Shown here: positions 1 through 57,500 of the stretch, one piece after another
Layout of the letters: each line of letters starts with the position of its first letter
Position numbering within the stretch: the stretch's first letter is position 1
Assembly (NCBI GenBank): GCA_021776055.1
Contig: JAJFGP010000004.1
Location: 1-57,500 of the forward strand
DNA length: 57,500 nucleotides
Direction: 5' to 3'
From: Kiloniellaceae bacterium
GTDB lineage: Bacteria > Pseudomonadota > Alphaproteobacteria > Kiloniellales > J153
Translations under genes and position numbers: made by a program
The notes under the pieces: generated by a model
Databases searched by the model: none
What the model saw: only the letters and a program-made list of their open reading frames with translations
Told to the model about the DNA's origin: nothing

Positions 1-1
1 T

Positions 2-77
<76 letters not shown>

Positions 78-102
78 TGAGCGTCGTGCTCAGTCGGAGC
101 GC

Positions 103-131
103 TAGATAGCAATTGTGGGCGGGTTTGTCGA
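103..131 (-). promoter_or_regulatory. Candidate sigma-70 promoter of tRNA-Lys
   Basis: On the minus strand TCGACA (131-126, five of six matches to TTGACA) and TATCTA (108-103) are separated by exactly 17 bases. The predicted start, near 96, lies about 20 bases before the tRNA 5' end. The site is just past the stop of rodA, so the tRNA would have its own promoter and would not depend on read-through. Confidence 0.45.
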
Positions 132-155
132 GGGTTGCCGGGTTGCCTCGGTGAC

Positions 156-1334
156 TTAAACCTCGATACCGAGGCCGCGGCGCGAAATGCGTACATCGCG
201 GTGGATGTAGACCGAGATCAAAAGCCCGATGGTGGCCATAAGGGTGAGCATTGCCGTGCCGCCGTAGGAGACCAGCGGCAGCGGCACGCCGACCACCGGG
301 ACCAGGCCCATGACCATGGCTATGTTGATGAAGACGTAGAAAAAAACGTTACAAGTCAGCCCCATGGCCAGAACGCTGCCAAACTGGTTGCGGGCGCGCA
401 GGGCGATTGCTATGCCGTAAGTTAGAAGGATGGCATAGAGCACCAGCAAGATCAGGCCGCCGATCATGCCGAATTCCTCGGCCAGCATGGTGAAAATAAA
501 ATCGGTCTGCTTCTCGGGCAGGAAATTGAGGTGGCTCTGGCTGCCCTGCATGAAGCCCTTGCCAAACAGGCCGCCGGAACCCAGCGCGATCTTCGACTGC
601 AGGGTGTGATAGCCGGCGCCCAACGGATCGTTTTCGGGGTTGAGGAAGGTCAGCACGCGCTGCTTCTGATACTCGCGCAGGAATTGCCAGGCGATCGGAA
701 TTGACCCCAGTGCCGCAATGCCGACCACGGCGAACTTCCACAATCGCACACCGGCGCAGAAGAAAACCGCCGCCGCGACCATCAACAGCATCATCGCGGT
801 GCCCAGATCCGGCTGCTTTAGCACCAAAGCCGCCGGTGCCAACGTAATGGCGATCGGGAGAACCAGCGAGGTCGGGCGAGAGATATCTTCCAGCGCCATG
901 CCGTGGAAACATCGGGCCAAGGCCAGGACCAAGGCGACTTTCATGACCTCGGAGGGCTGTAGCTGGATTACCTTGAGATCGATCCACCGTTGCGCGCCCA
1001 TGCCGCTGACGCCGAGGAATTCGACCGCGACCAGCAGAGCCAAGGCCACGAAATAGATGGCGTAGGCATAGCGGAACCAGATCCGGATATCGATAACGGC
1101 GACCATCAGAAGGATCAAGATCCCGGCGCCAAAGCGCATCAACTGCCGCGATGCCCAGGGATCGATGTTGCCGTTGGCGGCGGAATACAGCATGGCGATG
1201 CCAATACCGGAGATCAGCGTGGCCAGCACGATCAGGCTCCAGTTGATCTGCCAAATCTTTTCGCGCAGGGACATCTCGTTGTTGCGCAGGGCAGCCAACC
1301 GGTCGACAAAAAATATCCGCTGACGCTGCGCCAT
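156..1334 (-). CDS. rodA: RodA, peptidoglycan glycosyltransferase of the elongasome
   Basis: This SEDS-family polytopic membrane protein polymerises lipid II into glycan strands during side-wall growth, together with PBP2. The 392-residue product shows about ten hydrophobic segments, the typical N-terminal WQINWSLIVL stretch, and the SEDS signature LPEKQTDFIF with the catalytic-type Asp near residue 278. It is the last gene of mreB-mreC-mreD-mrdA-rodA and starts 6 bases after the mrdA stop. An internal ATG at 1274 (MSLREKIWQ) fits many homologues and could be the true start; the upstream ATG is preferred because AGGATAGGCGG precedes it. Confidence 0.95.
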   Translation of the reverse strand: MAQRQRIFFVDRLAALRNNEMSLREKIWQINWSLIVLATLISGIGIAMLYSAANGNIDPWASRQLMRFGAGILILLMVAVIDIRIWFRYAYAIYFVALALLVAVEFLGVSGMGAQRWIDLKVIQLQPSEVMKVALVLALARCFHGMALEDISRPTSLVLPIAITLAPAALVLKQPDLGTAMMLLMVAAAVFFCAGVRLWKFAVVGIAALGSIPIAWQFLREYQKQRVLTFLNPENDPLGAGYHTLQSKIALGSGGLFGKGFMQGSQSHLNFLPEKQTDFIFTMLAEEFGMIGGLILLVLYAILLTYGIAIALRARNQFGSVLAMGLTCNVFFYVFINIAMVMGLVPVVGVPLPLVSYGGTAMLTLMATIGLLISVYIHRDVRISRRGLGIEV

Positions 1335-1340
1335 AACCGC

Positions 1341-3239
1341 CTATCCTCGCTTCACCAGCTGACCGCCCACCAGGGCGATGGGCGGTGTACCGGATGGGTC
1401 ACGCCGCTGCGTCTCGATCAGGATGTCGCGGGCAATCGGCGCCGCCACCTTCGAGCCACCACCGCCGTGCTCGACCACCACGGCAATGGCATAGCGCGGC
1501 GCATGAACCGGCGCATAGGCAACGAACAATGCGTGATCGCGCCGGCGCCAGGGCAAATCCTCGTTCTTGGTGACGCCGGCCGCCCGTTCCGCCATAGTGA
1601 TGCGGCGCACCTGGGAAGTACCGGTCTTCCCTGCCATCTCCCAGCCTTTCTCCTTGATCCGCGCCCGATAGGCGGTGCCTCTGGGATTGTTGGTAACCAG
1701 ATCCATACCGGTCTGCACGACCCGCAAGTGCGCCGAGGGTATGTCCATGTCCGGAAATTCATCGGGAAGCTCGGTCCCGTCTGGCGATTCGACTTTCTGC
1801 GCCGCATGAGCTTGGCGGGTAAGGCGCGGCACCACGGCCTTTCCGCCGTTTGCCAAGCGCGCCGTCATGACCGCCAATTGCAGCGGCGTCGTCAGCACGA
1901 ACCCCTGGCCGATGGCGCTAATCAGCGTTTCACCGAGCTGCCAGGGCTCGCCAATTTTCGCTAGCTTCCAGTCTCGGGTTGGGATCAGGCCGGGGCGCTC
2001 ACCTGGCAGATCAATACCCATGGCAGAGCCTAGGCCAAAACGTCTCGCCATCGCCGACATACGGTCGATGCCGACGCGCTTCGACAGCTCGTAGTAGTAC
2101 ACATCGCACGATTGCTGCGTCGCCTTATACATATCGACCTTGCCATGGCCGCCCTTCTTCCAGCAATGGAAGCGAGCATTGCCAAGCTTCATGAACCCCG
2201 GGCAAAAGACCTCGAAATCAGGGCTAATACCTGATTCCAAGGCAGCTAAGGCCACAACCGGCTTGTAGGTGGACCCCGGCGCGTAGTGTCCAGCGATGGC
2301 CTTGTTGGTGAGCGGTGTCAGTGGATCCTTGACAAGTTGGTTCCAGACTTCGTTGGTCAAGCCGACGTTGAACAGGTTCGGGTCGTAACCGGGGGTCGAT
2401 GCCAGTGCCAACAGATCGCCGGTATGTATGTCCATTACGACCGCCGCCGCACTGCGCTCGGCTTGCAGGCGTTCGTGGGTGTAGGTCTGCAAGGTGGCAT
2501 CGACGGTCAGCACCAAATCCTGGCCAGGATTGCCGTCCTCACGGGACAATTCGCGGATCACCCGACCGACGGCATTGACCTCGAGTTGGCTGGTGCCGGC
2601 GGCACCGCGCAGCGTTCCGTCGTACTGTTTCTCGATCCCTTGCTTGCCGATGCGAAAGTCGGGCAACTCGAGCAGCGGGTCACCCGTCAATTCAGATTCG
2701 GAGACGGCCGAGACATAGCCCAGGATGTGGGTCAATTGCTCGTTGTACGGGTAGTGTCGGGTCTGGCCGACCTCGATGTTGACACCGGGTAGATCGGGCG
2801 CGTTGACCTCAATCCGGCTGACTTCCTCCCAACTCAGATAATCGCGGACCATAACCGGCACGAACGCCCGCTTGTGGGTAACATCGCGCATCACCCGCTG
2901 GAAATCGTATTCGGACAGTTCGATGACCCGGGCCAGCCTATCCAGCGTCTGCCCGACATCGCGCGCTTGCTCGCGCACCAAAACGACGCGGTAGTTCTGC
3001 TGATTGGCGGCCATTGAGGTGCCATACCGGTCGACGATACGGCCGCGCGGCGGCGGCAGCAGGCGCAGATTGATGCGATTGTCCTCCGCCAGCATCTTGT
3101 AGCGGTCGGACTCGATAATCTGCAGGTAGTACATGCGTGCCGCCAAGGTCGAAAACAAAACGGCCTGGCCGCCCCCGAGCAACAATGTGCGCCGGGTAAA
3201 TGTCTTGGATCGTTCGTTATCTTCGTGGATTAGTGCCAT
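1341..3239 (-). CDS. mrdA: Penicillin-binding protein 2 (elongasome transpeptidase)
   Basis: This is a class B penicillin-binding protein that cross-links new peptidoglycan in the lateral wall and works with RodA. With the start at MALIHEDN the protein has 632 residues: a short cytoplasmic tail, one membrane anchor near residues 20-40, a pedestal domain that begins with PPPRGRIVDR, and the transpeptidase domain. The active-site motifs are STYK (Ser near residue 323), SCD, and KTGTS. A longer frame reaches 3305 but would overlap mreD by 44 bases. The chosen ATG is preceded by a purine-rich GGGGGTGGCGAGAG and lies 22 bases after the mreD stop. Confidence 0.95.
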   Translation of the reverse strand: MALIHEDNERSKTFTRRTLLLGGGQAVLFSTLAARMYYLQIIESDRYKMLAEDNRINLRLLPPPRGRIVDRYGTSMAANQQNYRVVLVREQARDVGQTLDRLARVIELSEYDFQRVMRDVTHKRAFVPVMVRDYLSWEEVSRIEVNAPDLPGVNIEVGQTRHYPYNEQLTHILGYVSAVSESELTGDPLLELPDFRIGKQGIEKQYDGTLRGAAGTSQLEVNAVGRVIRELSREDGNPGQDLVLTVDATLQTYTHERLQAERSAAAVVMDIHTGDLLALASTPGYDPNLFNVGLTNEVWNQLVKDPLTPLTNKAIAGHYAPGSTYKPVVALAALESGISPDFEVFCPGFMKLGNARFHCWKKGGHGKVDMYKATQQSCDVYYYELSKRVGIDRMSAMARRFGLGSAMGIDLPGERPGLIPTRDWKLAKIGEPWQLGETLISAIGQGFVLTTPLQLAVMTARLANGGKAVVPRLTRQAHAAQKVESPDGTELPDEFPDMDIPSAHLRVVQTGMDLVTNNPRGTAYRARIKEKGWEMAGKTGTSQVRRITMAERAAGVTKNEDLPWRRRDHALFVAYAPVHAPRYAIAVVVEHGGGGSKVAAPIARDILIETQRRDPSGTPPIALVGGQLVKRG

Positions 3240-3261
3240 GACGCTCTCGCCACCCCCTGCC

Positions 3262-3771
3262 CTAACGCACAAAGCCGCGCTGGGTCTGAACGAACAGCCA
3301 GGCAAGACATGGATAAATTGCGACCGTCGTCAAATACTGAAAAAACAACGGCCACGCATCCAAAACGAAACCGGCAATCATGCTGCTGAACAGCCAAGCC
3401 AACAGTTGCGCGCCGGCAGCAACGATCACGAAAATTGCCCAAACGAGCATGAAGGAGGCGTTGCCGAAAACCCGGCGTTGCGCGGCGACCGCCAGCCAAA
3501 CCAGTAACAGCACCATGGTGCCGACCCCAAGGTACGCGCCGCTAAGCAAATCCTGAATGACACCGATCAAAAATACGGCCCAGGCGGGCATCAGGTCTGG
3601 CCGGTGGATGACCCAGAAATAGATCGCAATTAGCCCAAGAGAGGGGACGACCGCCGATAGCCCAGGTACCTGGAAAGGGACCATCGCCAGAACGACCAGA
3701 AACAGGGTGAAGGCGAATGGCGACATGCCGCGCGCGGCAACATCGAGACGGGTCCACACATTCTGGTTCAC
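3262..3771 (-). CDS. mreD: Rod shape-determining protein MreD
   Basis: This is a small integral membrane subunit of the rod complex that links MreC and MreB to the PBP2-RodA synthase. The 169-residue product is almost entirely hydrophobic, with five or six membrane segments and the MreD-like motif IGVIQDLLSG in the middle. Sequence conservation in MreD is low, so position carries much of the identification: the gene overlaps the end of mreC by ATGA (3768-3771) and is followed by mrdA. Its length is normal for the family. Confidence 0.9.
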   Translation of the reverse strand: MNQNVWTRLDVAARGMSPFAFTLFLVVLAMVPFQVPGLSAVVPSLGLIAIYFWVIHRPDLMPAWAVFLIGVIQDLLSGAYLGVGTMVLLLVWLAVAAQRRVFGNASFMLVWAIFVIVAAGAQLLAWLFSSMIAGFVLDAWPLFFQYLTTVAIYPCLAWLFVQTQRGFVR

Positions 3772-4658
3772 CGTGCCGCCCCCGATGGCACCCGGGCCTG
3801 GCGCGGCGATGCGGGCAGCAAAATGCCCGGCAACTCGTAGTCAACAAGGCGCACATATTCCATATGGGCCCAGCTTACAAAAGGCTGAACGCGCATCGCC
3901 GTTTCATCCACCAGGACCACGACACCGACCGGCAGGCCGGGTGGAAAAACGCCACCGTGCCCAGATGTCACCACTTGGTCGCCCTGCCGAATCTCCGATC
4001 CCGGCGTCAAATACAGCAATCTCGGCTGGTTCGTGTTATCGCCCGCCAAAATAGCCCGATCACGGGCCTTCCCGACCAAGATGGGGACCCGGCTGTTGAT
4101 ATCGGTGAGCAAAAGGACACGGGCCGAGCGTTGACCAACCTCGGCAACACGGCCGGCCAGACCATCGCTGGTGAGCGCCGCCTGGCCTTTGGCAAGGCCA
4201 TCGCGAGATCCGCCGTTGACCAGCACTGACCGCACGAAGGCACCGCCCGGATCGCCAATCACCCGCGCTGTGACGAAACGCGTCCCCGGTTCCACCGTTA
4301 AACGCGATAATTCGCGTAGCGCCGCGTTCTCGGCTTCCAGCTTTTGCGCCGCCGTCTGCCAGTTGCGCAGCCGCTCGTTGTCGCGGCGCAGTTCGGCATT
4401 GTCGGCGCGCAGCTCGGTTAATTCCTGCGCCTGCTCGACCATGTCGCCGATGGTATCCACCGGGCGCGCAAGAATCTCCAGGACCGGCGCCATGGCGTCC
4501 GTTACCGTCGTGCGGACGCGTTCAACCAACAGGGTATCGGCTTTGCCCAGCAACATCAGGGCAAAGGCGGCAACGACCAGGAAAAGAAAGGCGAAGCGTT
4601 GGGCCCACGCCCGTATCGGCGCGGCAACGTGCAGGGCTTGACCCGAGGATTTCTTCAC
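3768..4658 (-). CDS. mreC: Rod shape-determining protein MreC
   Basis: MreC is a bitopic inner-membrane protein whose periplasmic part activates PBP2. The product (296 residues) has a membrane anchor near residues 20-40 (FAFLFLVVAAFALMLLG), then a coiled coil rich in Glu, Leu and Arg (about 75-115), then the beta-barrel domain of the family with DGLAGRV-type motifs. I place the start at GTG 4658 because GGGAGG sits five bases before it; another GTG at 4682 would add eight residues. The 3' end overlaps mreD by ATGA. Mostly Pro/Ala/Arg residues form the C-terminal tail. Confidence 0.93.
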   Translation of the reverse strand: MKKSSGQALHVAAPIRAWAQRFAFLFLVVAAFALMLLGKADTLLVERVRTTVTDAMAPVLEILARPVDTIGDMVEQAQELTELRADNAELRRDNERLRNWQTAAQKLEAENAALRELSRLTVEPGTRFVTARVIGDPGGAFVRSVLVNGGSRDGLAKGQAALTSDGLAGRVAEVGQRSARVLLLTDINSRVPILVGKARDRAILAGDNTNQPRLLYLTPGSEIRQGDQVVTSGHGGVFPPGLPVGVVVLVDETAMRVQPFVSWAHMEYVRLVDYELPGILLPASPRQARVPSGAAR

Positions 4659-4791
4659 AGCGCCTCCCGACCGCAGGCCCACTCAACAAGGCCCGGCGAG
4701 CGATATCGGCCTCTTAACGCCACCTTAATTTAATAGGAAAAAGAGTTAAACAAAGTCTGAACGCCCCTGGTCTAAACGCCCCCAATCCAAC

Positions 4792-5903
<1,112 letters not shown>

Positions 5904-5940
5904 CCGGTTCAATAGTCTCGTATCAAAAAATCTCGCCCGC

Positions 5941-7515
5941 TCATGCCGACAGCGCGGCCGGAGCCGTCCTCTGGCGCTTGAGCAGCAACTTGTTCAAGGC
6001 GTTTACGTAGGCCCGGGCGGACGCAACCAAGGTATCGTGATCGGCCCCCTGGCCATTGACCGTCCGGCCTTCCTCTTCCAGGCGCACCGTCACCTCGGCC
6101 TGTGCATCCGTGCCCTCGGTAACCGCATGAACCTGATAGAGCTGCAATTTCGTCTGGTGCGGGAAAATCTCCCGGATCGCCGAAAAGACGGCGTCCACGG
6201 GCCCGTTGCCTTCGGCTGTCGCCTTTTGCGTCTGCCCATCGACTTCCAGCTCCAATTCAGCGGTCTGCGGCCCTTTCGAGCCACATACCACCTGTAGGGA
6301 CAGGAAGCGGATGCGATCGTTCGTGCGCACCACGGAATCATCGATCAGGGCCAGGATATCCTCGTCGAAGACATCCTTCTTGTGATCGGCCAGGTCCTTG
6401 AAGCGTTGGAAGGCGTCCTCAAGGGCATTGTCCGACAGATCCGGATACCCCATTTCGGCCAGCTTTGCCTTGAAGGCATGGCGGCCGGAGTGCTTGCCCA
6501 TGACCAGGGTCGACTGGGTGAGGCCCACCGATTCCGGGGTGATGATCTCGTAGGTTTCGGCATTCTTCAACATGCCGTCCTGATGGATGCCCGACTCATG
6601 CGCGAACGCATTGGCGCCGACGATGGCCTTGTTCGGCTGCACGGTAAAGCCGGTAACGGCCGAGAGCAGGCGCGAGGCCTTGGTGATCATCTCGGTCTTC
6701 ACGCCGGTATGATAGGGCATCACGTCAGAGCGGACGCGCAAGGCCATGACGACCTCTTCCAGCGCCGCGTTGCCGGCCCGCTCGCCGATACCGTTGATGG
6801 TGCACTCCACCTGGCGAGCCCCGGCGCGTACAGCCGCCAGCGAATTGGCGACCGCCAGACCCAGATCATTGTGGCAGTGGACCGACAGAACCGCCTTGTC
6901 GATGTTCGGGACACGATTGCGCAGCATCTCGATTAAGGCAAAGAACTCCTCGGGCACGGTGTAGCCCACCGTATCCGGGATGTTGATGGTCCGGGCGCCG
7001 GCCTTGATGGCCGATTCCACGCAACGGCAGAGAAAATCCTTCTCGGTCCTGGTGCCGTCCTCGGGCGACCATTCCACATCGTCGCACAGGTTGCGCGCGT
7101 ATGAGATGCTGTCGACAACCGCCTGATGGACGGCCTCCGGCTCCATCTGCAGCTTGAACTTCATATGCAGCGGGCTGGTCGACAGAAAGACATGGATGCG
7201 TGGATGTTTAGCCGGCTTCACGGCTTCCCAGGCGCGGTCGATATCCTTCGTGGTCGCCCGCGCCAGGCCGGCAACGGCTGATGTTTTGAGTCGCTTGGCA
7301 ATCTCATGCACGGCCTCGAAGTCGCCGTTCGAGGCGATGGGGAACCCCGCCTCGATGACGTCGACTTGCATCTCTTCAAGAACCGTCGCCACGCGAATCT
7401 TTTCCTCCAGGTTCATCGAACACCCAGGCGACTGCTCGCCGTCACGCAGGGTGGTATCAAAAACGGTGACGCGATTAGCGTCGTTCTCAGCGACTTGTTT
7501 GGTCTCGGCGCTCAT
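5941..7515 (-). CDS. leuA: 2-isopropylmalate synthase
   Basis: LeuA condenses acetyl-CoA with 2-oxoisovalerate, the committed step of leucine synthesis, in the cytoplasm. The 524-residue protein has the DRE-TIM barrel (starting [16 protein letters not shown], with metal-binding HCHNDLGLA near residue 210) and a C-terminal LeuA allosteric domain where leucine binds. The length is typical of the bacterial enzyme. The ATG follows TTGGAGGGAAG, a strong ribosome binding site. Upstream lies an unusual leader with a leucine-rich mini-gene (7609-7746), which suggests control by leucine supply. The gene is on the same strand as ilvB-ilvN-ilvC but is separated from them by a gene on the opposite strand. 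Confidence 0.97.
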
Positions 7516-7569
7516 GGCTCAACTTCCCTCCAAATTCCGGTAACCGGTTTCAGCTCGGTTCTTCTGTCA

Positions 7570-7617
7570 TGCCCCTGATCGCTTGCCGCACACGTGCGGC
7601 TGCCGCGCTCAGGGGCA
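7570..7617 (-). promoter_or_regulatory. Nested hairpin of the leuA leader (putative attenuator)
   Basis: The outer arms TGCCCCTGA (7570-7578) and TCAGGGGCA (7609-7617) are exact complements. Inside them GCCGCAC (7585-7591) pairs with GTGCGGC (7594-7600). The 5' arm on the minus strand overlaps the stop codon and last two codons of the leader peptide, so a ribosome at the end of the peptide would keep the hairpin open. No T run follows, so control could be translational instead of by termination. The minus-strand run CTCCTCC at 7629-7623 is complementary to the GGAGG of the leuA ribosome binding site. Confidence 0.5.
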
Positions 7618-7746
7618 CCTAAGGAGGAGAGCCTTGTCGCCGGTAATGGGGGAATGGCCGAGAGACAGCAACCGCACATGCGCGTATGCCACGGCCGCCT
7701 TGGCGGTCATGGGCAGATACGCATTATGTTCGGCCGTTCTCGGCAT
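7609..7746 (-). CDS. Putative leucine-rich leader peptide of leuA
   Basis: A 45-codon open frame from ATG 7746 to TGA 7609 lies in the leuA leader. It carries VRLLSLG and then ends ALLLRCP-stop, with three adjacent leucine codons (CTC CTC CTT, 7629-7621) directly before the nested hairpin. This layout matches leucine leader peptides described in alphaproteobacteria. Later in-frame starts (ATG 7710, GTG 7692 or 7677) are possible, and none has a strong ribosome binding site. Translation is not proven; the position of the leucine codons is the main evidence. Confidence 0.45.
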   Translation of the reverse strand: MPRTAEHNAYLPMTAKAAVAYAHVRLLSLGHSPITGDKALLLRCP

Positions 7747-7979
7747 GGTTTGCTAACCTGAGTTCGCGTCCTGTGCCAAGCTTCGCCTGCCAACGGCCTG
7801 CGGAAGCTCGGGAAACCATAGTCTTATCTACCCTCGCAGGGAATGGTTAACAATACCTAACTTTCCCCACCAATACCAAGTCTCGCTAGTATTGACCCAT
7901 ATCATGGTGGCGATTTGCCACTAGATGCGAAGCTGCGCGGCGTTTAGGGTTTTGGAGAATCTACCCACGGGAGCGGACG
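7747..7979. other. Intergenic region between the leuA leader and the hemerythrin gene
   Basis: This divergent spacer should hold the start sites for leuA (minus) and the hemerythrin gene (plus). On the minus strand, TTGGTA and TATTGT (18-base spacing, about 7875-7846) and TTGTTA with TAGATA (17-base spacing, slightly downstream) are weak promoter candidates for leuA. On the plus strand TTGACC at about 7895 has no convincing partner. I see no gene, repeat or RNA in it. Confidence 0.3.
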
Positions 7980-8537
7980 GTGACCGACATTCTTGCTGCA
8001 CTGCGACAGGACCATCGAAACATGGGCCAGCTGCTTGACGCCATCGAGCGGCAACTCGCTCGCTTTGACCGCGGCGAAACCCCGGACTACGACATCCTGC
8101 AAGGCGTTCTCGACTACTGCCTGACCTATCCCGACCTTTATCATCACCCGAAGGAAGATCTGGTCTACGCCCGCATGCAGCGGCGCGACCCGGCCTCGGC
8201 CGAGGCTCTGGGCGACCTACAGGCCGAGCACCGCACTCTAGGCGAGATAACACGCCGTTTTGCGACTACCGTGCGCAGCATCCTTCAGGATCTGGAGGTG
8301 CCGCGCGAGACCTTCGACCGCACTACTCGAGAATTCCTGGATAGCTATCGAGCGCATATAGGAATGGAGGAAAGCGTCATCTTCCCCGTCGCGGAAGCTG
8401 GCTTAACCGAGGCAGACTGGGCGTCCATCGAGGCGGAGGCAAAGGCGCAAAGCGATCCGCTATTCACCGCCAAGGGCGAAGCCCAGTACGCTGCCCTGCG
8501 CGCCGACATCCTCGCCTGGGCCAAGGAGGACGGCTAA
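7980..8537 (+). CDS. Hemerythrin domain-containing protein
   Basis: This predicted cytoplasmic four-helix protein of 185 residues belongs to the hemerythrin/HHE cation-binding family, in which a di-iron centre binds oxygen, nitric oxide or redox signals. Candidate metal ligands are the His of DHRNM (residue 11), YHHPKEDL, AEHRTLGE and AHIGMEESVIFP. The start is a GTG with GGGAG seven bases upstream. It is the only plus-strand gene between the leu and ilv blocks and stands alone. Whether it senses or stores iron or oxygen cannot be told from sequence. Confidence 0.88.
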   Translation: MTDILAALRQDHRNMGQLLDAIERQLARFDRGETPDYDILQGVLDYCLTYPDLYHHPKEDLVYARMQRRDPASAEALGDLQAEHRTLGEITRRFATTVRSILQDLEVPRETFDRTTREFLDSYRAHIGMEESVIFPVAEAGLTEADWASIEAEAKAQSDPLFTAKGEAQYAALRADILAWAKEDG

Positions 8538-8556
8538 CCAGTGAGATCACCGGGTC

Positions 8557-8720
8557 GTCATCCCGGAAGCCGGTTTCGTCGAAATCTTTGATTTCGTATC
8601 GAAATCAAGCTATCCGGGATCCAGAGAAACGTGTACGGAACCAGCGGCCATAGATCCCGGATCTAACATTCGCCACCCAAGAACCCTCGGTTCTTGGGCT
8701 CATATAATGTCCGGGATGAC
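8557..8720. repeat. Palindromic intergenic repeat, copy 1
   Basis: The element is bounded by an exact 11-bp inverted repeat, GTCATCCCGGA (8557-8567) and TCCGGGATGAC (8710-8720). Inside are two strong hairpins: GATTTCG-tat-CGAAATC (about 8591-8607) and CCCAAGAACC-ctc-GGTTCTTGGG (8676-8698), plus facing copies of ATCCGGGATC-like sequence. A shorter relative lies at 25647-25717. No coding capacity is visible. It resembles the dispersed miniature palindromic repeats of alphaproteobacteria. It sits between the ends of two convergent genes and may also act as a terminator. Confidence 0.7.
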
Positions 8721-8749
8721 AGGATAATCTTCCATGTATCCCTGCCGCC

Positions 8750-9817
<1,068 letters not shown>

Positions 9818-9833
9818 TCAATTTTCCTAGACT

Positions 9834-10349
9834 TTAGAATCCCTTTGGACCGCGGGCGATGGCGACGACGCCGGTGCGGCTTACGTCGACGAGACCCAGC
9901 GGTCGCATCATATCAATAAACACATCCAGCTTCTCGCTGCTACCGGTCACCTCAAAGACAAAATGCTGCTGGCTGGAATCGACCACGCGGGCGCGAAAGA
10001 TGTCCGCGATGCGTAAGGATTCGACGCGCTTGTTGCCACGCCCACTCACCTTCACCAGAACCAGCTCGCGCTCGACGCACGGCCCCTCGCGGGTCAGATC
10101 GCTCACCCGGTGCACGGGCACAAGCCGATCCAGCTGCGCCTTGATCTGCTCCAGTATCTGCGGCGTGCCCGATGTGATCACCGTGATACGCGACAAGCCT
10201 TGCACCGGATCGACCTCGGAAACGGTCAGGCTTTCGATGTTGTAGCCACGCCCCGAGAACAGGCCGATGACCCGCGCTAGAACACCCGGCTCGTTGTCCA
10301 CCAGCACCGCCATGGTGCGTCGTTCGATTGTCTGGTCTCTAGGCACCAT
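9834..10349 (-). CDS. ilvN: Acetolactate synthase small (regulatory) subunit
   Basis: The 171-residue protein is the regulatory partner of IlvB; it raises activity and gives feedback inhibition by valine. It has an N-terminal ACT domain (TMAVLVDNEPGVLARVIGLFSGRGYNIESL, quoted only in part: motif NEPGVLARV near residue 20) and the C-terminal ALS small-subunit domain. The length and order agree with the IlvH/IlvN family. It starts 66 bases after ilvB. Confidence 0.96.
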   Translation of the reverse strand: MVPRDQTIERRTMAVLVDNEPGVLARVIGLFSGRGYNIESLTVSEVDPVQGLSRITVITSGTPQILEQIKAQLDRLVPVHRVSDLTREGPCVERELVLVKVSGRGNKRVESLRIADIFRARVVDSSQQHFVFEVTGSSEKLDVFIDMMRPLGLVDVSRTGVVAIARGPKGF

Positions 10350-10415
10350 TGGCCGCGTTCCATTGTCTTTGATCGAGAGGGGTCGGATGGCCGGCTACGG
10401 CACCGGCGAAGCGTC

Positions 10416-12179
10416 CTAAACGAGAACCATCCCCTCCTCGGAGATCGGCTTGGAGGCCTTGTCTTCCGGGCCGAGCAACATCTCATAGTGGGCGGCGCCC
10501 GAGGGAATCATCGGGAAACAGTTTTCCGTCTGATCCACCATGCAATCGAAAACCACCGGCCGCGGCGACTCGATCATTTCCATGATCTTGTCGTCCAACT
10601 CGCCCGGTTTGCTCGCGCGCAACCCAACAGCGCCGAAGGCCTCCGCAAGCTTAACGAAATCCGGTAGCGAGGCGGTATAGCTCTGCGAATAGCGGCTGCC
10701 ATGGAGCAATTCCTGCCACTGGCGAACCATGCCCATCCATTGATTGTTGATGATGAACACCTTCACCGGCAGGTCATATTGCGCCACCGTCGACAACTCT
10801 TGAATATTCATCAGGATGGACGCTTCGCCGGCGATGTCGATGACCAGCGCCTCTGGGTGTGCCACCTGCACGCCGGCTGCCGCCGGCAAGCCATAGCCCA
10901 TGGTGCCCAGGCCGCCCGATGTCATCCAGTGGCGCGGCTTTTCGAACTTGTAGAACTGGGCCGCCCACATCTGATGCTGACCGACCTCGGTCGTGATGTA
11001 AGCGTCACGATCCTTGGTCAACTCATAGAGCCGTTGGATCGCGTGCTGCGGCTTGATGATCGATTTCGAGTTCGCGAATTTCAGACAATCGCGCCCACGC
11101 CATTCCTCGATCTGTGCCCACCAGGCTTTCAACGCCTTCTGGTTCAGCTTGTTACCGCTGCGTTTCCAGGCCTTCAGCAAATCGTCCAGAACGTGTGCCA
11201 CGTCGCCAATAATCGGCAGATCGACCACCACGTTCTTGTTGATGGAGCTGGGGTCGATGTCGATGTGAATTTTCTGCGAGCGCGGTGAAAACTCGTCCAG
11301 CCGGCCGGTTACCCGATCGTCAAAACGGGCACCGACGTTGATCATCACGTCGCAATTGTACATGGCCAGATTGGCCTCGTAGGTGCCGTGCATGCCGAGC
11401 ATGCCCAGGAACAGCGGGTCGCTAGCCGGCATGGACCCCAGGCCCATAAGAGTGCTGGTGACCGGCGCGCCCAAGGCGCGCGCAAACCGAGAGAGCAGCA
11501 CGCTTGCCTTATCACCGGCATTAATGACGCCGCCGCCCGTGTAAAACAGCGGCCGCTTGGCCTTGGCGATCATCTGCACCGCCGCCGAGATAGCTTGTGA
11601 CTCGGCTTTGACCTGGGGTCGGTAGCTTTGATGCTTGACGTCCTCGGGGCCGATGTAGCTGTCGCTCTTGGCCTGCTGCACGTCCTTGGGAAGATCGATC
11701 ACCACCGGGCCCGGCCGGCCGCTGCGCGCCACATAGAAAGCCTCGTGGATGACGCGTGCCAAGTCGTCGACGTCTTTCACCAGATAGTTGTGCTTGGTAC
11801 AGGGTCGGGTAATTCCGGTCGTATCGGCCTCCTGAAAAGCATCGTTACCGATCAGGTGCGTCGGCACCTGACCGGTAAGGCAGACCACCGGAACGGAATC
11901 CATCAGGGCATCGGTTAGGCCGGTTACCGCATTCGTCGCGCCGGGGCCGGAAGTGACCAGCACCACGCCCACCTTGCCGGTGGACCGGGCATAACCCTCG
12001 GCCGAGTGCACGGCGGCCTGCTCGTGCCGCACCAGGATGTGGCGCAACGCATTCTGCTCGTGCAGCGCATCGTAGATTGGAAGGACAGCGCCGCCAGGAT
12101 AGCCGAAGATGACGTCAACGCCCTGATCACGCAGGGCTTTGAGCACGATTTCCGAGCCGTTCATTTGCGGCGAAGCCAT
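10416..12179 (-). CDS. ilvB: Acetolactate synthase large (catalytic) subunit
   Basis: This thiamine-diphosphate enzyme joins two pyruvates, or pyruvate and 2-oxobutyrate, in the first common step of branched-chain amino acid synthesis. With the start at MASPQMNG (12179) the product has 587 residues. Visible are the catalytic Glu region RHEQAAVHSAEGYAR near residue 50, the FAD-binding middle domain, and the ThDP motif starting GDASF-like IAGEASILMN with the following NNQWMGMV. AGGATAGGACA precedes this ATG. A longer frame to 12227 lacks such a site. A strong terminator separates it from miaA. Confidence 0.96.
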   Translation of the reverse strand: MASPQMNGSEIVLKALRDQGVDVIFGYPGGAVLPIYDALHEQNALRHILVRHEQAAVHSAEGYARSTGKVGVVLVTSGPGATNAVTGLTDALMDSVPVVCLTGQVPTHLIGNDAFQEADTTGITRPCTKHNYLVKDVDDLARVIHEAFYVARSGRPGPVVIDLPKDVQQAKSDSYIGPEDVKHQSYRPQVKAESQAISAAVQMIAKAKRPLFYTGGGVINAGDKASVLLSRFARALGAPVTSTLMGLGSMPASDPLFLGMLGMHGTYEANLAMYNCDVMINVGARFDDRVTGRLDEFSPRSQKIHIDIDPSSINKNVVVDLPIIGDVAHVLDDLLKAWKRSGNKLNQKALKAWWAQIEEWRGRDCLKFANSKSIIKPQHAIQRLYELTKDRDAYITTEVGQHQMWAAQFYKFEKPRHWMTSGGLGTMGYGLPAAAGVQVAHPEALVIDIAGEASILMNIQELSTVAQYDLPVKVFIINNQWMGMVRQWQELLHGSRYSQSYTASLPDFVKLAEAFGAVGLRASKPGELDDKIMEMIESPRPVVFDCMVDQTENCFPMIPSGAAHYEMLLGPEDKASKPISEEGMVLV

Positions 12180-12244
12180 TGTCCTATCCTCACCCGAGGT
12201 TATGTGATCCTGCCACCGACTGGCCATTCATCCGGTGCGAGCGC

Positions 12245-12289
12245 AAAAAAACCGCGCTGCGCAGCCGTTTATCGGCGGCGAAGAGCGCG
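12245..12289 (-). terminator. Intrinsic terminator between miaA and ilvB
   Basis: On the minus strand CGCGCT (12289-12284) pairs with AGCGCG (12258-12253); an inner GCCG-ataaa-CGGC hairpin lies between them, and seven Ts follow (12251-12245). It is 16 bases after the miaA stop and 66 bases before the ilvB start. The simplest reading is the miaA terminator. A role as an attenuator of ilvB was considered, but no branched-chain-rich leader peptide is seen before it. Confidence 0.7.
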
Positions 12290-12304
12290 TACCCTAGTGG
12301 CTCG

Positions 12305-13279
12305 TTAACAGCCGGTCAACAAGAACTGACGAATATTCCGAAAGTTTTCCGGCCACAGACTTTCCGAATATTGCTCATCTACGACGATGGCATCGGGATG
12401 GTCCGGCAGCAGTTGGGTGCGCAGCCATGTCATCTGCCGCTTCGCATAATTGCGCGTTTGCTGTTGGGTTGCCGCGATGGCAGCGTCCAACGCCAGATCC
12501 CCCGCCAGATGGCGGCCGATCGCCGAAACACCCAGCGCCTTCATGACCGGTAACGCGGGATCGAGATTCAGGGCGGCAAGAGCCCGCACTTCATCGATGG
12601 CCCCGGCATCGATCATGGCGGTCACCCGGGCATCGCATGCCGCATAGAGCGCGGCGCGTGGCGGCAGGCAGACGATGGTGCAAAACCGGTAAGGCGAACC
12701 ACCGGTGCCGTCACCTTGCCAGTCGGCAAGTGACCGGCCGGTCGCCTCCAGCACTTCCCAAGCGCGGACCAGGCGCTGCCGGTCGCTGGGCCGCAGCCGA
12801 GCGGCCATGGCCGGGTCACGGACGGCCAGCGCCGCGTGAAAGGCTGGGCCGCCAAGCTCCCGGTGTGTGGCCTCAGCCGCGGCCCGCACCGCCGCCGGAA
12901 CCTCGGGCATATCCGCCAGTCCCTTCTCCAGGGCGCGCAGATAAAGCCCGGTACCGCCGACCACGATGGGAACCTGACCCGCGGCATGGCAGGCATCGAT
13001 CTCGCTGACCGCCAAGGCGCGCCAACGCCCCGCCGAGCATCGCTCGGCACCGGACAGGGCGCCGTAGAGACGATGCGGCGCGCGCGCCCGATCGGCCTCG
13101 CTTGGCCGGGCCGTGAGGATGGCAAGCTCGCGGTAGATTTGCATGGAATCGGCGTTGATGACCACGCCACCAAGCGCCTCCGCCACATCCAGCGCCAGAC
13201 GCGACTTGCCGCTTGCCGTTGGACCGGCGATCACCAGAACCGGCGGCGCGTTCGCATTCGTATCGTCTACCCTGGGCAT
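12305..13279 (-). CDS. miaA: tRNA dimethylallyltransferase
   Basis: MiaA transfers a dimethylallyl group to A37 of tRNAs that read codons starting with U, the first step toward ms2i6A. The 324-residue product has the P-loop GPTASGKS near residue 19, the catalytic/tRNA-binding segment NADSMQIYREL, and VVGGTGLYLRAL near residue 105. The C-terminal QQQTRNYAKRQMTWLR is typical. It starts 44 bases from the divergent serB gene. Confidence 0.95.
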   Translation of the reverse strand: MPRVDDTNANAPPVLVIAGPTASGKSRLALDVAEALGGVVINADSMQIYRELAILTARPSEADRARAPHRLYGALSGAERCSAGRWRALAVSEIDACHAAGQVPIVVGGTGLYLRALEKGLADMPEVPAAVRAAAEATHRELGGPAFHAALAVRDPAMAARLRPSDRQRLVRAWEVLEATGRSLADWQGDGTGGSPYRFCTIVCLPPRAALYAACDARVTAMIDAGAIDEVRALAALNLDPALPVMKALGVSAIGRHLAGDLALDAAIAATQQQTRNYAKRQMTWLRTQLLPDHPDAIVVDEQYSESLWPENFRNIRQFLLTGC

Positions 13280-13288
13280 AGTCCGGGC

Positions 13289-13318
13289 TTGTCCTTTCCG
13301 CCGGCGCCCCTCTATATC
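13289..13318 (+). promoter_or_regulatory. Candidate serB promoter giving a leaderless mRNA
   Basis: TTGTCC (13289-13294) and TATATC (13313-13318) are separated by 18 bases. The expected start of transcription, about seven bases after the -10 box, is the serB ATG itself (13324) or one or two bases later. There is no ribosome binding site before that ATG, which agrees with a leaderless transcript. Confidence 0.4.
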
Positions 13319-13323
13319 GGGGC

Positions 13324-14220
13324 ATGGACCAAGTCCTTACTCTGATCGCCCCGACCGGCTCAAGCGCCCTGACCGAAGCCATGGTTGCCGCGGCCGCGAG
13401 CGCCGTGACCGAACTGGGTGGCCAACCGGGCTCAACCGACTGGTTGGACCCAGGCACCGCCTGCGACGTGCCCTTCGCCGGCATAGACGCGAACAAGGTC
13501 GAAGCGACCATACGCGCGCGCCTTGCCGATGCGCCGCTCGATCTGGCCGTTCAACCGGCGGCGGGCCGGCGGCGGAAGCTGCTCATCGCCGATATGGAAT
13601 CGACGATCATCGGCCAAGAGCTTGTCGACGAGTTGGCCGAGATCGTCGGCGTGGGATCGCGCATCGCCGAGATCACCGCCCGCAGCATGGCCGGCGAGCT
13701 GGACTTCGCCGCGTCTCTGCGCGAGCGGGTGGCGTTGCTTGCCGGCCTGACAGTGGAGGTTTTGGATCAGGCTGAAAGCCGCATAACCCTTAATCCGGGC
13801 GCCCGGGAATTGGTGCAGACCATGCGGGCGCACGGCGCGTACACCGCTCTGGTCTCCGGCGGGTTCACGCGGTTTACGGAGCCGGTGTGCAAAATCTGCG
13901 GCTTTGACGAGGCACGTGGCAACACGCTTGTGATTGCCGATGGCCGGCTAACCGGCAAGGTCGGTGAGCCCATCCTGGGCCGCGAGGCAAAGGCGGCGGC
14001 GCTGGGTGAGCTTGCCGAGCGGCACAATCTGACACCGGAGCAGGCTTGCGCGGTAGGCGACGGCGCCAACGATCTGGAGATGTTGCGGACGGCGGGACTG
14101 GGCGTCGCGTACAGGGCCAAGCCCATCGTCCGCGACGCCGCGCGCTTTCGCATCGATCACGGCGACCTAACCGCGCTGTTATTCCTCCAGGGCTACCGCC
14201 GCACCGAGTTTACCAGCTAG
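13324..14220 (+). CDS. serB: Phosphoserine phosphatase
   Basis: SerB removes phosphate from O-phosphoserine, the last step of serine synthesis. The 298-residue protein has an N-terminal ACT-like region (about 1-75) and a HAD phosphatase domain. HAD motif I reads ADMESTII, with nucleophile Asp near residue 90; the usual second Asp is Glu here. Motif II is LVSGGFTRF and motif IV is VGDGANDLEML. Start choice rests on the only fitting ATG, which has no visible ribosome binding site and may be leaderless. Other features are typical of alphaproteobacterial SerB. Confidence 0.94.
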   Translation: MDQVLTLIAPTGSSALTEAMVAAAASAVTELGGQPGSTDWLDPGTACDVPFAGIDANKVEATIRARLADAPLDLAVQPAAGRRRKLLIADMESTIIGQELVDELAEIVGVGSRIAEITARSMAGELDFAASLRERVALLAGLTVEVLDQAESRITLNPGARELVQTMRAHGAYTALVSGGFTRFTEPVCKICGFDEARGNTLVIADGRLTGKVGEPILGREAKAAALGELAERHNLTPEQACAVGDGANDLEMLRTAGLGVAYRAKPIVRDAARFRIDHGDLTALLFLQGYRRTEFTS

Positions 14221-14237
14221 CTACTGGTGATTGAAGC

Positions 14238-14291
14238 TCACCCCCCTCCCAACCTCTCCCCATCGAGGGGGGAGGGCTGGGGTGGGGGTGA
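14238..14291. terminator. C/G-rich palindrome between convergent serB and the Do protease
   Basis: TCACCCCC at 14238 faces GGGGGTGA ending at 14291, with CTCCC/GGGAG and TCTCCCC/GGGG pairing further in, around a loop near 14275. It lies between two genes that converge, so it can serve both as a terminator. No T runs are seen on either side. Similar C-rich palindromes are widespread in GC-rich genomes and it may be a repeat family member. Confidence 0.5.
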
Positions 14292-14316
14292 TGCTCGCTT
14301 TATCTAGAGTTGAGTC

Positions 14317-15840
14317 TTAGCTCTTGGCGATGCGCACGGCGACCCACTGGAAGTCGCCTTCGCGGAAGACCAGCAGGGTTACGACCCGGTAACCCTCGCT
14401 CTTGGCCTTCTTGACCTGATCGGCGACCTCGGCTGGGGTCTTCACCTGCTCCTGATCGACCTCGACGATCACATCGCCTGGACGCAGGCCTTTTTCGGCG
14501 CCGGAGCCTGTGGCATCGACGTCGGTGATGACCACGCCATCGGTCTTCTCGGCCAGGCTAAAGCGCTCCCGCAGCTCGGGCGTAATGGCACCGAGGGCCA
14601 AGCCGAGGTCGGGAATATCACCGCTATCGATGGTGGAATCGGGTTGCTCCTCGGCGAGAGCGACTTGCTCCTCGCTTAGCTCGCCGAGATCCACCTTGAA
14701 GGTTTTTCTCTCGCCTTTGCGCCAGACGACGACGTCAACCGCTTCGCCGATCGGGGTTTCGGCAACCATGCGCGGCAATTTGCGCATATCGGGGACGATC
14801 CGGCCATTGAACTCCAGCACAACATCGCCTTGCTCGATGCCGGCGGCTTCCGCCGGGCCACCCTCGGTCACCGAGGCAACCAGAGCGCCGTGCACGGATT
14901 CGAGGCGCAAGCCTTCGGCGAGCTCCTCGGTTACCGTCTGGATGCGCACACCCAGCCAGCCGCGGCGCACTTCGCCGTGTTCGCGCAGTTGGGCAACGAT
15001 GTTCTTGACCAGCGACGAGGGGATGGCGAAGCCGATACCGACCGAACCGCCCGACGGCGAGAAGATCGCCGTATTGACGCCGATGATTTCGCCGTCAATG
15101 TTGAACATCGGACCGCCGGAGTTGCCGCGGTTGATCGCCGCATCCGTCTGAATGAAATCGTCGTACGGTCCTGAATTGATGTCACGCTGGCGCGCCGAGA
15201 CGATTCCCGCGGTCACCGTGCCACCCAAGCCAAAGGGATTACCGATGGCGACCACCCAGTCGCCAATCCGGGTTTTTTCCGACTTTCCCCATTTGGCGGC
15301 CGGCAAGGGCTTGTCGGATTCGACCTTGAGGAGGGCCAAATCGGTTTTCTCGTCGCGCCCGACGACCGTCGCCTGAAGCAAGGTATCGTCGTGCAAGCGC
15401 ACGGTGATTTCGTCCGCCTCGGCGATGACGTGGTTATTGGTGACGATGTAGCCGCTCGCATCGATGATGAAGCCCGAGCCAAGAGAGCTGGCGCGCCGCT
15501 GCTCCTGTGGCGGCGGCTCGCCGCCCCGGCGCTCGAAGAACTCCTTGAAGAACTCCTCGAACTCCTGACCGCGCTGGCCTTCGACGACCTGCGTGGTGGC
15601 GATGTTGACGACCGTCGGCAACAGCTCCTCCGCCAAGTCGGCAAAGCTATCCGGCGCCGAGCGCGCGTGCGCCGGGCCGGTGGCCAATGCCACGGCAAGA
15701 GCGAGCAAAACGAAGGCGCCGCCTGTGAACCAACGAGGGCCTGTGAACCAATGGGCGTGCGAGGAACCGCGCGGTACCGCAACCGTCTGCGTGGTGCGGC
15801 GAATTTGTGTCTGTAATTTTGTCACGTTCGGGGTCTCCAT
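14317..15840 (-). CDS. Do (DegP/MucD-type) periplasmic serine protease
   Basis: This secreted protease-chaperone degrades misfolded envelope proteins. With the start at METPNVTK the product has 507 residues: an Arg/Thr-rich N terminus, a hydrophobic signal segment near residues 35-55 ending PAHARS, a trypsin domain with His137 (NNHVI), Asp167 (KTDLALL) and Ser241 (GNSGGP), and two PDZ domains (about 290-380 and 410-500). A Q-linker region GGEPPPQEQRR sits in the LA loop. The open frame extends to 16032, but that part has no family match. It lies downstream of hflK-hflC and a DUF2065 gene, a usual alphaproteobacterial order. Confidence 0.94.
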   Translation of the reverse strand: METPNVTKLQTQIRRTTQTVAVPRGSSHAHWFTGPRWFTGGAFVLLALAVALATGPAHARSAPDSFADLAEELLPTVVNIATTQVVEGQRGQEFEEFFKEFFERRGGEPPPQEQRRASSLGSGFIIDASGYIVTNNHVIAEADEITVRLHDDTLLQATVVGRDEKTDLALLKVESDKPLPAAKWGKSEKTRIGDWVVAIGNPFGLGGTVTAGIVSARQRDINSGPYDDFIQTDAAINRGNSGGPMFNIDGEIIGVNTAIFSPSGGSVGIGFAIPSSLVKNIVAQLREHGEVRRGWLGVRIQTVTEELAEGLRLESVHGALVASVTEGGPAEAAGIEQGDVVLEFNGRIVPDMRKLPRMVAETPIGEAVDVVVWRKGERKTFKVDLGELSEEQVALAEEQPDSTIDSGDIPDLGLALGAITPELRERFSLAEKTDGVVITDVDATGSGAEKGLRPGDVIVEVDQEQVKTPAEVADQVKKAKSEGYRVVTLLVFREGDFQWVAVRIAKS

Positions 15841-16013
15841 GACTTGGCGCCGTTCCGGGGGGAAACGGAGGCCGTCTGTCGAACCAATGTCAGTCCTAGT
15901 GCGATTTGGTAGATATTTCGTTCTTGTCAAGCCGTGCCCAGGTTTCTTGCCCGGCGGGTCGGGAGTTTCGCCTGGGAAAAGGGCCGAAGTGTGGCGGACT
16001 TCCGGTCCGCGGT

Positions 16014-16199
16014 TCAGCCGCGTAAAAGCCAAACGCAGGCAACCCCGACCACCGCTACCGCCAGCCCCCCCAAACGCAGGACATCCGGCGAAATTTGCTC
16101 CAATTGGGCCAGAAACTGGCGCAATCTAAGCGGGAACAAGGCTAGAGCCAAACCTTCAATAACTAGCACCATGGCCAGGGCGGTCAGCAAATCGGTCAT
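16014..16199 (-). CDS. DUF2065 family small membrane protein (YjeT-like)
   Basis: The 61-residue product has an N-terminal hydrophobic segment (TALAMVLVIEGLALALFP), a short polar middle (RLRQFLAQLEQISPDVLR) and a second membrane segment ending WLLRG. This pattern and the conserved EGL and LR positions match the DUF2065/YjeT family, which is usually encoded next to hflC. It lies 59 bases after hflC and likely belongs to the hflK-hflC transcript. Its biochemical role is not known. Confidence 0.8.
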   Translation of the reverse strand: MTDLLTALAMVLVIEGLALALFPLRLRQFLAQLEQISPDVLRLGGLAVAVVGVACVWLLRG

Positions 16200-16258
16200 G
16201 GCTCGGTCTGCCCGCGACCCGCCAGCGCAGGGCGTCTACGCCAACCGAAAAAGCCCGA

Positions 16259-17137
16259 TCACTTCTTCGTTCCCGGCGCCACCGAGCCGAAGAAATCAAA
16301 AAACTCGCTATCCGGCGAAAGAACCATGTAGGTGCTCTGCCCGGTGAGTGAGGCCTCGTAGGCCTGCATGGAGCGGTAGAAATTGAAGAAGTCGTCATCC
16401 TGGCCAAAGGCTTTGTTGAGTATGGTTGTGCGCGCGCCTTCGCCCTTGCCACGCTCGATCTCCGCCTCGCGCTTCGCTTCGGCGCGGATAACCGTGGACT
16501 CGCGGTCCGCCGTGGCGCGGATACGTTGCGCCTGTTCAAAGCCCTGGGCCCGGAATTCCGCCGCTTCGCGCTCGCGTTCGGACTTCATGCGGCCGTAAAC
16601 GGCCTGGCTGATTTCTTCCGGGAAATCGGCGCGGCGAATGCGCACGTCGACCAACTCGATGCCGAAACGACCCGCCTCGGTGTTCACCGTTTGACGGATT
16701 TGATGCATGATTTGCACGCGCTCTTCCGAAAGAACGCTGGCCAGGGTCGCATTGCCCAGCACACTGCGCAGCGACGCATTGACGATCGGCCCCAGACGCT
16801 GGCGCACGCCGCCCTCGGTGCGCACAGTCTTAAAGAACTCGAGCGCGTCGATAATGCGGTAACGGGCGAAGGCGTCGACCAGAATACGCTTCTGGTCGGC
16901 AAGCAAGATGCTCTCCACCGGCGGATCCAGATTGAGAACGCGCTTCTCGTAATATTGCACGTTCTGGAGCACCGGCAGTTTCCAGTTTAGACCCGGATCA
17001 GTGACGACGCGGATCGGCTTGCCGAACTGCAACACGATAGCCTGCGTCGTCTGATGCACCGTGAACGCGGCGCTGGAAAGGCCGATACCGGCGAGGATGA
17101 CGATCAGACCGATGATCAGTGACAATTTGCGGCTCAT
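16259..17137 (-). CDS. hflC: HflC, modulator of the FtsH protease
   Basis: HflC is a band-7/SPFH protein that assembles with HflK into a periplasmic cage around FtsH. The 292-residue product has an N-terminal anchor (LSLIIGLIVILAGIGLSSAAF), the SPFH domain starting QAIVLQFGKPIRVV, and a long charged coiled coil (EREREAAEFRAQG and REAEIERGKGEGAR). The C-terminal YMVLSPDSEFFDFFG is the standard HflC ending. It starts 15 bases after the hflK stop. Confidence 0.96.
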   Translation of the reverse strand: MSRKLSLIIGLIVILAGIGLSSAAFTVHQTTQAIVLQFGKPIRVVTDPGLNWKLPVLQNVQYYEKRVLNLDPPVESILLADQKRILVDAFARYRIIDALEFFKTVRTEGGVRQRLGPIVNASLRSVLGNATLASVLSEERVQIMHQIRQTVNTEAGRFGIELVDVRIRRADFPEEISQAVYGRMKSEREREAAEFRAQGFEQAQRIRATADRESTVIRAEAKREAEIERGKGEGARTTILNKAFGQDDDFFNFYRSMQAYEASLTGQSTYMVLSPDSEFFDFFGSVAPGTKK

Positions 17138-17152
17138 GTCTTACGTCCCCGC

Positions 17153-18310
17153 TTACTGCACGGTCGAGCGGGCAGGATCGGCAGAACGCCCATCCCCGCC
17201 GCCTCGACGTAGCTCATTGAGCGGCAGGTAGGGCACCGCGCCTTGACCCTGGTCCATGATGACCTTGTCGATATCACCCAGGACATTTTGCATAGTTTCC
17301 AGATACATGCGCCGCTTGGTCACTTCCGGGTTGTCCTTATAAGCCGTATAGACCGAGAGGAAGCGCTGCGCCTCGCCTTCCGCTTCATTTTCCAGCCGCT
17401 CGCGGTAGCCCTGAGCCTCTTGGATCATGCGTTGAGCCTCGCCGCGCGCCCGTGGCAGCACATCGTTGCGGTAAGCGTCCGCCTCGTTGCGCAGACGGTC
17501 CAGGTCTTGGCGGGCCCGCTGCACATCGTCGAAAGCATCGATGACCGGCGCTGGCGGCAGCACATCCTGGAGCTGCACCTGAGTGATCTCAATGCCGGCC
17601 TCGTACTCGTTGAGCATGTTTTGCAAGAGAGTCCGGGCTTTCGCCTCGACGTCTTGGCGCGCTTCGGTCAAGGCCGGCTGGATGTCGGTGCGGCCGATGA
17701 TCTCGCGCATGGCGCTTTCCGCGGCGATTTTCACGGTTGCTTCCTGATCGCGAATGTTGAACAGGAACTTGCCAGCGTCCGCGATCTTAAACTGCACCGT
17801 GAAATCGATGTCGATGATGTTCTGATCGCCGGTGAGCATGAGGCTTTCCTCAACCACATCTCTGCGTTGGCTGCGGCTACGGTCAGCGCCCACCGATCTG
17901 AATCCGATATCGATGGCCTGAATGTTCTCGACACTCGGCGTCTCGACCGTTTCGATGGGATAGGGCAGATGCCAGCGCAAGCCAGGTTGGGTGGTCGTCA
18001 CCCATTTGCCGAACTGCAGCACGACGCCCTGTTCATCGGGCTGGACGCGGTACAGACCGGTCGCCATCCACAGCACAAAAGCGATGATAAGAATGGCGCC
18101 CAAACCCATGCCGCCAACACCGCCACTGGGCAGAAATCCCTTGAAACGGTCCTGCCCGCGCCGAATGATCTCTTCCAAATCCGGCGGTTTCTGACCACCG
18201 CCGCCACCGCCACGGCCCCAGGGACCGCCGCCGTTCGAGCCACCGCCGCTTCCACCGCTACCGCCGCCGCCCCATGGGCCACCGCCGCCGCCTTTATTTT
18301 CCCAGGGCAT
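17153..18310 (-). CDS. hflK: HflK, modulator of the FtsH protease
   Basis: HflK is the partner of HflC. The 385-residue protein starts with the typical MPWENKGGGGGPWG glycine-rich tail (about 1-45), has one membrane segment near residues 67-87, then an SPFH domain (EQGVVLQFGKWVTT onward) and a long coiled coil (about 250-330) with RARGEAQRMIQEAQGYRERL in part. The C terminus is polar and Arg-rich. It is the first gene of hflK-hflC-DUF2065. A 174-base spacer (18311-18484) separates it from the divergent mrp gene and should hold both promoters, though no strong boxes stand out. Confidence 0.96.
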   Translation of the reverse strand: MPWENKGGGGGPWGGGGSGGSGGGSNGGGPWGRGGGGGGQKPPDLEEIIRRGQDRFKGFLPSGGVGGMGLGAILIIAFVLWMATGLYRVQPDEQGVVLQFGKWVTTTQPGLRWHLPYPIETVETPSVENIQAIDIGFRSVGADRSRSQRRDVVEESLMLTGDQNIIDIDFTVQFKIADAGKFLFNIRDQEATVKIAAESAMREIIGRTDIQPALTEARQDVEAKARTLLQNMLNEYEAGIEITQVQLQDVLPPAPVIDAFDDVQRARQDLDRLRNEADAYRNDVLPRARGEAQRMIQEAQGYRERLENEAEGEAQRFLSVYTAYKDNPEVTKRRMYLETMQNVLGDIDKVIMDQGQGAVPYLPLNELRRGGGDGRSADPARSTVQ

Positions 18311-18484
18311 TCTTATCTTTCCCGTTGTCTTTCGCTAGGCGCCTAGTTCCAATAACCTGCGCGGGGCCTTATATCACGTATGCCACGCGGAACCAGCGGA
18401 AGTCTTCCGCTACCATCACCGGCCAAATGCACGCCCTGATCGCCATATTGGCAGGGGCACAGGGTTTTCAAGGATGAGCCAGGT

Positions 18485-19612
18485 ATGAGCCAAGTCACCG
18501 AACAGCAGATCATCGCGGCGCTTAGAACCGTGATCGAGCCGGGAAAACAAAGAGATATCGTGAGTCTGGAGATCGTCTCGGGACTGGTCGTAAAGGACGG
18601 CAACGTCGGGTTTGTAATCGAGGTCGACCCCGCCGTCGGCGCAAAGATGGAGCCCTTGCGCAAAGCCGCCGAAAAGGCGGTTTATGACCTGCCCGGCGTC
18701 GTTTCGGTCACTGCGGTGCTGACCGCGCAAAAATCGGCGGGCTCCGCGCCCGCTCCCGATTCGCAGCCCGCCGGCCGGTCAAGCGGTGCCACGGCGGCCA
18801 AACCGCTGGTCCCGGGCGTGCGCTCCATCGTCGCCGTGGCCAGCGGCAAGGGCGGCGTCGGCAAATCGACGACCTCCGCCAATCTGGCCCTGGCCCTGAG
18901 CACCCTGAACCTACGCGTCGGCGTGCTCGATGCCGACATCTACGGGCCATCGCAGCCACGCATGCTGGGCATCAGCGGCCGGCCCAGCTCGCCGGATGGC
19001 AAGATCCTTACGCCGCTGGAAGGTTACGGCGTCAAGTGCATGTCCATGGGCTTTCTGGTGGCCGAAGATACGCCGATGATCTGGCGCGGGCCCATGGTCA
19101 CCAGCGCCTTGCAGCAGATGCTGCGCGATGTGGCCTGGGGCGAGTTGGACATCCTGGTGGTCGACATGCCGCCCGGCACGGGCGACGCGCAACTGAGCAT
19201 GTCGCAGCAGGTGCCCCTGACCGGCGCCGTCATCGTCTCGACACCACAGGACATCGCCCTCTTGGATGCCCGCAAGGGTTTGAATATGTTCCGCAAGGTG
19301 GATGTGCCGGTGCTCGGCATCGTCGAGAATATGAGCACCTTCCTCTGCCCCAACTGCGGCCACGAGACGCAAATCTTCAGCCACGGCGGCGCCCGCCGCG
19401 AGGCGGAGAAATTGGGTGTCGATTTTCTCGGTGAGCTGCCCCTCGACATCGAGATCCGCGAAACCTCGGATAGCGGCCGGCCCATCGTCGTCTCGAACCC
19501 GGAGAGCGCGCATGCGCAGACCTACGTGGCCATCGCCCGCCAGGTCTGGGACAAAGTTTCGATCCGCCTAAACAGCAGCGACCGCCAAGCCCCCAAGATT
19601 GTCATGCAGTAG
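18485..19612 (+). CDS. Mrp/ApbC family iron-sulfur cluster carrier ATPase
   Basis: This P-loop NTPase of the Mrp/NBP35 family carries and delivers Fe-S clusters. The 375-residue product has an N-terminal MIP18/DUF59 domain (about 1-90), a Pro/Ala/Ser linker, and a ParA-like domain with the deviant Walker A GKGGVGKST near residue 120 and the metal-binding CPNC near residue 288. The family is often named apbC or mrp. The ATG is preceded by AAGGATGAGCCAGGT; a second ATG at 18474 is out of frame. Confidence 0.95.
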   Translation: MSQVTEQQIIAALRTVIEPGKQRDIVSLEIVSGLVVKDGNVGFVIEVDPAVGAKMEPLRKAAEKAVYDLPGVVSVTAVLTAQKSAGSAPAPDSQPAGRSSGATAAKPLVPGVRSIVAVASGKGGVGKSTTSANLALALSTLNLRVGVLDADIYGPSQPRMLGISGRPSSPDGKILTPLEGYGVKCMSMGFLVAEDTPMIWRGPMVTSALQQMLRDVAWGELDILVVDMPPGTGDAQLSMSQQVPLTGAVIVSTPQDIALLDARKGLNMFRKVDVPVLGIVENMSTFLCPNCGHETQIFSHGGARREAEKLGVDFLGELPLDIEIRETSDSGRPIVVSNPESAHAQTYVAIARQVWDKVSIRLNSSDRQAPKIVMQ

Positions 19613-19636
19613 GCGGGCCTACTCTCTTCTTGCGAA

Positions 19637-20449
19637 ATGAACCTGTCGATCGAGGATCACTGCAGGCTGTGGAACCTCACGCCATCTGGCGTGCAGTTCG
19701 AAAGCTACACAAGCATATTGCTGCCTGTCAGGGCTGACGGAAATAGGTGTATTCTCAAGGTCTTCAAGCCAAGCAGCGACGAGACCAAAACTGCCGGACT
19801 CATTACGTGGTTCGGTGGCCAGGGCAGCACGAAGCTGCTGCGCAGCGACCAAAGCGCGCAACTTCTTGAGTGGATCGACGGCCCCCATTTATCCGACCTG
19901 GTTCGCGATGGCGACGACGTTTTAGCAACAGAATTGCTGGCCGAGGTCATCGGCAAGCTTCATATGCCGCGCCCCGATATACCGCCCGACCTGGTGCCTA
20001 TGGAAAAGCTTATGGAACCGCTGCTTGCTCGGCGGCAGTGTGGCGACGACATTCAGAGCGCCGCCGCAGGGCTAGCGGCTGACCTCCTGGAAACCACGCA
20101 AACGCGCCAGCCACTTCACGGGGATATTCACCACGACAATATTCTACGGCATCGGGAGCGCGGCTGGCTCGCTATCGATCCGAAAGGATTGTTTGGCGAC
20201 CGTCATTACGATCTTGCGAATGCGTTGTGCAATCCCTGCCGGTATCCGGAAATCGTTCGTGTGCCAAAACGCGCGCTTGCCCACGCGGAAATTCTGGCCG
20301 ACCGCCTAACTCTCGACCTGCAGCGGACGCTGTCCTTTGCATTTTGCTATGCCTGCCTGTCCGCTATCTGGTGCGAACAAGACGGCGACGATCCAACTCA
20401 CGCGCAACAAATGGCCCGCATATTTTCAGGCATTCGGCAGAGCCGCTAA
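19637..20449 (+). CDS. APH(6)/StrB-like aminoglycoside/hydroxyurea kinase family protein
   Basis: The 270-residue protein belongs to the aminoglycoside/hydroxyurea antibiotic resistance kinase family. The catalytic loop LHGDIHHDNIL (near residue 165) and the metal-binding segment IDPKGLFGDRHYDLANALCNP are both intact. An N-terminal lobe with ILKVFKP supplies the likely ATP-binding Lys. It begins 24 bases after mrp and could be co-transcribed. Its bases are somewhat less GC-rich than those of mrp, which hints at transfer. True drug resistance cannot be inferred: many chromosomal relatives have unknown substrates. Confidence 0.82.
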   Translation: MNLSIEDHCRLWNLTPSGVQFESYTSILLPVRADGNRCILKVFKPSSDETKTAGLITWFGGQGSTKLLRSDQSAQLLEWIDGPHLSDLVRDGDDVLATELLAEVIGKLHMPRPDIPPDLVPMEKLMEPLLARRQCGDDIQSAAAGLAADLLETTQTRQPLHGDIHHDNILRHRERGWLAIDPKGLFGDRHYDLANALCNPCRYPEIVRVPKRALAHAEILADRLTLDLQRTLSFAFCYACLSAIWCEQDGDDPTHAQQMARIFSGIRQSR

Positions 20450-20457
20450 CCTGATAG

Positions 20458-20658
20458 CTACTTGCAGCTACTCGGCGTTAGGGTGCCATCAAGGCAACCG
20501 GCGGCCCGGTCCATGGTGCCGGAGACGGTGCCGGATAGCTGACCGATAGCCACCACCACGACCAGGGCGACCACCGCCGTCAGCATGGCGTACTCGGTCG
20601 ACGATATGCCGGACCGATCACGCCACAGCGCCCCAAAAACGGTGTGAATGCCTGCCAT
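20458..20658 (-). CDS. Flp family type IVb pilin
   Basis: The 66-residue product has a short basic leader (MAGIHTVFGALWRDRSG), then the prepilin-type segment ISSTEYAMLTAVVALVVVVAIGQL, which forms the pilin helix and carries the conserved Glu-Tyr. The C-terminal part has two Cys. GGGGGG lies six bases before the chosen ATG; a longer frame to 20721 has no such site. No tad/cpa secretion genes are near, so it is an orphan pilin whose assembly system must be elsewhere. Confidence 0.82.
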   Translation of the reverse strand: MAGIHTVFGALWRDRSGISSTEYAMLTAVVALVVVVAIGQLSGTVSGTMDRAAGCLDGTLTPSSCK

Positions 20659-20739
20659 GCTGTCCCCCCAAATTTTCGTATCGCGGCACATGGAAGCATA
20701 ACACAGTCCGGCCCAAATCAATCAAGAACCGGGCGCCAG

Positions 20740-21738
20740 TCAGGCCTCCCGGCCGAGCGCCGTCATTAACTCGGCCCATTCCCGCTTCGAGAGCCCGGAG
20801 TCTTCTTGCACAACCGCCTCGCCGGCAAGCAGGCGGCGGACGATTTTGAGCGCCGGACCGGACAACCGCGCGCCGTCCATGGCGTTCTTGGCGAACGACT
20901 CATAGGTCGCTGGCACCCAGCGTTTGACCGTTTCCAGCATGGCATCGGCATAAGCCCGGATTTCATACTGGGCGTGCGGATCGGCGCGCAGGGACAGGAA
21001 ATGCAGAAGATTGTGCAAATCGCACTTCCAATACCACTGGGTATAGATATTGAGGGGCAGATTCATGCGCGCCAGTTCGCGCGCCAGGCCCGGCTGGTCC
21101 TCGTCGATGATGCTGCCGTCTTCGCGCTGGTTCAGCATCTCCTCGTAGTGCTCATAGGTCCGCGCCGAGTCTTCGCGCAGAATTTCGAGGACTCGGGCCG
21201 CCTGCGCGCCCTCCAGCACCTCGCCGCGCCCCTGCCGGTTCGCTTGCGACTGAGCCGCCAGATGCTCCGGCGCCGGAATGTAGAACTCCCTATCGAGGAC
21301 CGAATAGCGCGCCGAATATTCGTTCACATTGGCTGTGCGGTGGCGGATCCATTGGCGCGCGACAAAGATCGGCAGCTTCACATGGAACTTGATCTCGCAC
21401 ATCTCGAAGGGCGTCGTGTGCCGATGGCGCAGCAAATAGTCGATCAGGGCCATATCGCCGCGGGTCTGCTTGGTCCCCTTGCCGTAGGAAACACGGGCTG
21501 CCTGCACAATCGCCGCATCATCGCCCATATAGTCGACAACGCGGACAAAGCCGTGGTCGAGCACCGGTAGCGGCTCGTAAAGGATCTCCTCCAGGGCCGG
21601 CACGGTGGCCCGCCGGGTGGCCGTCCGGCTCTCGCGCTGCTCGCGCACCTCGGCCTCTTGCGCCTCGTTGAGAAGGCGCCGTTGGATCCCGGATTCGGGC
21701 CGTGGCGTGTCGTTGTTGCTCTTTCGCGATGCACTCAT
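20740..21738 (-). CDS. thyX: Flavin-dependent thymidylate synthase
   Basis: ThyX methylates dUMP to dTMP with methylenetetrahydrofolate, NADPH and FAD. The 332-residue protein contains the ThyX signature [11 protein letters not shown] (RHR-x7-S, Arg132 to Ser142). The N-terminal 50 residues are charged and probably flexible. The C-terminal part is a helical extension ([22 protein letters not shown] in part). Length is in the long range for the family. No thyA is visible here, so the organism may rely on ThyX. Confidence 0.96.
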
Positions 21739-21905
21739 GCGCGTAAGCCTACCTTAGTTTGATGGTGTTTGCCGACCCCTGCTCGGCCGGGGGCCGTCTG
21801 AAATCTGTGGATTATGGTTAGCAGTATATGAACGGGCCACCGATTCGGCGACCGTCATCCCATTCGGCAGGGCTTTATTTGGTAACTGGAAATGCCTATA
21901 TTGGG
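21739..21905. other. Spacer between thyX and ssrA
   Basis: This 167-base spacer separates the divergent thyX and ssrA genes. TTTATT (about 21874-21879) and TATATT (21897-21902) with a 17-base spacing are a weak candidate promoter for ssrA. A short GC-rich palindrome, CGGCCGGGGGCCG, lies at about 21784-21796. No gene is seen. Confidence 0.3.
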
Positions 21906-21995
21906 GATGTCGGGAAACCGACTATGGCGCTACACGGGCATGTGAAATAAGCGCTGCGGACCCGGGGGCAGTACCCGGCGCCTCCACCAGTTTCC

Positions 21996-22052
21996 CCTCC
22001 TTCGCCCTATGGGCTTTGGAGGGCATGTCCTCCGGAGCCTTGGCGAAGGAGG
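21996..22052 (+). repeat. Hairpin-forming intervening segment of ssrA
   Basis: CCTCCTTCGCC (21996-22006) and GGCGAAGGAGG (22042-22052) are exact complements. Inside them GCTTTGGAGG (22013-22022) pairs with CCTCCGGAGC (about 22029-22038) if two G-U pairs are allowed. This long hairpin joins the two halves of the permuted tmRNA precursor and probably holds the acceptor stem together before processing. Confidence 0.7.
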
Positions 22053-22145
22053 ACCACAGACGGGGGCGAAATAGGATCGACGCGCGTGGTAAAGATATGT
22101 TCGGCACCCGGCATGGTACCGCCGTTATCGGGCCATCACATAGTT

Positions 22146-22184
22146 GCAAATGACAACTACAGTGAGGCTCGCCTCGCTGCTTAA
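22146..22184 (+). other. tmRNA tag reading frame (tag ANDNYSEARLAA)
   Basis: From the resume codon GCA at 22146 the frame reads ANDNYSEARLAA followed by TAA. With the alanine carried by the tmRNA itself, the full tag would begin AANDN. The ANDN start and the terminal Leu-Ala-Ala are the parts known to be read by SspB-type adaptors and by ClpX. Confidence 0.93.
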
Positions 22185-22242
22185 GTGCAGCTGGTAAGCC
22201 AAAGTCTTAAGTCCTAAGCCTTCACAAGCCTAGGCGGGGTTC

Positions 22243-22270
22243 GGGGCGCACCTGGCAACAGAAGCGCCCC
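22243..22270 (+). terminator. Hairpin after ssrA
   Basis: GGGGCGC (22243-22249) pairs with GCGCCCC (22264-22270) around a 14-base loop. It closes the ssrA region and may act as terminator or 3' processing signal; it is followed by ACTTCAAAA and not by a T run. Confidence 0.4.
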
Positions 22271-22355
22271 ACTTCAAAAAATTGACACAACCAATCGCGA
22301 AACAAAGCGGCGCCTTGGGCTCGACGGCGGCGGCGCAGGGGGGTACGGTGCGGGC

Positions 22356-22883
22356 ATGGCGGAAAACGAACTCAGATACGACAGCATGGTCGAGGAGGCG
22401 CTGCGTGGCGTCGTCGGCAAAGCCCTCACCCACGTCGCCAAGCACGGCCTGCCGGGAGAGCACCACTTCTACATCACGTTCCGTACAGACGATCCGGGCG
22501 TCATGGTCCCGGATCACTTGCGGCAACGCTATCCCGGCGACATGACGATCGTTCTACAGCATCAGTTCTGGGGGCTGGACGTCGGCGCCGATAAATTCTC
22601 GGTGACTCTGACCTTCTCGGACGTGCCGGAACAGCTGACCGTGCCCTATGCCGCGGTCGTCGCATTCGCCGATCCCTCGGTCCGCTTTGGGCTGCAGTTC
22701 GACGTGGCCGATGGTCAGGGCAAGGCCAGCCCCGGCGAGGTACCGCAAGACTCATCGTCCGAGCCAGCCATTGGCGGCGCCAATCAATCGACCCCTGGCG
22801 AATCACCCCCCGAAGACGCAACGCCAGCTGCCGCCGACAGCTCGGAAAACGTGGTTCCGCTGGATTCCTTTCGCCGCAAATAG
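22356..22883 (+). CDS. sspB: SspB-alpha, ClpXP adaptor for ssrA-tagged proteins
   Basis: The 175-residue protein matches the alphaproteobacterial SspB family, which binds the tmRNA tag and tethers tagged proteins to ClpXP. Residues about 1-125 form the tag-binding domain (start LRYDSMVEEALRGVVGKAL, with FYITFRTDDPGV). A flexible Ser/Pro/Ala/Glu-rich linker (about 125-163) follows. The C-terminal tail ENVVPLDSFRRK is the ClpX-docking motif of the family. The gene starts 86 bases after the ssrA terminator-like hairpin, on the same strand, so the tag and its adaptor are encoded together. TTGACA at 22282 may be part of its promoter. Confidence 0.92.
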   Translation: MAENELRYDSMVEEALRGVVGKALTHVAKHGLPGEHHFYITFRTDDPGVMVPDHLRQRYPGDMTIVLQHQFWGLDVGADKFSVTLTFSDVPEQLTVPYAAVVAFADPSVRFGLQFDVADGQGKASPGEVPQDSSSEPAIGGANQSTPGESPPEDATPAAADSSENVVPLDSFRRK

Positions 22884-22920
22884 ATTAACCCACCAAGCGC
22901 GCCGGAACAGTGGGACCGTC

Positions 22921-23580
22921 ATGCTTGCGTCCAAGTCCGACACACTTCCCGATTTTCTCTTCGATGGCCCGGCCACGGCACCGATGACGGTTGCCTTGGC
23001 GCACGGCGCCGGAGCACCGATGGACACAGGTTTCATGAATTCGCTGGCCGCTGATCTGGCGGCGGCAGGTGGCGGCCGCTGGCGCGTCGCCCGCTTCGAA
23101 TTTCCGTACATGGCGGCGCGGCGCAGAGATGGCCGACGCCGGCCACCGGACCGGCAGCCGCGCCTTCTCGAGTCTTGGCGCGCCGCCATTGCCGCTCTGG
23201 GAGCCGGTAACATCGTCATCGGCGGCAAATCCATGGGCGGGCGCATGGCCAGTTTGGTGGCCGACGAGTGCCGGGTCCAGGGCTTGCTCTGCCTGGGCTA
23301 TCCTTTTCACCCGCCGCGCCAGCCGGACCGATTGCGCACGGCGCATCTGGCCGACCTGGCAACGCGAACGCTCGTGGTGCAAGGCACACGCGATCCCCTG
23401 GGTGATGCCCCGGAGGTGGCCACATACCCGTTGTCACCAGCCATTCGCGTACACTGGATCGAGGATGGCGACCACGACCTGGTGCCGCGCAAGAAGAGCG
23501 GGCGCGACAAGGACATGACCTGGCGCGAAGCAACGGATGCCGCTGCAGGGTTTCTAGATGAGGTAGAGGGGGCGCGATGA
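22921..23580 (+). CDS. Alpha/beta hydrolase, KANL3/Tex30-like family
   Basis: The 219-residue product has the alpha/beta-hydrolase fold of the KANL3/Tex30-like group: the oxyanion region VALAHGAGAPMD near residue 22, the nucleophile elbow GGKSMGGRMAS near residue 100 (Ser), an Asp in VVQGTRDPLG near 155, and a His in IEDGDHDL near 180. The substrate is unknown; related proteins are small serine hydrolases. It overlaps the next gene by ATGA, and that gene overlaps fumC in the same way. A longer in-frame extension upstream crosses sspB and is not used. Confidence 0.83.
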   Translation: MLASKSDTLPDFLFDGPATAPMTVALAHGAGAPMDTGFMNSLAADLAAAGGGRWRVARFEFPYMAARRRDGRRRPPDRQPRLLESWRAAIAALGAGNIVIGGKSMGGRMASLVADECRVQGLLCLGYPFHPPRQPDRLRTAHLADLATRTLVVQGTRDPLGDAPEVATYPLSPAIRVHWIEDGDHDLVPRKKSGRDKDMTWREATDAAAGFLDEVEGAR

Positions 23581-23960
23581 GCAAGGACCGGACATTCGTC
23601 GATGGTGTGCTCGGGCTGCTGCTGCCCCTCGGACCGGCCCGGGCGCGCGCCATGTTCGGCGGCTGGGGTATCTATATGGACGATACGATGTTCGCCTTGA
23701 TCGCCGACGACGTGCTGTTCCTGAAGATCGACAGCGAAACCGAAGCCAAGTTCGCCGCTGCCGGCGCACAGCCCTTCGTCTTTTCCCGCAACGGCGAATC
23801 GATCACCATGTCTTATAGGACGGCGCCCGACGGTTCGCTCGACGATCCCAGCGCCCTATTGCCATGGGCGGAGATGGCGCTCGCTGCCGCCCAGCGGGCG
23901 CGCAAGGGCAAAAAGAAAAAGGGCGGCAAACGCAAGGTGGCCAAAAGGAAATCCCCATGA
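23577..23960 (+). CDS. TfoX/Sxy N-terminal domain protein
   Basis: The 127-residue protein matches the TfoX N-terminal domain ([29 protein letters not shown] in part; key motif MFGGWGIY near residue 26). In gamma-proteobacteria TfoX/Sxy drives competence genes, but single-domain alphaproteobacterial members have no proven role. The C-terminal tail is very basic ([19 protein letters not shown]), which suggests nucleic-acid contact. It is translationally coupled at both ends: ATGA overlap with the hydrolase and ATGA overlap with fumC. Confidence 0.85.
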
Positions 23961-25366
23961 GCAAACAGACAAAAACCCGCGCCGAAAGCGACACCATGGG
24001 CGAGATCCAGGTGCCGGTCGATTGCTATTGGGGCGCCCAGACGCAACGCTCGCTACAGAACTTTCGTATCGGCGGCGAACGCTTGCCGCCGACCCTCATC
24101 AAGGCCCTCGGCATCCAAAAGCTGGCCTCGGCGCGCGCCAACATGGCCTTGGGAGCCCTCGACAAAAAATTGGGTGAGGCCATCTGCACCGCCGCCGAGC
24201 AAGTGGCGGCCGGCGAGCTTCTGGATGAGTTCCCGCTGGTGGTCTGGCAGACCGGCTCCGGCACGCAGAGCAACATGAACGCCAATGAGGTGATCGCCGG
24301 GCGGGCCAACGAGATGCTGGCGGGCCAGCGCGGCGGCAAGTCGCCGGTGCACCCCAACGACCACTGCAACATGAGCCAATCGTCCAACGACAGCTTCCCG
24401 GCAGTTATGCACATCGCCGCCGTTCAACAAATTCAGGGCGAGACCATTCCGGCGCTTGAGCGCCTGCACACGGCGCTGGATGCCAAGGCGAAAGCCTTCG
24501 CCCAGATTGTCAAGATCGGCCGCACTCATTTGATGGATGCGACACCGCTGACCTTGGGCCAGGAGTTTTCCGGATACGCCGCCCAGGTCGAGCGCGGCAT
24601 CGGCCGTCTGCGCGGCGCCTTGCCCAACCTCTATGCCCTGGCGCAGGGCGGCACGGCGGTGGGCACGGGCCTGAATGCCGCCGCCGGCTTCGCCGATTCC
24701 TTTGCCAAGGAAGTAGCGACCATCACCGGCCTGCCTTTCGTCAGCGCCGAAAATAAGTTCGAGGGTATCGCCGCGCACGATGCCATCGTCGAAGCCTCCG
24801 GCGCTCTCAATGTGGTGGCCGTCTCACTGATGAAGATTGCCAACGACATCCGCCTGCTAGGCAGTGGTCCGCGCTGTGGCATCGGCGAACTGCGCTTGCC
24901 GGCGAACGAACCCGGTTCGTCGATCATGCCCGGCAAGGTGAACCCGACCCAGGCCGAGGCCCTGACCATGGTCTGCGCCCAGGTCATGGGCAACCACGTG
25001 ACGATTACCGTAGCCGGCTCGAACGGGCATTTCGAACTCAACGTGTTCAAGCCGGTGCTGATCTATAACCTATTGCAATCGGCCAAGCTGATCGGTGATG
25101 CGTGCGATAGTTTCACGGACAACTGCGTGGTCGGCATCGAGGCTGACGCCGGACGCATTGCCGAGTTGATGCGCAGTTCGTTGATGCTGGTCACCGCCCT
25201 CAACCCGCACATCGGCTATGACAATGCCGCCAAGGTGGCGAAGAAGGCCTATGCCGAAAGCACTACCCTGAAGGACGCTGCGGTATCGCTTGGCTTGCTT
25301 ACGCCCGAGCAATTCGACCAATGGGTCAAACCCGAAGATATGCTCGGGCCGCGCGGCAAGGATTGA
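23957..25366 (+). CDS. fumC: Fumarate hydratase, class II
   Basis: FumC reversibly hydrates fumarate to malate in the TCA cycle without an iron-sulfur cluster. The 469-residue product contains the superfamily signature [11 protein letters not shown] near residue 320, with the catalytic Ser, and the conserved STMGEIQVP-like start ([20 protein letters not shown] in part). [14 protein letters not shown] near 130 is the class II histidine region. The ATG overlaps the TfoX stop by ATGA; the frame extends further upstream, but that part belongs to the neighbouring gene. Confidence 0.97.
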
Positions 25367-25373
25367 CGCGGCC

Positions 25374-25595
25374 ATGGGTCAGGCGGTTCGGAAGCGCTCG
25401 GTGACCGTCGCCGGACACCGGACCAGCTTCAGCATCGAAGAAGCCTTCTGGCAGCGCCTGAAAGCATTCGCCGCCGCCGATGGCATTTCCCTGAACACCT
25501 TGATCGAACGCATCGACAAGGACCGCCAGGGCAATCTGTCGAGTGCTGTTCGCGTGTATGTGTTGGAGCGTGTGGCCGCCGGCGGTGGGAATTGA
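25374..25595 (+). CDS. Ribbon-helix-helix domain protein
   Basis: The 73-residue product matches the short ribbon-helix-helix family with a beta strand RKRSVTVAGHRTSFSIEE followed by two helices (WQRLKAFAAADGISLNTLIERI in part). These proteins are typical small DNA-binding repressors or antitoxin-like factors, and this one lies seven bases after fumC. No partner toxin is encoded beside it, so a stand-alone regulator is more likely. Confidence 0.8.
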   Translation: MGQAVRKRSVTVAGHRTSFSIEEAFWQRLKAFAAADGISLNTLIERIDKDRQGNLSSAVRVYVLERVAAGGGN

Positions 25596-25646
25596 GGCAA
25601 TCGCTAGAGTCCTGGTTCAGAAGTTGAAGGGATTGAAACTTCATTC

Positions 25647-25717
25647 GTCATTCCGGATCGCAAGGCTCACGCACAAAAATTCACTGATTTTTGGGTTCGC
25701 CTAACGTCCGGGATGAC
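25647..25717. repeat. Palindromic intergenic repeat, copy 2
   Basis: The ends GTCATTCCGGA (25647-25657) and TCCGGGATGAC (25707-25717) repeat the ends of the 8557-8720 element with one base changed. The core contains the hairpin CAAAAAT-tcactg-ATTTTTG (about 25673-25692). It is shorter than copy 1 and sits between two convergent genes, again at a transcript end. Confidence 0.65.
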
Positions 25718-25754
25718 AACCGGGAGGAATCGCGCGCTAGAACATAGCCCGGTT

Positions 25755-28700
25755 TTACTTCGGCAAACCCTTGAGCAAGCCCTTCAGACCTTCCTTGATG
25801 ATGTCCTCGGGCTTGATGGGGGCCGGAGCTGTTGGTGCCGGCGGAGCGTCGGCAGGTGGCTGCACCTCTGGCGCGGTTGGCTGACGCTGAAACGGCTGGC
25901 CGCTGATGCGCGGGTTTGGTTTGTCCAAGGGTCCGCGCAGCTCGGCGGTCAGATAGGGTGTGGTCGTATCCTGCGCCCGGAAGACATCGGTCCGCGTATC
26001 GATCTGCCAGGCCGGCAGGGCGATCGTGCCTTGCGTCAAGGCCGTCGCCTCGTGGCCGTCTACCTTCGTATCGTCGGTGCTGACGATACCCTTCTCAACC
26101 GTGAATGTGCCCTTTAGCGCCGCCGGTGTGCCAGCGAAGGCGCCGACCAAGACGTTGGTGGTATCGGTGACCCCGCGAATCTCCTTAACCTTGTCACCGA
26201 GAATGCCGAGCACGACGGCGCCGACTTCCTCTTCTGCCTTGCGCTTGACGGTGAGCGTGCCGCTCAGATCGCCCTTGCCCGCGAGGGAGCCGATCAGCTC
26301 CGCTTCGCTCTTGCCTTGCGCGGTGAGCGATGCATTGAGGTTCAGCGGCCCGCTGATCCGGTCGCTGTCGGCCAGGTCCTGCACCAAGCGCCCCAGGTTC
26401 ATCTCTATAGCGGTCACCGCCAACGCCGCTTCCAGGCCCTCGCCGGCCACGATCTTGCCGCTCACCGACAGCGCCCCGTCATAGAACGTGCCGGTCAGCT
26501 TGCGCAGATCGAGGACACCGTCGGCCAACCCGGCATCGAGAACCGCATTGTCGAGACGCAGCGTATCCATTACCAGGGCCTGCGCCTGCAGCTTGACCTC
26601 GGCATCGACCATCCCAAGCGCCGAGACATCGATTGGCTCTGTCGACCAACGTTCCGTTTTGCCGCTGGCCGTGCCTCGATTGCTACCAGGTGCTGCCGCA
26701 CCAGCTTTGCCGCCGCCGGCCGGCGCCATTAGTCCCGCAAGCGGCAATTCGCTGGTCACTAGATCGGCGCTCACCACCGGCCTAGCGCCCGACAGATCGG
26801 CACCGATAGACCCCGAAACCTCGGTCGGACCGATTTGGCCGGAAAGATCGGCTATGGTGAACCGTTCGGCCGTTCCCGTCACTTGTGCCTTGAGGTCGAG
26901 CCCGCCGAGCCCCGGATCGAGACGCAGATCGCTCGTTAGGGCATCGGCCAATTTTGCAAGGCTCGGATGCACCGCCGTCAGCGCCACGTCGAAGCTGGGC
27001 TTTTCCGCGGCGGGTTGCACCGTTCCGGCGAGGTCCAGCCGACCGTCAATCGCCTGCAGCGTGACGTCGAAGGTGACATCCCGGGCCGAGCCCTTGAGCG
27101 TTCCGCCCACATCGAACGGCCCCAGCCGCGCAAATGCATCGGATTCGATGCCAAGCGCCTTTGCCACCCGCACCGGGTCGGGGATGGTCACCTGCGCTGT
27201 GCCATCGAACGTCGGCACCGTGGACAGCCCGGCAACCGCACCGGAAAGGCGCGCGCTGCTGCCCGCCAGATCGGCGATAAGTGCCTCGCGCAGAACCGCG
27301 GCGCCACGTTGCAGCGTCACGTCGAGATGCAGATCGCGCGCCGTCACACCGCGCGCGGTCAGATTGCCCAGGCGGACATCCAGATTGGCATCGATCGTAT
27401 CGAGAAAAGCCACCCCGCCGGGCGGTGCGTCGGCGGCTTGGCCATCGCCGCTAAGCGATACGGCCGCACCCGGCGCGTCCGCCGGTACGTCGCGCGGCAG
27501 GTAAGCGTCGATATTGAGCTTGTCGATAGCCAGGCCAACGCCGAAGGCCGGGCGGTCGCGCAGGGCCACAGCGATGCCGCCGGTCGCCCGGCTTACATCG
27601 ACGCGCAAATCGAGATCGCTGAGGGTCACTCGATCCGGCGTCGCCTCAACGTCGCCGATCAAGGTCATACGGCGCAGCCGATCCGCCGGCACCGCCGTTA
27701 CATCCGTGCCAAGCCAATCGAGAACGGCACGCAGGTTGTCCGAGGCCGCCTCGATTCGCCCGGCAAAGCGCGGCTGCCCACTTGGGCCCGGTGTTGTCAG
27801 GGCGCCGGTCAGCGAAACATCCGAACCGCCGGGCAACAGCGCAATCCCCTGGCTCAGCTTAATCTGGCCGTCGGCCATTTCCGCGTTGACCAGGACCTGG
27901 CGGATGACCTGACCGCGAAAAACCAGGGTATCCACGGCAGCCTGAACCGATCCGGTGATGATATCGGGAAGCACGAAACCGGCGTCCGTCGGCGGCACGT
28001 CGGTTGCGCCGCTAACCGCTGCCGGTGCTTCGGCCGTATCGGCGGCGCTCGGACCGCCGCTTTCTGCCAGAAACGCATCCAGATCGATGCGCTGGGTAGA
28101 AAGATTGAGTTGCACATCGAGCGGCGTACCCGGCGAAACGTGCACGGCACCCTCGATGGAAACGTCTCCTTGCCGAAATCTCACGTCCGTCGCGGTGATG
28201 CGTTGTGCGTCCAACGCAAGATCGGTCTCCACGGTAAATGGCTTGGCCAGGGGTGGCGCAGCCATCCCGCTCCCAAGCACCTGAAAAAGAGCCGCCAGGT
28301 CGTCGCCGCCCGCCTTGACCCGGCCGCGTAACGACATGCCGTCAGGATGGGTCGAGATGGCGCCGTTGAAATTCACCTGCGTCCCCGATGCCGGCAACTT
28401 CAACATCAGGGCCAGAGCACTGGCCCCTTCACTTGCCAAGCGGCCCGCATTGAATTCGAAAACGGTCTCTATGCCGCGCACCTCAGCTTCGCCCTGAGCC
28501 GCGAAAGGACCTTTGAGAGACTCGGCGGCGATTTCCGCATTCAACCCGGAAATCCGTTCGTCACGGCCGGCGGCGGCGTCTCGGTAGATTACAGTGCCGT
28601 CGCTGATTATCGCGCTGCCGAGGGTTACCTGACCGGGAAGGTCCGCCGCCCTACCCTCACCCGACTCGGCGGATTGCTCGTCAGCGCCTAAATCCCAGTT

Positions 28701-29069
28701 GCCCCGCCCATCGGGCAGCACCTCGACCAGGATTGTCGGCTTCACCAGTGCGACACTGTCCACTTGGAGCCGTCCTTGCAGCAGAGGCCAGGCGGCGATA
28801 CGCACCTTTAGCGAGTCCAGCGTGACCATAGTGGGCTCGGATCCGCCGACGGCGTTGGCCAACCTGACGTTCTCAACCGACAGGGCGGGCGCCGGTAATA
28901 GCGCCAAGCTGATGTCGCCATCGATGGTTAGCTCACGGCCGGTGGCTTTGTGAGCCTCCGCGACGATGCGGTCTTTGTAGACGTTCCAATCAATAAAGCT
29001 CGGCGCGACAAGAACCGCCGCAACGAGCAGGACGAGGACGGCCAGCAGGCCAATACCGAATTTCTTCAC
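25755..29069 (-). CDS. AsmA family protein
   Basis: This large protein of about 1104 residues has an N-terminal membrane anchor (FGIGLLAVLVLLVAAVLVAPSF in part) and an AsmA N-terminal domain with IDWNVYKDRI and VENVRLAN motifs, followed by many repeated beta-rich segments and the C-terminal AsmA domain (about residues 830-1040). The C-terminal tail is Pro/Ala-rich. AsmA-like proteins are predicted to bridge the envelope and carry phospholipid between the two membranes. The frame extends to a TTG at 29111, but GTG 29069 gives MKKFGIGLL, the usual start. Confidence 0.88.
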   Translation of the reverse strand: MKKFGIGLLAVLVLLVAAVLVAPSFIDWNVYKDRIVAEAHKATGRELTIDGDISLALLPAPALSVENVRLANAVGGSEPTMVTLDSLKVRIAAWPLLQGRLQVDSVALVKPTILVEVLPDGRGNWDLGADEQSAESGEGRAADLPGQVTLGSAIISDGTVIYRDAAAGRDERISGLNAEIAAESLKGPFAAQGEAEVRGIETVFEFNAGRLASEGASALALMLKLPASGTQVNFNGAISTHPDGMSLRGRVKAGGDDLAALFQVLGSGMAAPPLAKPFTVETDLALDAQRITATDVRFRQGDVSIEGAVHVSPGTPLDVQLNLSTQRIDLDAFLAESGGPSAADTAEAPAAVSGATDVPPTDAGFVLPDIITGSVQAAVDTLVFRGQVIRQVLVNAEMADGQIKLSQGIALLPGGSDVSLTGALTTPGPSGQPRFAGRIEAASDNLRAVLDWLGTDVTAVPADRLRRMTLIGDVEATPDRVTLSDLDLRVDVSRATGGIAVALRDRPAFGVGLAIDKLNIDAYLPRDVPADAPGAAVSLSGDGQAADAPPGGVAFLDTIDANLDVRLGNLTARGVTARDLHLDVTLQRGAAVLREALIADLAGSSARLSGAVAGLSTVPTFDGTAQVTIPDPVRVAKALGIESDAFARLGPFDVGGTLKGSARDVTFDVTLQAIDGRLDLAGTVQPAAEKPSFDVALTAVHPSLAKLADALTSDLRLDPGLGGLDLKAQVTGTAERFTIADLSGQIGPTEVSGSIGADLSGARPVVSADLVTSELPLAGLMAPAGGGKAGAAAPGSNRGTASGKTERWSTEPIDVSALGMVDAEVKLQAQALVMDTLRLDNAVLDAGLADGVLDLRKLTGTFYDGALSVSGKIVAGEGLEAALAVTAIEMNLGRLVQDLADSDRISGPLNLNASLTAQGKSEAELIGSLAGKGDLSGTLTVKRKAEEEVGAVVLGILGDKVKEIRGVTDTTNVLVGAFAGTPAALKGTFTVEKGIVSTDDTKVDGHEATALTQGTIALPAWQIDTRTDVFRAQDTTTPYLTAELRGPLDKPNPRISGQPFQRQPTAPEVQPPADAPPAPTAPAPIKPEDIIKEGLKGLLKGLPK

Positions 29070-29245
29070 AACTGGTTTTATTCCCACCGGCGCGCAATCG
29101 CCGGAAAACAAAATTGATCGTTACGAATTTGATCGCTACTGGGCGAAGTCGCCATTGCGCGCGGCTTCGATTCAGTTAAGCTAATAAAACTGTTGTGATC
29201 GGGCAAACAGTGCAAACCATTCCTGAATTGCAGGGACATCACAGC

Positions 29246-29497
29246 ATGGGTGAGATCATCAGCCTCGATAGTTACCGCAGGCAGCATAAGCGCCACCCTG
29301 TGGAAACGAGCGCCGCCGAAACAAGTACCGTCGAAACGAGCATCGCGGCGAACCGTCGCGGCCGAAATCGTGGCCGGTCCGAGCGTGACCGGGTGCGCCC
29401 CGCCGTCGTACCGCTTGGCCACGACCCCGCAGTGGTCGATCCGGGGGCCGTCGATCCGGAGGCCGAAGCCGAGCCTGACGACACGTCGGCCGACTGA
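29246..29497 (+). CDS. Small protein with an SspB-tail-like N-terminal motif
   Basis: This 83-residue open frame begins MGEIISLDSYRRQHKRH and continues with low-complexity Thr/Glu/Ala, Arg-rich and then acidic Pro/Val/Asp/Ala sequence. AGGGA lies nine bases before the ATG. I know of no domain for it. The N-terminal IISLDSYRR is strikingly like the VVPLDSFRR at the end of SspB in this window, which is a ClpX-docking motif. The rest is predicted to be disordered. It starts divergently from the AsmA gene. A longer version from GTG 29195 is less likely. Confidence 0.5.
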   Translation: MGEIISLDSYRRQHKRHPVETSAAETSTVETSIAANRRGRNRGRSERDRVRPAVVPLGHDPAVVDPGAVDPEAEAEPDDTSAD

Positions 29498-29572
29498 CGT
29501 AAAACACGCGATCTTCGTAAGATAGGTGGCTGAGAAGCGGCTACAAGTCCTTGCCGAGTGCGATGCTTCGCG

Positions 29573-32281
29573 TCAGCGAGACTGGCGGCACGCCGCCAGT
29601 CCCTTGAATGCCTCCATCACCACGAGCAACGACGCCGCGACCGCCAAGACCGAGAGCCATGCCACAATACCGACCGGCTGTATATCCAGCACGTCGCGAA
29701 GGCCCGGCAGGTACATGGCCCCAATATGCATGGCCTGCGCCCCCAGGATGGCCACAATCAAAAATGGATTCGCCGCAAAGGGCACGCGAAAGACCGATCG
29801 CCGCTCGGAACGGGCATCGAGGGCATGCACGTTCTCGAACAGCACCATGAGCAAAAGCAGCAGGTTGCGCGCTGTTTCCTGTGGCATGCCCTGGGCCAAA
29901 GCCCAGGCGTAAAAGACAAAGCCCGCCGTACCCATATAGGTGCCGGCAACCAGGATCTGGGTAATCATCCGCCGGTCGAACAACCGCTCATGCGGTCGCC
30001 GAGGCGGTTGGCCGAGAACGCCCGGCTCGCCTTTCTCGAAGGCCAGAGCCACATCTTGAATGCCATTGGTAACCAGGTTGAGCCAAAGTAGCTGCACGGC
30101 AAAGAGCGGCAGCGGCAGTTGCGCGGCGATGGCCAAGATGAACAATACAATCTCGCCCAGCCCGGTTGCGATAAGCAAATAGATCACCTTGCGCACATTG
30201 GCGTAGGCGACGCGCCCTTCCTCCACCCCACCGACGATGGAGGCAAAGTTGTCGTCGGTCAGAATGAGATCGGCGGCACCACGGGCGGCATCGGTCCCAT
30301 CCCGCCCCATGGCCACGCCAATGTCGGCGGCCGCCAAGGCCGGCGCATCGTTGACGCCGTCGCCGGTTACGGCAACCACATGTCCGGCGCGCTGTAGCGC
30401 CTGCACGACCGAAAGTTTCTGGATCGGCTCCACGCGCGCCAGCACAGGGGCCGCCGCCACCAAGCGCTCGAATGCCGCCGGATCGTCGCTGGCCGCGGCA
30501 AGCTGGCTGCCGGTAACGACCTGATCCGGCGCACTGGCAATTCCAAGCTCGCGCGCGATCGCGAGAGCGGTGTTCGGATGGTCGCCGGTGATCATGCGAA
30601 CCTCGATGCCCGCCGCCCGGCAGGTCGCGATCGCCGCCGGCACCTCGGGCCGCACCGGGTCGATGAGCCCAACAAGGCCAAGCAGGCGTAGGTTCTTCAG
30701 GGCATTTGGATGGGCACCGTGCGCTATGGTCTCCGCAACCTCGCCAGCGGCCACCGCCAGCACCCGGAACCCGGCGTCGGCCATGGCATCGGCCTGAGCA
30801 AGAGCCCGTGCCGTTTCGCTACCGGTACACATGGGCAAAACAACTTCCGCCGCACCCTTGACGTGTGCCGTTGCCAGGCCGGACCCTGGCGTGCCGGTAA
30901 AGGTGGCGCCAAAACGCCGCTGCGGCTCGTAGGGAATGATGCCGATCCGCGGCGATGCTTCCGCCGGCTCAAATCCCAACTTGGCCGCCAGAACGAGGAA
31001 AGCGACGTCGACCGTGTCGCCAAAGTGCTCGACCTCGCCCGCGACCATCCGCCAGCTGGCCTCGTTGCACACGGCCCCGCTGACCGCTAAGGCATGTAGG
31101 GTCGCCTGCTCGTCCGGCCGCAGGTCATGGCCGTCGACCGTGGCACGGCCCGTCGGGATGTACCCCTCGCCACCAACATCAATGATGGAACGGCCCTCGG
31201 AGGTCGTGTCGAACCAGACGCGCCGGATGGTGAGTTCATTGCACGTCAGTGTGCCGGTCTTGTCACTGGCGATCAGAGTGCACGCCCCCAGCCCCTCGAC
31301 CGCCGGCAGCGCCCGGACGATGACATTGCGCCGCGCCATGCGGTTAGTCGCGATGCCGAGCGCAACAGTGATCGCCACCGGCAGGCCTTCCGGAATAGCC
31401 GCCACGGCCAGGGCAACGGCAACCAGAAACACCGTGCCGACCGGCACACCTTGGACAATCTGCACCGCCGCGATGAGGCCGATCAGTACCATTGTCGCGA
31501 CACCAATGACGCGGCCAAGCCGGGCCAATCGCGCAACCAGCGGCGCGGGTGGCGCCGGCCCTGTGGCCAGTGCCTCGGCAATACGGCCGATCTCCGTCTC
31601 GCGCCCGGTCCCCGCTACCACGCCGGTGGCGCGCCCGGAGAGAACCGTCGTGCCGGCATAGAGCATGGTGCGCCGGTCGCCTAACGGTGCATCGACGGCA
31701 AGCACAGCGGCCGAGTCCTTCTCAACCGGCAACGACTCGCCGGTCAGCAGCGATTCGTCGATGCTCAGCTCCTGCATCTCGAGCAGTCGCACATCCGCGG
31801 GTACCATGGCGCCCGAGCCCAGGCGCACAATGTCGCCCGGCACAAGATCAGCGGCATCGAGTTGCCGAGGCAAGCTGTCGCGCAAGGCCACGGCAAATTT
31901 CTGCACCAGAAGATCGAGGGATTCCGCGTTGGTTTCGGCCTGCCACTCTTGATAGGCCCCGATGGCGGCATTTGCCTGCAGCACCAGGAATATGAACAAC
32001 GCATCGGTCATATCGCCAACACCCAGGGACACGGCGGTGGCGGCGAGCAGCAGGTAGACCAGTGGGTTCTTGAACTGGCGCAGATAGATGGCGAAGACGC
32101 TGGTGTGCTTGCGCCGTGGCAGGACGTTGGCGCCAAAGACCGCCCGACGCTCCGCCGCCTCGGCCTCGCTCAGGCCGGCCGTGGTGCAGGCAAGCGCGCG
32201 CAATGCGTCCTCGCCCGTCAGCGTATGCCAGACGTACGGCGCCAAGCTCTCCGGTGTCGGTGAGTTGCTGCTTTCGCTCAT
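29573..32281 (-). CDS. P2-type cation-translocating ATPase
   Basis: The 902-residue protein is a full-length P-type ATPase of the P2 group (SERCA/PMR1-like). It has an N-terminal cation-ATPase domain (about 15-85), actuator with TGES near residue 178, IPEGLP in M4, phosphorylation motif DKTGTLT with Asp340, and hinge TGDGVNDAPAL near residue 640. In M6 the segment reads NLVTNGIQD, where calcium pumps usually have NLVTDG. The cation is therefore uncertain (calcium, manganese, sodium or other). It starts 18 bases after the FAD-oxidase gene on the same strand. Confidence 0.92.
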   Translation of the reverse strand: MSESSNSPTPESLAPYVWHTLTGEDALRALACTTAGLSEAEAAERRAVFGANVLPRRKHTSVFAIYLRQFKNPLVYLLLAATAVSLGVGDMTDALFIFLVLQANAAIGAYQEWQAETNAESLDLLVQKFAVALRDSLPRQLDAADLVPGDIVRLGSGAMVPADVRLLEMQELSIDESLLTGESLPVEKDSAAVLAVDAPLGDRRTMLYAGTTVLSGRATGVVAGTGRETEIGRIAEALATGPAPPAPLVARLARLGRVIGVATMVLIGLIAAVQIVQGVPVGTVFLVAVALAVAAIPEGLPVAITVALGIATNRMARRNVIVRALPAVEGLGACTLIASDKTGTLTCNELTIRRVWFDTTSEGRSIIDVGGEGYIPTGRATVDGHDLRPDEQATLHALAVSGAVCNEASWRMVAGEVEHFGDTVDVAFLVLAAKLGFEPAEASPRIGIIPYEPQRRFGATFTGTPGSGLATAHVKGAAEVVLPMCTGSETARALAQADAMADAGFRVLAVAAGEVAETIAHGAHPNALKNLRLLGLVGLIDPVRPEVPAAIATCRAAGIEVRMITGDHPNTALAIARELGIASAPDQVVTGSQLAAASDDPAAFERLVAAAPVLARVEPIQKLSVVQALQRAGHVVAVTGDGVNDAPALAAADIGVAMGRDGTDAARGAADLILTDDNFASIVGGVEEGRVAYANVRKVIYLLIATGLGEIVLFILAIAAQLPLPLFAVQLLWLNLVTNGIQDVALAFEKGEPGVLGQPPRRPHERLFDRRMITQILVAGTYMGTAGFVFYAWALAQGMPQETARNLLLLLMVLFENVHALDARSERRSVFRVPFAANPFLIVAILGAQAMHIGAMYLPGLRDVLDIQPVGIVAWLSVLAVAASLLVVMEAFKGLAACRQSR

Positions 32282-32299
32282 TTCCCGGTCTAGATCGGC

Positions 32300-33685
32300 C
32301 TAAAGGCGCAGAATCTTACCTGGGTTCATTATATTGTCTGGATCGAGCGCCACTTTGATCTGGCGCATGACGGCAACGGCTTCGCCGTGTTCGGCCACTA
32401 GAAAATGCATCTTGCCGGTGCCGACCCCATGCTCGCCGGTGCACGTTCCGCCCATCGCCAAGGCCCGCATGACCATGCGTTCGTTGAGCGCCTCGGCCCG
32501 CATCATCTCTTCCGGATCATCCGGGTCGATGACGAAGGTGATATGGAAGTTGCCATCGCCCACGTGCCCGACGATCGGCGCCGTCAGGTTCGAGGCATCG
32601 ATATCGCGCCGGGTTTCCAGGATACACTCGGCCAGGCGCGAGATCGGCACGCACACATCCGTCGCCCAGCCCTTTGCCCCCGGCCGTAGGGCGATGGCGG
32701 CATAGTAAGCGTCGTAGCGAGCCTGCCACATGCGGCTCCGGTCTTCAGGTCGAATGGCCCAATCGAAACCCTTGGCACCATATTCGACGGCAATCTCGCC
32801 CACACGCTCGGCCTGCTCACGGACGCCTGTTTCACTGCCATGAAACTCGAAAAACAGCGTTGGCTGCTCCGGGTGGCTCATCTTGGAATACTTGTTGATG
32901 GCGCCCATCTGGACTTCGTCCAAAAGCTCGATGCGCGCCACCGGAATGCCGGATTGGATGGTCAGGATGACCGTATTGACGGCCCCGGCGAGGCTATCAA
33001 ACGGACAGACCGCAGCCGAAATCGCTTCCGGTATGCCATAGAGGCGCAAGGATATTTCGGTGATAACACCGAGCGTCCCTTCCGAACCGACGAGCAGCCG
33101 GGTTAAATCATAACCCGCCGCAGATTTTCGCGCCCGCCCGCCTGTGCGGATGATGCGCCCGTCCGCGAGCACGACGGTCATGCCCAACACGTTCTCGCGC
33201 ATGGTACCATAGCGGACCGCGTTCGTGCCCGAGGCGCGGGTCGCCACCATGCCGCCGATGGAGGCATTCGCCCCCGGATCGATGGGAAAGAAAAGGCCCG
33301 TATCCCGCAAATACTCGTTGAGTTGCAGGCGCTGGACACCGGCTTGCACGCGGCAATCCAGATCTTCGGCGTTCACCTCCAGGATTTCGTTCATCTGCGA
33401 GGTATCGATGCAGATGCCGCCGTGCAGGGCCATTACCTGACCCTCAAGCGAGGTGCCGGAGCCGAAGGGAATCACCGGTTTCTTGTGGTGCGCGCAGATC
33501 TTGACGATCTCGGCCACTTCTTCAGTGGACACAGCAAAAGCGACCGCATCCGGCGCATGAACCGTGTGATACGACTCGTCGCGGCCGTGCTGATCGCGCA
33601 CCGCGCCCGAGGTGGAAAGGCGCGTCCCCAACAACCGGCGGAGCTCTTCAATCACCGGGTCTTTACGTTTTGTCGTGGCCGCCAC
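32300..33685 (-). CDS. FAD-linked oxidase of the GlcD/D-lactate dehydrogenase family
   Basis: The 461-residue enzyme has the PCMH FAD-binding domain (VIPFGSGTSLEG near residue 75 and DPGANASIGGMVATRASG near 140) and the FAD-oxidase C-terminal domain with GHVGDGNFH near 375 and GEHGVGTGK near 420. Members oxidise D-2-hydroxy acids such as D-lactate, glycolate or D-2-hydroxyglutarate. The start is GTG 33685, preceded by AAGGAGAAGGGAA. A much longer frame runs to 35200, but that stretch is antisense to the neighbouring flavoprotein gene. It may be co-transcribed with the downstream P-type ATPase. Confidence 0.93.
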   Translation of the reverse strand: MAATTKRKDPVIEELRRLLGTRLSTSGAVRDQHGRDESYHTVHAPDAVAFAVSTEEVAEIVKICAHHKKPVIPFGSGTSLEGQVMALHGGICIDTSQMNEILEVNAEDLDCRVQAGVQRLQLNEYLRDTGLFFPIDPGANASIGGMVATRASGTNAVRYGTMRENVLGMTVVLADGRIIRTGGRARKSAAGYDLTRLLVGSEGTLGVITEISLRLYGIPEAISAAVCPFDSLAGAVNTVILTIQSGIPVARIELLDEVQMGAINKYSKMSHPEQPTLFFEFHGSETGVREQAERVGEIAVEYGAKGFDWAIRPEDRSRMWQARYDAYYAAIALRPGAKGWATDVCVPISRLAECILETRRDIDASNLTAPIVGHVGDGNFHITFVIDPDDPEEMMRAEALNERMVMRALAMGGTCTGEHGVGTGKMHFLVAEHGEAVAVMRQIKVALDPDNIMNPGKILRL

Positions 33686-33799
33686 TTCCCTTCTCCTTCT
33701 CGCCGCAGTATAGCAGCAAGTCAGGTGAGGCAAACATCCCATTGACCAACTGGTCAAACGGCACCCAATCTGGGCTGCACAACGGATCGGGGACGAATC

Positions 33800-35860
33800 A
33801 TGGCGCGGGATCCGCGGTACGACATTTTGTTCGAGCCGGTCAAAATCGGCCCGGTGACGGCGAAGAACCGCTTTTACCAGGTGCCCCATTGCAACGGCAT
33901 GGGCCACACAATGCCGCAAGCGGTCGCCGCCATGCGCGGGGTGAAGGCCGAGGGCGGCTGGGCGGTAATCTGCACGGAAGAGTGCGAGATCCACCCGAGC
34001 AGCGATGTCGCCCCGGCCAACGAAGCGCGCCTGTGGGATGACCGCGACATACCGGCGCAGGCACGCATGACCGAGGCGGTGCACGCGCACGGCGCCCTGG
34101 CGGGTGTCGAACTGGTGCACCAGGGTCCGGCCACCGCCAACCGCTATAGCCGCGAAATTCCCATGGGCCCCTCGCACCTGCCGGTCACCCGCTACGACCC
34201 GGTGCAGGCGCGGGCCATGGACCTCTCCGATATCCGCGAATGCCGCCGCTGGCATCGGCAGGCAGCGCTGCGCGCCCGCAAGGCGGGCTTCGACATCATC
34301 TATGTCTATGCCGGGCACGATCTGTCCCTGCCCATGCATTTCTTGCAGAAGCGGCGCAACCAGCGCACGGACGAATACGGCGGCAGTCTGGAGAACCGGG
34401 CGCGCTTCTTTCGCGAATTGATCGAGGAAACGAAGGAGGCGGTGGGCGACACCTGCGCGGTTGTCGTGCGCCTGGCCGTGGACGAGTTGCTCGGCCCCAA
34501 GGGCATCACCAGCGCCGTCGAGGGCCGCGAGGTCATCGAGATGCTCGCCGAGCTGCCCGACCTGTGGGACGTGAACATCAGCGACTGGCAGAACGACTCC
34601 AATACATCCCGCTTCGCCGCCGAGGGGTATCAGGAGCCTTATGTCGCCTTCGTCAAAAAACTGACCAGCAAACCGGTGGTCGGCGTCGGCCGCTTCACCT
34701 CGCCCGATACGATGGTGGCGCAAATCCGCGGCGGCATTTTGGATTTCATCGGCGCCGCCCGCCCCTCCATCGCCGACCCGTTCCTGCCGAAGAAGATCGA
34801 GGATGGCCGCCCGGAAGATATTCGCGAGTGCATCGGCTGCAACATCTGCGTCTCCGGCGACAACACCTCGACGCCGATCCGCTGCACCCAGAACCCGACC
34901 ATGGGCGAGGAATGGCGCAAGTCCTGGCACCCGGAGGTCATCGCCCCACGCGCCTCGGACGATACGGTGCTTGTGGTCGGCGCCGGTCCCGCCGGGCTGG
35001 AATGTGCCCGCGCCTTGGGTCAGCGCGGCTATACCGTTCATTTGGCCGAGGCCGGCGATGAGCTGGGCGGCCGGGTGGCGCGAGAATCCCGCCTGCCCGG
35101 CCTGGCCGCCTGGGGGCGGGTGCGCGACTACCGGGTACAGCAGCTTGCCAACATGGCAAACGTATCGCTCTATCGCGATAGCCGGCTGACCGCCGATCAT
35201 GTGCGCGAATTCGGTGCCGCCCGGGTGGTCGTCGCCACCGGCGCCGCCTGGCGCCGCGACGGCATCGGCCGCGCCAACAGCGAGGCGCTACCCGGCTTGG
35301 ATGGCAGCAGCGTCTATGCACCGGACGACATCATGGCCGGCGCCGCACCCACGGGGCCGGTGGTGGTTTTCGACGACGATCACTTCTACATGGGCGGCGT
35401 TTTGGCCGAAAAGCTGCGTCGCGACGGCCTGGAAGTCACCTTGATCACGCCGGCCTTGGCCGCCTCGGCATGGACCGAATACACCTTGGAGCTACAGCAC
35501 GTGCAGGTTCGCCTGCTTGAACTAGGCGTGACCATCGTCGCCAACCGCAACCTGATCGCCGTCGACGGCGCACACGCCAAAATCGCCTGCGTCTTCACCG
35601 GCCGGGAAAGCGAAATACCCTGCGCGTCACTGGTTACGGTAACGGCGCGTCTGCCGGAAGAGGCGCTCTACCGTGCGCTCTTGGCAAAGCCGGAAGCATT
35701 GGCCAACGCGGGGATCAAAAACGTGACAGCCATCGGTGACGCCCTCGCACCAAGCACCATCGCCGCCGCCGTCTACGCCGGTCACCGCTATGCTCGAGAG
35801 TTGGACGCACCAGCACCCGCGCCGGTGCCCTTCGCCCGCGAAATGCCGGGAGAGATCTAA
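33800..35860 (+). CDS. Trimethylamine dehydrogenase-like iron-sulfur flavoprotein
   Basis: The 686-residue protein aligns over its whole length with the trimethylamine/dimethylamine dehydrogenase family. It has an Old-Yellow-Enzyme barrel with the FMN-attaching Cys31 (QVPHCNG), the active-site YAGHD near residue 172, a 4Fe-4S cluster site (Cys344, Cys347, Cys350, Cys362), then FAD/ADP-binding domains starting VLVVGAGPAGLEC. The position of Tyr60 of trimethylamine dehydrogenase is a Glu here (CTEEC), so the amine-binding aromatic bowl is not conserved. The substrate may be another N-methyl compound or an enoate. It starts divergently from the FAD-oxidase gene. Confidence 0.88.
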   Translation: MARDPRYDILFEPVKIGPVTAKNRFYQVPHCNGMGHTMPQAVAAMRGVKAEGGWAVICTEECEIHPSSDVAPANEARLWDDRDIPAQARMTEAVHAHGALAGVELVHQGPATANRYSREIPMGPSHLPVTRYDPVQARAMDLSDIRECRRWHRQAALRARKAGFDIIYVYAGHDLSLPMHFLQKRRNQRTDEYGGSLENRARFFRELIEETKEAVGDTCAVVVRLAVDELLGPKGITSAVEGREVIEMLAELPDLWDVNISDWQNDSNTSRFAAEGYQEPYVAFVKKLTSKPVVGVGRFTSPDTMVAQIRGGILDFIGAARPSIADPFLPKKIEDGRPEDIRECIGCNICVSGDNTSTPIRCTQNPTMGEEWRKSWHPEVIAPRASDDTVLVVGAGPAGLECARALGQRGYTVHLAEAGDELGGRVARESRLPGLAAWGRVRDYRVQQLANMANVSLYRDSRLTADHVREFGAARVVVATGAAWRRDGIGRANSEALPGLDGSSVYAPDDIMAGAAPTGPVVVFDDDHFYMGGVLAEKLRRDGLEVTLITPALAASAWTEYTLELQHVQVRLLELGVTIVANRNLIAVDGAHAKIACVFTGRESEIPCASLVTVTARLPEEALYRALLAKPEALANAGIKNVTAIGDALAPSTIAAAVYAGHRYARELDAPAPAPVPFAREMPGEI

Positions 35861-37161
35861 AGGCTAGCCATCCGCTCCGGCAGCCAGGTGGCAATGCCGG
35901 GGAAGAGAACCAACAAGATCACCCCGACCAATAGCATGGTGAAGAACGGCAGCGCCGCCCTTGCCACGTAGAGGATATTGCGGCCGGTCATGCCTTGCAG
36001 CACGAACAGGTTGAAGCCGACCGGCGGTGTAATCTGCGCCATCTCGACCACCAGAACGATGTAGATGCCGAACCAGATGGTGTCGATACCGGCCTGCTCC
36101 ACCATGGGCAGGATCACCGCCGTGGTGAGCACCACCACCGAGATGCCATCCAGAAAACACCCCAGCACCACGAAGAAAAGGGTCAGAGCCACGATCAGCA
36201 TATAGGGCGATAGGCCCAAGGTACTGATCCATTCCGCCAGCAGACGCGGGACGCCGCTAAAGCCCATGGCGACAGTGAGAAAGGCCGCCCCGGCGAGAAT
36301 AAAGGCGATCATGCACGAGGTGCGGGTCGCTCCCATGATCCCGTCGATAAAGGTTTGCCGGGTCAAACTGCCGGAGAACCACGACAGCAGCAGCGACAGC
36401 AATACGCCAACGGCCGCCGCATCCGTCGGGCTGGCGATGCCTAAGTAAATCGAGCTGATGACCCCGGCGATGAGCAGCAATACCGGTATCAGCCGACCGC
36501 TGGCCCGCAAGCGCGCCGGTATGGGGACGTGCGGCTCGGGCGGCGGCACCCGGCTTGGGTTGAGCAGCGACCAAACCGCTACATAGCCCATGAACAGAAC
36601 GATGAGCATGATCCCGGGCAGCACACCGGCAACGAACAGGCGAGCAATGGATTCCTCGGTCGCGACGCCGTAAACGATGAGAATGATCGACGGGGGGATC
36701 AACAAGCCCAAAGTGCCGGACCCGGCTAGCGTGCCGATACACATGCGCTCGTCATAGCCGCGCTTTTTCAACTCCGGCAGCGACATCTTACCGATAGTTG
36801 CAGCGGTCGCGGCGGACGATCCGGACACAGCGGCAAAGACGCCGCAACCGAGGATGTTCACGTGCATCAGCCGGCCCGGCAACCGCGCCATCCAGGGCGC
36901 TAAGCCGCCGAACAGATCGTCCGAAAGGCGCGAGCGGAACAAAATTTCGCCCATCCAGATGAACAACGGCAACGCCGCCAGGGCCCAGGAATTGCTAGCC
37001 CCCCAAACTGTGGTCGCCATGATCTGCCCGGCCGGTGCCGGCGAGAACAGGGCAATGGACAGGAAGCCGACCGCCAGCAGGGACAACGCAACCCACAGGC
37101 CACTGCCCAACAGCACGAACAATACCAAGAGAAGGCCCAACGCCAGGATCGTCGAGTCCAT
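35857..37161 (-). CDS. TRAP transporter large permease subunit (DctM type)
   Basis: This 434-residue, 11-12-segment membrane protein is the ion-coupled permease of a TRAP transporter. LPLFIWMGEILFRS, GSSAATAATIGKMSLPEL and LGLLIPPSIILIVYG are DctM signatures. Its stop codon overlaps the stop of the plus-strand flavoprotein gene (35857-35860). It starts 12 bases after the small permease gene. Confidence 0.95.
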   Translation of the reverse strand: MDSTILALGLLLVLFVLLGSGLWVALSLLAVGFLSIALFSPAPAGQIMATTVWGASNSWALAALPLFIWMGEILFRSRLSDDLFGGLAPWMARLPGRLMHVNILGCGVFAAVSGSSAATAATIGKMSLPELKKRGYDERMCIGTLAGSGTLGLLIPPSIILIVYGVATEESIARLFVAGVLPGIMLIVLFMGYVAVWSLLNPSRVPPPEPHVPIPARLRASGRLIPVLLLIAGVISSIYLGIASPTDAAAVGVLLSLLLSWFSGSLTRQTFIDGIMGATRTSCMIAFILAGAAFLTVAMGFSGVPRLLAEWISTLGLSPYMLIVALTLFFVVLGCFLDGISVVVLTTAVILPMVEQAGIDTIWFGIYIVLVVEMAQITPPVGFNLFVLQGMTGRNILYVARAALPFFTMLLVGVILLVLFPGIATWLPERMASL

Positions 37162-37173
37162 TGCGCGGCCGTC

Positions 37174-37752
37174 CTAGTCGGTACCAGACGGTGGCGGCGA
37201 GTCACCAGCCGTAAAGACACTCTGAGCGGCGTCCTCGTAAGTCGGCGAGCCACCGCGTAAGACGCGGACAAACTCGTCGGCCAAGGCAATGGTGAGCACC
37301 GTCAGGCCAAGGGCGACAGGCGTTTGCGGGATCCACAAAGGCACCGGGACAATACCCGGCGACAGATCGTTGAAACGCAGCGAGTCCCAGACCAGTCGAG
37401 AGGCGTACCACGCGAAATACCCGGTCAACGAACCGGCAACCGCCGTGCACCACAACTCGACGCCCCACCGCGCGCGCGGCGGCAAGTGGTGGATGACCAG
37501 GGAAACCCGAATATGACCACCGGCGCGCAAAGTATAGGCCAGCGCCAAAAACGACGACGCGGCCAGGAAGAAGCCGGCGAACTCGGAATAAGAGGGGATC
37601 AGCAATCCGGGTGGCGTACCGCCGGACCAACCCACGATCTTGTCGATCAGATTGGCGCCCACCTGCAACAGAACGATGCCCGCAATAGCGACGAGCAACA
37701 CCGCCGCCAGCGCACCGCTGGCCCGGTAAAGCATGTCGAGACTAGCGCGCAT
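37174..37752 (-). CDS. TRAP transporter small permease subunit (DctQ type)
   Basis: The 192-residue protein has four membrane segments and the DctQ pattern (EFAGFFLAASSFLALAYTLRAGGHIRV in part; GGHIRV is the typical short motif). It pairs with the large permease. The C-terminal tail is longer and more acidic than usual. It lies 58 bases after the binding-protein gene and 12 bases before dctM. Confidence 0.92.
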   Translation of the reverse strand: MRASLDMLYRASGALAAVLLVAIAGIVLLQVGANLIDKIVGWSGGTPPGLLIPSYSEFAGFFLAASSFLALAYTLRAGGHIRVSLVIHHLPPRARWGVELWCTAVAGSLTGYFAWYASRLVWDSLRFNDLSPGIVPVPLWIPQTPVALGLTVLTIALADEFVRVLRGGSPTYEDAAQSVFTAGDSPPPSGTD

Positions 37753-37810
37753 GGCAGATCGGAATGGGCCAGCCGCGGCAAACGCGGCCGGCCCGTCCCT
37801 TACCCCGGAT

Positions 37811-38782
37811 TTACTTGTAGGCTTTCAGAACAGCGGCGCCATCGGCACCGGCCTTCTCGGCCCATTCGTTGGTCATCTGCACGCCAATCTTTCGCATATC
37901 GGCGGCCAGCTTGTCGCCGGGATCGAGAACTTGCATGCCATTCTTAATCAAGACTTCGGTCTTCGACTTGGTTTCCGCCATCGACGCCTGCCAACCACGG
38001 GTCTCGGCCTTGGCAGCGGCATCCATGACTGCTTTTTGCACGTCAGGTGCCAGTTTGCCGAAGGCAGCCGAGTTGACGAGAACGATGTTCTTCGGCAGCC
38101 AGGCTTGCGTGTTGTAGTAGTGCGACACGAAATCCCAAGCTTTGGAATTAGCACCGGTCGAGGGCGAGGTGATCATCGCATCGACCCGGCCTGTAGCGAA
38201 CGCCTGCGCGATATCCGGTGCCTCGATTTGTGTCGGGGCGGCACCGGCGAGCTGCGCCAAACGCTCGGTAGCGGCATTGTAGGCCCGGAACTTCAGACCC
38301 TTCAGATCGTCCGTGCCGTTGAGCTCCTTCTTGGCGTAAATCCCTTGCGGGGGCCACGGCACCGCGAACAGAACCTTTAACCCTTGCGCGTCCAACAACT
38401 TCTCGGTCTGTGGCCGCGCAGCAGCCCACAGTTTCTTGGCGTCGTCATAGTTGGCCGCCAAGAACGGTACGGAATCGATCCCGAAAACCGCACTTTCATT
38501 GGATAGGCGGGAAAGCAGGAATTCTCCAATCGGCACCTGCCCGCCACGCACCGCGTTCTTGATCTCCGGATGCTTGATCAACGAGCCACCGCCATGCACG
38601 ACGATATCCAAAGCCCCGCCCGTGGCGGATTTCACGTCGTCGGCAAATTGCTGGATGTTGACCGTGTGAAAATTCTTGTCCGAATACGGGGTCGGCATGT
38701 TCCAGGTCTCGGCGGCCATCGCCGAGGTGGAAAGCATCCCTGCCGCCACACCGGCGGTGATGAGGGAAAGTGCTTTTTTCAT
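37811..38782 (-). CDS. TRAP transporter substrate-binding protein (DctP type)
   Basis: This is the periplasmic binding protein of the TRAP system. With the start at MKKALSLIT the product has 323 residues, a signal peptide cut near AMA-AETWN, and the DctP fold (EIKNAVRGGQVPIGEFLLSRLSNE in part; DDLKGLKFRAYN and WLPKNIVLVN). GGGAGG lies nine bases before this ATG. The frame reaches 38887 but without signal peptide logic. The ligand cannot be read from sequence; the adjacent 5-oxoprolinase suggests an organic acid or lactam. Confidence 0.93.
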   Translation of the reverse strand: MKKALSLITAGVAAGMLSTSAMAAETWNMPTPYSDKNFHTVNIQQFADDVKSATGGALDIVVHGGGSLIKHPEIKNAVRGGQVPIGEFLLSRLSNESAVFGIDSVPFLAANYDDAKKLWAAARPQTEKLLDAQGLKVLFAVPWPPQGIYAKKELNGTDDLKGLKFRAYNAATERLAQLAGAAPTQIEAPDIAQAFATGRVDAMITSPSTGANSKAWDFVSHYYNTQAWLPKNIVLVNSAAFGKLAPDVQKAVMDAAAKAETRGWQASMAETKSKTEVLIKNGMQVLDPGDKLAADMRKIGVQMTNEWAEKAGADGAAVLKAYK

Positions 38783-38935
38783 GATCTTATATCCTCCCTG
38801 TTTGCAGTAAGAACGGTAGACGGCTTGGATCAACCTTGTCCAGCACCGTGCCGGGCCGGCCATCCCCACCGTATTGATCGGCGACATTCGATCTCATCGC
38901 CGAATTTCGTAGAGCGCGCGTCATGCACCGCGCCC

Positions 38936-39502
38936 CTAGAGTGACGTGGCGGCACGCGCCGCCTGATCGTAAAGGCCCGACAACGCGCGCAGCAGATCGG
39001 CCAATCCACCGATCTGCGAATTCACGTCGCCGCCGCCCGGACCGGAAAAGACGCCAAGAGCCGCCACCAGGCAGTCCTCGCGCACCTGACGATAGCGCTG
39101 GCAGGCATCGCGGCCTTCGGCGCTGGTCGCATAATTGATTTCCTTGCCGCGCCGGGTGCCATCGACCAGGCCCAGTCGGGCCAGCTTCTTCAGAGCATAG
39201 GAAACCGTATGCGCATCCTCCACGTTGAGCACGAAACAGATATCCGCCAGCTTCTTGTCGCGGGCGCGGTGGTTGACCGAATGCAGCACCAGGACATCCA
39301 ACCGGCTCAATTCAGATAGCCCCGCCGCCGCCATGCAGCGTACGGCCCAGCGGTCGAAGGCATGACCGGCTATAATCAGGCCAAACTCGAATTCACTCAG
39401 CTCCGCCGCCCGCTCCGAGACCAGATGGGAGGAGGAGACGATGGCGCGCTTACCGGGACGGTCGCCACTCATACGGTCGGCGCTCATTTGGTCGTCGTTC
39501 AT
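38936..39502 (-). CDS. Winged-helix (MarR-like) transcriptional regulator
   Basis: The 188-residue protein matches a predicted MarR family of winged-helix regulators: [18 protein letters not shown] near residue 40, then [21 protein letters not shown] and the recognition-helix region [20 protein letters not shown], followed by the wing [15 protein letters not shown]. It overlaps the end of the 5-oxoprolinase gene by ATGA, so both are made from one mRNA. It probably controls that enzyme and/or the TRAP genes downstream. The 153-base spacer before dctP has no clear terminator. Confidence 0.85.
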
Positions 39503-42500
39503 TCCGCCGCCCTCCGCTTTTTTTGCTGGACTTCCTCGGGCGCGCCATAGCCGCCGCCGCCGGGCGTCTCGATGACAAAAACGTCACCAGGGGTCATGTC
39601 GATGGTATCGGTGCCGGATAATTCAGTGACGCCGCCGCCGGCATGCTCGACCCAGGTGCGGCCGAGAGACCCAGGCGCGCCGCCGTCGAGACCGAAGGGT
39701 GGAACCTTGCGATGGCTGGCCAGAATGGCCGCGGTCATCGGCTCGCGAAAACGGATTCGCCGGCGGGTGCCATTCCCACCGTGCTGCCGCCCCTTGCCGC
39801 CCGAGCCATGGCGAATCTCAAAGGAATCCAAAAGCACCGGATAGCGCCACTCCAACACCTCCGGATCGGTCAGGCGCGAGTTGCTCATGTGCGTATGCAC
39901 TGCATCCGTGCCGTCGTAATCCGGCCCCGCCCCAGCGCCGCCGCAGATGGTCTCGTAATACTGGTAACGGTCGTTGCCAAAGGTGAAATTGTTCATGGTG
40001 CCCTGCGACGCCGCCATGACCCCAAGCGCGCCGTAAAGCGTATCGGTAACGATCTGGCTGGTCTCCACGTTGCCGGCGACAACCGCCGCCGGATACCGCG
40101 GACTGAGCATGGAGTTTTCCGGGATAACGATGTTTAGCGGCTTGAGGACACCTTCGTTCATCGGGATTTCGTCGTCGACAAGCGTACGAAACACGTACAG
40201 TACAGCGGCGCGGCAAACGGCGGACGGCGCGTTGAAATTGTCGGGAAGCTGAGCACTGCTGTCGGTGAAGTCGATGGTTGCACTTCGTGCCTGGCGGTCG
40301 ACGGTGATTGTCACCGCGACCTGGGCGCCGCCGTCCAGGGGATAGACGAACCGGCCGTCTCCGAGCCGATCAAGCACCCGGCGCACCTGCTCCTCGGCGT
40401 TGTCCTGGACATGCCGCATGTAGGCGAGCACCACGTCCAGACCGAAATGCTCTACCATGCGGCGCAACTCCCGCACGCCCATCTCGTTGGCGGCGATCTG
40501 CGCTTTTAGATCGCCGATGTTCTGCTCGATATTGCGCGCGGGGTACGGGCCGGACGCCAGCAGATCGCGAATCTCCTGCTCGCGAAAGCGACCCCGGTCG
40601 ACCAACGTGACATTGTCGATCAGCACGCCCTCTTCATCGACCGTATGGCTGTCCGGAGGCATGGAGCCGGGGGTGATGCCGCCAATGTCGGCGTGATGGC
40701 CGCGACTACCCACAAAAAAGAGGATGCGCGCGCCGGCATCGTCGAATACCGGTGTGACGACGGTTACATCCGGCAAGTGCGTACCGCCGTTATAAGGCGC
40801 GTTCAGCACGTACACATCGCCGGGTGCCATGGTACCGGCGCGGGCCCGGATGACCGCCCGCACGCTCTCGCTCATGGAGCCAAGGTGCACAGGCATGTGC
40901 GGCGCGTTCGCCACCAAATCGCCGGCCGGATCGAATAGGGCGCAGGAAAAATCCAAACGTTCCTTGATATTTACCGAGTAAGCGGTGTTCTCCAGGGTCG
41001 AGCCCATCTGTTCGGCAATCGACATGAACAGGTTATTGAAGACCTCCAACATCACCGGATCGACGGTGGTGCCCACCGCGCGCGTGCGCTCCAGCGGCAC
41101 CACGCGATCGAGGACCAGGTGATCGCGCTCGCTCAGACACGCCCGCCAACCGGGCTCAAGCACCGTGGTCGACGTCGGTTCCATGATGATGGACGGACCG
41201 TCGATCTGGTCGCCCGGCCGCAACGAGTCGCGCACGTATACCGGTGTTTCGTGCCACTTATCTTGCGCGTACATTCGTACGTGTGCCGTAGGCACAAGCG
41301 GCCCCGGCCGTTCGGCGACCGCCAAGACGGGATCTTCTTCCGCATCGGTGGCGCCGACCAATTCCACCGCAACGGCCTCCACCAAAAGCGCCTTCTCGGC
41401 CATGACAAAACCATAGCGTTGCCGATGTGCGTCCTCGAAAGCCGCGATCATGGTAGCCTGGTCGGCGAAATCCACGACAAGCGCGGAATCCGTGCCATCA
41501 TAGCGCAGGTGTACTTTACGCAGAGTCTGGATCCGTTCAGGCGCCACATCCTGCGCGCGCATTTCGGCCATGGCGTCATCGGCCAGCACCTGCAGTTCGC
41601 CCGTGAGATCGGCTAGAAGTTGGTCATCGAGCCGCTTCTCCACCGCCTGCTCGCGCAGCGCCCGGATGTCCGCCAGCCCCATCCCATAGGCCGAAAGCAC
41701 ACCGGCCAAGGGGTGCAGGAAAATCCGCGTCATCCCCAGGGTATCGGCGATATCGCAAGCGTGCTGGCCACCGGCGCCACCAAAGCAGCAAAGGGTGTAT
41801 TCGGTCACGTCATAGCCGCGCTGGGTCGAAATCTTCTTGATGGCGTTGGCCATGTTCTGGACGGCGATCATGCGGAAGCCGTGGGCAACCGCTTCCGGCC
41901 GTGGCTGATCACCGGTGGCCGCACCAATCTCGTCGGCCAGGGCGACAAAGCGCGTGCCCACCACCTCGGCATCGAGGAGCGCATCGGCCGCCGGCCCGAA
42001 AACCCGCGGAAAGAAATCAGGGACAATCCGGCCCAGCATGACATTGCAGTCGGTGACCGTCAGGGGGCCGCCGCGCCGATAACACGCGGGTCCCGGATCG
42101 GCGCCCGCCGAGTCCGGCCCGACCCGATAGCGCGCACCATCGAAATGCAGGATCGAGCCACCGCCGGCAGCCACCGTATGAATCTGCATCATGGGCGCGC
42201 GCATGCGCACACCTGCGACGAGCGTCTCGAACGTACGCTCGTACGTGCCGTCGTAGTGGGCCACATCGGTCGAGGTGCCGCCCATGTCAAAGGTAATGAT
42301 CTTGCGCACACCGCCCATGGCCGCCGTACGTACGGCGCCGACGATGCCGCCGGCGGGGCCAGAGAGGATGGAATCCTTGCCCTGGAACAGCCGCGCATCG
42401 GTCAGGCCGCCGTTGGACTGCATGAACATCAAACGCGCCTCGCCCAACTCGCTGGCGATCTGGTCCACATAGCGGCGCAGGATTGGCGATAGATACGCAT

Positions 42501-43146
42501 CGACCACCGTGGTATCGCCGCGCGAGACCAGTTTCATCAACGGGCTGACCTGATGGCTAACCGAGATCTGGGAAAAGCCGATCTCGGCGGCAATCTCCGC
42601 CGCCCGGCGCTCATGCTCGGGATACCGATAGCCATGCAGGAAAACGATAGCGACCGACCGAATGCCGCCGTCAAAAGCCGCCCGCAGGTCTCGCCGCAGC
42701 CGGCCCGCATCCAACGGCTTTAGAGCTTCACCGCTGGCGCTCACCCGTTCGTCGGCCTCGATCACGCGCTCGTAGAGCAGTTCGGGAAGTTCGATCTTGC
42801 GGCTGAAAATATGCGGCCGGTTCTGATATCCGATGCGCAGGGCATCGGCGAAGCCGCCGGTGATCGCCAATAACGTCCGCTCGCCCTTGCGCTCTAGGAG
42901 AGCGTTGGTGGCAACCGTCGTGCCCATCTTCACGGCGCGGATCGCCGCCGCCGGAATCGGCGTACCGGGCGGCACCCCCAGTAGCTCGCGGATGCCCTGA
43001 AGGGCCGCATCCCGGTATTGCCCTGGGTTTTCCGACAATAATTTGTGGGAAACCAAGGTCCCGTCGGGCCGCCGGGCCACCACATCGGTAAATGTGCCGC
43101 CCCGATCGACCCAGAATTGCCAACGCTCGGCAGACGCCGTTCCCAT
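39499..43146 (-). CDS. 5-oxoprolinase (ATP-hydrolysing), fused HyuA-HyuB type
   Basis: The 1215-residue protein has the length and domain order of ATP-dependent 5-oxoprolinase, which opens 5-oxoproline to glutamate. The N-terminal half is hydantoinase-A like: [13 protein letters not shown] near residue 12, [17 protein letters not shown] near 75, and [14 protein letters not shown] near 288. The C-terminal half, from about residue 693 ([13 protein letters not shown]), is hydantoinase-B like, with [15 protein letters not shown] and [11 protein letters not shown]. It could instead act on a substituted hydantoin. It begins a run of same-strand genes with a MarR-like regulator and a TRAP transporter. 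Confidence 0.92.
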
Positions 43147-43197
43147 TCTCGCCGGTCTCCATGCCCCGATTGGCTAATGCAGACGGCATAATTACTT

Positions 43198-43238
43198 TTT
43201 ACAGATAAATTATCAACGTTTTATTTTTATACCATCAA
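43198..43238. promoter_or_regulatory. Overlapping divergent promoter candidates for the 5-oxoprolinase and PstS-like genes
   Basis: On the minus strand TTGATG (43238-43233) and GATAAT (43214-43209) are 18 bases apart and would start RNA about 55 bases before the 5-oxoprolinase ATG. On the plus strand TTTACA (43198-43203) and TATTTT (43222-43227) are also 18 apart and point to the PstS-like gene. The two sites overlap in an AT-rich patch that is unusual for this window. A small GGGATT/AATCCC hairpin lies at 43287-43304 in the plus-strand leader. Confidence 0.35.
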
Positions 43239-43356
43239 CACCGCTTTCTTAACGCGAGAATATGGGGCGCAAAATGCTCGTTTTAAGGGATTTTTCGCAA
43301 TCCCAAGGCATGGTGCGTGGGCCGCAAGCTCAACTGGAATTCCGGACCCCCTAGAA

Positions 43357-44196
43357 ATGCTCAAATCCACCGCTCGAACACTGGCCGCGTTGCTGCTTAT
43401 GAGTGCATTGAACGCCGGCCTTGCCCCCCTCGCACAGGCTGAATCCCTCAGAATCGGGGGCACCGGTGCCGGCTTGGGCACCATGCGTCTTCTTGCCAAG
43501 GCTTTCACGCGCAAGCACCAGGCTACCGTCATCGAGGTGGTGTCAAGCCTGGGAAGCGGCGGCGGCATCAAGGCGCTGGCCGCAGGCTCCATCGACCTGG
43601 CGGTGAGCAGTCGTGACCTCAAGGACGCGGAGCGCGCGCAGGGCATGCAGACGAGGGCCTATGGCAGGACAGCCCTTGTCTTTGCCACGCCCACCGACAA
43701 CTCGGTCAACAGTGTCACGAGCATCGAGTTGGCTGCCATCTTCAGTGGCGCGCAGAGTGCGTGGTCCAATGGCACATTGGTACGGCCCATCCTACGGCCG
43801 AAGACAGAGACCGACACGACGTTGGCCGAAGAGCACATTTCGGGCCTGCGTGAGGCCCTCGCGAAAGCCCGTAGTCGCCCTGCAGTCCCGCTGTATTTCA
43901 CCGACCAGGAGACCGCAGATGCGCTGGAGCGCATCCCCGGGTCCGTGGGCACCATGTCGCTATCCGTGATTCAATCCGAGAAACGCCGATTGAAGGCACT
44001 CACCTTGGACGGCCACACCGCTACGCCACAAAGTATTGCCGACGGATCCTACCCCATCGTCAAGACACTCTATTTCGTATTTCCCGCGAAACCCAGCCAG
44101 ATCTGCAAGGTTTTCCTGGACTTTGTCTATTCCGCGGAGGGCCGAGCCATTCTCGAGAACGCCGGCCACCAAGTACTCCCAACCGTCAGCGGCTAG
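43357..44196 (+). CDS. PstS-like periplasmic substrate-binding protein
   Basis: The 279-residue secreted protein has a signal peptide cut near LAQA-ESLRIGG and a PBP-like fold of the phosphate-binding family (GGTGAGLGTMRLLAKAF, SSLGSGGGIKALAAGSIDLAVSSR in part). It stands alone without pstC, pstA or pstB. Its stop is five bases before a hybrid histidine kinase, which suggests a sensing role as a ligand-binding partner of that kinase. No strong ribosome binding site is visible before the ATG. The ligand is unknown. Confidence 0.85.
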   Translation: MLKSTARTLAALLLMSALNAGLAPLAQAESLRIGGTGAGLGTMRLLAKAFTRKHQATVIEVVSSLGSGGGIKALAAGSIDLAVSSRDLKDAERAQGMQTRAYGRTALVFATPTDNSVNSVTSIELAAIFSGAQSAWSNGTLVRPILRPKTETDTTLAEEHISGLREALAKARSRPAVPLYFTDQETADALERIPGSVGTMSLSVIQSEKRRLKALTLDGHTATPQSIADGSYPIVKTLYFVFPAKPSQICKVFLDFVYSAEGRAILENAGHQVLPTVSG

Positions 44197-44200
44197 AACC

Positions 44201-46294
44201 ATGTGGCAGGCGGGTGACTGGTCGCTGCGACGATCGCTGACGGCCATTGCCGCTGTCATCGCGGGGATCACGATCGCCGCCATCAGTCTCCTCTATCTGT
44301 GGACCGCCTATCAATACGAGCAAGAGCGGATTGGCAACCGCGCCCGACTCGCCGCCACCGAAATCTCCAAGCTTGTCTACGCCCGGCCCGATACCTGGAT
44401 GTATCAGGAAGAGCGCCTGAGTGAGTTATTGACATCGACGACGCCATCCACGAACCACGAGACTTGGGCGCAGCATTTGCAAATCTTAAGCAAAGATGAC
44501 GCCCCTGTCTCCGAGGTTGGTAGGCTCCTGTCATTCCCAACTATCACGGCCCGCCATCCGATAACCGACGGATTCACCGTTGTCGGTATGGTCGAACTGA
44601 CAGAGAGCGTCAGACATATCTGGCTTCGCGGCATTCCGGTGGGCCTCACCGGGCTGGGGCTGGCCATCGCGATCTTCATGGTGCTGCGCGTATTACCCCT
44701 GCGCGCCTTGCTAAAACGCGAAGCAGCCCTGGAGGCCGCACAGCAGGAGAACAAAAAGAGCGAGATGCAGCTACAACTGGTCTCGGACGCCATGCCGGTT
44801 CTGATCGGATATGTGGACGCTGACGAGCGCGTGCGCGTCATGAACAAGATCGGCGAGGACTGGTACGCCCGGCCTCGCGCCGAGTTAATCGGGCGATCCA
44901 TCCGCGATATGTTGCCTGGGCAACTTTTCGGGCAGCTTGATCAACATGTGGCCGCGGCGTTGTCCGGGAAGTCGGTGAACTTCGAGCATGCGGCAATCTA
45001 TCCGGACGGCATCGCCCGCCAGGTTCGCGGCCGCTATATCCCGCATGTCGCACCGAACGGGCAGGTTCAAGGATACTTCGCCCTGGTCGAGGACGTGACC
45101 GCGCAACGGGAGACCGAGGAGCAGCTTCGCCAAGCGCAAAAAACCGAAGCCCTAGGCCAACTGACTGGCGGCATCGCCCATGACTTCAATAATCTTTTGG
45201 GGATTATCCTGGGCAACATCGAGATTCTGCACGATCACCAGGCGGAAGATCCGGAGTCACGCACACTCGTTGAGGGGGCCATTAATGCCTGTGTGCGCGG
45301 CGGCGAGTTGACCCAGCGTCTGCTCGCCTTCTCGCGCAAGCAAGTCCTGGCACCGCGCGTTGTCTCGACCAACGGTCTGATCGCAAATACCGCCCTGCTG
45401 CTGCGCCGTACAATCCCCTCGTCCATCCACATCGAGACGATGCTGGCCGAGGATCTGTGGCCGGCCATGGTTGATGCCGGCCAACTAGAGAATGCGATCG
45501 TCAATTTGTCCATCAATGCCCGCGATGCGATGCCGGCCGGCGGCAAACTGACGATCGAGACCGCCAATATGGAGATTGGCCTGGACACGGCGGACGATAG
45601 CGCGGACGAACTGGCGGCCGGATCATACGTGACGGTTACCGTGTCCGACAGCGGTACCGGCATGCCCTCGGATGTCGTAGCCCGCGTATTCGAGCCCTTC
45701 TTTACGACTAAGGAGGTCGGCAAGGGCAGCGGACTGGGTCTTAGTATGGTCTATGGTTTCGCTAAACAATCCGGTGGCCAGGTCAAGATCTATTCCGAGG
45801 TGGGTGGAGGCACCAGCGTACGCCTCTACTTGCCAAAAGCGAATTCCGACGTGGTTTCTCTCACACCCGACCGACCTCGTGATCTAGATCTGCCGGCCGG
45901 CCGGGGCGAGACCATCCTTGTGGTCGAGGACGCCGAGGATCTGCGCCACATCGCCATCGCCCATCTGCAAAATCTCGGCTACACCGTCCTGCAGGCAGGT
46001 GAAGGGCCCACGGCCCTGGCCATGCTGCAAGAACGGCCGGACATCGACCTGCTCTTTACCGACGTCATTTTACCCGACGGCATGGATGGCGGCGAACTGG
46101 CGCGCCAAGCTAAAGCTCGGCAACCGAACCTCAAGGTCTTGTTTGCCTCAGGTTATTCGCGCAATGCCCTCGTCCACCAGGGCCGCCTGGAAGAGGGCGT
46201 GCACCTGATCGACAAACCATACAGACGGCGTGATCTGGCGCGCGGGGTCCGCGCCGCGCTGGACAAACCAACCCTCGAACGAACATCCGCCTAG
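44201..46294 (+). CDS. Hybrid sensor histidine kinase/response regulator
   Basis: The 697-residue membrane kinase has a membrane segment near residues 13-35, a periplasmic region of about 110 residues, a second membrane segment near 146-168, a short coiled coil, a PAS domain (about 185-300, [15 protein letters not shown]), HisKA with His327 in AHDFNNLL, an ATPase domain ([21 protein letters not shown]), and a C-terminal receiver with phospho-Asp621 ([11 protein letters not shown]). The start at 44201 avoids overlap with the upstream gene. A longer frame to 44036 overlaps it. It probably works with the PstS-like protein and the following response regulator. Confidence 0.92.
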
Positions 46295-46327
46295 CACCTT
46301 AACAAGCAACGACCAAAGGTCCGAAAC

Positions 46328-46702
46328 ATGGCGTGCATTCTCATCATCGACGACGAAGACGATCTGCGCCGGATCATGCGCAATGCCTTGGAAAAACAAG
46401 GGCATGACGTGTTCGAAGCCTGCAATGGCGCCATTGCGCTGGACCTATTCGAACACCATCCGGCCGATCTGGTCGTCACCGATATCATGATGCCGGAATC
46501 GGACGGCATCGAGATCATCATCGCCCTGCGCCGCAAGGATCCGGACATTCGAATCATCGCCATTTCCGGCGGTGGGCGTATCGGCGATACAGACTATCTG
46601 ACAATGGCCGAGAAATTCGGCGCAACGCAGGTATTAGCCAAGCCATTTCGCCGCCAGCAACTCGTGGACGCGGTCGGTGATTGTTTGGCCGCTGACGCCT
46701 AG
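46328..46702 (+). CDS. Single-domain response regulator (CheY-like)
   Basis: The 124-residue protein is a receiver domain only, with acidic pocket IIDDEDD, phospho-acceptor Asp52 (VVTDIMMPESDG), a Ser in place of the usual Thr switch (IAISGGG) and LAKPF near the end. There is no output domain, so it is likely a phosphate shuttle or a protein-protein signal. It lies 33 bases after the hybrid kinase and is probably its partner. Confidence 0.92.
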   Translation: MACILIIDDEDDLRRIMRNALEKQGHDVFEACNGAIALDLFEHHPADLVVTDIMMPESDGIEIIIALRRKDPDIRIIAISGGGRIGDTDYLTMAEKFGATQVLAKPFRRQQLVDAVGDCLAADA

Positions 46703-46826
46703 ATACCGCCGCCGGCGATACCATAGCCCGCGGGCTTGCCGAATTCCAACCGACGTGGAATAAGCTATTCAGAAGCCTGCCAGGCACTTGGCAGGGTATT
46801 GGCGCACCGGCGAACATCAAATCGAC

Positions 46827-47558
46827 ATGAGCATTTGGGGCAAAATCCTGGGCGGAGCCGCCGGATTCGCACTTGGTGGTCCGCTGGGCGCGCTGATCGG
46901 CGCCGTAGCCGGCCACGCTGTCGACAAAATGCGCACGCCGAGCGACGGCGATACCGAGGACGCCACCAAGCGCATCGCCTTTACCATCGCGGTCATAGCC
47001 CTGGGCGCCAAGATGGCCAAGGCCGACGGCCAGGTCACACGCGACGAGGTCGACGCCTTCAAGCGAGTCTTCCGTATCCCGCCCGAGGAAGCGAAAAACA
47101 TCGGGCGCGTTTTCGATCAGGCGCGACGCGACGTACGCGGGTTTGAACCCTACGCGCAGCAAGTCGCCCGCATGTTCGCCAACAACCCGGCGGTTCTCGA
47201 AGAACTACTCGACGGCCTGTTTCACATTGCCCGCGCCGACGGCCAAGTCTCCGCGGAAGAGATGGCGTACTTGCAACAAGTCTCGGAAATCTTCGGCCTG
47301 GATACGACACGCTGGGAACGCGTACGCGCCGGCAATATGGAGCCCGGACAATCCAGCCCGTACGAAATTCTTGGCGTCCCGCACGATGCAACGAACTCGG
47401 AAATCAAGACAGCGTACCGCAAGCTCGTCCGCGAGAATCATCCCGACCACCTGATCGCGCAGGGCATGCCGCAGGAATTTATCGATTTGGCGAATGAGAA
47501 ACTGGCGACCATCAACACCGCTTACGACAACATCCAGCAGTCGCGCGGAGGTTTGTGA
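46827..47558 (+). CDS. TerB-DnaJ protein, DjlA-like co-chaperone
   Basis: The 243-residue protein has a glycine-rich N-terminal hydrophobic segment (GGAAGFALGGPLGALIGAVAG), a TerB-like alpha-helical domain with an acidic metal-type motif KADGQVTRDEVDAF near residue 70 and ADGQVSAEEM near 140, and a C-terminal J domain (SPYEILGVPHDATNSEIKTAYR in part) with the HPD motif in ENHPDHL. This is the DjlA order. The start at MSIWGKILGG is chosen over a frame start 39 bases earlier. The next gene starts at a GTGA overlap. Confidence 0.88.
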   Translation: MSIWGKILGGAAGFALGGPLGALIGAVAGHAVDKMRTPSDGDTEDATKRIAFTIAVIALGAKMAKADGQVTRDEVDAFKRVFRIPPEEAKNIGRVFDQARRDVRGFEPYAQQVARMFANNPAVLEELLDGLFHIARADGQVSAEEMAYLQQVSEIFGLDTTRWERVRAGNMEPGQSSPYEILGVPHDATNSEIKTAYRKLVRENHPDHLIAQGMPQEFIDLANEKLATINTAYDNIQQSRGGL

Positions 47559-48433
47559 TCCGCCCGCTGCACATCTTCCTTTTTCTGTTTATCGCCGTGA
47601 TCTGGGGGTTCAATTTTGCCGTCGCCAAGATCGGCTTGGCTCAATTACCACCGATTTTCATGATGTCGTTGCGCTGGGCTTTGGTGGGTCTCCTGCTCGC
47701 CCCGTTTGTTAAACCGCCGCGCGGCCGCTGGCGACCCGTGTTGCTGGTTTCCTTCACCCTGGGCTTTCTGCATTTCGCCATGATGTTCACGGGCCTAAAG
47801 GATGTGGACGCGGCAACGGCGGCCATCGCCATTCAACTCCAGGTCCCCTTCGCCGCCCTGCTTGCCGCCATCTTCTTCAATGACACGCTTGGCTGGCGCC
47901 GGGGGCTGGGCATGGCCGTGGCTTTCGTGGGGGTCGCCATCATTGCCGGCGAACCACGCCTGGCCGGAAACTACATTCCCCTCGCCCTGGTCATCGTCGC
48001 CGCCTGTATCTGGTCGGTGGCCAACATCCAAATCAAGATGATGGGCGAGATCGACGGCATGACTCTCAATGCCTGGGTCGGTGTATTCGCGGCACCGCAG
48101 CTGGCCATCGCCTCGTTCATTCTTGAAGACGGGCACGGCGCGGCCCTGGCCGCCGCCGACTGGCGGGCGGCGATGGCTGTGATCTACCAAGCGGTCGCCG
48201 TTGTTGTCATCGGCTACGGCGGATGGTTCTGGCTGCTGCGCCGCTATGCGATCAACCAGGTGATGCCGTTCATGTTACTGGTCCCTGGGTTTGGTGTTCT
48301 GTCGGGTGTTCTCGTCCTCGACGAGCGCCTCACCCCCGCTTTGATCGTCGGCGGCTTGCTCACCGTACTGGGTGTGGCAATCATCACCTTGATCCGGCCG
48401 AAGCTCGTGGCGCCGGCCGCGGATCGCGTTTAA
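47555..48433 (+). CDS. EamA/DMT family permease
   Basis: The 292-residue protein has about ten membrane segments in two EamA repeats (IWGFNFAVAKIGL near residue 17 and the second repeat near 150-280, with IWSVANIQIKMMG). Such transporters export amino acids or metabolites; the substrate is not readable. The start is GTG 47555, which overlaps the DjlA-like stop as GTGA and has GGAGGTTT directly before it. Confidence 0.9.
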   Translation: MIRPLHIFLFLFIAVIWGFNFAVAKIGLAQLPPIFMMSLRWALVGLLLAPFVKPPRGRWRPVLLVSFTLGFLHFAMMFTGLKDVDAATAAIAIQLQVPFAALLAAIFFNDTLGWRRGLGMAVAFVGVAIIAGEPRLAGNYIPLALVIVAACIWSVANIQIKMMGEIDGMTLNAWVGVFAAPQLAIASFILEDGHGAALAAADWRAAMAVIYQAVAVVVIGYGGWFWLLRRYAINQVMPFMLLVPGFGVLSGVLVLDERLTPALIVGGLLTVLGVAIITLIRPKLVAPAADRV

Positions 48434-48443
48434 GACTTGTGCC

Positions 48444-49166
48444 ATGGCGCCCCTGATCGATCGCCCATCGCCCAACTTCGATACCCGCGCCGCCGGACAT
48501 CCGATCGATATTCTGCTGCTGCACTACACGGGTATGGAAACCGCGGAGGCGGCGCTGGCTCGCATGTGCGATCCGGCAGCCAAGGTGAGCGCCCACTATT
48601 GCATCGATGAGGACGGCAGTTGCACGCGCCTGGTAGACGAGGCGCATCGTGCCTGGCACGCGGGCGTTAGCACCTGGGCTGGGGAGAGCGATATCAACAG
48701 CCGCTCCATTGGCATCGAGTTGGTCAATCCCGGCCATGAATTCGGCTATCGGCCGTTTCCCGAGCCGCAGATGGTGAGCTTGATCAGGCTGGCTGGCGAC
48801 ATTCTGAGCCGGCACCCGATCCCCCCGGCGCGCGTGCTTGGCCATGCCGATGTAGCACCCCTGCGTAAAGAGGACCCCGGCGAATTGTTCGATTGGGCCC
48901 GCTTGGCCGCGGCCGGTATCGGCCTCTGGCCGGGGACGCCGGCCTCCATAACGCCGCCGCCCATCGCCGAGGTGCAAGAAATGCTGCGCCGCTATGGCTA
49001 CGCGGCCCCACAAACAGGGGTGCTGGACGAAGAGACGAAGGCCATTCTGGTGGCCTTCCAGCGCCACTTCCGCCCCGGCAATGTGCGCGGCGAGTTAGAT
49101 GGCGAGACGGTTGGTCGCCTACAGGCCTTGCTGACATTAGTTGACGGCGGCGCCGCGCGCGCCTAG
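48444..49166 (+). CDS. N-acetylmuramoyl-L-alanine amidase, AmpD/AmiD type
   Basis: The 240-residue protein has an amidase-2 domain (about 15-155), with zinc-ligand candidates in ILLLHYTGM near residue 27 and VLGHADVAP near residue 133 with the following RKEDPG. A C-terminal peptidoglycan-binding domain (about 170-235, EVQEMLRRYGY and VAFQRHFRPGN) follows. No signal peptide is seen, so it may act in the cytoplasm on recycled muropeptides or need another export route. The rnpB promoter appears to start within its last codons. Confidence 0.9.
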   Translation: MAPLIDRPSPNFDTRAAGHPIDILLLHYTGMETAEAALARMCDPAAKVSAHYCIDEDGSCTRLVDEAHRAWHAGVSTWAGESDINSRSIGIELVNPGHEFGYRPFPEPQMVSLIRLAGDILSRHPIPPARVLGHADVAPLRKEDPGELFDWARLAAAGIGLWPGTPASITPPPIAEVQEMLRRYGYAAPQTGVLDEETKAILVAFQRHFRPGNVRGELDGETVGRLQALLTLVDGGAARA

Positions 49167-49169
49167 GTC
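49141..49169 (+). promoter_or_regulatory. Candidate rnpB promoter overlapping the amidase gene end
   Basis: TTGACG (49141-49146) lies 17 bases before TAGGTC (49164-49169). The predicted start near 49175 equals the first base of the RNase P RNA helix P1. The -35 box is strong and the -10 is weak. Confidence 0.4.
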
Positions 49170-49174
49170 TAAGG

Positions 49175-49593
<419 letters not shown>

Positions 49594-49889
49594 TTTTTAT
49601 TTTCATTCGACTACTTTGCAGGCTTCCGCCAACTGGGCGCGGCCCACTTTCCGCCTTTGCGCCGGTCACACATCGCGGAAAACCTCGGAATCCGGCAATC
49701 ACCCGTCCCGCCCCGATAGGCGAACTTATTTTCAATCTCTAAAAGAACATTACAAGAACAAAATTACGCCACAGTTGCCATCGATATTCAACTGGTATGG
49801 TGCAAGTCGGTTCGAGCGAGAGTGTATCTACTACATGATGTGGCGCCGTTAATGTCTTCTTCATAGTATGTGTTTTACTTGTGTCCCAG

Positions 49890-49918
49890 TTGACAACCAA
49901 AAAATCCCTTGATAGACC
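49890..49918 (+). promoter_or_regulatory. Candidate promoter of the dcw cluster
   Basis: A perfect TTGACA (49890-49895) is followed after 17 bases by TAGACC (49913-49918). It would start RNA near 49925, about 87 bases before the mraZ GTG. The position suits the main dcw promoter. Confidence 0.5.
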
Positions 49919-49957
49919 ATACGATCCCATTTCGGGGATACCTGGCATCAGAACGTG

Positions 49958-49982
49958 TGAGACCTGGTGGCGGGAAGCAGGG
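49958..49982 (+). promoter_or_regulatory. Possible MraZ-box repeats
   Basis: TGAGA (49958), TGGCG (49968) and CAGGG (49978) recur exactly every 10 bases, the spacing of the TGGGN-N5 repeats bound by MraZ. The repeats are degenerate, so this is only a candidate operator. It lies 30-55 bases before mraZ, as expected for self-repression. Confidence 0.3.
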
Positions 49983-50011
49983 AGCAACCACGAACATCGT
50001 GGGGGACAGGC

Positions 50012-50470
50012 GTGCCGGTCTTCATTGGCACTTTCGAGAACAAGGTGGACCGCAAGGGGCGGGTGTCCGTGCCTGCGTCATTCCGCCAGTCCCTGGCCAC
50101 TGATGGGTTCGTGGCCTTTAACTCCCATCGCGCGCCGGCCATAGAGGCCTGCAGCGCCGAGTTCATCGAACGGCTGAACGACAGCGTTTCGGAGATGGCC
50201 CTGTACTCGAACGAGCAGGACGATCTAGCGGCCACGGTTTTCTCAGACTCGCTTCACCTCCCTTACGGCGAGGACGGCCGCATCATATTGCCGGAAAAAA
50301 TGATGCAACACGCCGGCATCACAGATATCGCGGCCTTTGTCGGAAAGGGGCCGATTTTTCAGATCTGGCAGCCCGAGGCCCTCGAACGCCACAAGGCGGA
50401 AGCGCGCGCGCGCGCCAAATCCCAGGGGTTGACCTTGTCCCTGGCGCCGGTCGGCGGGGGTGGCCGATGA
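50012..50470 (+). CDS. mraZ: MraZ, transcriptional regulator of the dcw cluster
   Basis: MraZ is an AbrB-fold, ring-forming DNA-binding protein that represses its own operon. The 152-residue protein starts at GTG (PVFIGTFENKVDRKGRVSVP in part), has two MraZ/AbrB repeats (about 5-50 and 80-125, LPYGEDGRIILPEKMM), and ends in a basic tail. GGGGGA lies five bases before the GTG. The stop overlaps rsmH by ATGA. Confidence 0.95.
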   Translation: MPVFIGTFENKVDRKGRVSVPASFRQSLATDGFVAFNSHRAPAIEACSAEFIERLNDSVSEMALYSNEQDDLAATVFSDSLHLPYGEDGRIILPEKMMQHAGITDIAAFVGKGPIFQIWQPEALERHKAEARARAKSQGLTLSLAPVGGGGR

Positions 50471-51474
50471 CGGAACTCAAGCATACCGGAAAGCCAGCCA
50501 CACCAGGCGGCCACACGCCGGTGATGTTGCGTGAAGTTCTCGACGCGCTGGCACCGCGCGATGGGGCGATCTACGTGGATGGAACCTTTGGCGCCGGCGG
50601 CTATACGGCCGCGATTTTGAACGCGGCGGACTGCACCGTTTGGGGCATTGACCGGGATACCGAGGCAGTTTCCGCCGGCAACGCGATGGTTGCCACCTAC
50701 GCCGGCCGGCTGACGTTGGTGGAAGGCAGGTTTGGCGCCATGGACCGGCTGCTCGGTGATCGAGGCATCTCCGCGGTGGACGGCATCGCCCTGGATCTCG
50801 GCGTCTCGTCCATGCAGATCGACCAGCCGGCGCGCGGTTTCTCCTTCACCGCCGACGGCCCGCTGGATATGCGCATGGAACCGGCAGGGCCCGGCCCTAG
50901 CGCCGCGGACGTGGTCAATTCCCTATCCGAGGCCGAATTGGCCGACATCATTTTTCGCTACGGCGAGGAGCGCCGGTCCCGGCAGGTTGCCCGTGCCATC
51001 GTCACGGCCCGGCACGACCGCCCGATCGTGCGCACCGGCGAGTTGGCTGCCATTGTTCGCAAGGCCGTCAAGCAACGGCCCGCCAAGGGCGAAAAGCGCA
51101 TCGATGCGAGTACGCGCACTTTTCAGGCCCTGCGCATCTACGTCAATGACGAGATCGGCGAGATCGGCCGCGGCCTGAGCGCCGCCGAGCGTTTGCTGGC
51201 ACCGGGCGGCCGTCTGGCTGTCGTCGCTTTTCATTCTCTTGAGGACCGCGCGGTAAAACAATTCCTGCGCGAGCGCAGCGGCGATCTGCCGCGCCGCTCG
51301 CGGCATCTGCCCGAGGCACCTGACCCGGCGCCGCGCTCGGCGACTTTCCAGCCCCTGTTTAGGGGCACTTGCCGGCCCAGCCGGGCGGAATGTGCTGCCA
51401 ACGCACGCGCACGTTCCGCCCGGATGCGGGCCGCCTTCCGGACCGATGCACCAGCCTGGGCGACCGCGCCATGA
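50467..51474 (+). CDS. rsmH: 16S rRNA (cytosine-1402-N4)-methyltransferase
   Basis: RsmH methylates N4 of C1402 in 16S rRNA with S-adenosylmethionine. The 335-residue product begins with HTPVMLREVLDAL, has the SAM motif VDGTFGAGGYT near residue 38, LGVSSMQIDQPARGFSF, and FHSLEDRAVKQF near 255. It overlaps mraZ and ftsL by ATGA at either side. Length is normal. Confidence 0.97.
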   Translation: MTELKHTGKPATPGGHTPVMLREVLDALAPRDGAIYVDGTFGAGGYTAAILNAADCTVWGIDRDTEAVSAGNAMVATYAGRLTLVEGRFGAMDRLLGDRGISAVDGIALDLGVSSMQIDQPARGFSFTADGPLDMRMEPAGPGPSAADVVNSLSEAELADIIFRYGEERRSRQVARAIVTARHDRPIVRTGELAAIVRKAVKQRPAKGEKRIDASTRTFQALRIYVNDEIGEIGRGLSAAERLLAPGGRLAVVAFHSLEDRAVKQFLRERSGDLPRRSRHLPEAPDPAPRSATFQPLFRGTCRPSRAECAANARARSARMRAAFRTDAPAWATAP

Positions 51475-51851
51475 GACGGCTGACCGGCATTCTCGGCCTG
51501 ACGGTTGCCGCTGTCGCGGCGCTATTCCTCTTCGCCCTCAAGCAAGACGTACGGCAGATGGAGGATGAATTGCGCGCGGCGCACCGGGACATCCTCAATC
51601 AGCAGGAAGCCATTCAGGTATTCGAAACCGAATGGAGTTATCTGAACCAGCCGGCCCGGATCGCTGATCTGGCCAAGCGACATCTTGGCTTAGAGCCGAT
51701 TTCCGCCGCACGCATCGTGCGCCTCGACGATCTGCCGCTGCGGGCGGCGAGCATCAAACCGGCCAGCAAACAGATCAGCCCATCCGATACGCCGAATGAC
51801 ACTCGGCTTATCCCAACCTCCAGCGATACAAAAGCAGGGAGCGCCCAATGA
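51471..51851 (+). CDS. ftsL: FtsL-like cell division protein
   Basis: FtsL is a bitopic protein of the FtsQLB divisome complex. The 126-residue product has a membrane segment near residues 4-24 ([20 protein letters not shown]), a coiled coil (about 25-60, VRQMEDELRAAHRDILNQQEA in part) and the WSYLNQPARIADLAKRHLGL ending typical of the alphaproteobacterial family. The identification relies on this pattern and on position between rsmH and ftsI. It overlaps both by ATGA. Confidence 0.88.
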   Translation: MRRLTGILGLTVAAVAALFLFALKQDVRQMEDELRAAHRDILNQQEAIQVFETEWSYLNQPARIADLAKRHLGLEPISAARIVRLDDLPLRAASIKPASKQISPSDTPNDTRLIPTSSDTKAGSAQ

Positions 51852-53620
51852 ACCGACGTGTGGTGCCGCCCAGCCGGCCCAATTGCTACCCGGTGATCGA
51901 CACCCTGCCGCCGCGCAAGTTCGCCGGCCACGGTGCCCGTGTCCAATTGGATGGCAGCGCCGCCCGAGCGCTGGAAACTGGCCGGACTCGCCTGCTGGCA
52001 GCCGGATTGGTGTTTGCGCTGGCGTTTACCGTCATTGGCGGGCGGCTTATCGACCTGACCCTGCTCTCGCAAAACAGCGAGCCGAAGATCGCCGGTGGCC
52101 CGACGGCACCGCAGCGCGAGACCGGGCGCGCCGATATCGTCGACCGCAACGGCGTTCTGCTGGCGACAACCCTGCCGACGGCGTCTCTGTGGGCCAATCC
52201 ACACAAAGTCCTCGACCCGTACGACGCGGCGGTACAACTCAACACCGCCCTGCCTGAGCTCTCGCACGCCGAAATCCTAGCCAAACTGACCAGCGAGAAG
52301 GGCTTCGTCTGGCTCAAGCGCGGGCTGACCCCGCGTCAGCAGTATGCCATCAACCGCCTTGGCGTTCCGGGCCTGCAATTTCGCCAGGAACCGCGCCGCT
52401 ACTATCCGCATGCGTCCCTGACAGCCCATAGCGTCGGTTTTACCGATGTGGATGACAACGGCTTGGCCGGTATCGAGCAATCGTTCGACAGCAAACTGCG
52501 CGGAGCCGTGAAACCGCTAGCACTCAGCATCGATCTGCGCATTCAGCACGTGTTGAGCCAGGCGCTAACCGACACCATGGCCGAATTCAAGGCCATCGGG
52601 GCTGCCGGTATCGTCATGGATGTGCGCACCGGCGAGATCGTTGCCATGACCTCGCTGCCCGACTTCGACCCGAACCGTCCGGGCGATGCTCCAGCCGATG
52701 CCCGGTTCAACCGCGCGAGTCTCGGTGTCTACGAGATGGGTTCGGTGTTCAAGATTTTCACCACGGCGATGGCCCTGGACGGCGGGATCGTCACGCTCGA
52801 CGACCGCTACGATACAAGCAAGCCAATCCGCATCGGGCGCTTCACTATTTCCGATTTCAAGCCCAAGAACGGGCCGCTATCCGTGCCTGAAATACTCATG
52901 TATTCCAGCAACATAGGGACCGCCCGCATTGCCATGGACGTGGGCGCTCTGATGCAACGCGAATTCCTTGAGCGGCTTGGCCTTATGTTGCCGTCGACGG
53001 TCGAGCTATCCGAAGTCGGGCACCCGATGATGCCTTCGCCTTGGCGCGAAATAAATATGCTGACGATCTCCTACGGGCACGGCATGGCGGTCAGTCCGAT
53101 CCGACTCGTCTCCGCTGTCTCCGCAATCGTCAATGGCGGTATTTTGCGGCCCGCAACTTTGCTGCGCCAACCGGCTAATACCGAAATCCCCGGCACGCGC
53201 GTGATCAGCGAGCAGACATCGCACCAGATGCGCCAGCTCATGCGCCTGGTGGTCACTCACGGCACCGGCAAGAAAGCCAATGCCGACGGGTACATGGTCG
53301 GCGGCAAGACCGGCACCGCGGACAAGCTAATTGGCGGCAAGTATGCACGCGATGCCCGCGTCGCCTCCTTCGTTGGCGCTTTCCCCATGACCGAACCGCG
53401 TTACGCGATCTTCGTCATGGTGGATGAGCCGAAGGGCAATGCGTCCACCTACAATTACGCCACCGGTGGTTGGGTCGCGGCCCCGGCGGTACGCCGCGTG
53501 GTCGAGCAGATCGGCCCGTTGCTTGGCGTCGCGCCGATCCGGACGAACCCGGAGGACGAGGAGAGCGAACTCCTCTACGTGCGCGCGAGCGCGAAGGCAG
53601 AGAAAGTTGCTGCTAACTAA
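51848..53620 (+). CDS. ftsI: FtsI (PBP3), division-specific transpeptidase
   Basis: FtsI cross-links septal peptidoglycan. The 590-residue class B PBP has a long N-terminal cytoplasmic part, a membrane anchor near residues 48-72, a pedestal domain starting ADIVDRNGVLLAT, and the transpeptidase motifs GSVFK (Ser299), SSN and KTGTAD. The ATG overlaps ftsL by ATGA. It is full length for the family. Confidence 0.96.
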   Translation: MNRRVVPPSRPNCYPVIDTLPPRKFAGHGARVQLDGSAARALETGRTRLLAAGLVFALAFTVIGGRLIDLTLLSQNSEPKIAGGPTAPQRETGRADIVDRNGVLLATTLPTASLWANPHKVLDPYDAAVQLNTALPELSHAEILAKLTSEKGFVWLKRGLTPRQQYAINRLGVPGLQFRQEPRRYYPHASLTAHSVGFTDVDDNGLAGIEQSFDSKLRGAVKPLALSIDLRIQHVLSQALTDTMAEFKAIGAAGIVMDVRTGEIVAMTSLPDFDPNRPGDAPADARFNRASLGVYEMGSVFKIFTTAMALDGGIVTLDDRYDTSKPIRIGRFTISDFKPKNGPLSVPEILMYSSNIGTARIAMDVGALMQREFLERLGLMLPSTVELSEVGHPMMPSPWREINMLTISYGHGMAVSPIRLVSAVSAIVNGGILRPATLLRQPANTEIPGTRVISEQTSHQMRQLMRLVVTHGTGKKANADGYMVGGKTGTADKLIGGKYARDARVASFVGAFPMTEPRYAIFVMVDEPKGNASTYNYATGGWVAAPAVRRVVEQIGPLLGVAPIRTNPEDEESELLYVRASAKAEKVAAN

Positions 53621-53645
53621 CTTGGTACAGGATTCGGTCAAGGTA

Positions 53646-55094
53646 ATGGACCAGACGACGGTGCAGGAAATCGAAATCAGCGGCTTGGCCGTGGACAGCC
53701 GAAAGGTTGCGCCCGGATTCCTGTTCGCCGCCGTGCCCGGCAGCCGCGCCGACGGCCGTACCTTTATCGATCAGGCGGTTGCCCAAGGGGCGGTCGCGGT
53801 ATTGGCGCCGCCAGGAACCACGCTGAAAGCCTATGACCGGCCGATCCAGCTGGTGACCGACGAAAATCCGCGCCGCCGCCTCGCCCTCATGGCCGCGCGT
53901 TTCTATCAGCGGCAGCCGGCGACGATCGTCACCGTGACCGGAACCAATGGCAAGACATCGGTTGCCAGCTTCACCCGACAGATATGGCAACACCTGGGAC
54001 GCAACGCGGCCAGCCTAGGCACCTTAGGCTTGTCGCCGCCACGCGCCGATGCGCCGCAGTCGCTGACGACACCGGATTCCATTGAATTGCACCGCTGCCT
54101 TGCGGCCTTGGCCGACGATGACGTCGAATGCCTTGCTCTCGAGGCTTCCAGCCATGGGCTTGACCAGTACCGGCTGGACGGCGTGCGCGTCGCTGCTGCG
54201 GCCTTCACGAATCTTACGCGCGATCATCTGGACTATCACGGCGGCATGGCCGCTTATGGCCAAGCCAAGCTGCGGCTTTTCAGCGAATTGCTGGTGCCGG
54301 GCGGGACAGCGGTGGTCAATGCGGATCTGCCCTTCGGCGAGGAGGTGCGCGCTGTTTGCGCTCGCCGGTCGTTACGCACCATCACCTATGGCATCGCCGA
54401 AAGCGATCTGCGCCTTATCGGCCAGGAGCCGACCGAGCACGGGCAGAAGTTGCTGCTGGATATCTTCGGTCAGGCGCACGCCGTTGAGCTTCCGCTGGCC
54501 GGTACGTTCCAAGCGGCAAACGTTTTGGCGGCCCTCGGCCTGGTGATCGCAACCGGAGCCGAACCAGAGAAAGCCGTCGCCACGCTTGGTTCTCTGGAGG
54601 GCGTATCCGGCCGCCTGGAGCTAGTGGCCCGCACGGAACGCGGCGGCCAGATCTACGTGGACTACGCTCATACACCCGATGCCTTGGAGACCGTGCTGAC
54701 CGCCCTGCGCCCGCACACACGCGCACAGCTTTGGGTGGTGTTCGGCTGCGGCGGTGACCGCGACCGAGGCAAGCGGCCACAAATGGGCGAGATCGCCCAA
54801 CGCTTGGCGGATCGCGCGGTCGTCACGGATGATAACCCGCGCAGCGAAGACCCGGCGGCGATCCGCCGCGAGATTCTCGCCGCCGCGCCAGAGGCGCAAG
54901 AGATTGGAGACCGGGGGGAGGCCATCGCTATGGCGGTGGCCGCTCTTGGCCCGGGCGATGTCCTGGTCATTGCGGGGAAGGGTCACGAATCCGGACAGAC
55001 TGTGGGGGACCGGATTCTGCCCTTTTTCGATCGGGATGTCGCCCGGGCCGCCGCGGCCGACCAGGCCTCGGGCAAACATGGAGGCGCGCAATGA
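53646..55094 (+). CDS. murE: UDP-MurNAc-tripeptide synthetase (meso-diaminopimelate-adding)
   Basis: MurE adds meso-diaminopimelate to UDP-MurNAc-L-Ala-D-Glu. With ATG 53646 it has 482 residues: N-terminal UDP domain (DSRKVAPGFLFAAVPG), ATP domain with TGTNGKTSV near 98, and the C-terminal domain with DNPR near 396, the motif of DAP-specific enzymes. A TTG at 53607 (MLLTNLVQDS...), overlapping the ftsI end, would restore the usual first helix and may be the true start. Its stop overlaps murF by ATGA. Confidence 0.95.
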   Translation: MDQTTVQEIEISGLAVDSRKVAPGFLFAAVPGSRADGRTFIDQAVAQGAVAVLAPPGTTLKAYDRPIQLVTDENPRRRLALMAARFYQRQPATIVTVTGTNGKTSVASFTRQIWQHLGRNAASLGTLGLSPPRADAPQSLTTPDSIELHRCLAALADDDVECLALEASSHGLDQYRLDGVRVAAAAFTNLTRDHLDYHGGMAAYGQAKLRLFSELLVPGGTAVVNADLPFGEEVRAVCARRSLRTITYGIAESDLRLIGQEPTEHGQKLLLDIFGQAHAVELPLAGTFQAANVLAALGLVIATGAEPEKAVATLGSLEGVSGRLELVARTERGGQIYVDYAHTPDALETVLTALRPHTRAQLWVVFGCGGDRDRGKRPQMGEIAQRLADRAVVTDDNPRSEDPAAIRREILAAAPEAQEIGDRGEAIAMAVAALGPGDVLVIAGKGHESGQTVGDRILPFFDRDVARAAAADQASGKHGGAQ

Positions 55095-56530
55095 GCCGCG
55101 CCGAAGCCTTGTGGACGGCGGCGGAAGCCGTGACGGCCACCAACGGCCGCAGCACCGGTGACTGGCAGGTCACGGGTGTTTCCATCGATAGCCGCAGCGT
55201 TCAGGCGGGCGATCTGTTCATCGCCCTCACCGGCCCTAACTTCGACGGCCATGCCTTTGTCGCCGAGGCCCTGCACAAGGGCGCCGCGGTGGCCATGACG
55301 CGCACCGATTTCGCCGGTGCCGATAGCGCGGCTGCACCCGGCCCGCTGCTTCTGGTCGAGGACACCTTTGCTGCCCTGTGGAATCTAGGCACCGCGGCAC
55401 GGGCACGCAGCACGGCGCGCTTTGCCGGCGTGACCGGCAGTGTCGGCAAGACCAGCATCAAAGAGGCTCTGGCGCGCGGTCTGGCGACGCAAGCGCCGAC
55501 GGCCTGGAGTGTCGGCAGCTTCAATAACCATTGGGGTTTACCCCTTAGCCTGGCGCGCATGGCGCGCAATGCGACCTATGGCGTCTTCGAGTTGGGCATG
55601 AACCATCCCGGCGAAATCCGCCGCCTGGCCGGTCTGTTGCGCCCGGATGTCGCGCTCATCACCAATATCGAGGCCGCGCATATCGGCTTGCTCGGCTCGC
55701 TCGAGGCCATCGCCGATGCCAAGGGCGAAATTTTCGAGGCCATGGAGAGCACCGGCACTGTCGTGTTGAACCGCGACAATGCTTATTTCCGCCATCTGGA
55801 CAAGATGGCGCGGGAACGGGGCATCGAGCACATCGTCAGCTTCGGCCGTGCCGCCGAGGCCGACGTCCGCTTGATCGACTGCGTACTGGAAGCAACGCAC
55901 AGCGATGTGACCGCCGAGGTGTTGGGCCAGAAGCTCGACTACACCGTATCGGTGCCAGGCACCCATTGGGTGCTCAACTCGCTGGCGGTCATCGCCGCGG
56001 CGCAAGCGCTCGGCGCCGATCCGGCGGCAACCGCTGCGGCCTTGGCCAATATGCAGTCAATCAAGGGGCGCGGAACGCGCCAGCGGATCGCGATGCCAGG
56101 CGGCAACTTCGATCTCATCGACGACGCCTACAACGCCAATCCATCGTCCATGCGCGCCGCTATCGAGGTTCTCGGCCGGTCGCAAATAGGCTCGGGCGGG
56201 CGGCGTATTGCCGTGCTCGGCGACATGCTGGAATTGGGACCACAAGCCGCCAGCCTGCATCGTAGCCTGGTGGAGCCCTTGCGCGAGGCGGGCGTCGATC
56301 TGGTCTACACCTGCGGCGACTCCATGGCGGCTCTCAGCGAAGCATTGCCAGAGAATATGTGCGGCGGTCACGCCACCAACTCGCAAGCTCTGGCGCCAAT
56401 CGTTTGCGCCGCCGTTGCCGCTGGAGACGTGGTCATGGTCAAGGGATCGCTGGGCAGCCGCATGGCCTTGGTGGTCACGGCGCTGGCCAGCTTGGCGCAA
56501 CCCCTGCCGCACGCGGCAAACGGCAACTAG
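55091..56530 (+). CDS. murF: UDP-MurNAc-tripeptide-D-alanyl-D-alanine ligase
   Basis: MurF adds D-Ala-D-Ala to complete the muropeptide. The 479-residue product has the N-terminal domain with [14 protein letters not shown], the ATP motif [15 protein letters not shown] near residue 114, and [16 protein letters not shown] near 350. It overlaps murE by ATGA and is followed after 17 bases by mraY. Confidence 0.96.
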
Positions 56531-56547
56531 GCGCGGAACCAGCACCC

Positions 56548-57500
56548 ATGCTTTACAACCTGCTCGTCCCGCTCGCCGAAGAATACAGCTTTCTGAATGT
56601 CTTCCGCTATATCACCTTTCGCAGCGGTGCGGCCGTGGTGACCGCGCTGTTCGTTTCCTTCGCGCTGGGTCCAACTATCATCTCCTGGCTAAAGCGGCGG
56701 CAAGTGGGCGGCCAGCCGATACGCGACGACGGGCCGCAAAGCCACCTGCTCACCAAGCAGGGCACACCGACCATGGGCGGTTTTCTGATCCTGCTGGCGA
56801 TCGTCAGCTCGACCTTGTTGTGGGCGGATCTGAGGAACGGTTTTGTCTGGGTCGTGCTTTACGTCACCTGTGGCTTCGGGCTGATCGGCTTCGTCGACGA
56901 TTACCTCAAGCTGACGCGCCGCAACTCGAAGGGATTGCCGGGCAAAACCAAGCTTCTGGCGCAGGTCATAGTCGGTGTTTCCGCCACGCTTTGGATCATG
57001 GAGCTCAGCCCGGCGGGAATCTCGACGCACTTGGCGGTGCCGTTTTTCAAAGACCTGCTGCTCAATCTGAGTTGGTTCTTCGTGCCCTTCGCCTTGCTGG
57101 TCATGGTCGGCGCCTCGAATGCGGTCAACCTGACCGACGGTCTGGACGGCCTGGCGATTGGGCCGGTGATGATTGCCGCCGGCTGCTTTGCCTTGATCGC
57201 CTATCTGGTCGGCAACTCGGTCTTCGCCAATTACCTGCAACTGAATTACGTACCGGGCAGCGGCGAGCTAGCGGTCTTCTGCGGCGCTCTTGTCGGAGCC
57301 AGCCTTGGCTTCCTGTGGTTCAACGCGCCGCCGGCCATGGTCTTCATGGGCGATACCGGATCGCTGAGCTGCGGTGGCGCGCTCGGCTCCATCGCCGTGG
57401 TGACCAAGCACGAGCTGGTCCTGGCGATCATCGGCGGCCTCTTCGTGCTGGAGACCGTCTCGGTCATCGTCCAGGTGGCATCCTTCAAGATGACCGGCCG
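56548..57500 (+). CDS. mraY: Phospho-N-acetylmuramoyl-pentapeptide-transferase (3' end outside the window)
   Basis: MraY makes lipid I on undecaprenyl phosphate. The first 317 codons are present from ATG 56548 ([20 protein letters not shown]) and run off the window without a stop. Visible are KQGTPTMGG, the conserved FVDDYLK segment, [12 protein letters not shown] and a FMGDTGSL motif, all catalytic in this family. About 45 residues are expected to be missing. Confidence 0.96.

Follow-up and report, generated by a model that had tools for sequence, protein, structure and literature searches.

How does a leader peptide with a run of leucine codons act on leuA if the hairpin that follows it lacks the T run of a terminator? 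In Escherichia coli and Salmonella, leuL works by transcriptional attenuation, with a U-run intrinsic terminator at its end. The present locus lies in a 57,500-nucleotide stretch of contig JAJFGP010000004.1 from a Kiloniellaceae bacterium (hereafter the window), where leuA, encoding 2-isopropylmalate synthase, is read from the minus strand. An earlier note on this DNA had proposed that a ribosome stalled at the leucine codons frees the leuA start, i.e. attenuation of translation rather than of transcription. We compared this leader with its relatives across the Alphaproteobacteria and weighed that proposal against the alternatives.

Results

Layout of the leuA leader

The architecture that the earlier note had described was borne out in detail (Table 1). 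The 45-codon frame is present on the minus strand (translation MPRTAEHNAYLPMTAKAAVAYAHVRLLSLGHSPITGDKALLLRCP, then stop), its leucine triplet is separated by only three bases (AGG) from a hairpin closed by nine pairs, CTCCTCC (7629-7623) is complementary to the GGAGG of leuA (within GGAGGG, 7531-7526), and no T run follows the hairpin (7569-7550). The bounds originally given, 7561-7746, contain the leader, but they are too narrow for the element as a whole, which reaches the Shine-Dalgarno sequence and start codon of leuA (7515) on one side and the inferred promoter (7853-7825) on the other.

Table 1. Features of the leuA leader region in the window.
Feature	Positions	Strand	Basis or remark
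Inferred promoter of leader and leuA	7825..7853	-	-35 TTGTTA 7853-7848, 17-bp spacer, -10 TAGATA 7830-7825
Leader ORF, 45 codons, ends ALLLRCP-stop	7609..7746	-	Sequence; start codon kept in the window's family
Second, upstream anti-Shine-Dalgarno stretch TTCCCCCA, can pair with 7531-7524	7647..7654	-	Family consensus structure
Anti-Shine-Dalgarno strand GGCTCTCCTCC, overlaps leucine codons	7623..7633	-	Minimum-energy fold and own-species complementarity
Control codons CTC CTC CTT	7621..7629	-	Final CTT (7623-7621) is the near-invariant position
Conserved hairpin	7570..7617	-	Outer arms 7617-7609 and 7578-7570; fold and comparison
Inner helices of hairpin	7607-7605/7582-7580 and 7600-7595/7590-7585	-	
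leuA Shine-Dalgarno sequence GGAGGG	7526..7531	-	Sequence; predicted paired with leader
leuA, 2-isopropylmalate synthase, 524 aa, regulated gene	5941..7515	-	

The outer arms of the hairpin, TGCCCCTGA and TCAGGGGCA, are perfectly paired over 9 bp, and the Pro codon and stop codon of the leader ORF form part of the 5' arm. GGAGGG sits 10 nt upstream of the leuA ATG, and TCCTCC (7628-7623), which is part of the leucine codons, is complementary to it. In the minimum-energy fold, GGCUC/UCCUCC (7633-7623) is paired with GGAGGG...GAGCC (7531-7526 and 7520-7516), with the predicted leader:leuA helix (GGCUC:GAGCC) reaching the base that precedes the ATG. The folding energy of the leader was 3.55 standard deviations below that of dinucleotide shuffles. 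Rfam release 15 gave no gathering-score match to the leader and none at E values up to 5 within 7480-7850.

The genes ilvB, ilvN and ilvC adjoin leuA in the window. Although ilv attenuators have been described in this class, we rejected an attenuator at ilvB, since a search of the window found no leader ORF with Ile, Val or Leu codons there, the only structure before ilvB being a T-run terminator directly behind miaA, which consists of a GC-rich hairpin and its T7 run (12304-12228, minus strand).

Occurrence of the element upstream of leuA

Comparison of leuA upstream regions from the window's order and from named alphaproteobacterial genomes yielded a common block before leuA, consisting of leucine codons, CTTANNN, GCCCCTGA, a variable inner hairpin, and TCAGGGG. 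A covariance model of this element (R1), built from 61 sequences, matched 120 of 385 genomes drawn across the Alphaproteobacteria, almost always once per genome. Where a close leuA was present, 113 of 185 alphaproteobacterial genomes had a match and ~39% did not. Nearly all fetched matches lay directly upstream of leuA; in two loci a cupin gene intervenes between element and leuA, and in two the leuA is of type 2. In the window's genome, the leuA site is the only significant sense-strand match; a match on the opposite strand of this site is a reflection of its palindrome. The element is class-wide and leuA-specific, not a local curiosity.

In the two type-2 loci (L179 and L190), the element stands ahead of a yeast/actinobacterial-type 2-isopropylmalate synthase that is ~29% identical to LeuA of the window. 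Here, either the gene may have been replaced beneath an unchanged switch or the switch itself transferred. The leader of Sinorhizobium meliloti, whose leuA is also of type 2, ends SLLLLGLIRGCRVR and stop.

Coding frame and control codons of the leader

Of 120 non-redundant leaders, 97.5% had a leader frame that stayed open for 20 codons or more, compared to 72% and 58% for the other frames; the leucine share of the final 25 codons was 21% in the leader frame and 5% and 9% in the remaining two. The last control codon (codon 0) encodes Leu in 119 of 121 leaders, as CTT in 113, CTA in 6 and CTG in none. Codon -2 encodes Leu in 109 of the 121, with CTT, CTG, CTC and CTA all occurring; this synonymous drift with retention of Leu indicates that the peptide is translated and that leucine is selected. 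Codon -1 is either Leu (60 leaders; 59 CTN, 1 TTG) or Arg (57 leaders; 56 CGA, 1 CGG). Judged by these frame and leucine statistics, the leader appears to be a translated ORF with control codons.

Among the genes of the window, CTT and CTA account for 11% and 5% of leucine codons and CTG for 44%, while CGA accounts for 5% of Arg codons. Theory holds that minority codons at control positions make attenuation sensitive (PMC1183508). The rare CGA, used in 56 of the 57 leaders with Arg at codon -1, may add a slow step beside the control codon. The spacing from CTT to the stem is fixed across leaders, which is what a footprint mechanism requires.

The base after the last leucine codon (position 7620 in the window) is A in nearly all leaders, with codon +1 encoding I, S, R, T or M. 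R1 includes CTTA, such that the conservation of this motif in model-selected loci is partly by construction; however, among leuA-selected loci whose hairpin was located without reference to CTTA, only L056 (CTAA) and L069 (CTTC) deviate (L058, which scored as a chance hairpin, was left out of this check). Neither the peptide nor, within the CGACTTA group, pairing to the Shine-Dalgarno sequence accounts for the conserved CTTA/CTAA. A +1 frameshift at CTTA, by slippage to UUA, was considered as a cause of this conserved A. The +1 frame continues without a stop beyond the hairpin in 82% of leaders and up to the leuA start in 42%, but the CTAA variants would encounter a stop codon at once, and we therefore set the idea aside.

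A conserved hairpin without a terminator-like T run

The hairpin is conserved with compensatory changes, while both the length and the sequence of its inner hairpin and loop vary freely. Across 121 leaders, hairpin arms paired with their own partners far better than with permuted ones (z -12.9), as expected of true arms. In the Phaeobacter stem (CCUCUGAGCG/CGCUCAGAGG), a C-G pair is exchanged for U-A. Pro is lost (CTC-stop) in L035, L038 and the Phaeobacter leader L231, and the stem is kept in these leaders via U-G or U-A pairs; the Paracoccus leader ends LTLR-stop, and its stem sequence differs. The comparison with relatives that the earlier note had recommended thus found both the leucine codons and the hairpin conserved.

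Among 171 homologous leaders, none had a terminator-like T run behind the hairpin. On average, 2.1 T were present in the 10 nt past the stem, and the longest T run within 20 nt was 5, a length reached in three leaders only. An intrinsic terminator is therefore very unlikely, and we rejected it. A pseudoknot between the hairpin loop and the spacer was also rejected for want of covariation support, as own-species sequences had no advantage in 121 leaders (z +0.4 and -1.5, p 0.66 and 0.07).

Covariation of the leucine codons with the Shine-Dalgarno sequence

To assess pairing between the leucine-codon strand and the start region of leuA, we picked 121 leaders for few shared 7-mers and computed duplex energies between the 16-nt leucine strand and the 22 nt before leuA. 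Own-species duplexes averaged -10.1 kcal/mol compared to -8.3 kcal/mol for permuted partners (z -8.6, 0 of 2000 permutations). This own-species gain held when partners were matched for GC content and Shine-Dalgarno strength (Wilcoxon p 9e-6) and was present separately in the LLL and LRL groups. When a window was slid along the leader, the signal peaked at -12 to +3 of CTT (z -7.6), i.e. on the control codons, over a background in neighbouring windows of z about -2, which shows that some residual relatedness or composition effect exists, the covariation tests not being tree-based. Chimeric folds of 5' and 3' halves gave the same picture, with own halves at -13.2 and foreign halves at -9.3 kcal/mol (0 of 5000).

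An additional signal (z -5.1) linked the leucine strand to the stretch 42-22 nt before the start. In permutation tests of the 121 leaders, neither the first leuA codons nor the hairpin loop was supported as a partner of the leucine strand, and pairing with the leuA coding region or the loop was accordingly rejected; most other segment pairs gave no own-species signal either.

Divergent loci follow the same pattern. In L175 and L195, a small cupin-domain gene lies directly before leuA, and the leucine strand fits the cupin Shine-Dalgarno sequence (UCCUAAUC:GAUUAGGA; -10.9 and -9.2 kcal/mol, respectively) rather than that of leuA (-4.5 and -5.9 kcal/mol). The cupin protein of these two loci may be functionally connected with leucine synthesis. 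The hairpin of Paracoccus ferrooxidans is shifted and has an altogether different sequence, yet UCCUUCUUC still pairs with GAAGAAGGA, and in a Rhizobium with a type-2 leuA, UUCCGUUGC pairs with GCAACGGAA. Taken together, the comparative data argue that the predicted pairing of the leucine-codon strand with the leuA Shine-Dalgarno sequence is real and class-wide.

A second predicted pairing partner in the window's own family

Within the window's family, the consensus structure of six relatives pairs the Shine-Dalgarno sequence with a C-/U-rich stretch 24-31 nt before CTT, and both sides of this pairing vary. The stretch corresponds to 7654-7647 in the window, 8-11 codons (about 25 bases) before the leucine triplet. 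Its own versus cross energies in the family were -16.7 and -11.2 kcal/mol, compared to -11.8 and -11.0 kcal/mol for the leucine triplet, which had almost no own-species advantage. The triplet was the stronger partner only in the window's species (-16.6 versus -11.3 kcal/mol for the upstream stretch) and a near-identical sister.

The earlier note had also suggested folding the RNA with the codon region masked. In equilibrium folding with a ribosome masked at CTT, the mean openness of the Shine-Dalgarno sequence rose moderately, from 0.34 to 0.47 over 119 leaders, but the window itself showed no opening (0.14 to 0.15), since the Shine-Dalgarno sequence is then occupied by the upstream C-rich stretch instead. 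According to this model, the upstream stretch would have to be covered by a second, queued ribosome.

Loss of the leucine run or hairpin in close relatives, which had been named as evidence against the proposal, does occur in part, as two members of the family, L006 and L009, lack the element altogether. Both loci retain the promoter and the old leader start codon. The attenuator is deleted in both, with leuA starting at the old leader start codon in L006 and the old leader ORF continuing into the leuA start in L009.

The promoter block is near-invariant in eight leuA loci of the family, including these two. A block of ~40 nt at 7853-7825 (minus strand; GTTAGGTATTGTTAACCATTCCCTGCGAGGGTAGATAAGA) is almost unchanged across the family and persists in L006 and L009, both of which lack the attenuator. 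Transcription would be expected to start near 7818. A palindrome, CCCTGCGAGGG (7841-7831), is located exactly between the inferred -35 and -10 boxes, and the palindrome-bearing block could be a candidate operator of some leucine regulator.

Discussion

At the level of sequence, comparison establishes the coding frame, the control codons, the hairpin, the Shine-Dalgarno pairing and the absence of a terminator. Translational attenuation is the mechanism that best fits the fixed spacing, the minority codons, the stop codon in the 5' arm and the coevolving anti-Shine-Dalgarno strand, and we consider the leuA leader to be, probably, a leucine-responsive translational attenuator. The proposal of the earlier note, translational attenuation and not a terminator, thus gains from the conserved Leu codons, the compensated hairpin, the missing T run and the own-species pairing; it needs amending in that the covarying partner in the window's family lies upstream of the leucine codons, and the switch itself is presumed from this arrangement.

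We infer ribosome stalling, its footprint, the direction of the response and the action on translation as follows. In the default state, a single nested fold would bring together the leuA ribosome-binding site, the hairpin and the end of the leader ORF; within it, the leucine-codon strand (and, in the window's family, also the C-rich stretch just upstream) would mask the leuA Shine-Dalgarno sequence, with leuA being poorly translated as a result. When charged leucyl-tRNA is scarce, a ribosome would pause with CTT, the final leucine codon, in the A site, where its footprint would cover the anti-Shine-Dalgarno strand, the edge of the inner helix and the base of the hairpin and extend into the 5' arm, blocking the structure and leaving the Shine-Dalgarno sequence free. 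When leucine is plentiful, the ribosome would pass, terminate at the TGA within the 5' arm and leave, allowing the structure to close.

The main rival is Rho termination or, more broadly, transcriptional attenuation. In this reading, transcription would halt before leuA either at the hairpin, despite its missing U tract, or through Rho acting on the RNA that is exposed once the leader has been translated to its stop codon, unless a stalled ribosome melts the hairpin or blocks Rho. Such systems usually have this layout, with control codons in a leader peptide and, next to them, a hairpin that has its 5' arm within the footprint of the stalled ribosome, and premature Rho termination needs no T run. 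Nevertheless, the 171 leaders lack a terminator-like T run, and termination would not explain why the leucine strand follows the Shine-Dalgarno sequence of its own species, or that of the cupin gene where this gene comes first, making this explanation unlikely.

Less likely still is a protein-bound element, in which a regulator binds the hairpin together with its conserved flanks and determines whether the Shine-Dalgarno sequence is accessible, with leader translation being secondary. The outer stem and CTTA are more conserved than pairing or coding would demand, with codon +1 being ANN for nearly any residue, and a protein was favoured for the Actinobacteria (PMC1262725). However, the leader frame and the synonymous leucine drift reflect selection on translation, the inner hairpin and loop vary freely, and the Paracoccus stem has a different sequence.

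We regard as highly improbable that the peptide L-[LR]-L-x-x-P-stop arrests the ribosome at Pro-stop in response to leucine or another metabolite. While Pro is C-terminal in 117 of 121 leaders and is directly followed by the stop codon in nearly all, the Pro codon doubles as part of the stem and is dispensable where the stem is kept (L035, L038, L231), residues +1 and +2 vary freely, and Paracoccus does without the motif; on the dispensability of Pro we rejected such arrest. The idea of a translated upstream ORF and hairpin without leucine-specific regulation, to which the losses in L006 and L009 and the ~39% of genomes without a match would lend themselves, is the least probable of all given the class-wide conservation, single copy per genome, leuA-specific position and covariation.

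With translational attenuation as the preferred reading, this leader resembles leuL in being rich in minority leucine codons, in preceding leuA and in having leucine as its signal, but it has no U run and its antagonist pairing is directed at the Shine-Dalgarno sequence. In erm-type translational attenuation, a ribosome stalled in the leader ORF frees a sequestered ribosome-binding site. The proposed mechanism shares this step, although the erm-type signal is an antibiotic acting on the ribosome together with the nascent chain, not a missing aminoacyl-tRNA. Closer in phylogeny are the transcriptional attenuators trpL/trpE of S. meliloti and ilvL/ilvBN of Caulobacter, reported in PMC10117765 and PMC4117421, which belong to the same bacterial class and likewise have leader peptides with control codons but act by termination. 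In term searches of these papers, leuA was absent from the S. meliloti study and leucine from the Caulobacter study (PMC10117765, PMC4117421).

The closest counterpart is the LEU element upstream of actinobacterial leuA, a computational prediction by Seliverstov et al. in 2005 (PMC1262725). Its mechanism was left open, and a binding protein was suggested because the effects of leader-peptide mutations at Streptomyces coelicolor leuA, as reported there, were inconsistent with classical attenuation (PMC1262725). Both elements target leuA, carry a leader peptide with a leucine run and lack a terminator; in both, the leucine codons and the leuA Shine-Dalgarno sequence form the base stem, and the hairpin starts two codons past the last leucine codon. 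They differ in the stem, which is CCCCTGA/TCAGGGG in the alphaproteobacterial element and of the CGCGGCG type in the actinobacterial leaders compared here. They also differ in the stop codon, which in the former lies within the 5' arm, exactly four codons past the last leucine codon, and in the latter further on. The pseudoknot described for the LEU element is without covariation support in the alphaproteobacterial set.

Two actinobacterial leaders, L232 from Nonomuraea and L234 from Microbacterium, read CTCCTTCTTAGCTGCCGC and CTTCTTCTTAGCTGCCGC and match the alphaproteobacterial CTCCTTAGCTGCCCC. R1 matched them weakly (E 0.0012 and 0.0021 in 17 kb), the stems differ, and they share CTTAGCTGC beside the leucine run with the alphaproteobacterial leaders. 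By analogy, the alphaproteobacterial element would work like the LEU element and be a variant of that kind, a likeness by which we do not claim common descent. We raise, as a tentative idea to which we give slightly less than even chances, that a single kind of leucine switch without a terminator, either ancient or spread horizontally, is common to Alphaproteobacteria and Actinobacteria. In this switch the control codons would be the anti-Shine-Dalgarno strand, the sensing ribosome would unmask the gene, and the strand would coevolve with the start of any gene that happens to follow it, be it a cupin gene or a distant leuA isozyme.

Neither a leuA leader nor leuA regulation was found described for Alphaproteobacteria in the open-access papers searched, and a 2010 comparative paper by Lopatovskaya and colleagues (doi 10.1134/S0026893310010164), which PMC4833913 cites for mechanisms overlapping the ribosome-binding site, could already include one.

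If our reading is correct, a large share of the Alphaproteobacteria, a class that includes Sinorhizobium, Methylobacterium and many other studied bacteria, controls leucine synthesis by a ribosome that unmasks the Shine-Dalgarno sequence and not by termination. The natural loss of the attenuator in L006 and L009 would be worth a physiological comparison. The switch predicted in Actinobacteria would extend to a second phylum, the leucine-codon/Shine-Dalgarno stem postulated there in 2005 would gain support from an independent set of covarying sequences, and the question of the actinobacterial mechanism would become testable in tractable hosts.
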